From contig JAPLXO010000004.1 in the NCBI GenBank assembly GCA_026396065.1, forward strand, positions 82,387 to 124,529: a stretch of 42,143 bases of DNA, read 5' to 3'. The notes under the pieces are model-generated. The model was not told where the DNA came from. It saw only the letters and a list, made by a program, of their open reading frames with translations, and searched no databases. Shown here in pieces: positions 1-42,143 of this stretch. A program made the position numbers and the translations under genes. Within the stretch, counting starts at the first letter, position 1. Each line of letters begins with the position of its first letter. Origin of the DNA: Candidatus Nomurabacteria bacterium (GTDB taxonomy: Bacteria; Patescibacteriota; Minisyncoccia; Phycocordibacterales; UBA9973).

Positions 1-1
1 A

Positions 2-997
2 ATGTTCGACACAGATGTCATTGTCATCGACCCTGAAAGGGAATACGAGTATTTAGCAGAAGCCGTAGGTGGAAGATATTTCAATATTTCTCTTTCTTCC
101 GATCACCATATCAATCCTTTTGATTTACCAATTCCAAGAGAAGATGAAACAGCAGAAGATGTCTTGCGTTCAAACATTATAAACTTGGTTGGACTTTTCC
201 GACTTATGCTAGGAGGATTAACTCCAGAAGAAGATTCACTTGTAGACCGAGCTATCTCTGAAACATATGCTATTAAAGATATTACACCTGATTCTGATTT
301 TTCTAATATTGAGCCACCACTTCTTTCAGACTTTGAAATGGTTCTATCTGGAATGGAGGGAAGTGATAGTGTCATACAAAGACTTGTAAAATATACTCGT
401 GGATCTTGGTCTACATTTTTAAACAAACCATCCAATGTGGATATCAATAAAAAATTTATTGTCTTTTCTGTGCGTGATATGGAAGACGAATTGAAACCAA
501 TTGCGATGTATATTGTTACTCACTTCATTTGGAATGCTGTACGTAAAAATTTAAAAAAGAGATTGCTCGTTGTGGACGAGGCTTGGTGGATGATGAAATC
601 TGAAGATACGGCTTCTTTCCTTTATAGTATCGCAAAACGTGGAAGAAAATACTTCCTAGGGCTAGCTACTATTACTCAAGATGCGGCTGACTTTATGAAA
701 TCTCCTTATGGTGTGCCTATTGTAACAAACTCTTCTATTCAAATACTTCTAAAACAATCACCATCTACTATAGATGTACTACAAAAGACGTTCAACCTTA
801 CAGATGAAGAAAAATATCTATTACTTGAATCTGGAGTAGGGGAAGGTATATTCTTCGCCGGTACAAAACACGTGGCTATTAAAGTAATAGCTTCATATAC
901 TGAAGATCAAATTATCACATCTGACCCATCACAAATTCTTTCTATCAAAAAAGCCAAGGCTGATCTGGAAGATGCCGAGGCTGTGGGGAAAAAGTAG
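2..997 (+). CDS. VirB4/TraC-like conjugative (T4SS) ATPase, C-terminal part; gene enters from left edge
   Basis: Motifs typical of VirB4-family ATPases (ISLSSDHHINPFDLP, RLLVVDEAWWMM Walker-B-like, GLATITQDAADF); N-terminus not in window. Confidence 0.85.
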   Translation: MFDTDVIVIDPEREYEYLAEAVGGRYFNISLSSDHHINPFDLPIPREDETAEDVLRSNIINLVGLFRLMLGGLTPEEDSLVDRAISETYAIKDITPDSDFSNIEPPLLSDFEMVLSGMEGSDSVIQRLVKYTRGSWSTFLNKPSNVDINKKFIVFSVRDMEDELKPIAMYIVTHFIWNAVRKNLKKRLLVVDEAWWMMKSEDTASFLYSIAKRGRKYFLGLATITQDAADFMKSPYGVPIVTNSSIQILLKQSPSTIDVLQKTFNLTDEEKYLLLESGVGEGIFFAGTKHVAIKVIASYTEDQIITSDPSQILSIKKAKADLEDAEAVGKK

Positions 998-1020
998 AAA
1001 ACAAAAGAAAAAGTGATATA

Positions 1021-2010
1021 ATGTATTTAATGAGAAATAAGATTTTCATACTAAGTTTCGCAATGTTTTTGAGTTTTTTCGCATTTTCTGCACATGCACA
1101 AGTAGCCAGCTCAGACATTTCAATAGATATTTCTCCAGAATTTCCAAAACCAAACGAAACTGTAAAAGTAACATTGAGCAGTTTTTCAATAGATTTAAAT
1201 AAATCAAACATTGCTTGGTCTGTAAATAGCAAAGAGGTGATTACGTCTGTAGGTAAAAAAGATTTCACTTTTGAAATGGGAGGGTTTGGTGAAAACACTT
1301 ATATAGAAGCAAAAATATATACAACAGGTGGCCAGAGTTTAATAAAAAATATTTCAGTTTCTTCTGCAAACATAGATATGCTTTGGGAGGCTTATGATTC
1401 TTATGTTCCACCTTTTTATAGAGGTAAAACACTGGCCTCACAAGAAATAAATTACAAAATAGTAGCAATACCAAATATGATGTCTGGTGGATATAGGGCT
1501 AATGCAGATCAAATGTCTTATACTTGGACAAAAGATGATGATGGGCAAGTAGAATCTTCTGGTTTTGGTAAAAGCTCTTTTATTTTTAAAAACACTTATT
1601 TAGAAAGTAGTAATACAATAGAAGTAGTAGCTTCTGATATAACAGGAAAGAATTCTACTTCTGGAAGTATTACAGTCACAGGATCAGATCCAAAAATAGT
1701 TTTTTACAGAAACGATCCTGTATTTGGAGTAGACATAGATCATGCATTAAAAGACAATTTTAATTTAAATAATAAAGGTGATTCAATATTTGTAGCACCA
1801 TATTTCTTTTCTCCAAAAATGATAAATTCACAAGAATTGGTTTTTGATTGGTCACTAAATGGGGAAGTAATAGCCACTCCAAACCCAAAAAATATACTTT
1901 CAATAAAACCAAACAATTCACAATCGGGTGTTGCCGTTATAAAAATTGCAGTAAATAATGCGCGATCACTTTTCCAAACTTTAGAAAAGACAATAAATGC
2001 TAATTTTTAA
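1021..2010 (+). CDS. Secreted hypothetical protein, Ig/PKD-like, in T4SS operon
   Basis: N-terminal signal-peptide-like hydrophobic segment (FILSFAMFLSFFAFSAHAQ), beta-rich repeats, 24 nt after the VirB4-like gene. Confidence 0.6.
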   Translation: MYLMRNKIFILSFAMFLSFFAFSAHAQVASSDISIDISPEFPKPNETVKVTLSSFSIDLNKSNIAWSVNSKEVITSVGKKDFTFEMGGFGENTYIEAKIYTTGGQSLIKNISVSSANIDMLWEAYDSYVPPFYRGKTLASQEINYKIVAIPNMMSGGYRANADQMSYTWTKDDDGQVESSGFGKSSFIFKNTYLESSNTIEVVASDITGKNSTSGSITVTGSDPKIVFYRNDPVFGVDIDHALKDNFNLNNKGDSIFVAPYFFSPKMINSQELVFDWSLNGEVIATPNPKNILSIKPNNSQSGVAVIKIAVNNARSLFQTLEKTINANF

Positions 2011-2012
2011 AA

Positions 2013-4085
2013 ATGATTAAAAAAATAACAAAAAAAATAATATTAGGACTTTATTTGGCAATATTTTTAATTGGTGGAATGGCTACACCATTTATCACAA
2101 ATGCTACAGGTAACTGTGCAGTGACTAGCGCTGTTTTTACAACAGGACCTAATTTTTCAGATCATGCTGGTTTTATGGACACACAGACTACTCCTTGGTA
2201 CAGCCTAGCAAATATAGGAAATAATACCGACAAAGTGGGTATAACAATTAATACTACAAATTGTTCTGGTGATACATTAAAAGTAAGTATCACATCAATT
2301 GGTGTTTCAACTGGTTTAGACCAAGATATTGGAAGTGATACAGGTGTTCCAGCAACTATAACTACTAGTACACATATGCCATCTCATCTACCTATAACAG
2401 TAGATAATACAGAAACAATAACTATACATTTACGCCCGGGGGAAACTCTTTGCAATGGTTCTCTTGCTGGAATAAATAATGACTGTTCTTACTATATAAC
2501 AGTATACAAACCAGGAGATGCTAACCTCGGTAATGATGTAGAAATTTATAGATCTTTTACTCCTTTATCACCAAACTTACACCCACAATCTAAATTGTTA
2601 TACGATTGTTCAGGAGAATGTTCTGATCCATGGTCACTAATAGAATATACGCCTAGAAATACGGCAATATTAGCATGTAAGGTACTTTCTGCTGAATTTG
2701 ATCCGTATGGATTCCAAGGTGGAACAACGCAATGGTATTACAACGGTGAAGGCAAGAGTCCTGTTACTGTAACAGTAAAGACTTCTGGTTGTACTGGTGT
2801 ACAACTACAAATAGCTGTCGCAGAACATTGGACTGTTGGGCTAAACGATGTAACCCAAGTAGCTAAAATGGAAAATTTAAAATATGTAGTAGATGGCACT
2901 GGAACAATAACAGCAAATCTTTGGCCAGGAGAAACAAATTGTCACAGGGTAGGTGGAAGTGGTTTTGATTGCCAATATTATCTAAAAGTTTATGGTATAC
3001 CAGATGGTACAACCTACAATACATTCAACCCAATACAACCACGTGGAAATTTACAATATATGTGTGATGGAATTACTTGTACTGGAGATGACTGGGGAGT
3101 GGAACCATCTGGAACAGAACAACATGTAAACACAATCACTGATTACTATCCATTGGCACCATTACCAGGAATAGGTGAGACATGTAGTCCAGATCCTTCT
3201 GATCCAAGTAAGACAAATTGCGTAAAAACTGCACCAGATCCAACCACTGGATGTTCTGGTTTTGCTTCATATTTAAATGCACTAATAAAAGTATTTATTG
3301 GTATCTCTGCTGTATTAGCAATGATAATGATAATAATGGGTGGAATAGAATATATGACTACGGAAGCAATATCAGGAAAGGAGAGTGGCAAAGAGAGAAT
3401 TACCAATTCAATCTTTGGATTATTACTCGCCCTTGGTGCATATATGTTACTAAATACAATAAATCCACAATTATTAAATATTGGGTTGTGTGGAATACCG
3501 GATGCTCAAGTAAGTATATCGCCAACAGATACTTCAAACGGATCAAATAATTCATTGTGTATATCAAACACAAACCCACCAAACCCAGACAGTGCAACTG
3601 GAACAAATATAACACTAAACCCTACTATGGTTAGTAAATACATACCTGCACGAGATCCATTAAACATTCCCGTTGGAATTAAATTACTAATAACTGCACA
3701 AACTTATACTGAGGGATTTTCTGATGTTCCACCACCACCAGGTGGCACTAAGTCATATAGGACAAATAACCCTGGAAATATAGGAAATACAGATGACGGA
3801 ACAACAAAAACATATCCAACATTAGCAGATGGAATAAAAGCGCAACGTGATATAGTAACAAATGTAGCAAATGGAACATCAACTAGTTACAAAATTGGAA
3901 GTAAACCAACCTGTGCTCTTGGATCTGAATCTTATAATGGATCTTTATATCAATACTTAAGAATATATAGTACTGGAGCAAGAATGAATAATAATTATTT
4001 AAATAGTATCATTGGATATTTTGCTCAAAACCAAAAAACAATTACGGGAAGAACAAAAATGTCTGAAATAGCAGCTTTAAATTAA
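2013..4085 (+). CDS. Secreted multi-domain protein with central VirB2/TrbC-like pilin (two TM) segment and possible C-terminal lysozyme-like domain
   Basis: Signal peptide; central GCSGFASYLNALIKVFIGISAVLAMIMIIMGGIEYMTTEA...GKERITNSIFGLLLALGAYMLLNTINPQLL resembles T4SS pilin; C-terminal TNNPGNIGNT...YPTLADGIKAQRDIV resembles NNPGN-type peptidoglycan hydrolase/lysozyme domains. Confidence 0.6.
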   Translation: MIKKITKKIILGLYLAIFLIGGMATPFITNATGNCAVTSAVFTTGPNFSDHAGFMDTQTTPWYSLANIGNNTDKVGITINTTNCSGDTLKVSITSIGVSTGLDQDIGSDTGVPATITTSTHMPSHLPITVDNTETITIHLRPGETLCNGSLAGINNDCSYYITVYKPGDANLGNDVEIYRSFTPLSPNLHPQSKLLYDCSGECSDPWSLIEYTPRNTAILACKVLSAEFDPYGFQGGTTQWYYNGEGKSPVTVTVKTSGCTGVQLQIAVAEHWTVGLNDVTQVAKMENLKYVVDGTGTITANLWPGETNCHRVGGSGFDCQYYLKVYGIPDGTTYNTFNPIQPRGNLQYMCDGITCTGDDWGVEPSGTEQHVNTITDYYPLAPLPGIGETCSPDPSDPSKTNCVKTAPDPTTGCSGFASYLNALIKVFIGISAVLAMIMIIMGGIEYMTTEAISGKESGKERITNSIFGLLLALGAYMLLNTINPQLLNIGLCGIPDAQVSISPTDTSNGSNNSLCISNTNPPNPDSATGTNITLNPTMVSKYIPARDPLNIPVGIKLLITAQTYTEGFSDVPPPPGGTKSYRTNNPGNIGNTDDGTTKTYPTLADGIKAQRDIVTNVANGTSTSYKIGSKPTCALGSESYNGSLYQYLRIYSTGARMNNNYLNSIIGYFAQNQKTITGRTKMSEIAALN

Positions 4086-4089
4086 AATT

Positions 4090-5478
4090 ATGTCCAAAAA
4101 AAATTTCACAATCTTAATAATAATCTTGGTATCTCTAACAGTTTTAATGTTTGGAATTATTTTATTATTTCCACAATCAAAACCAGCACAAATTATAAAA
4201 AGCGTAGTTCCTAGTGTTTTCCCTGTTGGAAATATGCCATCTACAAACACAAATACTCCTCCGGCAAATGTTTCTGGTCTTGGTGGATTGGTTCCTTTTG
4301 GAACCGACAATTTAAAACCGACAATAGAAGTAAATAAATTAAAATTACAAAAGATCTCAAGCTTCCCTGTAGCTGGTTTTGGTGTATATAATAAAGAAAT
4401 TTTTAAAGAAGTTGCTCCTATTATTCCTCCAGTTGCGACAGCAGAAACTGCAACAACGACAGCAACTGGTTTAAAACCTACAGATAAAAAATCAGTAATT
4501 GCAAAACCTACTCCTCCAGCTACTGTTTTTATTACTGCTGTTAGATATGTTGATAAAAAAACTGGAAATATTTATCAAAATCTTGCAGATAATATAAACG
4601 AGAGGCAATTTACAAGTACAATTATTGCAAAAGTGCATGACGCATTTTTTGGAAACAATTCTGGTACAGTAGCGATGCGTTATTTAAAAGACGATAATCT
4701 TACAATAGAAAGTTTTCTAGGAAACCTGCCAAAAGAAGTCTTGGGAGGGGATACCACAGCTGATACTGATGTAAAAGGTGTTTTCTTGCCTGAAAATATT
4801 ACAGATCTGAGTATCTCACCAGACAAAGCTAAATTATTTTATATTTTCAATTTAAATAAAAATGCTATTGGTGTATCATCTGGAATACTTGGTGATAAAA
4901 AATCACAAATATTTAGTTCTCCATTTACTGAATGGCTTACACAATGGCCAAATGAAAAGATGATTACTTTAACCACAAAACCATCTACTAATGTACCAGG
5001 TTATATGTATTCAATAGACCCTTCAAAAAAGGATTTTAAAAAAGTGTTAGGTAGTATTAATGGATTAACTACAAACACAAGCCCATCTGGAAGATTGGTC
5101 CTTTATAGTAGCTCAAAAAATAATTCGATTAATTTATATTTATATAATACAGACACAGGACGTTCAGATTTACTCGGTGTAAAAACACTACCAGAAAAAT
5201 GTGTGTGGACAAAAGCAAGCGACGAAATATATTGTGCTGTACCAGGATCTTTAGATAGAGCTAGTTATCCTGATGATTGGTATCAAGGAATAATCTCTTT
5301 TGGAGACCAAATCTGGAAAATTGATGCTACAAATGAAAGTGCTACCACAATAGCTGATCCTGTTGTAATTTCTGGAGAAGAAGTAGACGGTATAAAACTT
5401 GCCTTAGATGATAGCGAGAACTTCTTATTTTTTGTAAACAAAAAAGATTCTTACCTTTGGCAACTTAATTTAAAATAA
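4090..5478 (+). CDS. Membrane-anchored protein with beta-propeller-like C-terminal region
   Basis: N-terminal TM helix (FTILIIILVSLTVLMFGIILLF), Pro/Thr-rich linker, repeated beta-strand segments; co-directional with T4SS genes. Confidence 0.5.
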   Translation: MSKKNFTILIIILVSLTVLMFGIILLFPQSKPAQIIKSVVPSVFPVGNMPSTNTNTPPANVSGLGGLVPFGTDNLKPTIEVNKLKLQKISSFPVAGFGVYNKEIFKEVAPIIPPVATAETATTTATGLKPTDKKSVIAKPTPPATVFITAVRYVDKKTGNIYQNLADNINERQFTSTIIAKVHDAFFGNNSGTVAMRYLKDDNLTIESFLGNLPKEVLGGDTTADTDVKGVFLPENITDLSISPDKAKLFYIFNLNKNAIGVSSGILGDKKSQIFSSPFTEWLTQWPNEKMITLTTKPSTNVPGYMYSIDPSKKDFKKVLGSINGLTTNTSPSGRLVLYSSSKNNSINLYLYNTDTGRSDLLGVKTLPEKCVWTKASDEIYCAVPGSLDRASYPDDWYQGIISFGDQIWKIDATNESATTIADPVVISGEEVDGIKLALDDSENFLFFVNKKDSYLWQLNLK

Positions 5479-5479
5479 T

Positions 5480-5560
5480 CCACCTCATCCCACGACTTCT
5501 CCTTATAAAGTAGAAGGAGCTAAAACCCTCTCCTTAACAAGGAGAGGGTAGGGTGAGGTT
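5480..5560. repeat. Intergenic palindromic repeat element (two nested hairpins)
   Basis: cacctcatccca...ctccttataaagtagaaggag...ccctctccttaacaaggagagggtagggtgagg; related copies at 20957, 30793 and 35267. Confidence 0.75.
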
Positions 5561-5561
5561 C

Positions 5562-6044
5562 TTAAATTTCTCCTATATATTTAATTACGACTCTGCGAGA
5601 TGGCCCAAAACCAGTAGATTCTGATTTTAAATCGTTTGAATTTGAAACATATTCATGCACAATACGGCGATCAAAAGCAGACATAGGATCGACTTCGATA
5701 CTAGATTTAAAATAACGAGCTCTTTCAGCTATCATATGTGCAATAGCTTTGACATTATCAACTCTTTTCTTTTGAAAACCACCAACATCTATTAAAATTC
5801 CTTCATGAATTTCTTGACCTTCTTCTTTTGAAAGAGCTTTCCCTTCAACTACTCTTTTAACTAAATGATTTAGAGCATGCAACGCTTCACCTTCACGACT
5901 GGTAAAAAGATACGGATTATTAACATCAACAGAATACCAAACTGTATTAGAATTATCTTCTTGAGAAATAAGAACTTCTTTAACAGAAACATCCATTTTT
6001 TCAATAATTTCTTTTATTAAATTTTGTATTTCTTGTTGATTCAT
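5562..6044 (-). CDS. jag: Jag/KhpB-like KH-R3H RNA-binding protein
   Basis: Jag-like sequence (LFTSREGEALHALNHLVKRVVE, VDVGGFQKKRVDNVKAIAHMIAERARYFKSSIEVDPMSAFDRRIVHEYV); position after yidC. Confidence 0.85.
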   Translation of the reverse strand: MNQQEIQNLIKEIIEKMDVSVKEVLISQEDNSNTVWYSVDVNNPYLFTSREGEALHALNHLVKRVVEGKALSKEEGQEIHEGILIDVGGFQKKRVDNVKAIAHMIAERARYFKSSIEVDPMSAFDRRIVHEYVSNSNDLKSESTGFGPSRRVVIKYIGEI

Positions 6045-6055
6045 AAATTTAAAAA

Positions 6056-6796
6056 TTATTTTACTTCTACAGCAAGACTAATTTTCTTCCTATTAACATG
6101 AATTTGCTGAAAGACAGTAAACATATTACTTGTAATCCAATACAATGCTATTGCTCCGGAAATCTTGTAAGCAATAATGATGATAAGGAATGGGAAGATG
6201 TACTTCATTTGCATTTGCATACTAGAAGCAAAACTGTCTTGAAATGATTTTGGTCCATCTTTCTTCTCAGATACTGGTGGTTTTGGCATATAGTGTGCCT
6301 GTAAAAATTGAGATGCTCCAGCTAAAATAGCTAAAAGTAAACTTGGTTTTGAAATATCTAAAAGACCAATAAACATATTGTTAATATGAACTGGATTTTT
6401 AACAAAAGAATACAAGAATGCTGTATCAAAACCTGTACCTTGATTAAAACGCAAAAATACATAATAAAGAGCAAAAATTATTGGGATTTGAATCAAAACC
6501 AAAAGACAACCAGAAAATGGATTAGTCTTATATTTTTTATAAAGTTCAAAGGTTTGTTTTGCTTGTTCTTCTTTACTTGCACCAGAAGCTTTAACCTTCG
6601 CTATTTCTGGCTCAAGAAGCTTCATTTTGGCTTGTGATTCAATTGAACGGCGTGAAAGGGGGATAAGTATTGTTTTAACAAGAAGAGTCAAAATAATAAC
6701 AGCAACACCTACGTCGCCCCCAGGAACAACAGAAACTATTACGGCTAGAAGGTTTAAAAGTGGTTTATAGAGAAGTGTATTCCAAATATTTAACAT
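6056..6796 (-). CDS. yidC: YidC/Oxa1 membrane protein insertase
   Basis: VVPGGDVGVAVIILTLLVKTILIPLSRRSIESQAKMKLLEPEIAKVK and NPFSGCLLVLIQIPIIFALYYV are family hallmarks. Confidence 0.95.
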   Translation of the reverse strand: MLNIWNTLLYKPLLNLLAVIVSVVPGGDVGVAVIILTLLVKTILIPLSRRSIESQAKMKLLEPEIAKVKASGASKEEQAKQTFELYKKYKTNPFSGCLLVLIQIPIIFALYYVFLRFNQGTGFDTAFLYSFVKNPVHINNMFIGLLDISKPSLLLAILAGASQFLQAHYMPKPPVSEKKDGPKSFQDSFASSMQMQMKYIFPFLIIIIAYKISGAIALYWITSNMFTVFQQIHVNRKKISLAVEVK

Positions 6797-6832
6797 CTTC
6801 TCATTCTATACGAAAAAAGGTAAAAAGCAAAA

Positions 6833-7084
6833 TTATTTTAATGGATCCATATGATTCTTTTGCCAAGGATGGCAACGAAGGATACGCCGAAAACCCAAAA
6901 AAGTTCCTTTTAAAATACCATATTTGTTTATAGCCTCTTTGGTATACTCTGAGCAGGTTGGATAAAAAACACAAACAGATTTTTTAACAATACCTAGACG
7001 CCTTAAAATACCCTGATCTGGGGATAAGGTTTTTTGGTAAAGACTAATTAATTTTGTTGAGTATGATTTTAATTTCATTTTCAA
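6833..7084 (-). CDS. yidD: YidD membrane protein insertion efficiency factor
   Basis: ISLYQKTLSPDQG...CVFYPTCSEYTKEAINKYGILKGTFLGFRRILRCHPW. Confidence 0.95.
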   Translation of the reverse strand: MKMKLKSYSTKLISLYQKTLSPDQGILRRLGIVKKSVCVFYPTCSEYTKEAINKYGILKGTFLGFRRILRCHPWQKNHMDPLK

Positions 7085-7406
7085 GATTTATTATTGGATT
7101 ATAAGAGTTATTTTTTCTACCACCAAAAACACCTTCGCTGTTTTTACCAAACAAAATAACACCATTCAACCCTTTTGGGAGTATTAAAAAATATTTTCTT
7201 AATACAGCATAACCTCTTCTACGTAATAAGTTTCTAACCACAGCTTTTTTAGACACTGTTTTAGGTGTAATGAAAGAAATTTGTGATACGGAGGCATTTT
7301 TATTTAAAAGAAATTTAAAAGACAAGTTCGCAGAATTAATAAACCTTCCTTCTTTGAAGATTTTTTCAACCGTTTTGCGGTCAGCTCTGTTTTTTTTAGG
7401 TAGCAT
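7044..7406 (-). CDS. rnpA: Ribonuclease P protein component
   Basis: LPKKNRADRKTVEKIFKEG...VSKKAVVRNLLRRRGYAVLRKY; between rpmH and yidD. Confidence 0.9.
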   Translation of the reverse strand: MLPKKNRADRKTVEKIFKEGRFINSANLSFKFLLNKNASVSQISFITPKTVSKKAVVRNLLRRRGYAVLRKYFLILPKGLNGVILFGKNSEGVFGGRKNNSYNPIINLENEIKIILNKIN

Positions 7407-7431
7407 AGAAAAAGCAAAAGACGTAAAACAC

Positions 7432-7566
7432 TTAGACGGTAAGCTTTTTTCGTCCTTTTTGAAGTCTTCTTTTTAATACATTTTTACCAGTTTTAGACTT
7501 GGATCGAACGAGAAAACCATGAGTTTTTGCTCTTTTTCGCTTTTTTGGTTGATATGTTTGTGACAT
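7432..7566 (-). CDS. rpmH: 50S ribosomal protein L34 (44 aa, not in the supplied ORF list)
   Basis: Manual translation of minus strand: [44 protein letters not shown]; canonical L34 motif and gene order. Confidence 0.95.
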
Positions 7567-7714
7567 AAATGTATTCTATAATATTTTTCTTTATAAATCA
7601 AGAATGTGCTCGAGAAGTGTGAAAGTTAAACAAAAAAGTTATCAACAGTTTATAAACATAGTTAATAAGTTTATACAACTACCATAATAAAAAGAAGTCG
7701 CTATAATATAGCAT
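7567..7714. promoter_or_regulatory. Candidate oriC (rpmH-dnaA intergenic) with DnaA-box-like sites
   Basis: TTATCAACA (7639-7647), TTATAAACA (7650-7658), TTATACAAC (7671-7679), offsets 11 and 21 bp, in the classic rpmH-dnaA location. Confidence 0.6.
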
Positions 7715-9073
7715 ATGATAAATACAAAAGAGCTTTGGAAGAACTGCCTTGGCCAAATCGAAAATGATGTCTCAAAAGCAAATTTTAGTACATGGTTTCG
7801 AAATACATGTATTCTAAAAGAAGATGCTGGAATAATATATATAGGAGTACCAAATGAATTTGTTCGTGATTGGTTAAAAAATAAATATCATAAACTTATT
7901 ACTAAAACCATAGCCGATTTCTTTGACACAATGAGAGCTGTTGAATATTCAATTACTAAAATTGAGGGGATTCAAGAAGAGGTAAAAAACCAAAACAACG
8001 CGTCATTTATAAACAAAGAGCTACCACTAAAAGATCTTTATAATATAAACAAAGAGGACAATTTAAACCCTAGATATAAATTTGATTCTTTTATTGTTGG
8101 ATCTTTTAACGAGTTGGCATATGCAGCAGCACAAGCAATTATTGCAAAACCTGGAATGAGCTACAATCCTTTTTTTGTATATGGTGGAACTGGTCTAGGA
8201 AAAACACATTTAATCCAAGGTATTGGTAATTCTGTAAAAGAAAAATATCCAGATAAAAAAGTTCACTATATAACTCTCGAAAAATTTGCTACCGACTTAG
8301 TAAATTCTTTTCAATTTGGTAATAATAAAGCAAATTCTTTTAAGGAAAAATATAGAAAATATGATCTATTAATTATTGATGATATTCAATTTATTGGAAA
8401 AATGGAAAAAACACAGGAAGAATTATTTCATACTTTCAATACATTCTACGAAAACAACAAGCAAATTGTTTTTTCTTCTGACAAACATCCAAATTTTATT
8501 CCAGGGCTTGAAGACAGATTAAAATCTAGGTTTGCTGCCGGAATGATAGTAGATGTTTCTGAGCCTGAATATGAATCTCGTTTAGCTATTTTAAAAGTTA
8601 AATTACAAGAATTTGGTATAAACTTAGATGAAGAGGTTGTGCAATATATTGCATCCTCTATTCAGGGGAATATTCGTGAATTAGAAGGTAGCTTAAATAC
8701 AATTATTTGCCAATATAGACTAAAAAATAGACCTATTTCATTAAATGAGGTAAAAACCTTATTAAAAAACAACATAAAACCCAAAAAGGGTGTTGTGATA
8801 AAAGATATTGTAAAAATAATAGCAGATTTTTACAACCTAGAAGAAGCAGAAATTTATGAAAAGACACGCAGAAAAGAAATCGTGAAAGCTCGACAAGTTG
8901 TAATGTATATTTTGAGAGAAGATTTTAATATTTCATACCCATTAATTGGACAAAAACTTGGAGGGAAAGACCACACAACAGTAATACACTCACATTTAAA
9001 AATAAAAAGTTCAATAAAAACAGACGCGTCACTTGTTTCTGAGTTAGAACAAATTAGAATCCTGTTTAAATAA
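7715..9073 (+). CDS. dnaA: Chromosomal replication initiator DnaA
   Basis: Walker A GGTGLGKTHL, Walker B LLIIDDIQF, C-terminal LGGKDHTTVIHS signature. Confidence 0.98.
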   Translation: MINTKELWKNCLGQIENDVSKANFSTWFRNTCILKEDAGIIYIGVPNEFVRDWLKNKYHKLITKTIADFFDTMRAVEYSITKIEGIQEEVKNQNNASFINKELPLKDLYNINKEDNLNPRYKFDSFIVGSFNELAYAAAQAIIAKPGMSYNPFFVYGGTGLGKTHLIQGIGNSVKEKYPDKKVHYITLEKFATDLVNSFQFGNNKANSFKEKYRKYDLLIIDDIQFIGKMEKTQEELFHTFNTFYENNKQIVFSSDKHPNFIPGLEDRLKSRFAAGMIVDVSEPEYESRLAILKVKLQEFGINLDEEVVQYIASSIQGNIRELEGSLNTIICQYRLKNRPISLNEVKTLLKNNIKPKKGVVIKDIVKIIADFYNLEEAEIYEKTRRKEIVKARQVVMYILREDFNISYPLIGQKLGGKDHTTVIHSHLKIKSSIKTDASLVSELEQIRILFK

Positions 9074-9314
9074 TTGTTGAAAAAGTGTTGAGAAGTGTAA
9101 ATAATTATTATAATAAAGTTTAATAAAAAAGAGTATTAAAAAATAAAAGATAAAATAATTAAAAGTTCAAATAGTTATTATAAAGAAGAAAAAATTAAAA
9201 TTAACAAAAAAGTATTTGTTAATAAGGGTAAAAAAAGTTATACACTTATTAACATAGATAATAGTAATAATAAATTTATATAAGAAGATATTAGAAATTA
9301 AATGAATAACAAAT
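9074..9314. promoter_or_regulatory. dnaA-dnaN intergenic, very AT-rich, second candidate origin segment
   Basis: TTATACACT (9238-9246) and overlapping TTATTAACA (9246-9254) in A/T-rich sequence. Confidence 0.4.
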
Positions 9315-10412
9315 ATGAAACTAGAATGTAACTTCGAAAAATTAAAAAATAGTATTGGGCAAGTAGAAAAAGTAACTGGAAAAAATTTAACACTTCCAAT
9401 TTTAAGTTCTATACTTTTAATAGCTTCAGGTAAAACATTAAAATTAAGGGCAACAAACTTAAGTGTCGGTGTGGAAATAGAAATTCCAGCTAAAATAGAA
9501 AAAGAGGGCGTAATAGCTGTTTCCGGATCTGTCTTATCAAATGTTTTTTCTAATATTTTTCAAACAGAAAATATTATTCTTGAAGAGTCTGAAAATAATA
9601 TAATAATAAAAACAAAAAAAAGTAAAATAAAATTAAAGTGTCAACCTTATGAAGATTTTCCAACAATTCCAGTCGTTTCAGGGGATTCTTTTAATATAGA
9701 TTCTACTAAATTAGTAGATGGCATAAAATCTGTTTATTACAGTTCGGCTGTTTCAGATATTAAACCAGAAATTTCAAGTGTTTATGTGTATTCAAACGAA
9801 GATAGTTTGGTTTTTGTTTCCACAGACTCTTTTCGTTTAGCAGAGAAAAAAGTAAAAATAAAAGGTATTGTAGATGTTTCTGGTATTTTGTTGCCATTTA
9901 AAAACATTCCTGAAATTATAAGGATCTTTGGAGATATAAAAGGAGATTTGACTGTATTTTTTAATAAAAATCAAATTTCTATAGCATTTGAAGGTGTTTA
10001 TTTTACATCCAGAGTAATTGATGGAATTTTCCCAGACTACAAACAAATTATGCCAAAAGAAAACACAACAGAAGCAATAATTTTAAAACAAGATTTGCTG
10101 AGTGCTTTAAAATTATCAAACATCTTTTCAGATAAATTTAATCAATTAAATCTAGTAATTAAACCAAAAGAAAAAGTTTTTGAAATTTCTTCATCAAACT
10201 CTATCGTTGGGGAAAACAACACAACACTTGATGCTGCTTTGACTGGTGAAAACGTAGAACTATCTTTTAATTATAAATATTTTTTAGACTGTTTAACTTC
10301 TGTTAATTCCGACAGCCTTTCTTTAAAACTAAACCAAGCGAATCGCCCCATGGTCATCTCTGGTGTATCAGATACTTCCTTTACATATCTTATAATGCCA
10401 ATGAATAGATAA
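9315..10412 (+). CDS. dnaN: DNA polymerase III beta sliding clamp
   Basis: Follows dnaA; VTGKNLTLPILSSILL, KCQPYEDFPTIP, C-terminal MVISG...YLIMPMNR. Confidence 0.95.
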   Translation: MKLECNFEKLKNSIGQVEKVTGKNLTLPILSSILLIASGKTLKLRATNLSVGVEIEIPAKIEKEGVIAVSGSVLSNVFSNIFQTENIILEESENNIIIKTKKSKIKLKCQPYEDFPTIPVVSGDSFNIDSTKLVDGIKSVYYSSAVSDIKPEISSVYVYSNEDSLVFVSTDSFRLAEKKVKIKGIVDVSGILLPFKNIPEIIRIFGDIKGDLTVFFNKNQISIAFEGVYFTSRVIDGIFPDYKQIMPKENTTEAIILKQDLLSALKLSNIFSDKFNQLNLVIKPKEKVFEISSSNSIVGENNTTLDAALTGENVELSFNYKYFLDCLTSVNSDSLSLKLNQANRPMVISGVSDTSFTYLIMPMNR

Positions 10413-10418
10413 AATAAG

Positions 10419-10676
10419 ATGATAGAAATAAAAGATTTATTACTTCATTTTAAAAGCTCTCTCCTTTATGAAGGATTAAAGAAAGATTCTGTACGTAGAA
10501 TTATTTCCGAAGCGATAAAAGTAGAAATAAAACAGGAAGATATTGAAATAAAAAACAGTGTAATAAAACTAAATATAAAACCAATCTATAAAAATGAAAT
10601 TTTCCTTAAACGTGATTTAATTTTAGAAAAATTACAACAAGAACTCGGTAAAAAATCTCCAACTGAGTTAAGATAA
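10419..10676 (+). CDS. DciA/DUF721-like small protein
   Basis: 85 aa, 6 nt after dnaN; beta-strand then IFLKRDLILEKLQQELGKKSPTELR resembles the C-terminal part of the DUF721/DciA KH-like domain. Confidence 0.45.
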   Translation: MIEIKDLLLHFKSSLLYEGLKKDSVRRIISEAIKVEIKQEDIEIKNSVIKLNIKPIYKNEIFLKRDLILEKLQQELGKKSPTELR

Positions 10677-10680
10677 ATTT

Positions 10681-13197
10681 TTAATTTATAACATTAAAAA
10701 CTGATACTGTTTCAGAGCGGTTAAACACAGTGTCATACGAAATTAATTTTATTTCATTTACATTAATAAGGTTATCCAGTTCAGAAGGAGTAAAGGAAAA
10801 GTTAAACGGTGGTCTTATTGTTTGTATGTAAGTATTATTTATAAAAATATCTATTTTTGCTAGTGGATATCTACCAGTGCTAGTAATTTGTAAGTTCACT
10901 GTTTGGTTAGCTGGTGTAGGGATACTGTTATTTGGGTTTATAATCGTCACTACAGGTTTATTTGCATCAATATGGACATCATCAAAACCTGTTGGAATTT
11001 CAGACTGGCTGACCCACGTATAATTCACATGATGGTTTGTTAACCAGTTTTGTATTGGAATTTCCCAACGCTCAAATTGTGAATCATCAGATGGGTTTGT
11101 GGGTGCTGGACCTAGAATATCGTTTTTATTTACCCAGTAAAGTATTGAGTGAGGATTACTAATTACTTTTTCTATTTTTGTTTCCTTTGGTGTGTTTACT
11201 GTAGCTAATTTACCAGAGATGCTATCAACAAAAAAATTTTCATTTCCTTGCCAAATTCCACGTAAAACAGGTTTTACTTTTCCTGGATCAATTTCTGTGT
11301 TTGGTTTTTCAAATTTTTCTTCAGGTAATTTTGTTAATGCATAACTTATGAACTTATTCCAAATTGGTCCTGCGAGTGCAGCACCTCCTTTTTTCATTGG
11401 CTTATTGTCATTATTTCCTGCCCACACACCAACTGTAATATTTGGTGTGTAACCAATAGTCCAAGCATCCTTGTCGTTGTTTGTTGTTCCTGTTTTTACC
11501 GCTACATCTTTGTCTTTTACTAAAATTTGAGAGTTTGCACCAAATGTTGGAGTTCTTGCTACATTGTCTGAAAGAATATCTGAAATAGTTAATGCGACAT
11601 TTTTTGTTAAAACCTCTTTTGTATTTGGTGTATATTGTTCTAAAATATTTCCACTACTATCTTCTATTTTTAAAATTCCAATATAGGGATTTCTTGTTCC
11701 GTTGTTTGCAAATACGCTATAAGCTGATGTCATATCTAAAAGAGTTGCTTCACCACCTCCAATAACAAGTGTTAATCCATATTGGCCTGTATTTGTAAGT
11801 GTGCTTATTCCCATATCTTCAGCTGTTTTAAACGAATCTTTCATTCCTGCAAGATAAAAAAGTTTAACAGCTGGAATGTTTATTGATTGAGCCAATGCAT
11901 TTCTTAGGCTCATTGGTCCACGAAACTTTCCATCATAGTCATCTGGCATATAACAATCTTTTTGGTTGTGTCCACTTGTTGCTTTTCCATATGCATTACA
12001 TGTAGTTTGAAACTCTGTTGGTACATCAAATAATACTGTTTCCGGAGTAAATCCTTTATTAAAGGCTGTTGCATAAATGAATGGCTTGAAAGATGATCCT
12101 GGTTGTCGATTTGCCAATGCTACATTGAAATTTCCTTCAATTTCTTTATCAAAATAATCTCTAGATCCCACCATAGACAATATTCCTCCAGTTTTTGGAT
12201 CTATTGCTACCAACGCAGCATTACCACCATTCCAATTTTTTGCATTTTCTAATGCACCCTCTTTTACAATTTGTTCAGCGTTTTGTTGTAGATCATAATC
12301 AAGAGTAGTAGTAACTTTTAATCCACCTTGTTCTACCAACTCTGCTCCGTATTTCTTTTCAAGATAATCTTTTATATAAAAAACAAAATGTGGTGCTTTT
12401 ATACCACCCGTTTGTTGTGGTAGGAAAGTAACATTTTCATTTTTTGCTTGATCATGTTGTTCTTGTGTTATAAAACCAAGCTCCTTCATTCTACTTAGGA
12501 CAAAGTTTTTTCTATCATCCAATTTTTTTTTATTTTTTCCATAAGGAGAAAGTGTCGTAGGAGATTGTGGTAATGATGCTAAATATGCAGATTGTGCCAA
12601 GGTTAGATCTATGGCACTTATTCCAAAATACATTTTTGAAGCTTCTTCCACGCCGTACACATTTCCACCATAAGGTGATTCATTTAGGTAAAGTTCTAAA
12701 ATTTTTTCTTTAGGCATTGCATTATCTATTTTTATTGCCAATACCCACTCTTTAATTTTTCGACTTATTGTTTTTTTTGAATTTAATAAAGTATTTTTTA
12801 TTAATTGTTGAGTGATTGTTGAACCTCCTTGTGTTTTGCCAATATGAAAGATATTTGCAATTACAGCACGAAATATTGAAGTAATTTTTATTCCACTGTG
12901 ATTATAGAAATCAGAATCTTCGACTGCTACTGTTGCATTTTTAATATTTACACTAATTTCATTAAATGGAATACTTGTTCTTTTTACATCTCTATTTATG
13001 TCGTATAGCAATACTTGTCCTGTTTTATCGTATATTTTAGTGGAATTTACAGTTTTTCTTGTTTCAAAAGAATGAAAATCTGGAATTTTAATAGTCGAAA
13101 TCCAAATAAGAGCAATACTTGCTATAAACATAAAACACCCGGCCCCTAAAAATAGTATATTTTTAAAAAATTTATGTTTTCTTGTCCTTTTCCTCAT
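10681..13197 (-). CDS. PBP1A-family bifunctional penicillin-binding protein with C-terminal Ig-like extension
   Basis: Transglycosylase motifs (AVEDSDFYNHSGI, QGGSTITQQLIKN, LYLNESPYGG), transpeptidase motifs (QPGSSFKPFIY, SINIPAVK, VKTGTTNNDKDAW). Confidence 0.93.
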   Translation of the reverse strand: MRKRTRKHKFFKNILFLGAGCFMFIASIALIWISTIKIPDFHSFETRKTVNSTKIYDKTGQVLLYDINRDVKRTSIPFNEISVNIKNATVAVEDSDFYNHSGIKITSIFRAVIANIFHIGKTQGGSTITQQLIKNTLLNSKKTISRKIKEWVLAIKIDNAMPKEKILELYLNESPYGGNVYGVEEASKMYFGISAIDLTLAQSAYLASLPQSPTTLSPYGKNKKKLDDRKNFVLSRMKELGFITQEQHDQAKNENVTFLPQQTGGIKAPHFVFYIKDYLEKKYGAELVEQGGLKVTTTLDYDLQQNAEQIVKEGALENAKNWNGGNAALVAIDPKTGGILSMVGSRDYFDKEIEGNFNVALANRQPGSSFKPFIYATAFNKGFTPETVLFDVPTEFQTTCNAYGKATSGHNQKDCYMPDDYDGKFRGPMSLRNALAQSINIPAVKLFYLAGMKDSFKTAEDMGISTLTNTGQYGLTLVIGGGEATLLDMTSAYSVFANNGTRNPYIGILKIEDSSGNILEQYTPNTKEVLTKNVALTISDILSDNVARTPTFGANSQILVKDKDVAVKTGTTNNDKDAWTIGYTPNITVGVWAGNNDNKPMKKGGAALAGPIWNKFISYALTKLPEEKFEKPNTEIDPGKVKPVLRGIWQGNENFFVDSISGKLATVNTPKETKIEKVISNPHSILYWVNKNDILGPAPTNPSDDSQFERWEIPIQNWLTNHHVNYTWVSQSEIPTGFDDVHIDANKPVVTIINPNNSIPTPANQTVNLQITSTGRYPLAKIDIFINNTYIQTIRPPFNFSFTPSELDNLINVNEIKLISYDTVFNRSETVSVFNVIN

Positions 13198-13234
13198 TCT
13201 TTTATCATAGCAAATTGTATGTTATTATACGAGT

Positions 13235-14431
13235 ATGAAAGTAATAACTGATGAGAAAAAAATAGATGAAATACTCTCTACTGGAGTAGAAGATATTTTT
13301 GTTAAAGAACATCTTAAAAAACAATTAATGTCGGGTAAGGTATTACGTGTCAAATTTGGTATTGATCCTACAGGTCCTAAAATACATTTAGGTAGAGCTA
13401 TACCACTTCGCAAATTACGTGCCTTTCAAGATTTAGGTCATAAGGCTGTTTTAATTGTTGGTGATTTTACTGCGACTATTGGTGACCCTTCAGATAAATT
13501 AGAGAAGCGTCCAATGCTTACAACAAAACAAATAAAAGAAAACATGAAGGATTATAAAAAACAGATTGGAAAGATCATAGATCTTAAAAAAGCTGAATTT
13601 GTTTACAATAGTAAGTGGCTTGGAAAATTAGGCTTTAAAGAAATTTCAGAATTAGCAGAAAGTTTTTCTTTACAACAAATGTCTAAGAGAAGAAATTTTC
13701 AAGACCGCTTAGAAAAAGATGAAGAAATTTCTTTGCGTGAATTGTTTTATCCTTTAATGCAGGGATATGATAGTGTCGCTGTTAAATCTGATATAGAACT
13801 CGGCGGTTTTGATCAATTATTTAACGTTAAAGCAGGTAGAACAATACAAAAACATTATGGTATGCCAGAGCAAGATATTTTGACTGTTCAAATGCTCGAA
13901 GGTACAGATGGTAGAAAAATGTCTACTTCTTGGGGTAATGTTATTACTATAGTAGATGAACCAAATGATATGTATGGAAAAGTAATGTCTGTAAAAGATG
14001 AATTACTTTCAAAGTATTTCTTGCTTTGTACAGACATACCAATGTCACAAATAAAAGACTTTGAGAAAAAAATTACTGAGGGTATGAATCCTAAAGATTT
14101 TAAAATGGGTTTAGCTTATGAAATTGTAAAAATTTATCATGGAGCCAAGAAAGCCAAAGAAGCACAAGAGAATTTTGTTAAAACTTTTTCTAAAAAAGAA
14201 ATTCCAGACGAAATAGAGGAAGTTAAATGCAATTTTGGTGAAACCTTAGCAGATTTTTTAGTTCTAAAAAAGATTTTAAGCTCAAAAGGGGAATGGCGCA
14301 GGCTGGTAGAGCAAAATGCTATTCATGATTTAAAAAACGATAGTAGAATCACTGATGTAAATTTTAGAGTTTTGGAAAATCTTACTTTAAAGATCGGTAA
14401 AAAAAGATTTTTAAAAATTTTAGTAAAATAA
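13235..14431 (+). CDS. tyrS: Tyrosyl-tRNA synthetase
   Basis: KFGIDPTGPKIHLGRAIPLRKL, GGFDQLFNVKAGR, GRKMSTSWGN (KMSKS-type), C-terminal S4-like domain. Confidence 0.93.
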   Translation: MKVITDEKKIDEILSTGVEDIFVKEHLKKQLMSGKVLRVKFGIDPTGPKIHLGRAIPLRKLRAFQDLGHKAVLIVGDFTATIGDPSDKLEKRPMLTTKQIKENMKDYKKQIGKIIDLKKAEFVYNSKWLGKLGFKEISELAESFSLQQMSKRRNFQDRLEKDEEISLRELFYPLMQGYDSVAVKSDIELGGFDQLFNVKAGRTIQKHYGMPEQDILTVQMLEGTDGRKMSTSWGNVITIVDEPNDMYGKVMSVKDELLSKYFLLCTDIPMSQIKDFEKKITEGMNPKDFKMGLAYEIVKIYHGAKKAKEAQENFVKTFSKKEIPDEIEEVKCNFGETLADFLVLKKILSSKGEWRRLVEQNAIHDLKNDSRITDVNFRVLENLTLKIGKKRFLKILVK

Positions 14432-14432
14432 A

Positions 14433-14460
14433 AAAATCCCCACAACGGGGATTTTTTTAT
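14433..14460. terminator. Rho-independent terminator after tyrS
   Basis: aaaaaaTCCCCacaacGGGGAttttttt. Confidence 0.85.
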
Positions 14461-14465
14461 TTTAC

Positions 14466-14594
14466 TCAAGATTCATCATCTGGTATACCATATCCTCCAA
14501 ATTCACTCTCTTCATCACCAAGATTTTCCAAATCCATGTCTTTTAATTCTACCTCTAACTCCTCATCATCTTTTAATTCATCATTATAACTCAT
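14466..14594 (-). CDS. Small acidic protein (42 aa)
   Basis: Manual translation: MSYNDELKDDEELEVELKDMDLENLGDEESEFGGYGIPDDES*; open upstream in frame without ATG (KKLKKIIYYQGRFKKFQNKKVY). Confidence 0.4.
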   Translation of the reverse strand: MSYNDELKDDEELEVELKDMDLENLGDEESEFGGYGIPDDES

Positions 14595-14693
14595 ATAAAC
14601 TTTTTTATTTTGAAATTTTTTAAAACGACCTTGATAATAAATTATTTTTTTTAATTTCTTATTTTATATCAAATATAGTTTGCTTCTGCAATC

Positions 14694-15200
14694 TTATTTT
14701 TTATAAACTGTGGATAAGTGTGCGAAGCCTGTGATGGCTATTGCTATAGCATCGAGCTCATCGTCACTTTTTTTAGAATTGTCTATATTTACAAGCATTT
14801 TAACCATACGCATTACTTGCTCTTTATCTGCTTTACCGTAACCTGTCGTTGCTATTTTTATTTGTGGTGGTGATGCTTCAAATATTTTTAAATCTGCTTT
14901 GATTGCTTCATATATTACTACTCCACGCGCTTCGGCTACATGCATAACTGTCTTTTGATTTGTAGTTAAAAATAAAGTTTCGATTGCGAGGATTTCTGGT
15001 TTGTATTTTTTTATCACAGACTGAACCTGTTCACCTATAAGCTTTAGCCTATCAGCGAATTCTAATTTAGCTGAAGTTTTAAAACATTCAGAAAAAACGA
15101 CAGTATTTTTCTGTGTCGCGCCGTAGCCTTTAGCGGAGGGGGATTCTAATACTGCTATACCTAATCTTTCAAACCCCGGATCAATGCCTAAAATTCTCAT
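14694..15200 (-). CDS. ruvC: Holliday junction resolvase RuvC
   Basis: MRILGIDPGFERLGIAVLE, LAIETLFLTTNQKTVMHVAEARGV, DDELDAIAIAI. Confidence 0.95.
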   Translation of the reverse strand: MRILGIDPGFERLGIAVLESPSAKGYGATQKNTVVFSECFKTSAKLEFADRLKLIGEQVQSVIKKYKPEILAIETLFLTTNQKTVMHVAEARGVVIYEAIKADLKIFEASPPQIKIATTGYGKADKEQVMRMVKMLVNIDNSKKSDDELDAIAIAITGFAHLSTVYKK

Positions 15201-15227
15201 AAGTTAATTATAACAGATAGAGGTTAT

Positions 15228-15767
15228 TTACTCGGCGTTTGTAAAAACTTCTTGCACGTCGTCGTAGTTTTCTAATTCGTTTATTATTGTTTCGAGTAAA
15301 TTAGCATCTTCTTCCGAATTTATTTCAGTGAACATATTTGGTTTCCAAACTAAACCTTCGGGTGAAAGTTCTTTTGTGAAACTCCATGCTACAGATCCGA
15401 TACCACCGAGTGCGAAGCCATGCTTCGTCATTATGTGACGAATGTCTTGTGCTGAACGATTTTTACTATCAGTGAGAACTTCGATAATTATTCCCACACC
15501 TCCAGGGCCGTAGGCTTCATAGGTGATAGAATCCATTTGAGCTGAAGGTTCGCTGGCTTTTTTTATTGCGCGGTCAACATTATCAGTAGGGAGGCCTTCT
15601 CTCTTTGCTTTTGCTATTGCAGCTTTTAATCCTGGAGCTTCTCTGTTTCCTCCGCAGTTTTTTGCTTCGGCTGTAAGTAGGCGCACCATTTTAGTAAAGA
15701 TTTTATGTGTATCTTTACCATTTGCTTCCTTTTTCATTTTATTTTTTACCCACTGTGAATGACTCAT
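15228..15767 (-). CDS. yebC: YebC/PmpR-family (TACO1-like) protein, short form
   Basis: HSQWVKNKMKKEANGKDTHKIFTKMVRLLTAEAKNCGG...YEAYGPGGVGIIIEVLTDSKNRSAQDIRHIMTKHG...VAWSF; C-terminus DDVQEVFTN. Confidence 0.9.
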   Translation of the reverse strand: MSHSQWVKNKMKKEANGKDTHKIFTKMVRLLTAEAKNCGGNREAPGLKAAIAKAKREGLPTDNVDRAIKKASEPSAQMDSITYEAYGPGGVGIIIEVLTDSKNRSAQDIRHIMTKHGFALGGIGSVAWSFTKELSPEGLVWKPNMFTEINSEEDANLLETIINELENYDDVQEVFTNAE

Positions 15768-15805
15768 ATGTTCGTTATTATACTATTTTATATAGCTTAA
15801 ACAGC

Positions 15806-15834
15806 TTGACATTTAGCATATAAAATGCTAGTAT
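15806..15834 (+). promoter_or_regulatory. Sigma70-like promoter
   Basis: TTGACA-17 bp (ending ATGC)-TAGTAT, upstream of ORF 15863. Confidence 0.6.
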
Positions 15835-15862
15835 AATAGAAACAATTTAAAACAATAGCAAA

Positions 15863-16144
15863 ATGAAAAAAGTTCCTTTTACATTGAAGAGCTTAACAGC
15901 TCTAACCCTAAGCAACGGTAATCTGCTTGTGAACCTAAGCACAATCTTAGGAAGACCGTTTTATTTCTTTATGTCTCCCGAAGGACAGATTGTTCCTTCA
16001 GAGAAAGTGCCTACTTCTAAGATGTGGAAGTCGGCCACAAAAGGAAAAAATCCAAAAGTTCCTTTCGAGGTGGATGACAATCAAAGAAAGCTTGCATTAA
16101 TCGCAAGCAAAAAAGAGATTGTAAATCCAAAAAGAAAATTATAA
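15863..16144 (+). CDS. Hypothetical protein (93 aa)
   Basis: ORF with clear upstream promoter and downstream terminator. Confidence 0.55.
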   Translation: MKKVPFTLKSLTALTLSNGNLLVNLSTILGRPFYFFMSPEGQIVPSEKVPTSKMWKSATKGKNPKVPFEVDDNQRKLALIASKKEIVNPKRKL

Positions 16145-16164
16145 TTGGAAAGTGATATGAATAA

Positions 16165-16199
16165 AGTCCGGCCCCATAAGGTCGGACTATTATTTTTTT
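16165..16199. terminator. Terminator between ORF 15863 and ruvB
   Basis: AGTCCGgccccataaggtCGGACTattattttttt. Confidence 0.75.
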
Positions 16200-16200
16200 A

Positions 16201-17193
16201 CTACTTTATTTCAAATCCCAAATGCTCATACGCTTTGCGGGTCGCAGTACGTCCTCGCGCAGTACGTTCGAGGAGGCCGAGCTGGATCATGTATGGTTCG
16301 ATGACTTCTTCGATCGTCGCTTCTTCTTCGGAAGTTGCAGCAGCGATAGTTTTGAGTCCTACTGGTCCACCATTGAATTTTTCAATAATTATTTCAAGAA
16401 TTTTTCTATCAGCAGAATTGAGCCCGAGCTCATCTACTTCTAAAAGTGCGAGGGCTTTTTTTACAGTTTCACGATCAAATTTATTTTTGTGCACTTGGGC
16501 AAAGTCGCGACAGCGTTTCAAAAAGTAGTTCGCAGTGCGGGGAGTAAAACGAGATCGTTTGGCAATTTCTTCCATCGCTTCTTCATCCACTTCAATATTT
16601 AAAATCTTTGCAGAGCGTAGGAGGATTTGTTTTATTTCTTCCTCACTATAAAATTCCATTCGAAAAGTTCCACCCGAGAAACGAGAGCGAAGGGGAGAAG
16701 AAATAAGTGCCACGCGAGTCGTCGCTGCTATGAGTGTAAATGGTGGTAGGTCTAGCTGGATAGTGCGAGCCGAAGGACCTTTACCAATAATAATATCAAG
16801 TACGCCGGATTCCATCGCTGGGTAGAGGACTTCCTCAATCATTTTATTTAAGCGGTGGATTTCATCTATAAAGATAATATCGCCAGGGGCTAGGTTCGTG
16901 AGGATACTCGCTAAATCACCCACTTTTTCAATAGCAGGGCCGGAAGTTATCTTCATTTGGCGTCCAGATTCTTTGGCTATTAGGTGGGCGAGGGTAGTCT
17001 TACCCAATCCTGGTGGCCCATAGAAAAGTATATGTTCAGGGATATGTCCGCGTTCTTCTGCTGCTCCCAAAAGAATTTTCAAGTTATCTTTTATTACTTT
17101 TTGGCCAATATAGTCATCCCAAGTAGAAGGACGCAAGGTTTGGTCTAAGTGGCTTTCATCCTTATTTATATTGGTTTTTTCATCTTTTGGCAT
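16201..17193 (-). CDS. ruvB: Holliday junction helicase RuvB
   Basis: [71 protein letters not shown]. Confidence 0.97.
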
Positions 17194-17223
17194 ATTTTTA
17201 TGATTTATTTCCGAATAATTTAC

Positions 17224-17252
17224 TTGACATTTTATTTTGGTTATGCTATGCT
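17224..17252 (+). promoter_or_regulatory. Sigma70-like promoter pointing into the ncRNA region
   Basis: TTGACA-17 bp (ending ATGC)-TATGCT. Confidence 0.55.
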
Positions 17253-17381
17253 TTCAGTGTTGACATGTTATCAACATACATATCCACATTATAGCATTTG
17301 CTACGTATTGTATATAGTATAATAGTTACACGAGGTTAAGGTTTTCTTGAAGCGCCACTAGGCGTTTTGTTTTTAAGGAAG

Positions 17382-17533
17382 GCATTAATCTTTAAGCAAT
17401 CAGCCCCCGGTTCTACAGTTTTGCATAGGACGTTTTGGTTTCTAATTTATTATTTTCTGGAACCATCCTATAATGATCTGTTACTTTTGGAGCTTAGCTC
17501 CGAAAGGATTGTTTAAAGATTAATGCTTTTTTA
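17382..17533 (+). ncRNA. Structured RNA candidate, 6S-like fold
   Basis: Closing helix GCATTAATCTTTAAgCAATC (17382-17401) with GATTGtTTAAAGATTAATGC (17507-17526), nested ACAG/CTGT, ATAGGA/TCCTAT, GGTTTC/GGAACC helices, small GGAGCttaGCTCC hairpin on the 3' side of a bubble, then T-run; no ORF. Confidence 0.5.
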
Positions 17534-17543
17534 TTTTCTAATT

Positions 17544-17572
17544 AAAAAATCCCCATTAGGGGATTTTTTTGT
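17544..17572. terminator. Bidirectional terminator
   Basis: aaaaaatCCCCattaGGGGattttttt. Confidence 0.85.
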
Positions 17573-17574
17573 TT

Positions 17575-19272
17575 TTATTCTTCGAGTAGATCTACCACAC
17601 TTCGTACTTCATCAATAGAAGTAATTCCATTTAAAATTTTTATCACACCATCTTGGCGCATAGAGAGAATTCCTTGCAAAGCAGCAACTTTTTTAATTTC
17701 TCTTTCACTAGGATTCGCTGGCATTATTTTTTCAATTGATTCATCTGTGCGTATTGCTTCAAAGATTCCCATTCGTCCTTTATATCCTGTCATATTACAT
17801 TTTTCACAACCCACAGCCTTGAAAAGCTTAATTGGTGCATTTATATCTATTTTATATTTTGTTAAATCTTTTCCTTCCGTAACAGCACCATCCAAGATTG
17901 TTTTTATACTTTTAGCTTCTTCCTCTGTAGGAGCATTTTCTTTTTTACAAATTTGGCAAAGTTTACGCACTAGACGCTGAGCGATGGAAAGGGAAAGAGC
18001 GGAAACTAAAATTTTAGGATTTACCTCAAGGTCTATCAAACGTGGAATGACGCCAGCAGCATTGTTTGTGTGAAGTGTAGAGAAAACCAAGTGACCAGTA
18101 AGAGCAGACTCCACTGCTATTTTTGCTGTCTCAGCATCACGTATTTCTCCCACCATTACTACGTCTGGGTCTTGTCTTAGGGCAGAACGTAAACCTTCTA
18201 GGAATGTATATCCTTTTTCTGAATCTGTCTGTGTTTGTGTAATACCGGTGAGGTGATATTCCACTGGGTCTTCAATAGTAATTATCTTAATTTCAGAAGA
18301 ATAAATTTTACGTAGGAAAGCATATAGAGTAGTGGTCTTTCCGGATCCAGTAGGTCCAGTCACCAATATCATTCCATTTGGTTTTGCGATTTCTTCCATG
18401 ATTATTGTAAATAAATACGGTTCTATTCCCATATCTTCCAAATTTACTTGAATAGATTTTGGATCCAAAATACGCATTACGATTGATTCGCCATATGATC
18501 CAGGGATCATTGAATTACGAATACTAATTTCTTCTTCTCCGATCATAATTGCAAATCTACCATCTTGAGCTGTTTTATTTGTGAGTTTCATTCCGGAAAG
18601 AAGTTTTAAACGGGAATTTAACAAATGATAAATATCCATTTTAAAAAACATAACGTCTTGCAAAACTCCATCAAGACGAAAACGCAACCTACAACGATCT
18701 TCTTCTGCTTCTATGTGAATATCGGAAGCTTTGATAGATATCGCACCAGCTAAAATTATTTCCAATATTTTAGAAATTTTATGTAATTGTCCTTCCTTCA
18801 TTACATCTGTGATTAATACCTCTACGTCCTGCATTTTTTGTATTTTTCCAGCTGTTTCCATTAAAACTTCTCCAGATATATCAATACCACCTATTCTTGA
18901 ATTTTCAGCCATTGAGATTTCATCATATCTATTCCAGATTTTATTTAAACTTGCAGTAGATGCCATGTAAAAAGTCGGTACATAATTTTTATTATGCATT
19001 TCTTCTGTTAAATTTTTTATTAAGTCTGGAGATGGAGTTCGAAGGGCGATAAAAAGATTTTTACCAGAAAGTTTAAATGGACCAATGTTTAACTTGCGAG
19101 CATCTTCTTGAGAGATAGCACGTAGGGACTCATTGTCTATACCAATACTAGATAAGTTTATATAGGGGAGGCCATATTTTGATTCTGCGAGTACTTGCAC
19201 TAGCTCCTCCTCCTCTTCTTTGTAAAGTTCGTCTAGTTGTTTATTTGATTTTTCATCATTAAAAGAAGACAT
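17575..19272 (-). CDS. pilB: Type IV pilus assembly / GspE-family ATPase PilB
   Basis: ASDIHIEAEEDRCRLRFRLDG, GPTGSGKTTTLYAFL, IKIITIEDPVEY, LRQDPDVVMVGEIRDAETA, CxxC pair (CQIC...CEKC). Confidence 0.93.
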   Translation of the reverse strand: MSSFNDEKSNKQLDELYKEEEEELVQVLAESKYGLPYINLSSIGIDNESLRAISQEDARKLNIGPFKLSGKNLFIALRTPSPDLIKNLTEEMHNKNYVPTFYMASTASLNKIWNRYDEISMAENSRIGGIDISGEVLMETAGKIQKMQDVEVLITDVMKEGQLHKISKILEIILAGAISIKASDIHIEAEEDRCRLRFRLDGVLQDVMFFKMDIYHLLNSRLKLLSGMKLTNKTAQDGRFAIMIGEEEISIRNSMIPGSYGESIVMRILDPKSIQVNLEDMGIEPYLFTIIMEEIAKPNGMILVTGPTGSGKTTTLYAFLRKIYSSEIKIITIEDPVEYHLTGITQTQTDSEKGYTFLEGLRSALRQDPDVVMVGEIRDAETAKIAVESALTGHLVFSTLHTNNAAGVIPRLIDLEVNPKILVSALSLSIAQRLVRKLCQICKKENAPTEEEAKSIKTILDGAVTEGKDLTKYKIDINAPIKLFKAVGCEKCNMTGYKGRMGIFEAIRTDESIEKIMPANPSEREIKKVAALQGILSMRQDGVIKILNGITSIDEVRSVVDLLEE

Positions 19273-19332
19273 GTGTTTGAATTATAGCGTATTTAGGGCT
19301 TAAAAACAAAGGCAATTTTGGGCATAAAGGGC

Positions 19333-19361
19333 TTGACTTTTGGCTTAAAAGGTGCTATACT
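19333..19361 (+). promoter_or_regulatory. Sigma70-like promoter
   Basis: TTGACT-17 bp (ending GTGC)-TATACT. Confidence 0.6.
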
Positions 19362-19410
19362 TATTAGGTTAAAGGTTCTTCGACAAAATATAGTTTTTAT
19401 ACGTTATTGA

Positions 19411-19465
19411 TTTTAGTTGTTTACTTTTTTCTTCATGTTTTGGAGAGATGAGTAAACAACTAAAA
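19411..19465 (+). promoter_or_regulatory. Long 5' leader hairpin
   Basis: Perfect 15-bp inverted repeat TTTTAGTTGTTTACT/AGTAAACAACTAAAA around 25-nt loop tttttcttcatgttttggagagatg. Confidence 0.65.
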
Positions 19466-19499
19466 ATAATAATAAAATAACTATAAAATAAAAAAAAGA

Positions 19500-20495
19500 A
19501 TGAAAAAAATCATGTTTACCTTAGGCGTAATGGCCGCACTTTTATTTACACAAGAATGTGTAGGTCAGAGTATTAACACCAATAGAAAAGGATTATTAAG
19601 AATGGTGAATGGTCACTATCCTAATTATTCAGCAAAAGATATCGCTGGATTTATAGAAAATAATAATTCCGAGCCGTTTAACGTGTCCGCTTCAGAAGTA
19701 AAAAGTAAAATGGCAAAGTATTGGGACATACCCGAAACATCTGTCGTTTCTGAATTAAGAGGTCTTATCGCAAGACCATTTGATGCTTCTAAAGATCATG
19801 CGCAAAATTCTTGCGCTGATATCAGCACACAGACAATAGGGTTTACTTCAAAGCAGGTCGTTACAGGTGACATAGTTTATGTTACTCCTGTGACGGACGA
19901 GCTTCGCTTAAGAAAACCTTGTGGCAACATTTTGCATGACACGGATTTACATCAAAAACGTGCAAAATCCAAAACAGGTGGTGAAGAGAAAAATAACCGT
20001 AACCAAGAAGGGAACGGTTTGACTGACAACAACTACAAAGCTATGTACGAAGCTTTGAAAGAAGAACAAAATCAAAAACAGTACAAAAATCAAGCTCCTA
20101 ACAGTCAAAGAAAAAATCAACCAGTGTTGATGGACTACGGACAAAGAGTTGCTGCTGCAAGCCCTGATGGCATGTATCACAACTCAGGCGCAGATCCAGA
20201 CCCAGACTACTTTTCTCCAAACTTAGAGAAAGCAATTTGGGACCAGGAAAGAGGTTTTTGGTATTATGATAATCTAACTTACGGAAATCGTAATTATTTT
20301 CCACAAGTTGGATTATCAGCTGGATTTATACTTGAAGCAGGTATTGTAATAAGTGGTCCAAGTTATTGGAATTATAACTACTTGCAACAGTATCCGTTTG
20401 TGCCTTACACAAACAACCAAAGTAATTGTGGTGGTGGAAATCATCATAATGGTAGTGATGGTGGAGATAACCGTCACTACGGACGTAGAAATTAG
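19500..20495 (+). CDS. Secreted hypothetical protein
   Basis: Signal peptide MKKIMFTLGVMAALLFTQECVGQ; promoter, leader hairpin and downstream hairpin (ACACCAGAgatTCTGGTGT). Confidence 0.6.
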   Translation: MKKIMFTLGVMAALLFTQECVGQSINTNRKGLLRMVNGHYPNYSAKDIAGFIENNNSEPFNVSASEVKSKMAKYWDIPETSVVSELRGLIARPFDASKDHAQNSCADISTQTIGFTSKQVVTGDIVYVTPVTDELRLRKPCGNILHDTDLHQKRAKSKTGGEEKNNRNQEGNGLTDNNYKAMYEALKEEQNQKQYKNQAPNSQRKNQPVLMDYGQRVAAASPDGMYHNSGADPDPDYFSPNLEKAIWDQERGFWYYDNLTYGNRNYFPQVGLSAGFILEAGIVISGPSYWNYNYLQQYPFVPYTNNQSNCGGGNHHNGSDGGDNRHYGRRN

Positions 20496-20571
20496 ACACC
20501 AGAGATTCTGGTGTAGCAATATCATTAAAACGTTTTCTTTCGAAAGAGAGAAGGCGTTTTTTTGTGCTAAA

Positions 20572-23010
20572 ATGAGACTAATGGCGAAAGATAATTCTAA
20601 AATTTTAGTGTTGCTCGACTCTCACGCGATTATTCATCGTGCGTATCATGCATTGCCAGACTTTGTTTCAAGTTCTGGCGCACCTACGGGTGCGCTTTAT
20701 GGACTAGCAAATATGCTAATGAAAATCATTTCTGATTTGAAGCCGGACTATATTGTTGCCTGTTATGATCTTCCACAAAAAACTTTTCGTCACGAGGCTT
20801 ATAAAGAATACAAGGCTGGCCGAGCAAAGGCCGATGATGCACTAGTGGCACAGCTCATCAGCTCACGTCAAATTTTCCAAGCATTTAATATTCCTATTTA
20901 TGATGCACCAGGTTTTGAAGCAGATGATATTTTGGGGACGATAGTTGAGAAGTTTAAAACCCCCTCTCCTTTACAAGGAGATGGGGCAGGGGGTGAGGTC
21001 AAAATAATTATCGCTTCGGGAGACATGGATACGATGCAACTCGTGGATGATAAAAAAGTTCAAGTTTACACTTTGAAAAAAGGAATTACTGACACGATTT
21101 TATATGATGAAGATGCTGTCGTGAGCCGATTTAATTTCAAACCGCTTTTACTTCCTGATTACAAAGGTTTGCGTGGTGATCCGTCTGACAATATTATCGG
21201 CATCAAAGGTATTGGAGAAAAGACTGCTACAGATTTGATTGTAAATTTCGGTACACTCGAAGAAATGTATAAAAAATTGAAAAAAGAACCAGAAGCTTTT
21301 GAGAAAGTCGGTATTAAAGCTCGCATGATAGAACTTTTGAAAAATAATGAAGAAGAAGCAATGTTTTCAAAAACTTTGGCTACGATTCGTCGTGATGCGC
21401 CGATCGATTTCAAGCTCCCAGAAAAAACTTTTTGGGAAAATGCTGATTTAGCCAAAATCGAAAGGGTTTTTGCTGATTTTGAATTTCGTTCATTATTTTC
21501 TAGATTAAAAAGTTTTTTTAATAAAGGAGAACAGGAGACAAGTTTAGCTGAATTTGCTAAAGATTTTAAAAATGATGAAATAGTAAAAAGTACAGAAGTA
21601 GTGGATGAAACAGAATTACAAGAGACTAGTGTGGCACTCTGGTTGATAAATTCTGAAATTACAAATCCCACACTCGATGATATTTTACTTTTTGCTAAGA
21701 CAAAAGATTTTAAAACTGCGCGAGAATTTGTTTTTGAAAAGTTAAAAAAGGAAAATCTCACATTGGTGTATGAAGAAATTGAAAAACCTATTATTCCAAT
21801 AGTAAAAGAAATGCAAGATGTGGGAATTTTAATTGATCAAGATTATTTTAAAAAATTGTCAGCAGAATATCATATAGAGCTAGATAAATTAACCAAAAAA
21901 ATATATGAGGTAGCAGGTCAGGAATTTAATATCAATTCACCAAAACAACTTGCTGAAATTTTATTTGAAAAAATGGGTATTAAGTCTCCAAAGAAAAAAT
22001 CTGCTAGTGGAACTTATTCCACAAATATTTCCGTGTTAGAAGAACTTGAAGAAGAAAACCCTATTATTTCAGAGATTATGAAATATCGTGAAATACAAAA
22101 ATTGCTTTCTACATATATTGATGTGATTCCACAAATGGTGACCGAAGACGGACGACTCCATGCCAAATTTATTCAAAATGGTACGACGACTGGTAGATTT
22201 TCTTCACAAGATCCAAATTTACAAAACCTTCCCATAAAGAGTGACCTAGGACAAAGAATCCGTCATGGTTTTACGGCGCAAAAAGGATACAAGCTCACAG
22301 CTTTTGATTATAGCCAGATAGAGCTCCGTGTCACAGCAATGCTTTCTGGTGATAAAAAAATGACAGAAATTTTTAAAGACGGTAAAGATATTCATACAGG
22401 TGTAGCATCTTTTGTGTTTGGAGTTTCAGAGGAAAATGTAGACAAAGAAATGCGAAGAAAAGCAAAAGTAATAAATTTTGGAATTATTTATGGTATGGGA
22501 GTATCTGCTCTTCGTAAAAATCTAGGAGGCACTAGGCAAGAAGCACAAACTTTTTATGATAATTATTTCCAACAATTTTCTCGTATTCAAGAATATATGG
22601 AAGAAGTGAAAACTTTTGCCAAAGCTCATGGTTATACTGAAACACTCTTTGGACGACGCAGAATGTTTCCAATGATAAATTCTCGTATTCCTTTTATAAA
22701 AGCGATGGCAGAGCGCACAGCGACGAATGCACCTATTCAAGGCACAGCCACGGCTGATGTTATTAAGCTTGCCATTCGTTATGCACATGAAGATTTAGAA
22801 AAAGCCGGGCTTCTAAATAAAGCTCGCCTCGTTTTACAAATTCATGATGAACTCGTTTATGAAATTAAAGAAAGTGTTTTAGATAAAGCAGAAAAAATAA
22901 TTTTATCTGCAATGCAAGGTGTCCTAGAAAGATCATTTTTACACTATAAATGTGATATTCCACTTATAGTGCACTATGGTTCAGGGGATAATTTTGGGGA
23001 AGTGAAGTAG
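20572..23010 (+). CDS. polA: DNA polymerase I (start trimmed from listed 20353)
   Basis: 5'-3' exonuclease motifs (LLDSHAIIHRAYHALPDF, GFEADDILGTI, GDPSDNIIGIKGIGEKTA) and polymerase motifs (QNGTTTGRFSSQDPNLQNLP, FDYSQIELRV, RRKAKVINFGIIYG, QIHDELVYE). Confidence 0.95.
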   Translation: MRLMAKDNSKILVLLDSHAIIHRAYHALPDFVSSSGAPTGALYGLANMLMKIISDLKPDYIVACYDLPQKTFRHEAYKEYKAGRAKADDALVAQLISSRQIFQAFNIPIYDAPGFEADDILGTIVEKFKTPSPLQGDGAGGEVKIIIASGDMDTMQLVDDKKVQVYTLKKGITDTILYDEDAVVSRFNFKPLLLPDYKGLRGDPSDNIIGIKGIGEKTATDLIVNFGTLEEMYKKLKKEPEAFEKVGIKARMIELLKNNEEEAMFSKTLATIRRDAPIDFKLPEKTFWENADLAKIERVFADFEFRSLFSRLKSFFNKGEQETSLAEFAKDFKNDEIVKSTEVVDETELQETSVALWLINSEITNPTLDDILLFAKTKDFKTAREFVFEKLKKENLTLVYEEIEKPIIPIVKEMQDVGILIDQDYFKKLSAEYHIELDKLTKKIYEVAGQEFNINSPKQLAEILFEKMGIKSPKKKSASGTYSTNISVLEELEEENPIISEIMKYREIQKLLSTYIDVIPQMVTEDGRLHAKFIQNGTTTGRFSSQDPNLQNLPIKSDLGQRIRHGFTAQKGYKLTAFDYSQIELRVTAMLSGDKKMTEIFKDGKDIHTGVASFVFGVSEENVDKEMRRKAKVINFGIIYGMGVSALRKNLGGTRQEAQTFYDNYFQQFSRIQEYMEEVKTFAKAHGYTETLFGRRRMFPMINSRIPFIKAMAERTATNAPIQGTATADVIKLAIRYAHEDLEKAGLLNKARLVLQIHDELVYEIKESVLDKAEKIILSAMQGVLERSFLHYKCDIPLIVHYGSGDNFGEVK
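20957..21000. repeat. Palindromic element inserted in frame in polA
   Basis: ccccctctcctttacaaggagatggggcagggggtgaggtc, encodes KTPSPLQGDGAGGEV between conserved exonuclease elements. Confidence 0.7.
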
Positions 23011-23047
23011 TTTTACTCTTTTACTTAAAGTGGTATAGTTAAAACAT

Positions 23048-23536
23048 ATGGACTCAACATTTAGTGAAAAACAAGAACAAAAAGAACATTCTCATAAGAG
23101 TGTGCATTTACATTTGGCACATTCTTATTCTTTGTATTTTTTTGGGTTATTATTTGGTCTTATTTTTGATTTTATTTTTCCATTAAGACTCTTTTCTTCC
23201 GGTGTTTCTACTTTTTTTGGTATAACTTTAATTATTTTTTCTTCTATTTTAATTCTCTGGGCTCAGAAAATCTCTCATCCTTTTTACATTGATAATGTTT
23301 TAGAGGGTAGATTATTTCATAAAGGTCCGTATCGCTTCACTAAAAGCCCTACACATCTAGGCTTGGCTTTGCTAGTGATTGGTTTTGGATTTTTGATTAA
23401 TGCTTTCTTTGTTATAATTTTTACTATTTTGGCTTTTATTACCTCGAAAGTAACTTATTTAAGAAAGCGTGAACTTTTTCTTGAAAAAAATTTTGGAGAA
23501 GCATATAAAGAATATAAAAAGTCTGTTCATTTATGA
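23048..23536 (+). CDS. Isoprenylcysteine/phospholipid methyltransferase-like membrane protein
   Basis: Multi-TM; GPYRFTKSPTHLGLALLVIGFGF and RKRELFLEKNFGEAYKEYKKSV resemble the PEMT/ICMT family. Confidence 0.75.
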   Translation: MDSTFSEKQEQKEHSHKSVHLHLAHSYSLYFFGLLFGLIFDFIFPLRLFSSGVSTFFGITLIIFSSILILWAQKISHPFYIDNVLEGRLFHKGPYRFTKSPTHLGLALLVIGFGFLINAFFVIIFTILAFITSKVTYLRKRELFLEKNFGEAYKEYKKSVHL

Positions 23537-24180
23537 TTTATCTTTTTATTGGAGATGATACAAAGAAAAAAAGAATTGCTTATGATAAATTTGCAAATAC
23601 TTTTCCAAAAAATGTAGAAAAGTTTTTTATCATCAAAAATGACTTTGATCCACTTCAATTGGAAAGCTTTTTGTCTTCCCAAGGTTTGTTTTTTACTAAA
23701 TGCGCAGTGTTTTTTGAAAATGCTTTTGAGAGGGAAGAGATGCGAGATTTTATTTTGTCTAAATTGGATGTGATGAGTGAGTCGGGAAATGATTTTATCT
23801 TTATGGCTGGTAAGCTAAACAAGCCAGTGTTGGATGCTTTTAAAAAAGCTCGTGCCGAAATAAATATTTATGAATTGCCGAAACAAGCCAAAGAAAAATA
23901 TGATAATTTTATTTTAGCCAATGATTTCGGCGCGAAAGACAAACTAAACCTTTGGCTACATTATCGCCAGGCAGTGGATCTCGGTGTCGGTCTTGAAGAA
24001 CTCGTCGGTGTTTTGTTTTGGAAAGCAAAAGATATGCTTGTAAAAAAAAGTTATGGCAAATTTACTGAAACAGAACTTAAAAATTTCACTTCACAAATTT
24101 CATATATCTTACCCAAAGCCCGTGGAGAGGGAGTTGATGCAGAAATAGCATTAGAAGAGTTTCTATTGAAGTTTTTCTAA
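23533..24180 (+). CDS. DNA polymerase III delta (HolA)-like, reduced
   Basis: MIYLFIGDDTKKKRIAYDKF start and helical C-terminal LEELVGVLFWKAKDMLVKKSYGKFTETELKN resemble HolA; 4-bp ATGA overlap with preceding gene. Confidence 0.55.
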   Translation: MIYLFIGDDTKKKRIAYDKFANTFPKNVEKFFIIKNDFDPLQLESFLSSQGLFFTKCAVFFENAFEREEMRDFILSKLDVMSESGNDFIFMAGKLNKPVLDAFKKARAEINIYELPKQAKEKYDNFILANDFGAKDKLNLWLHYRQAVDLGVGLEELVGVLFWKAKDMLVKKSYGKFTETELKNFTSQISYILPKARGEGVDAEIALEEFLLKFF

Positions 24181-24184
24181 TTTG

Positions 24185-24257
24185 TGCGCCCGGTTGGAAT
24201 CGAACCAACGACCGTCTCCTTAAAAGGGAGCTGCTCTACCGACTGAGCTACGGGCGC
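24185..24257 (-). tRNA. tRNA-Lys (UUU)
   Basis: RC: GCGCCCGTAGCTCAGTCGGTAGAGCAGCTCCCTTTTAAGGAGACGGTCGTTGGTTCGATTCCAACCGGGCGCA; anticodon TTT, canonical arms. Confidence 0.95.
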
Positions 24258-24288
24258 AAACGTATGTAATTGTGATAATATATCAAAT

Positions 24289-24768
24289 ATGACTAAAAAT
24301 CAAGAAAATATTTTAATTTTACACAATATACGAAGCACTGAGAACGTCGGAGCCATGTTTCGTACTTCTGATGCCGTAGGGATAAACAAAATTTATATTA
24401 CCGGCTATACTCCGGCGCCGCTAGATAGATTTGGTAAAAAGAGAAATGATATTGCAAAGTCTGCATTAGGAGCAGAAGAATTTGTGCCTTGGGAGCAGAA
24501 GAAAAGTCTACCAGCGCTTTTGACTAAATTAAAGAAAGAAAATTATTTAATTATCGGGATAGAACAAGATAAAAAATCTATTGATTATAAAAAAGTAAAA
24601 ATAGGAAAGAAAAACGTTTTCCTAGTAGGGAATGAAGTGATAGGAATAGACAAAAAAACATTAGAGAAATGTGATGTCATAGCTGAGATACCAATGAAAG
24701 GAAAAAAAGAATCACTGAATGTATCAGTTTCTTTCGGCGTGGCTATTTTTAGAATACTAAATATTTAA
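24289..24768 (+). CDS. SpoU/TrmH-family RNA methyltransferase
   Basis: LHNIRSTENVGAMFRTSDAVGI, VFLVGNEVIGI, IPMKGKKESLNVSVSFGVAIF. Confidence 0.9.
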   Translation: MTKNQENILILHNIRSTENVGAMFRTSDAVGINKIYITGYTPAPLDRFGKKRNDIAKSALGAEEFVPWEQKKSLPALLTKLKKENYLIIGIEQDKKSIDYKKVKIGKKNVFLVGNEVIGIDKKTLEKCDVIAEIPMKGKKESLNVSVSFGVAIFRILNI

Positions 24769-24769
24769 A

Positions 24770-24919
24770 TTATTTAGCTCCAGAATCTGAACCAGTAACA
24801 AATGGTTGGTTTGGTGTTGATACAGGTTTAGCACCGCTTGAATACCAAAAAATCCAAAGCAATATAATTACTACTACGATTTCTTTTAAATGTGATTTAG
24901 CTATATCATTATCTGCCAT
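24770..24919 (-). CDS. 49-aa single-TM protein (not in supplied ORF list)
   Basis: Manual translation: MADNDIAKSHLKEIVVVIILLWIFWYSSGAKPVSTPNQPFVTGSDSGAK*. Confidence 0.45.
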   Translation of the reverse strand: MADNDIAKSHLKEIVVVIILLWIFWYSSGAKPVSTPNQPFVTGSDSGAK

Positions 24920-24977
24920 ATATTTTTATTTAAAATTAATAATTATTTATATTATAACATTGATAAAATTTAGCTGT

Positions 24978-25541
24978 CTACACCTTTCCACCTCCTAGCA
25001 TTTTTAAGGCTTCTTTTATTTTGTCGTTAGTATTTATGGCCTTCACGTTTTTCAAAGCATCACGTGCTTCATTTTGTGAATAACCAAGAGATTTTAATGC
25101 TTCTAGTGCATCGAGCTCTTCTTTTAATGTTCCTTCTTTTTCATTTTTAAACTTATCACGTAGTTCAATAACTATTTTTTCTGCAGTTTTTCTGCCAATT
25201 CCAGAAATTTTTGTGAGATATGAAATATCATTTGTCCCAATTGCTTGTCGCAATGTATAAATAGATGCAACACTTAAAATACTTAACGCACCTTTTGGTC
25301 CAATACCAGATACGCTTATTAGCATTTCAAAAAATTCCAATTCTTCTCTGTCAATAAAACCATACAAATCTAAAGCATCTTCACGAACAACTGTATGTAT
25401 CCAAATAAAAACTTCTAAATTATTTTTTATCTTAATTAAAGAATCTAAAGAGAGGCTAATCTTGTAACCAACTCCATTTGTCTCAACGATTACAAACTTT
25501 TCTGTCTTTAGTATTATTTTTCCTTTTATACTTCCTATCAT
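24978..25541 (-). CDS. ruvA: Holliday junction branch-migration protein RuvA (start trimmed)
   Basis: MIGSIKGKIILKTEKFVIVETNGVGYKI, VVREDALDLYGF, SGIGPKGALSIL, ISGIGRKTAEKIVIELRDK. Confidence 0.95.
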   Translation of the reverse strand: MIGSIKGKIILKTEKFVIVETNGVGYKISLSLDSLIKIKNNLEVFIWIHTVVREDALDLYGFIDREELEFFEMLISVSGIGPKGALSILSVASIYTLRQAIGTNDISYLTKISGIGRKTAEKIVIELRDKFKNEKEGTLKEELDALEALKSLGYSQNEARDALKNVKAINTNDKIKEALKMLGGGKV

Positions 25542-25595
25542 TTGTGTATTATAGCAAAATTTGCATTTTTTCGTAATTTTGGTATATTGATACAT

Positions 25596-25847
25596 ATGCC
25601 AATAACAAAATCAGCTGAAAAAGCAATGCGAGGATCTCTTCGAAAGAAGGGTCAAAATGACCGTCGAAGACGCGCAATGAAAGAAGAAATTAAGAAAATA
25701 GATAAAATTGCCAAGACTGACAAAACAGCTGTTGGTAAAATGCTCTCTACTGCATATCAAGCTATTGATAAGGCTGTAAAAAAAGGAGTTATAAAGAAAA
25801 ATACTGCAGCTCGTAGAAAGTCTAGATTAGCAAAATTAGCTAAATAA
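25596..25847 (+). CDS. rpsT: 30S ribosomal protein S20 (start trimmed)
   Basis: MPITKSAEKAMRGSLRKKGQNDRRRRAMKEEIKK...AYQAIDKAVKKGVIKKNTAARRKSRLAKLAK. Confidence 0.92.
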   Translation: MPITKSAEKAMRGSLRKKGQNDRRRRAMKEEIKKIDKIAKTDKTAVGKMLSTAYQAIDKAVKKGVIKKNTAARRKSRLAKLAK

Positions 25848-25849
25848 CA

Positions 25850-25882
25850 AACAAAAAACATCCCACTGGGATGTTTTTTGTT
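25850..25882. terminator. Terminator after rpsT
   Basis: aaaaaACATCCCactGGGATGTttttt. Confidence 0.85.
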
Positions 25883-25895
25883 ATATAATATACCC

Positions 25896-26177
25896 ATGAA
25901 TCATTTATTGGAATTTTATGGAACTGAATGCCCTCATTGCATCACAATGCATGAGCTAGTAATTCGTTTAGAAAAAGAAGAAAAAATAAAAGTAGATGCG
26001 ATAGAATGTTGGCATAATGATGAGAATGCAAAACGTCTTGAAGAACTCGACAAAGATATGTGCGGAGGAGTCCCATTTTTTTATAATACTAAAACTAAGA
26101 AATTTATCTGTGGTGATGCGAGCTATGAAATATTAAAAGCTTGGGCAAAAGGAGAACCATTCACTCAAGAAGAATAA
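25896..26177 (+). CDS. Thioredoxin/glutaredoxin-like small protein
   Basis: LEFYGTECPHCITMHELV (CPHC) and GGVPFFYNTKTKKFICGDASYEILKAWA (cis-Pro). Confidence 0.75.
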   Translation: MNHLLEFYGTECPHCITMHELVIRLEKEEKIKVDAIECWHNDENAKRLEELDKDMCGGVPFFYNTKTKKFICGDASYEILKAWAKGEPFTQEE

Positions 26178-26246
26178 ACTCATATAAAATTCAAAAATCC
26201 CCCGCTTTTTACAGACGAGGGATTATTGGATAGGTTATTAACTAAA

Positions 26247-26801
26247 TTAATTAGCCAATAACCGAACGTGCATAGAATCAGTCCTTTCTATTTTTTTACT
26301 TAAATTGAACTGATTTACTATTGTTTTTTTTCTACCAAAACGGACTGCGGCTACTTCCATTTTTCCGTTTTTTAATTGATAAAACAAGTACGTAATAACC
26401 AAGTTGTGCTGGTTAAAGACTTGTCTGTTCTTTTTTTCTTCAGCAAAGAAAGCTATTTTTTCTTTTGCCTCTTCAGGCGTGCTAAATATTGGAAGAACTG
26501 TTTCTTTGTAGCCTGCTACTTTTAAAGCTTCTTTTATTTTCATAAAAGTAGTTTTTTTAGTAACTTTTAGTCTGGTTATACCATTTACGGTATTTATTTT
26601 TTCGAGCAGTGGTTTTTCTTCACTACTTTTTTTACGCAACAGAGTTACTGCAATCATAGCCAAACCAGCTACTAGTACAGATAAATCTATTATGTGAATC
26701 GGTAAATATAGATCTAAGAATGGACCTATAACATACAGATGTAATGCTACCGCACCTACACTTAGGCAGATACCGGGTATTAATAAGTTAAACTTTTTCA
26801 T
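26247..26801 (-). CDS. Hypothetical two-TM membrane protein
   Basis: Long ORF with two N-terminal TM helices. Confidence 0.5.
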   Translation of the reverse strand: MKKFNLLIPGICLSVGAVALHLYVIGPFLDLYLPIHIIDLSVLVAGLAMIAVTLLRKKSSEEKPLLEKINTVNGITRLKVTKKTTFMKIKEALKVAGYKETVLPIFSTPEEAKEKIAFFAEEKKNRQVFNQHNLVITYLFYQLKNGKMEVAAVRFGRKKTIVNQFNLSKKIERTDSMHVRLLAN

Positions 26802-27101
26802 GATTAGGGTATTTAGAGATTATTTTAAAATGATACTAGGTAAAAAAATTACTTTAACCTCCAAATATTGAAGAGCAAGGTAATTTTTTTATCTAATAAG
26901 ATCTAGATGTCAAAGAACCTTCATTACTGATAGTTTGGCATTTACACATAGAAAGTCAAGTGTTTATTGTGCTCTCGGCAGGACATCTTTCCTTACAGGA
27001 ACAGTATACCTTTTCGGTCCGATTTAGAATCTGACAACGAAAAGCTTTTCGCTTCCTGCACAAAAGCAAATAAATTTGCTTTTTCTCATGCACATTTCAT
27101 G

Positions 27102-27174
27102 TGCTCTCGGCAGGAATCGAACCTGCATCGCAACTTCCGCAAAGTTGCGTCCTATCCATTGAACGACGAGAGCC
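27102..27174 (-). tRNA. tRNA-Arg (GCG)
   Basis: RC: GGCTCTCGTCGTTCAATGGATAGGACGCAACTTTGCGGAAGTTGCGATGCAGGTTCGATTCCTGCCGAGAGCA; loop TTGCGGA. Confidence 0.93.
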
Positions 27175-27243
27175 TTGTCCCGATTTGACGTGGGGATATT
27201 GCTAGATTAGCAGTTTTTAATAAAAAAACCAAGTTGATTAAAT

Positions 27244-27735
27244 TTAAAGCCCTAAATACTCCAACACTTTTTCAGAAAAGTGTTCCTTCATCTCTTGTTC
27301 TAACACATTATTTTCTCGCATTATCTCATTAACTTTTTCTGGTGACATATCACCTAAAGGAGCAGAAATCATTGGAAAAAAGAATTTGTTGGATTTTATA
27401 AAAAGAGTTGGCTTGTCATTTGTTTTTACAAAAAACATTTTTATATTTTTATATGTGTAAAGTTGATCTTGAATTCGCAAACCTTTTTCACTGAGTTCAT
27501 AATTTATCATTTCTGGTTTTTTTAAAGCGAACATCCCTAAAGATATACCACCTAAAATAAGTAGAACTGCAAAAAAACCATCGTTAAAAATTATTGCAGC
27601 AATACTACCAGCTACAACAATAATTCCTAATGCCCAAAACCAATCTTTTGTTCTACCTTTTTCTTCGTATTCGATTACTGACCAAGATAATGTCTCCATA
27701 TAATTTAATTGTATCAAATATAGATTTTTAAACAA
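27244..27735 (-). CDS. Membrane protein, two TM, PH-like C-terminal region
   Basis: TM hairpin FWALGIIVVAGSIAAIIFNDGFFAVLLILGGISLGMF followed by beta-rich segment. Confidence 0.5.
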   Translation of the reverse strand: MFKNLYLIQLNYMETLSWSVIEYEEKGRTKDWFWALGIIVVAGSIAAIIFNDGFFAVLLILGGISLGMFALKKPEMINYELSEKGLRIQDQLYTYKNIKMFFVKTNDKPTLFIKSNKFFFPMISAPLGDMSPEKVNEIMRENNVLEQEMKEHFSEKVLEYLGL

Positions 27736-27752
27736 TGAAATATAACATTGTA

Positions 27753-28322
27753 CTAGTGATTATGGTCACAAGTTTCTATTTTTCCATCTTTTTTACTCTC
27801 TTCTACTAGGTGGTGTATCAAGTCACCAATTAGTAAAAATACTAATAGCTCAATGATTCCATGCCAAGTTTCTATTTTTGTTGCAAAACCATGAATACTA
27901 ACACCTAATATTAAGCCGACAATCCACACAAGAGAAACTGAGAATATACAAGTTAATATTTTCCACCCTTTTTTTATTTCTGTAAATGGTATTAACAATC
28001 CCCATAACAATAAAAATAATACAGGCTGACGAACCAATTCATGAAGGAATACCGCAATAATATTATTATTCCAACTTATTCCATCTATAGTGCTGTGTGC
28101 TAGGTTGAATAAGATAAAAATTCCAAGTGTTAAAATAAAACCTTTTCCTTTTGAATGGAAATGACAAGTCAATTCACCGAAAATATATCCAACTATGGTT
28201 ATAAAAATAACCAAAAATATATTATTTAAAACTTCATCCCAATGTATAGAAGTAGCTAATATTATGCTAATAGCTGTAACTATTGCAATAATGTTGAAAG
28301 AAATATACTTTTTTATATTCAT
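27753..28322 (-). CDS. Multi-TM membrane protein, third gene downstream of cobalamin riboswitch
   Basis: 5-6 predicted TM helices, His-containing C-terminus (ETCDHNH), 35 nt after the toroid gene. Confidence 0.55.
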   Translation of the reverse strand: MNIKKYISFNIIAIVTAISIILATSIHWDEVLNNIFLVIFITIVGYIFGELTCHFHSKGKGFILTLGIFILFNLAHSTIDGISWNNNIIAVFLHELVRQPVLFLLLWGLLIPFTEIKKGWKILTCIFSVSLVWIVGLILGVSIHGFATKIETWHGIIELLVFLLIGDLIHHLVEESKKDGKIETCDHNH

Positions 28323-28357
28323 ATATTTACTTTACCACAAAGATAACCTAGTTGTAA

Positions 28358-30502
28358 CTATTTAGTTTTTTTACTAAAACGATATATTAGAGTTCCAATT
28401 AAAAATATTAAAGCAATAATAGAAAAAATTATTGGAATTTTAATCTCACTATTTTTTACTGAAGCAGTTAAATTTATTGGTTCTATTTGCTGAGCTTGTT
28501 TTATTGATTGTTTTGCGTTTGTCTTATTTTCTTTTTTAATTTTTACCTTAGCTATTATATTTTTTGTGAGAACAACTTTCTTTTCTTCTATTGTTAGTTT
28601 TGGTGAGCAAAGAGTGCTATCTATTTCACATGTTATTTTAGGTAATGATAGATCTGGTGTAGGGCAAAGAGTAACGTCTGTAGCACAAGTTTGTGTTTGT
28701 GTTGGTTTTGAAACTGTATGAAAAATTGAATTCCAAGTTTTCCCTAATACTCCCGGAATTGCATAACTAGTTGACCAAATTCTATTCGATTGAACAGAAT
28801 TATTTGTTACTCCACCATCAGCTATTTGATTACTTGCTAAATAATCAATTCCAGTATGTCCATTTTTTGTCCAAGTAGTGTTTATTGCATTTGATGCTTG
28901 CAGTGCCCAACTAGTAGAATCAACATTACCCCATCCACCATCAGGATTTTGTGATGTTGAAAGATAATTACTCGCTTCATTTAATGCTGAAGAAACCTCA
29001 GCAATACTAGAAAATTGTGACAATGCTTGAATAGTAGCAGATGTCATATCAATACCACCATCCCATGAGCCATCAGATTTTTGTTTTGAAATAATATAGG
29101 CAATATCTTTTGAAATAATATTATCGTTTACGGTGTAGCCAGAATTTTCAAGAGCAATGAGAGCAAAAACATCATCGTTAATTTGTGATGAATCACCGAA
29201 TTGTGTGCCATCAAAAGCATTTACAATTGGTGTAACAAAATCTGATCCATGAAACGAATACGGGTTTTGATTTAGTGCTAGAAGAGCCATTGTGTGACGC
29301 TCGTTGCTTGTCAGGGTTGAACTCACAGAATTGTGAGCAGTCATGTAATCTAAAATATTATTTTTTACAGAGTCAGAAACATTTCCAGCTACGAGGCCGA
29401 TACTTGCCCAGTCGGTATACATATCATTTTCTTCAAATGAACCGTCGGATTTTTGAACTCCAATCAAATATGCTACAGCATTTGGAACACTAAAAGTTAC
29501 TGGTGGTGGATTTCCTCCACCACAACCACCACATGGAGGTGGGTCGATCTGTGTTGTTTCTTGTACTGAAATAATAACTGGATTTGCATCGAGTGATTCA
29601 TCTTTGTGTGATTTGATTTTAAAATCACCCACCACTGTAGTAGGATAGGTAACTTTTCCGTCAGCGTCTGTTGTAAAAGTTTCTGATCCAATATATACGT
29701 CAGCTCCTTCAAATGGAAGCCATACTGCATTCCAAGAAGAGTCTAGACCAAAAATTTGTACTGTAATCGTGATAGTGTCACCAACTGTCGGTGTAAGACT
29801 ATCTACTAAAATCTTTGTCGGGTTAATATCATAATTTAAAAGAATTACATCTCCTGAATTTAAAATATATTTATTTAGTGCTGATTGACCATATTCCAAA
29901 TTGGCAAACCATCCCCAATAGACACCATTATTATTTTCATTGTTTGTAACATTGTTTATTGAATTAAGAAATGCGTCGTCTCCCCACCAAGACCAATCTG
30001 ATGTAGCTACTGCTTGTTTTACTGCGCAGTAAGCAGAGAAGGAAAGTGTTCCTGTATTGTCACTGTCACAAGCTGTTACATTTATATCTTGGTTATAAAT
30101 AGTTTGAGAGTTTGTCTCTATATCTAGGTGAATAGTTATTGTAGGGGCTGGAGGAGCTTGTGTCACTGTTATGTTTCGGACAGCCGATGCTTGATTACCT
30201 GCTGCATCAAAAACTAAATATTTTACAACATAGTCTCCAGCTATACTCATATCTACGTAATTATAAGTTTGTATATTAATAGTAATATCTCCATCGATAT
30301 CATCACTAGCTGTAGCACCAGCATCTATATATTCTGTTCCTTGCATTATTGATATGCTTACTTCTCCATTTAAAGAAATAACTGGTGGAATAATATCTGG
30401 ATCACCAGCAAAAACTTTTGTTAGTGGAATACACAATGCTATTGTTAGAATAATAACCGATAATTTTGTTTTTATATTTTTCATAAATTTATAATGATTC
30501 AC
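28358..30502 (-). CDS. Surface-anchored protein: HYR/DUF5011-like, DUF4430-like, and alpha/alpha-toroid (prenyltransferase/squalene-cyclase-type repeats) domains; transcobalamin-like parts
   Basis: IPPVISLNGEVSISIMQGTEYIDAGATASDDIDGDI (DUF5011-like); YWGWFANLEYGQSALNKYILNSGDVILLNY (DUF4430-like); QKSDGSWDGGIDMTSATIQAL, SQNPDGGWGNVDSTSWALQA, NQIADGG toroid repeats; C-terminal TM anchor. Confidence 0.7.
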   Translation of the reverse strand: MNHYKFMKNIKTKLSVIILTIALCIPLTKVFAGDPDIIPPVISLNGEVSISIMQGTEYIDAGATASDDIDGDITINIQTYNYVDMSIAGDYVVKYLVFDAAGNQASAVRNITVTQAPPAPTITIHLDIETNSQTIYNQDINVTACDSDNTGTLSFSAYCAVKQAVATSDWSWWGDDAFLNSINNVTNNENNNGVYWGWFANLEYGQSALNKYILNSGDVILLNYDINPTKILVDSLTPTVGDTITITVQIFGLDSSWNAVWLPFEGADVYIGSETFTTDADGKVTYPTTVVGDFKIKSHKDESLDANPVIISVQETTQIDPPPCGGCGGGNPPPVTFSVPNAVAYLIGVQKSDGSFEENDMYTDWASIGLVAGNVSDSVKNNILDYMTAHNSVSSTLTSNERHTMALLALNQNPYSFHGSDFVTPIVNAFDGTQFGDSSQINDDVFALIALENSGYTVNDNIISKDIAYIISKQKSDGSWDGGIDMTSATIQALSQFSSIAEVSSALNEASNYLSTSQNPDGGWGNVDSTSWALQASNAINTTWTKNGHTGIDYLASNQIADGGVTNNSVQSNRIWSTSYAIPGVLGKTWNSIFHTVSKPTQTQTCATDVTLCPTPDLSLPKITCEIDSTLCSPKLTIEEKKVVLTKNIIAKVKIKKENKTNAKQSIKQAQQIEPINLTASVKNSEIKIPIIFSIIALIFLIGTLIYRFSKKTK

Positions 30503-31019
30503 TTAATTTCCACTCGACAACATCACCGACTTTTGGCACATAAGAAGAAATCCCGAGATTCGCTTCTATGCCATTAATATAATAAATTAAATACTTTCCA
30601 TTTCCTTCTTTTAAATTTCCAATACTACTGATAAAAAATCCCATTCCCGAATAATTTTTCCCTGTGAAATTTATCTGCCCAGCATTTTGCCCTGCCAATA
30701 AAATATCGTAGAGACTAGAATTATTTTGTATTGGTAAATTTATATTTGTATCAGCAATTTTTAATGTGATTACGTTTGTGTTTAAAGGAACAAGAACCTC
30801 ACCCGCCTTCGGCACCCTCTCCTTATTAAGGAGAGGTGCTCCTCGCAAGGACGGTCCTTGCGAGGAGTTTTGTTTCAAAGTGCCTGATAAGGTATTTAAG
30901 GTTATGTTTTTTATTTCTGGAGCTTCTACTGTTTTATGTGAAGAAAAAATAAAAATACTAAAAATAACTATAAAAATAATTGCTAAAATGATTATGTATT
31001 TTTTATTTGGATTTTTCAT
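30489..31019 (-). CDS. DUF4430 (transcobalamin-like C-terminal) domain lipoprotein/membrane protein
   Basis: N-terminal TM; SLYDILLAGQNAGQINFTGKNYSGMGFFISSIGNLKEGNGKYLIYYINGIEANLGISSYVPKVGDVVEWKL matches DUF4430 pattern; directly after riboswitch. Confidence 0.7.
   Translation of the reverse strand: MKNPNKKYIIILAIIFIVIFSIFIFSSHKTVEAPEIKNITLNTLSGTLKQNSSQGPSLRGAPLLNKERVPKAGEVLVPLNTNVITLKIADTNINLPIQNNSSLYDILLAGQNAGQINFTGKNYSGMGFFISSIGNLKEGNGKYLIYYINGIEANLGISSYVPKVGDVVEWKLSESL
30793..30868. repeat. Palindromic element inside ORF 30489-31019
   Basis: cctcacccgccttcggcaccctctccttattaaggagaggtgctcctcgcaaggacggtccttgcgaggag. Confidence 0.75.
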
Positions 31020-31029
31020 TTAAAAAAGA

Positions 31030-31205
31030 AAAAACTCCTACAGAGAGGAGTTGCCGTGCCACATTTCAAAATGAAATATGAAAATTCCTGCTCGGGACGA
31101 AATTTATAATTGGTATTCGGACTTTCTAAATATAATTTAGATTACCGTAGCGGCACTGTGGAGGATTTTCACCTCGCTTCCCCAATTACAAAATATTAAC
31201 TTGTT
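31030..31205 (-). ncRNA. Cobalamin (B12) riboswitch with 3' intrinsic terminator
   Basis: RC: GGGGAAGCGAGGTGAAAATCCTCCACAGTGCCGCTACGGTAA...AGTCCGAATACCAAT (conserved core), followed by ACTCCTctctgtAGGAGTtttttt. Confidence 0.92.
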
Positions 31206-31286
31206 AAACGCTCTACCAGTATACTCTACACAAATTTTTATGCAAATATTTCTTTAAAATCATTTTTTAATCTATAATGCATATCT

Positions 31287-32501
31287 ATGCAAAAAAGGAC
31301 TTGGTTTTTATTTTTAACTATTTTAATAGATATGATCGGTATTGGGGTTCTAATACCTGTAATTCCACAATTGCTCGGTGAGCCGAGTTCTCCGGCATTT
31401 TTGCTTGGTCCGGGCCAGCAACATCTAGGTTTCATTTTACTTGGATTTTTAATGGCTGTGTACCCGATAGCTATGTTTTTTGCTTCACCAATACTCGGTA
31501 GTCTTTCTGATAAATATGGTCGCCGACCAGTATTACTCATTTCTATTTTAGGAACTGCTATCGGTTATTTTCTTTTTGCATATGCCATAATGACAAAAAA
31601 TATCCCATTACTTTTTATTTCTCGAATGTTTGATGGGCTAACAGGAGGGAATATAGCCACAGTACAGGCAGCCCTCGCTGATCAGGTGAAGCCAGAAAAT
31701 CGCGCCAGAGCTTTTGGTATGATTGGTGCGGCTTTTGGCCTTGGCTTTATTCTCGGTCCATTTATCGGAGGTAAACTCGCTGATCCAAGTCTCGTGCCAT
31801 GGTTTAGCGCGACAATACCATTTATCTTTGCTGGAATTTTGGCCTTGATAAATTTGGCTTCAATTTATTTTTTCTTTTCAGAAACCAATGAGCATATCGA
31901 TAAAGATAGAAAAATTAATTTCTTTGGCGCAATTGGTAATATTATGAAAGCAAAAAAGATGGTTGAAATTCGTCATCTTTTGATTGTATCATTTTTGTTT
32001 AATGCTGGTTTTGCATTTTTTACTTCCTTTTTTAATGTCTACTTAACCACTAAGTTTAATTTTAGTGTTGGCCAAGTAGGAAACTTTTTTGGCTATTTTG
32101 GAGTATGTATTGTATTTACTCAGTTGGTAATAGTACGTCTTGTTTCAAAAAAATACGACAATATTTCAATTTTACGTTTTGCTTATCCTGCTACTGGTAT
32201 TGCTTTATTTTTGTATTTATTACCGACACAGTCATGGTGGATTTTCGTGATTGCTTTAATTTTTGCTATTCCAAACGGTCTTCAACAAGCAAATTTTTCT
32301 GCTCTTCTTACTAAACGTATTGATCCTACAAAAAGAGGTGAGGTGCTAGGTATTTCGGCTTCTGTAAACTCTGTAGGACAATCATTACCTCCACTTCTAG
32401 CTGGAGTAATAGCAGTAGTTTTTGCTCCTTGGGCGCCAATATTTATCGCTGGACTTTTTGTAATAGGGGCGGGAATAGTCTTTAGATTTACAGAAAAATA
32501 A
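31287..32501 (+). CDS. MFS transporter, TetA/TCR-like subfamily
   Basis: IDMIGIGVLIPVIPQLL, GSLSDKYGRRPVLLIS, RMFDGLTGGNIATVQAALAD, 12 TM pattern. Confidence 0.9.
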   Translation: MQKRTWFLFLTILIDMIGIGVLIPVIPQLLGEPSSPAFLLGPGQQHLGFILLGFLMAVYPIAMFFASPILGSLSDKYGRRPVLLISILGTAIGYFLFAYAIMTKNIPLLFISRMFDGLTGGNIATVQAALADQVKPENRARAFGMIGAAFGLGFILGPFIGGKLADPSLVPWFSATIPFIFAGILALINLASIYFFFSETNEHIDKDRKINFFGAIGNIMKAKKMVEIRHLLIVSFLFNAGFAFFTSFFNVYLTTKFNFSVGQVGNFFGYFGVCIVFTQLVIVRLVSKKYDNISILRFAYPATGIALFLYLLPTQSWWIFVIALIFAIPNGLQQANFSALLTKRIDPTKRGEVLGISASVNSVGQSLPPLLAGVIAVVFAPWAPIFIAGLFVIGAGIVFRFTEK

Positions 32502-32519
32502 AACTAATTTTTTATAAAA

Positions 32520-32548
32520 TTGACGTTTTCGTATAAATATGCTACTAT
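32520..32548 (+). promoter_or_regulatory. Sigma70-like promoter
   Basis: TTGACG-17 bp (ending ATGC)-TACTAT. Confidence 0.55.
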
Positions 32549-32590
32549 TTTTTAGTAAAAGCTCTTTGCCATATAGTTTTTTTGTGAAAT

Positions 32591-32640
32591 TGATTTAATT
32601 ATTTTGTTCTTCAGAAATGGAGGTTGAAATAATTAAATCA
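32591..32640 (+). promoter_or_regulatory. Long 5' leader hairpin
   Basis: Perfect 14-bp inverted repeat TGATTTAATTATTT/AAATAATTAAATCA around loop tgttcttcagaaatggaggttg. Confidence 0.65.
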
Positions 32641-32667
32641 GTACTCACTTAAAAAAACAATAGAAAT

Positions 32668-33279
32668 ATGGAAAGTTTACAAATTCTTTCGTCGATATTT
32701 TTATTGGCGAATAAGTACTTTTGGTTAAAAAGAAAACCAAGCGGATGGATACACGGAATCATTGGAATGATTATTCTGACAGTTTGTTTGTATATACAAA
32801 TGGTTTTCAAAAACGAATCAAATCTTTGGATTATGATTGTGAGTAATCTCACAGCTATTCCAGTAATGATGTATGGCTACCTTATAGCTGTAACAAAAAA
32901 TGGAAGTAGGTTTGAAAACTTGCTAAACAGATGGAACCTCACTTTTAAAATAATTGTTATTGTTTTGACTTTCTTTGTTTGTATATTGATTCTAATAGAA
33001 GCGATTACGACATCATTGTTGATCATACAATTTATTTTAACTAGCATGGCTTCAATCGGTACGCTTTTGCTCGCATTCAACAAAAGATTTACAAACATGA
33101 GCGGTTGGATATTGTTTTTGCTGACACATATATTATCAGCATATACAATGTTTGAAGTGCATGCATCAGTATTGGCTTGGTGCCAAGTAATCTCATGCTT
33201 CTTTGCACTCGTAGGAGTGTACCAAGAAGCAAAAAACAAAAATTTGGAAGTACAACTTCCGGACAACTGCTCTTTATAA
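32668..33279 (+). CDS. Multi-TM protein, possibly PnuC-like vitamin transporter
   Basis: 6-7 TM helices; small Trp-containing TM protein; family assignment weak. Confidence 0.4.
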   Translation: MESLQILSSIFLLANKYFWLKRKPSGWIHGIIGMIILTVCLYIQMVFKNESNLWIMIVSNLTAIPVMMYGYLIAVTKNGSRFENLLNRWNLTFKIIVIVLTFFVCILILIEAITTSLLIIQFILTSMASIGTLLLAFNKRFTNMSGWILFLLTHILSAYTMFEVHASVLAWCQVISCFFALVGVYQEAKNKNLEVQLPDNCSL

Positions 33280-33293
33280 AGCGGTTGTTTTTT
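33263..33293 (+). terminator. Terminator overlapping 3' end of ORF 32668
   Basis: ACAACTGCtctttataaaGCGGTTGTtttttt (GU allowed). Confidence 0.7.
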
Positions 33294-33295
33294 AT

Positions 33296-33324
33296 TTGAC
33301 ATAACTTTTTAAAAGTAGTAAATT
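33296..33324 (+). promoter_or_regulatory. Sigma70-like promoter
   Basis: TTGACA-17 bp-TAAATT. Confidence 0.45.
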
Positions 33325-33365
33325 GGGTGTAAGTAGAAATTATTTAAATTAAAAAAAATCGAAAC

Positions 33366-33437
33366 ATGGAGGTATTAATCGCAATTGTTTTCATACTTGT
33401 TATGAAACCAATAAAAAAATCAGAGCTTCACAAATAA
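33366..33437 (+). CDS. Possible 23-aa hydrophobic peptide
   Basis: MEVLIAIVFILVMKPIKKSELHK*. Confidence 0.3.
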   Translation: MEVLIAIVFILVMKPIKKSELHK

Positions 33438-33531
33438 GCTCGAAAGACACTACGCTGTTCGTGCCGGGTGCTACCGAAGGTTAGGATCGTAGTATTTTGA
33501 AAAAGGTGGACTTAAAACGTTCATCTTTTTT
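33423..33531 (+). ncRNA. Structured RNA candidate with terminator
   Basis: Hairpins GAGCTT/AAGCTC (33423-33441), ACTACG/CGTAGT (33449-33493), terminator AGGTGGAC/GTTCATCT plus T-run (33504-33531). Confidence 0.4.
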
Positions 33532-33597
33532 TATTTCTGATTTTAAGCAAGGGGAGTCCTTACTCAATAATTATTAGTTATCCTGTTTTTTTACTCT

Positions 33598-34188
33598 TTA
33601 CTTCACTAATCTCAAAACCCCTTTTATGTCTTTAGAGTCTAGATAACTCTCATATTTTTCTAAGTTTGGAATATTAATATTTAAATCTATTTTAGGCACG
33701 GTGAAAATTATTTTTGATACCCATTCTTTTTGCACTAAATTTTCTTTATAAATACAATTATCTAAATCACCAGAAAGAAGTATCTTTTTATTTTCTCCAA
33801 TAATTTCAAAAATAGAATTATCATATTCTTCTATATTTTTTACGAAAATAATGTACTCATTTATATTCTTAATTCCTTGAATGACTTTTGTCCACAAATC
33901 TTTGTTTCCACTTTGGACTATTATTGATTTGTCTTCTGGAATATTCGCAATATCTATCTCGTTTAACACATCAAAAGTTCTCTCATTTCCTATTTGATTC
34001 AACAATTCTTCTTTCGCCATTGGAAAAGCTGTGAAATAAATAACCTTGGAACCTTGCTGTATTAATTTACCAGCCAAAGTGACAGAAAAATACGAAGCTC
34101 CAGATTTATCTGCTCCTATCACCAAACAAGGCAAAAATGATTCGTTGAATTCAAGGTCTTTGTTATCGAGTGTGATTTTGTTAGACAT
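33598..34188 (-). CDS. Hypothetical P-loop-like protein
   Basis: LVIGADKSGASYFSVTLAGKLIQQGSKVIYFTA resembles a degenerate nucleotide-binding start. Confidence 0.5.
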   Translation of the reverse strand: MSNKITLDNKDLEFNESFLPCLVIGADKSGASYFSVTLAGKLIQQGSKVIYFTAFPMAKEELLNQIGNERTFDVLNEIDIANIPEDKSIIVQSGNKDLWTKVIQGIKNINEYIIFVKNIEEYDNSIFEIIGENKKILLSGDLDNCIYKENLVQKEWVSKIIFTVPKIDLNINIPNLEKYESYLDSKDIKGVLRLVK

Positions 34189-34225
34189 GAAATTAATTAT
34201 ATCAGATTTCTCCCACTAGCAATGA

Positions 34226-34753
34226 GTGATTTTAGTGTATAATTTAAAAATGACAACATCGGAAAATTTATTTATTTTTATAACGCTTGGTATTCTTTTT
34301 ATTTTATTTTTTGTAATAAAAAAAATTCCATGGAGTAAAATTGGGTTTATTCCTAAACCTTGGTACAAGGGATGGCTATCTGTATTTTTGTTTAGTGCGA
34401 GTGTTTTTGTATTAGTGCAAGTATTTTTTAATTTTTCAGCACTTCCTGTTTGGGTTACAGATAAAGATCCACTAATACCACTTTTAATAATAGTATTTCT
34501 TCAAGAATTAATATTTAGAGGTCTTTTAATAACTTGGCTCGAGCGTTGGGGAAAACAAAAAGCTTTATGGATTAGTACACTTGTTTTTGGTTTGGTTCAT
34601 TTAGTTCAACCAAGTTCTTGGCTTATTACAGCATTAAGTTTTGTTGGAGGATACTTTTGGGGTTGGCACTTTTTAAAATTTCGAAATATATACCTACTTA
34701 TCATTTCTCACTTAATCATAAATTTGAGTTTTAATTATATTCTTTTCCACTAA
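34226..34753 (+). CDS. CPBP-family intramembrane metalloprotease
   Basis: LQELIFRGLLITWLERW (EExxxR-like, first E replaced by Q), STLVFGLVHLVQP, LLIISHLIINLS. Confidence 0.8.
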   Translation: MILVYNLKMTTSENLFIFITLGILFILFFVIKKIPWSKIGFIPKPWYKGWLSVFLFSASVFVLVQVFFNFSALPVWVTDKDPLIPLLIIVFLQELIFRGLLITWLERWGKQKALWISTLVFGLVHLVQPSSWLITALSFVGGYFWGWHFLKFRNIYLLIISHLIINLSFNYILFH

Positions 34754-35118
34754 TAAATACTAGTTAATATTTGGAATATACCAACAATAACAGCAATCCA
34801 TATAGACCACATCGCAATTTTTTTTGCATCTTTGCTACTTTCTCTAGCTTCTTTTAAGTCTATGTAATCAATTGCGGAAGCCATTCCTTTGTCAGTTAAA
34901 CAGCAATAACCAATATTGTTTCTAACTTCAAACTGGTCAATCATTGCTGGGTTTCCAGTCGAAGAATTTCCATCTTTAAATAACTTTAAATACAAAAAAT
35001 ATTCGGTAGAACCAGAAATAATTTTAAATTTATCAAATAATTGGACTTCAGTAAAACCATTTGGTTTGTTAAATGCCCAAATTAGTATTTTTATATATAG
35101 ACTTTCTTCTGTTTTCAT
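34750..35118 (-). CDS. Hypothetical protein with C-terminal TM
   Basis: ORF with winged-helix-like body and TM helix IAMWSIWIAVIVGIFQILTSIY. Confidence 0.45.
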   Translation of the reverse strand: MKTEESLYIKILIWAFNKPNGFTEVQLFDKFKIISGSTEYFLYLKLFKDGNSSTGNPAMIDQFEVRNNIGYCCLTDKGMASAIDYIDLKEARESSKDAKKIAMWSIWIAVIVGIFQILTSIY

Positions 35119-35148
35119 AAAAATTAAATATAATAAAGTTGTAACATT

Positions 35149-35790
35149 TTACTCATACCTCGGGGCTTCTTCGGTAATACCTGCGACATGGTTTGAGGCG
35201 CGGGCGAAGGCGTAGAGGACTGATGAGAGGCGGTTTAAGTATGCGAGAGTTTGGGGGTTGATGGATTTTTCCCCTCCTTGTGGAGGAGGGGTGTCTCGGT
35301 AATCCGAGACGGGGTGGTGATTCTGGTTTTGGGTGGTGATTTTTTCTTTCTGCTCTTCTGCAACACCCACTACTCGGCGTTCTGCTCGGCGGGCGATGGT
35401 GCGAGCGATGTCGCAGAGTGATGCGAGCTCTGTACCACCAGACACGAAAAAAGTTTTAATCGGTGGAAGCATTTTTTCGATGCCATCGATAATTTCTTCG
35501 AGCCATTTCACTTTTTCTTCAGTGATAGTTTTATCAGCGCCAGCGAGTTCTGCTTGAATGATAAATAAATCTTGCTGAATTCTGTCGATAGTCTCAGAAA
35601 GTTTTATTTCTTGATCAGATAAAGTAAAAGCCACCTTTAAAGTGGCAGCTTTTACTTTTACCAAACCTAGAAAAGAATTTATTTCATCCATAGAGCCGAG
35701 GGCTTCGGCTATCGCACTACTTTTTGATATACGTTGATCGCATCCAAAAGTTTTAGTTGTTCCATTGTCTCCTTTTCTGGTATATAGCAT
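35149..35790 (-). CDS. PduO-type cob(I)alamin adenosyltransferase
   Basis: MLYTRKGDNGTTKTFG, AEALGSMDEINSFLG, IQQDLFIIQAELAG, FFVSGGTELASLCDIARTIARRAERRV, LAYLNRLSSVLYAFAR. Confidence 0.92.
   Translation of the reverse strand: MLYTRKGDNGTTKTFGCDQRISKSSAIAEALGSMDEINSFLGLVKVKAATLKVAFTLSDQEIKLSETIDRIQQDLFIIQAELAGADKTITEEKVKWLEEIIDGIEKMLPPIKTFFVSGGTELASLCDIARTIARRAERRVVGVAEEQKEKITTQNQNHHPVSDYRDTPPPQGGEKSINPQTLAYLNRLSSVLYAFARASNHVAGITEEAPRYE
35267..35322. repeat. Palindromic element in frame in adenosyltransferase gene
   Basis: ttcccctccttgtggaggaggggtgtctcggtaatccgagacggggtggtga, encodes HHPVSDYRDTPPPQGGEK. Confidence 0.7.
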
Positions 35791-35802
35791 TTTTTTATTT
35801 AA

Positions 35803-38085
35803 TTAAATTTCGCAAAGTCCTCCTACGCAAGCGAGCTCTTTCTTTACTTCTGTCTCATCTTCTCTTTCATAAGTCACAATTTTTGAGAAATCAATTTCGC
35901 CAAGTCTTTCCTTCATCTCTTCGTATTTCTCTTTTGTAATAGCTTCATATGGAGCGAGCTGGTACACATGGTTTGAACGGGGAAGGAATGAAAGTCCTCC
36001 TACTATTTCCCAGTTTTCATAAATCCAATGAGCCACTTTTAGCCATTCATCTTCCCCGACAGAGATAGTCACAGAAGGATTGTGTTCAGTATAATGATTC
36101 TTCACGACTTTCCAGTGTTCTAACTGTCCAATAGCATCTACATCATCTTTACATATAGCACCCTCTGGGGCTTTAATTGGAAACTCCAATACAAATGTAG
36201 TAGCATTTTCTCTTGTTTGTCCTACTTCAGGGAAATGAGGTACTCCTTGGTCACGAAGCATTTTGAAAAGAGCGTCTGTAGTAGAAATACGAACACGTCG
36301 AATGTAATAAGGAGCATGGCGAGTATGCATACCAGAAGAGCAGTCCACAGTTTGTGAAGTATTTCCAGACGGCTTCACGCAAGTCACACAAGTGGATTGG
36401 TTTATACCAAATTTCTCAGCATATTTTTTATTTACTTTAACTGCTTCATTTTTTAACTTTTCTAGAATTTTTGGATCACGCACAAGAGCACAATCCCATT
36501 GACCTGTTATTGATACTCCTAGCAATCTTTCTTTTTCACAATTCTTTTTCCATTCTTTTGAAAGGTAAGGGAAGTATGTGAGTGTTGATTGGTATGTACC
36601 AAGAATTGTAGCTACACGAACTTTTTTTAATAAAGTTTCTTCTGTATCATCTGCACGTGCTACTACTTCTGAAAGATTACAAAATTGTTTTGATTGCAAA
36701 ATAATTTCTCCACAAGGATTTGTACCCCATGCTGGATAAATACCACCTTTGAATTGATCAAGTCGGCGCTTTGGTAAAGTATTTGCTAATCCTCCACGAT
36801 TAAATATTCCACGCTCTCCTGAACCAGATTTCATAAGAGCGATCCATTCATCTAGAAATTCTGTAGAACTTGGCTTTGTTAAATACACAGCAGAATTGTT
36901 TGCTAGCATTCTTTGTCCTTCATTTAAATAAAATTGTCCTTTCTTTGAATCACGAATCATTTCATCATCTAAATCAGAAAGAGAAATCATCGCACTTCTA
37001 CGTACTCCTCCAGCTACGACGCATTCACCAATTTTACAAATAATATCGTGCGCATCCATATTTGAAAGATGTCGTCCTTGTCTACGGAAAATTCTTTCAC
37101 GAGTGAATTCTAAAAGAGAACGAATTGGCTCAGGACCAGAACTTTTTCCTCCCATAGTTTTCAGACGTGAACCTGCTGGACGAATAAGAGAATAATCAAA
37201 ATTAATATCTCCACCTTCAAACCATGTTTTCATTCCTAATGCAAACGAATCTGCCCATCCTTCTTTACTGTCAGGTATTACATAATTAATTGCTTTCTTT
37301 CCATTTTGTTTTTGAATTTGTGGAAGAGCTTGAATATTTTCACTTTCTACAGACCATCCTACTCCAGTGCCACACATTGAGATATACATCACCTCTGCGA
37401 AGTCTTGGAAGCATCTAGGTGCAATAAATGAACAGTTGTAAGCACATACATTTGTTTTTCTAGCAGCCTTACCAGCAAACTGTAAAAGACGCATAGAAGG
37501 TAAGGATTCTTGGCTTAAAATAGCTTCACGAACTTCTTTATATTCTGCATCTGAAAGCTTTCCATTTATATTATCCTTCATAAAGTCCATATATCTTCCT
37601 ACTGTTTCTATCCATGTTTCACGGCGATCAGCTTCAGGAATCCATTTTGCATATGTACGATAATATACAAGTTCTGCTAAAGAATTACGAAAATATTTTT
37701 TACTTTCAGCAAAAAGCTCTTTTGTTTCTTCTGGAACAGAGCCTACTTTTTCACGAACGAGTGAACGCTCTTGTCGGTAAAGAATATATCCCTTAGCAGT
37801 ATTTACAAAAGCTGAATTTATTAATTCATTTTCTACAACATCTTGAATCATTTCAACTGTAGGAATAAAATTTTTAATTTTATTTTCTCTTTGAACTAAA
37901 AGAAGTTTATCCAAAACTTTTACCATCACTTTTTCTGCGCTACTTTCATCTCCTTCTTTTACAGATTGCATGGCACGAAAAATGGCACGTGTTACTCTTT
38001 TTTCATCAAAGGGAACAATTGTGCCATCTCTTTTTTGTATTTTCTGTAGTGGTGAATATTTTTTTGCATTCATTATGTTTTTCAT
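35803..38085 (-). CDS. nrdJ: Adenosylcobalamin-dependent (class II) ribonucleotide reductase, RTPR-like
   Basis: N-terminal ATP-cone, YNCSFIAPRCFQDFAEVMYISMCGTGVGWSVE, NPCGEIILQSKQFCNLSEVV, TCVKPSGNTSQTVDCSSGMH, C-terminal CVGGLC. Confidence 0.93.
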   Translation of the reverse strand: MKNIMNAKKYSPLQKIQKRDGTIVPFDEKRVTRAIFRAMQSVKEGDESSAEKVMVKVLDKLLLVQRENKIKNFIPTVEMIQDVVENELINSAFVNTAKGYILYRQERSLVREKVGSVPEETKELFAESKKYFRNSLAELVYYRTYAKWIPEADRRETWIETVGRYMDFMKDNINGKLSDAEYKEVREAILSQESLPSMRLLQFAGKAARKTNVCAYNCSFIAPRCFQDFAEVMYISMCGTGVGWSVESENIQALPQIQKQNGKKAINYVIPDSKEGWADSFALGMKTWFEGGDINFDYSLIRPAGSRLKTMGGKSSGPEPIRSLLEFTRERIFRRQGRHLSNMDAHDIICKIGECVVAGGVRRSAMISLSDLDDEMIRDSKKGQFYLNEGQRMLANNSAVYLTKPSSTEFLDEWIALMKSGSGERGIFNRGGLANTLPKRRLDQFKGGIYPAWGTNPCGEIILQSKQFCNLSEVVARADDTEETLLKKVRVATILGTYQSTLTYFPYLSKEWKKNCEKERLLGVSITGQWDCALVRDPKILEKLKNEAVKVNKKYAEKFGINQSTCVTCVKPSGNTSQTVDCSSGMHTRHAPYYIRRVRISTTDALFKMLRDQGVPHFPEVGQTRENATTFVLEFPIKAPEGAICKDDVDAIGQLEHWKVVKNHYTEHNPSVTISVGEDEWLKVAHWIYENWEIVGGLSFLPRSNHVYQLAPYEAITKEKYEEMKERLGEIDFSKIVTYEREDETEVKKELACVGGLCEI

Positions 38086-38666
38086 ATTTGTTTTGGATTT
38101 AAAATTTTTATAATATTTGGAACTTCCCCGCCTGCCATCGCTTCGCTCAGGCGATTGCGGGCAGGTAGTTTTTGATTTTCAATAATATATTTGTAGATGA
38201 GAGGAGAGAAGACTACCGCAAAACAAATATTACCAGTGAGATGAAGAATCGTGAATGGAATTTGTCCGGCTAGTGAGGCAGTGAAACTTTGGTGGAAAAA
38301 AAGTGGTCCGATAGTTAATCCTGTAATTGCGTCGTAGAAAATAGTGGCAAAAATTGCAAACTTTGCATAATTCCAAGCTTTATTTTTTTTATTTTTAAAA
38401 TACATTGTTGCGAAGAGTCCTAAAATTCCGTAAACAGTTGCTGTGATGAGTGTCCAAATGCCAACCTTGGCTGTAATAATATCGTAAAGAATAATACTTA
38501 AGAAACCAAACATAAATCCCGCCAGTTTTCCATAAGTTTTTGCAAATGGCATTTGCGTGGCGAGTAAGGGTTCGATATTGGGGGGACGAAATGGAATTAG
38601 ACGAAGTAAAAAACAAAAAATAAATCCGAGTACATATTTGAAATAATTTTTTGTATAATTTTGCAT
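38082..38666 (-). CDS. ECF transporter S component-like membrane protein
   Basis: 5-6 TM; PLLATQMPFAKTYGKLAGFMFGFLSIILYDIITAKVGIWTLITATVYGILGLFATMYFKNK typical of ECF S proteins; overlaps nrdJ start by 4 nt. Confidence 0.65.
   Translation of the reverse strand: MQNYTKNYFKYVLGFIFCFLLRLIPFRPPNIEPLLATQMPFAKTYGKLAGFMFGFLSIILYDIITAKVGIWTLITATVYGILGLFATMYFKNKKNKAWNYAKFAIFATIFYDAITGLTIGPLFFHQSFTASLAGQIPFTILHLTGNICFAVVFSPLIYKYIIENQKLPARNRLSEAMAGGEVPNIIKILNPKQI
38124..38168. repeat. Palindromic element in the 3' end of ECF S-like gene
   Basis: CCGCCTGCCatcgcttcgctcaggcgattgcGGGCAGG, encodes LPARNRLSEAMAGGEV. Confidence 0.75.
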
Positions 38667-38860
38667 AAATTTTTATGGCTCTTGGCAACTTTTTTACAAA
38701 GCGTATAATAATATTAGTTGTCTGATCTCGCGACTGCTAGATTAGTATACTACCAAAAAATTTTTTTAGAAAATTGGGGATAACTAACCAAAATTATAGG
38801 TTTTTTGGGAAAATTAGTAGAAGTTTTATTATTAATAATTAATGTTTTTAAAAAAATAAA

Positions 38861-39340
38861 ATGTATATGAAAAAATTGCTTAAGATATCATCTATTTTAG
38901 CTATCGTCGCAGGAATCGTATTGATTATTGGTGGACTTTGGGGTATAAGTTTTACTCATAAAAATGTAGTAGAAGAAAAAATTACAACTTCACCAGATTC
39001 TTCATTACCAAATCAATTGGTAAGTGGTCCAATGACATTAAAAGCCCAAGCTGAAGTAATAAGAGAGCATACACTTAAGATGACAGGTGGAAAAACATAT
39101 GCCGAAATGCCAAGAGAGATTCCAAAGCTTGATTTGGCAGGTAAACCTGTATTAGATGCAAAGGGTGTTGCTGTAATGATGCCAAATACAGCACGTGATA
39201 TATGGGTTACAGCTACAGCTCTAACTACGGCTCTTCATCTGGGTATGATTACTTATGCATTTTCAGGATTGATTCTATTGTTTGGATTAATTTCTGTTAT
39301 GACAGGGATAGTCTTCTCTGCTTTGAGCAAGAGATACTAG
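38861..39340 (+). CDS. Hypothetical two-TM protein
   Basis: TM helices at both ends; possible promoter TTGGCA-16-TATAAT near 38682-38710. Confidence 0.5.
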   Translation: MYMKKLLKISSILAIVAGIVLIIGGLWGISFTHKNVVEEKITTSPDSSLPNQLVSGPMTLKAQAEVIREHTLKMTGGKTYAEMPREIPKLDLAGKPVLDAKGVAVMMPNTARDIWVTATALTTALHLGMITYAFSGLILLFGLISVMTGIVFSALSKRY

Positions 39341-39350
39341 GAAAATTTAA

Positions 39351-39397
39351 ATCAATACATAAAAACCGACAATATATGTCGGTTTTTATGTATTGAT
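39351..39397. repeat. Perfect 47-nt palindrome (21-bp arms, 5-nt loop)
   Basis: ATCAATACATAAAAACCGACA atata TGTCGGTTTTTATGTATTGAT; ends exactly where the left inverted repeat begins. Confidence 0.9.
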
Positions 39398-39585
39398 GCG
39401 GTGTTTGTTGGACAAAGTTCGAAACTATTTCGAGCAAAATCCAAATGATTAAAACTAATAAAATGGACTCGGCAGGGCGAAACAATTTGTCTGGGGTTTC
39501 GGATTCGCCCTGCCTCGGCTGATTTCCCGCCCGCAGGAGGGGTCTGGGGAGGAATGCGGGCGGGTTTCGGACTGGGGGTTTTCGG
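39398..39585 (+). repeat. Left copy of ~188-bp inverted repeat
   Basis: gcggtgtttgttggacaaagttcgaaac...gggtttcggactgggggttttcgg, near-identical to reverse complement of 41841-42028. Confidence 0.9.
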
Positions 39586-40177
39586 AATGCCAATGCGATT
39601 GACCAGTCGCATTGTCTCTCAAACCTAACTTTCCGCTTTGGAAAAGATAAATGAAAATCTTTTCCGACTGGAGCGCAACGCGCTCCAGTTTTCCCTGATT
39701 CATTCTATAAATATAGTTATTTATGAAGAAAGGGAAAACAAAGAAAGCGGAAAGGTATGTCATTGTTTCTTTGCCTTGCCACAAGCCATAGAGAAAAACT
39801 AAAAAGAGTATTCCAACTACTGGCTTCCAAAAATTTTTGGCGGGATTATATGGATTGGACATCAACTGTCCGATAAATCCCAAAACGATACCAGCGAGAA
39901 GCCAGTAGTTGCTCAATACGATTGCTAAAATTATTGAAAGAATCGCAACAATAATTGGCGTAGAAGCAAGAATCAAAAAGAAATATTTATGTCCTTGACC
40001 ATAAAGCCATTGAGCAAGCTGATTTGAAGTGGTGAAATCAATACCAAGTGAAAATTTATTTGCTTCTACGCCACGCTTCACTTCATCAAAATTTGCAAGA
40101 GGAAAATCTGGAATATCCTCAACTTTATTCCACTTTAGATCGCCCGCTATTTTTTCTTCAAGATGTTGTATAGACAT
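39455..40177 (-). CDS. Multi-TM hypothetical protein; C-terminus runs into the repeat
   Basis: Four TM helices; last ~45 residues are translation of repeat DNA. Confidence 0.5.
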   Translation of the reverse strand: MSIQHLEEKIAGDLKWNKVEDIPDFPLANFDEVKRGVEANKFSLGIDFTTSNQLAQWLYGQGHKYFFLILASTPIIVAILSIILAIVLSNYWLLAGIVLGFIGQLMSNPYNPAKNFWKPVVGILFLVFLYGLWQGKETMTYLSAFFVFPFFINNYIYRMNQGKLERVALQSEKIFIYLFQSGKLGLRDNATGQSHWHSENPQSETRPHSSPDPSCGREISRGRANPKPQTNCFALPSPFY

Positions 40178-40181
40178 AAAT

Positions 40182-40529
40182 TTATTCTTCTTTTAGATAT
40201 TGTTTCCAAGAATCCTTGAAATCAGCTTCAAGGTCTCGGTTTTGTTTTGGAATTTGAGCAATAACAACAATAAAAATAAAACCGAGAACAATATAATAAA
40301 GTTTTGAGTATTCCGCAAAACTACTATTCACTAGCCAAATTGAGCCAGCGAGCAAAGCACCCCAAATAATTGGTGCGATTATGAAAGTAGTTATAGGAAT
40401 TGATTTTTTCAGTTTTCCCTCTCGTTCCAATTTCTTTGCTCGTGGCCAAGCAGAAACTAAAGGATAGACAATTTGGCTAAACGCAAATAGTCCGAAAATT
40501 AAACCAACAATGACAATAATTATCCACAT
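40182..40529 (-). CDS. Hypothetical membrane protein (115 aa)
   Basis: Three TM helices; tightly spaced with neighbours. Confidence 0.5.
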   Translation of the reverse strand: MWIIIVIVGLIFGLFAFSQIVYPLVSAWPRAKKLEREGKLKKSIPITTFIIAPIIWGALLAGSIWLVNSSFAEYSKLYYIVLGFIFIVVIAQIPKQNRDLEADFKDSWKQYLKEE

Positions 40530-40533
40530 AATT

Positions 40534-41517
40534 TTAATTTTTAGTTAAGTTTTTAATTTCTTCTATCCGTTGTTCTTCTGATAAATTTGGATTCATTATT
40601 ATTGCTTGCACTTCGTCCATTCGTTCCCACATTTTCTTTTTCGTCAAAGTATATTTCGGTTCACCTTTTTCGTAGGCACAAATTGCATAAGCGTAATCTT
40701 TTTCATCAACAAATTTTGCAACTGTGTCGTCAGATAATTCCCAAAGAGTTTCTTTAACGCCGTCCCAAGGGCCTTTTACAAGAACCTTGTAAAGTCTTTT
40801 TGCACCACCTTTATTCAATAATTCCTTTAGCTGTTCAGGTGGCAACCATTTTTCTTTTTTATTTCCGTTTTCATCGTAATACTCAATAGTTCCATCTGGC
40901 TTATTATCAACTGGCTCGGGCGTATAATCCTTAAGACCTTTTAGGTTTTCATCAAACGGTATGTCGCCTTCAACAAGATTAAAATCGTCTTTTAGTTTTT
41001 TCCAACTTCCAAGAAAGGCGGCGAGAGTACTAGAAATCATCATCAGAAGAACTGGACTAATAATTCCCGTTTTCTTTCCGCCCATTTCTACATCAAAGTT
41101 TTGGATGTTTTTGCCCAACCAGCGTTGAAGTAAGCGAGCAGGGATAGCACTCAAAGGATCGCCACCCGTGCTTATATTTTGAACATCCTTTTGAAACTTT
41201 TCTCCATATTTTTTCACTTCATCAACTGCGTATTCTCCATAATCTTCCGTATCAATACATTTCAAAACCCACTTTTCAATTCTCTCGGCTTGGTCTTTGG
41301 GAAATAAATTTTTGACCGCTTGTAAATCTTGGGCGATAGCCGCAAGCGCCAAATCAAAAGCCGCCATTTTTTCGTCCTCTACGACAAATTTTTCCTTGAA
41401 GGAATCTAACAAACTTTTATGAATAGTTGGCCACGCATCTTGCGCCTCTTTAATTATGTAGAGGACAAAATGAGAGGCGGCTTCTTGCTCTGTTAATTTT
41501 TTCTTGAATAGTGACAT
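40534..41517 (-). CDS. Hypothetical protein (327 aa)
   Basis: Long ORF in operon with XRE regulator; no family recognised. Confidence 0.5.
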   Translation of the reverse strand: MSLFKKKLTEQEAASHFVLYIIKEAQDAWPTIHKSLLDSFKEKFVVEDEKMAAFDLALAAIAQDLQAVKNLFPKDQAERIEKWVLKCIDTEDYGEYAVDEVKKYGEKFQKDVQNISTGGDPLSAIPARLLQRWLGKNIQNFDVEMGGKKTGIISPVLLMMISSTLAAFLGSWKKLKDDFNLVEGDIPFDENLKGLKDYTPEPVDNKPDGTIEYYDENGNKKEKWLPPEQLKELLNKGGAKRLYKVLVKGPWDGVKETLWELSDDTVAKFVDEKDYAYAICAYEKGEPKYTLTKKKMWERMDEVQAIIMNPNLSEEQRIEEIKNLTKN

Positions 41518-41518
41518 A

Positions 41519-41716
41519 TTATTTCAATAATTCTTCCATTGGAACACCTAACGACTTGGCGATTTTTTGGATTGTTTGAACGCTTGGTTTTGTAACGACA
41601 CCACCCTCAATTTTCGTGAGCGTGGAGTATTTAATATCGGCTTTTTTCGCCAAGTCGTCCTGCGTTAAACCTTGTTTTGTTCGCACCCTTTTTATATTTT
41701 GTGATATTGTTGACAT
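41519..41716 (-). CDS. XRE-family HTH transcriptional regulator
   Basis: ISQNIKRVRTKQGLTQDDLAKKADIKYSTLTKIEGGVVTKPSVQTIQKIAKSLGVPMEELL. Confidence 0.92.
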   Translation of the reverse strand: MSTISQNIKRVRTKQGLTQDDLAKKADIKYSTLTKIEGGVVTKPSVQTIQKIAKSLGVPMEELLK

Positions 41717-41840
41717 AGTATGCTACTTTTGATAGTATAGAAATATGAGTCATTACTTTCTTTGCTCACAAAATAAGGATAGCATAAATAAGAGATTTAT
41801 TCAACTTTTTATTTCTGATTTTGTAGCCGAGAATTTTTTT

Positions 41841-42028
41841 CCGAAAACCCCCAGTCCGAAACCCGCCCGCATTCCTCCCCAGACCCCTCCTGCGGGCGGG
41901 AAATCAGTCGAGGCAGGGCGAATCCGAAACCCCAGACAAATTGTTTCGCCCTGCCGAGTCCGCATTAGTATTTTTAATCGTTTGGATTTTGCTCGAAATA
42001 GTTTCGAACTTTGTCCAACAAACACCGC
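41841..42028 (-). repeat. Right copy of ~188-bp inverted repeat
   Basis: ccgaaaacccccagtccgaaacccgcccgc...ttcgaactttgtccaacaaacaccgc; reverse complement of 39398-39585 with few mismatches. Confidence 0.9.
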
Positions 42029-42143
42029 CAAAATTGAAAATCGGAATCGGAAGCCGAAATGGGGTCGGCACGAAGTGCCGACACAAATGTATTCCCCCCA
42101 AAAAATCCTGAATCTGAAAGGGTTCGCCACGCTCCGCGTGGCT

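Follow-up and report, generated by a model that had tools for sequence, protein, structure and literature searches.

In the genome of a Candidatus Nomurabacteria bacterium we found an operon that is most probably devoted to B12-repressed scavenging, linking capture of the cofactor to import, adenosylation and dNTP synthesis. The best reading of the whole locus is a repressible module of this kind in a B12 auxotroph. The operon lies within a 42,143-nucleotide stretch of DNA (below, the window), which is a part of an 800 kb genome with 97% completeness. All features described here are on the minus strand, and positions are counted from the first nucleotide of the window. A riboswitch-containing leader is followed by three genes, here called ORF C, ORF B and ORF A in 5' to 3' order. 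The coordinates of the three ORFs given in an earlier sequence-only reading are correct.

Candidate regulatory leader

The upstream region of ORF C contains an AdoCbl-II cobalamin riboswitch, with the aptamer at 31103..31199. The covariance model RF01689 matches this region over its full length (positions 1-81 of 81) with 47.2 bits against a gathering threshold of 36.5 (E=1.8e-8). Against the RF00174 model, this region scores 26.6 bits, short of the cut-off of 31.5, and this class was dropped. Thus the riboswitch predicted ahead of the operon is real, but it does not belong to RF00174, the family named for checking it. In an alignment of 20 relatives, two-sided compensatory changes occur at 13 of the 26 predicted pairs.

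The aligned leaders continue past the riboswitch, through a conserved CCCGAGCAG element, to a terminator abutting the start codon. In the window this intrinsic terminator, the candidate expression platform, occupies 31033..31052, just 5' of the start codon of ORF C. Of 28 homologous leaders, 26 contain a terminator-like hairpin detected by a script, and 26 distinct stems are represented among them; of 140 random stretches taken from the same loci as a control, 3 contain one. Folded as a single sequence, the leader shows no unusual stability (z -1.48), and hence the RNA evidence comes from the covariance model and the relatives. The natural reading of the conserved terminators and the riboswitch alignment is a transcription switch that adenosylcobalamin would turn off. 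A promoter-like site TTTGCA-N17-TATACT, suggested by consensus match alone, is situated at 31218..31246, approximately 18 bases upstream of the riboswitch.

Surface proteins

ORF C (30489..31019) encodes a small surface protein with a single N-terminal transmembrane segment that serves as an anchor (residues 4-32) and one DUF4430 domain, similar to the beta domain of transcobalamin (30501-30716; PF14478, 45.2 bits with a cut-off of 23.8). Thus the separate DUF4430 protein of the sequence-only reading is confirmed. When the family profile of ORF C was compared with solved structures, the sole matches were transcobalamin and intrinsic factor, both weak (E 0.1-0.5).

ORF B (28358..30502) encodes a large surface protein. 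A signal peptide is followed by an Ig-like domain (residues 42-113, positions 30164..30379; PF16403, 63.6 bits), a DUF4430 domain resembling the beta domain of transcobalamin (approximately residues 121-228, 29819..30142), a beta-rich linker, an alpha/alpha-toroid (approximately residues 339-594, 28721..29488) and a C-terminal transmembrane anchor identified by hydropathy (residues 684-711, 28370..28453). This is the large, C-terminally anchored combination of a DUF4430-like domain and a toroid that had been expected. About half of the relatives of ORF B have no clear transmembrane segment at the C-terminus. These proteins appear to end instead with an amphipathic aromatic helix.

The DUF4430 domain of ORF B was recognized by PF14478, by profile comparison and by the strands of an AlphaFold2 (AF2) model. 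The PF14478 match is weak, 19.0 bits in the protein scan, which is below the threshold, and 24.4 bits in the genome scan. In the ORF B profile, the segment for this domain matches the beta domain of intrinsic factor with E=0.002. The toroid is supported by PF13243 (SQHop_cyclase_C, 41.4 bits), by the AF2 model and by Foldseek. The Pfam family Cobalamin_bind (PF01122) stays below its cut-off (12.5 bits against 25, E=0.07). The AF2 model, which covers residues 120-610, combines pLDDT 92.5 with pTM 0.59, and therefore the domain folds are reliable, whereas their mutual arrangement is not. The modelled toroid is all-helical, mostly with pLDDT above 95. The Foldseek matches of this model include squalene cyclases, complement TED domains and transcobalamin (8ixt, E=2.3e-5). 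Squalene cyclases outscore transcobalamin both by sequence and by fold, and thus the toroid by itself cannot name the ligand. Several tryptophan, aspartate, asparagine, glutamine and threonine positions of the toroid are invariant in 31 ORF B homologues, as might be expected for a binding cavity.

A transcobalamin/intrinsic-factor-like capture device, predicted to bind B12, is the best-supported reading of these proteins. The idea was already present in the sequence-only reading, and it agrees with the presence of both domain types, the transcobalamin match in the fold comparison of ORF B, the weak matches of the ORF C profile to the animal carriers, the match of the DUF4430 segment of the ORF B profile to intrinsic factor and the B12-specific gene context described below.

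The third gene, ORF A (27753..28322), starts 35 bp downstream of ORF B and encodes a six-segment membrane protein that matches no family. Its homologues were found in 2 of 149 related genomes, this one included, and a search of 380 genomes of the phylum retrieved only itself. Core membership of ORF A was therefore rejected by default. The multi-TM member of the operon is indeed a membrane protein, but a rare one, and it is probably not a core part of the module; it may be accessory or unrelated.

Genes of B12 metabolism upstream of the operon

Three genes that the sequence-only reading did not mention lie on the same strand 4 kb upstream of the operon. They encode an ECF-type S component, a class II ribonucleotide reductase (RNR) and a PduO-type cobalamin adenosyltransferase. 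Several genes separate them from the operon in the window, among them genes encoding a PnuC-like protein, a CAAX-protease-like protein and an MFS transporter.

The S component (38082..38666), the predicted B12 importer, is recognized by PF07155 (32.7 bits, cut-off 26.7). The 23 best fold matches of its AF2 model are all S components or ECF complexes (best E=0.004), and RibU, FolT, PanT and ThiT are among the matches. A narrow profile of 8 sequences matched no PDB chain at E<=10, in a set that may lack BtuM, and by this comparison the protein is not recognizable as BtuM. The B12 specificity of this protein is suggested by the gene context only.

The gene at 35803..38085 encodes an AdoCbl-dependent ribonucleoside-triphosphate reductase. 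It scores 276.8 bits with TIGR02505, under the strict cut-off of 340, and above the cut-off with PF21995. The closest solved structure is the RTPR structure 1l1l (E=2e-53), and the NPCGE active-site stretch and the C-terminal cysteine pair are retained. The adenosyltransferase (35149..35790) matches TIGR00636 with 150.6 bits (cut-off 108.45) and PF01923 with 151.9 bits.

CbiQ (EcfT), FecCD (of the BtuC type) and CbiC were not found in the genome by searches that produced matches in control genomes. CbiC, the sole corrin-biosynthesis gene searched, was used as a stand-in for corrin synthesis. Import by a full ECF transporter or by a classical BtuCD-type system was rejected on the absence of CbiQ and FecCD from this search.

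Conservation and co-occurrence

The arrangement of the riboswitch, ORF C and ORF B is conserved in many related genomes, far beyond chance. The riboswitch core precedes 26 of 34 ORF C homologues in related genomes. The exact core occurs in 46 of 149 genomes, compared to one genome for a reversed control pattern. Among the same 149 genomes, DUF4430 was found in 59, the S component in 62, a strong class II RNR match in 105 and an adenosyltransferase above the cut-off in 91. When the 149 genomes are treated as independent, with no correction for shared ancestry, the Fisher test for co-occurrence with DUF4430 yields 1.9e-20 for the riboswitch core, 6.4e-19 for the S component, 3.4e-7 for class II RNR and 6.9e-6 for the adenosyltransferase; the respective values within the genus, computed in the same way, are 5e-9, 1e-8, 6e-5 and 7e-6. 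The S component accompanies DUF4430 in 50 of the 59 genomes. It also occurs in 12 genomes that have no DUF4430, and therefore the receptors are not strictly required for import of its substrate.

In seven relatives (L050, L052, L058, L065, L069, L072, L079) all or most of the genes for the S component, RNR, adenosyltransferase, ORF C and ORF B are clustered; ORF C is present, and ORF B usually. In more distant relatives (L047, L066, L067, L068, L088) the DUF4430 genes stand alongside a gene encoding a DUF6580 membrane protein. Class II RNR adjoins the DUF4430 and DUF6580 genes in L066 and L067, and in L067 these genes are oriented divergently from those for class II RNR and an adenosyltransferase of the BtuR type. 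The alignment of the S component group with the DUF6580 group by hhalign (probability 13.6%, E 0.002) gives a suggestive but weak indication that the two are alike. The riboswitch stays with ORF C and ORF B in two distinct gene neighbourhoods, which is an argument independent of the Fisher values. A contig search with ORF B produced a sole named relative, a Patescibacteria MAG.

Alternative explanations

The surface proteins, while controlled by B12, could bind something other than complete cobalamin, for example cobalt, a precursor of cobamides or a tetrapyrrole similar to heme. Indeed, B12 riboswitches control cobalt and nickel transporters in other bacteria (PMC2667541), and SLBB domains bind diverse ligands (PMC1796856). 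However, CbiC, a gene of corrin-ring synthesis, was not found in the genome, and thus the bacterium would gain little from cobalt alone; the neighbouring genes encode an adenosyltransferase and an AdoCbl-dependent RNR; and a toroid combined with a beta domain is the combination seen in B12 carriers. We consider this explanation unlikely. Slightly more doubtful is the possibility that ORF B and ORF C hand their ligand to ORF A, which would then be the importer in place of the S component. No terminator was detected in the 35 bp that separate ORF A from ORF B, and in one genome (G068) its homologue lies within approximately 2 kb of the RNR and adenosyltransferase genes. On the other hand, the same genome has no DUF4430, S component or riboswitch core, and ORF A is limited to 2 of 149 relatives, whereas the S component is found in 50 of the 59 genomes with DUF4430. 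The S component (38082-38666) is likely to be the importer.

Two other explanations start from the toroid. ORF B could be a thioester-domain adhesin or a macroglobulin-like protein of host attachment, with B12 control merely signalling the host environment, and the TED_complement match (22.5 bits), the many fold matches to complement C3, C4 and TEP proteins, the Ig-like domains and the surface anchor all agree with that. However, no cysteine is invariant among the 31 homologues, so there is no conserved thioester, and TED identity of the toroid was rejected. Given also the linkage to a separate DUF4430 protein and to B12 genes, the adhesin explanation is very improbable. The least probable of the four is an exported enzyme akin to class II terpene cyclases in an operon that makes or modifies an isoprenoid. 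The toroid is most similar, in sequence and in fold, to squalene-hopene cyclases and drimenyl diphosphate synthase, but the catalytic DxDD motif is not conserved. In the 31 homologues, with the motif aligned by eye, its first aspartate is not kept, as the residue before NDD varies among I, V, E and D, and class II terpene cyclase identity was rejected on this ground. Moreover, the signal peptide and the membrane anchor place ORF B outside the cell, and an isoprenoid pathway fits poorly with the riboswitch and RNR context.

Proposed mechanism

B12-repressed scavenging, the preferred explanation, may operate as follows. At a low intracellular concentration of adenosylcobalamin, the terminator of the AdoCbl-II leader would be read through, and ORF C and ORF B would be made, exported and tethered to the membrane on its outer side. 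ORF B would hold cobalamin, or another corrinoid, between the alpha/alpha-toroid and the DUF4430 beta domain, as in intrinsic factor and transcobalamin. ORF C would supply a second, separate beta domain and might act as a co-receptor or a relay. The ligand would then pass to the ECF-type S component, predicted to work without an EcfT partner, and once imported it would be adenosylated by the PduO-type enzyme. The adenosylated product would be used by the class II ribonucleotide reductase to make deoxynucleotides.

A more specific proposal, which we regard as tentative and somewhat doubtful, is that this genus of Patescibacteria has a route free of the energy module, in which two tethered intrinsic-factor-like receptors concentrate cobalamin of a host or a neighbour and pass it directly to a lone S component and replication depends on the captured B12. 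The source bacterium is probably host-dependent. If the proposal is true, deoxynucleotide synthesis, and hence replication, hinges on captured B12. The locus offers a concrete and testable account of the supply of an essential cofactor in ultrasmall, probably host-dependent bacteria, with uptake of B12 tied to synthesis of DNA precursors. Being related to the human B12 carriers, these bacterial proteins also provide material for studying how a toroid and a beta domain hold B12.

Comparison with known systems

A partial literature search found no prior account of such a B12 and RNR module in Patescibacteria/CPR. The leader has the properties of AdoCbl-II riboswitches, that is, a score above the gathering threshold of RF01689, a full-length match and retained covariation. 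Here the riboswitch is combined with a terminator platform and precedes genes of DUF4430 surface proteins, which it is predicted to control.

The combination of a toroid with a beta-grasp domain is shared with animal intrinsic factor and transcobalamin, to which fold matches and weak profile matches were observed. The differences are that ORF B does not reach the Pfam Cobalamin_bind cut-off, the beta domain precedes the toroid, and there are Ig-like domains, a transmembrane anchor and an additional stand-alone beta-domain protein. The sequence-only reading had emphasized the domain order. It does differ from that of the animal proteins, but it is ordinary for bacteria, as Burroughs et al. 2007 (PMC1796856) described toroids placed before or after the beta domain, often with a second paralogue in the operon.

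A precedent for the S component is BtuM, a solitary S-component-like importer of B12 that acts with no EcfT (PMC6072759): both have the ECF S-component fold and belong to organisms without EcfT, as CbiQ was not detected here.

The locus fits the receptor class of Burroughs et al. 2007, who described bacterial SLBB-toroid surface proteins and predicted that they scavenge B12. Common features are export, a surface anchor, a beta-grasp domain fused to an alpha/alpha-toroid, Ig-like domains, a second SLBB protein in the operon and an apparent lack of B12 synthesis. The operons of that class generally, though not universally, contain CbiO and CbiQ, whereas the genome considered here has no detectable CbiQ. 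What distinguishes this locus from the known class is the AdoCbl-II riboswitch, the S component without EcfT, the linkage to the adenosyltransferase and class II RNR, and the bacterial lineage.

The near relative G068 (locus L071) retains the class II ribonucleotide reductase (RNR), the adenosyltransferase and ORF A, the six-segment membrane protein. A search of its genome for a DUF4430 domain, the S component and the exact riboswitch core found none of them. As the reductase and adenosyltransferase have been kept without these three elements, G068 may obtain B12 by some different route.

In genome G131, the match to the class II RNR (G131:C6:8950-12327) is interrupted by approximately 1.1 kb, and the interruption falls within a single open frame of 1174 amino acids. 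A match split in this way within one frame suggests an intein inside the enzyme.

The genes that separate the riboswitch operon from the RNR cluster in the window include those for a tetracycline-efflux-like MFS transporter (31287-32501) and a PnuC-like membrane protein (32668-33279). The coding linker of ORF C, the membrane-anchored DUF4430 protein, contains a near-perfect 14-bp inverted repeat (30838-30868), of which no further copy was found in the window. The linkers of the ORF C homologues of L072 and L047 appear to be expanded likewise. In many homologues of the toroid protein ORF B (e.g. L051, L054, L060, L078), the transmembrane anchor is replaced by a short aromatic, amphipathic-looking C-terminal helix.

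AdoCbl-II-like riboswitches were observed upstream of a gene set unlike that of the window in G065 (L075:2984-8648; 37.9 bits) and G120 (L077:2182-7687; 33.3 bits, below the gathering cut-off of 36.5). This set encodes a long protein of low complexity together with two ATPases, one a ClpB-like AAA ATPase and the other TraD/VirD4-like; the long proteins of the two loci, compared with each other, show scarcely any resemblance. The genes under putative B12 control form a secretion- or conjugation-like set.

In G092 (L076:8827-12004), an AdoCbl-II riboswitch is immediately followed by a class I RNR pair, NrdB with an ATP-cone and NrdA. Class I RNR is a B12-independent enzyme, and the riboswitch is placed as if the pair were deployed at low B12.
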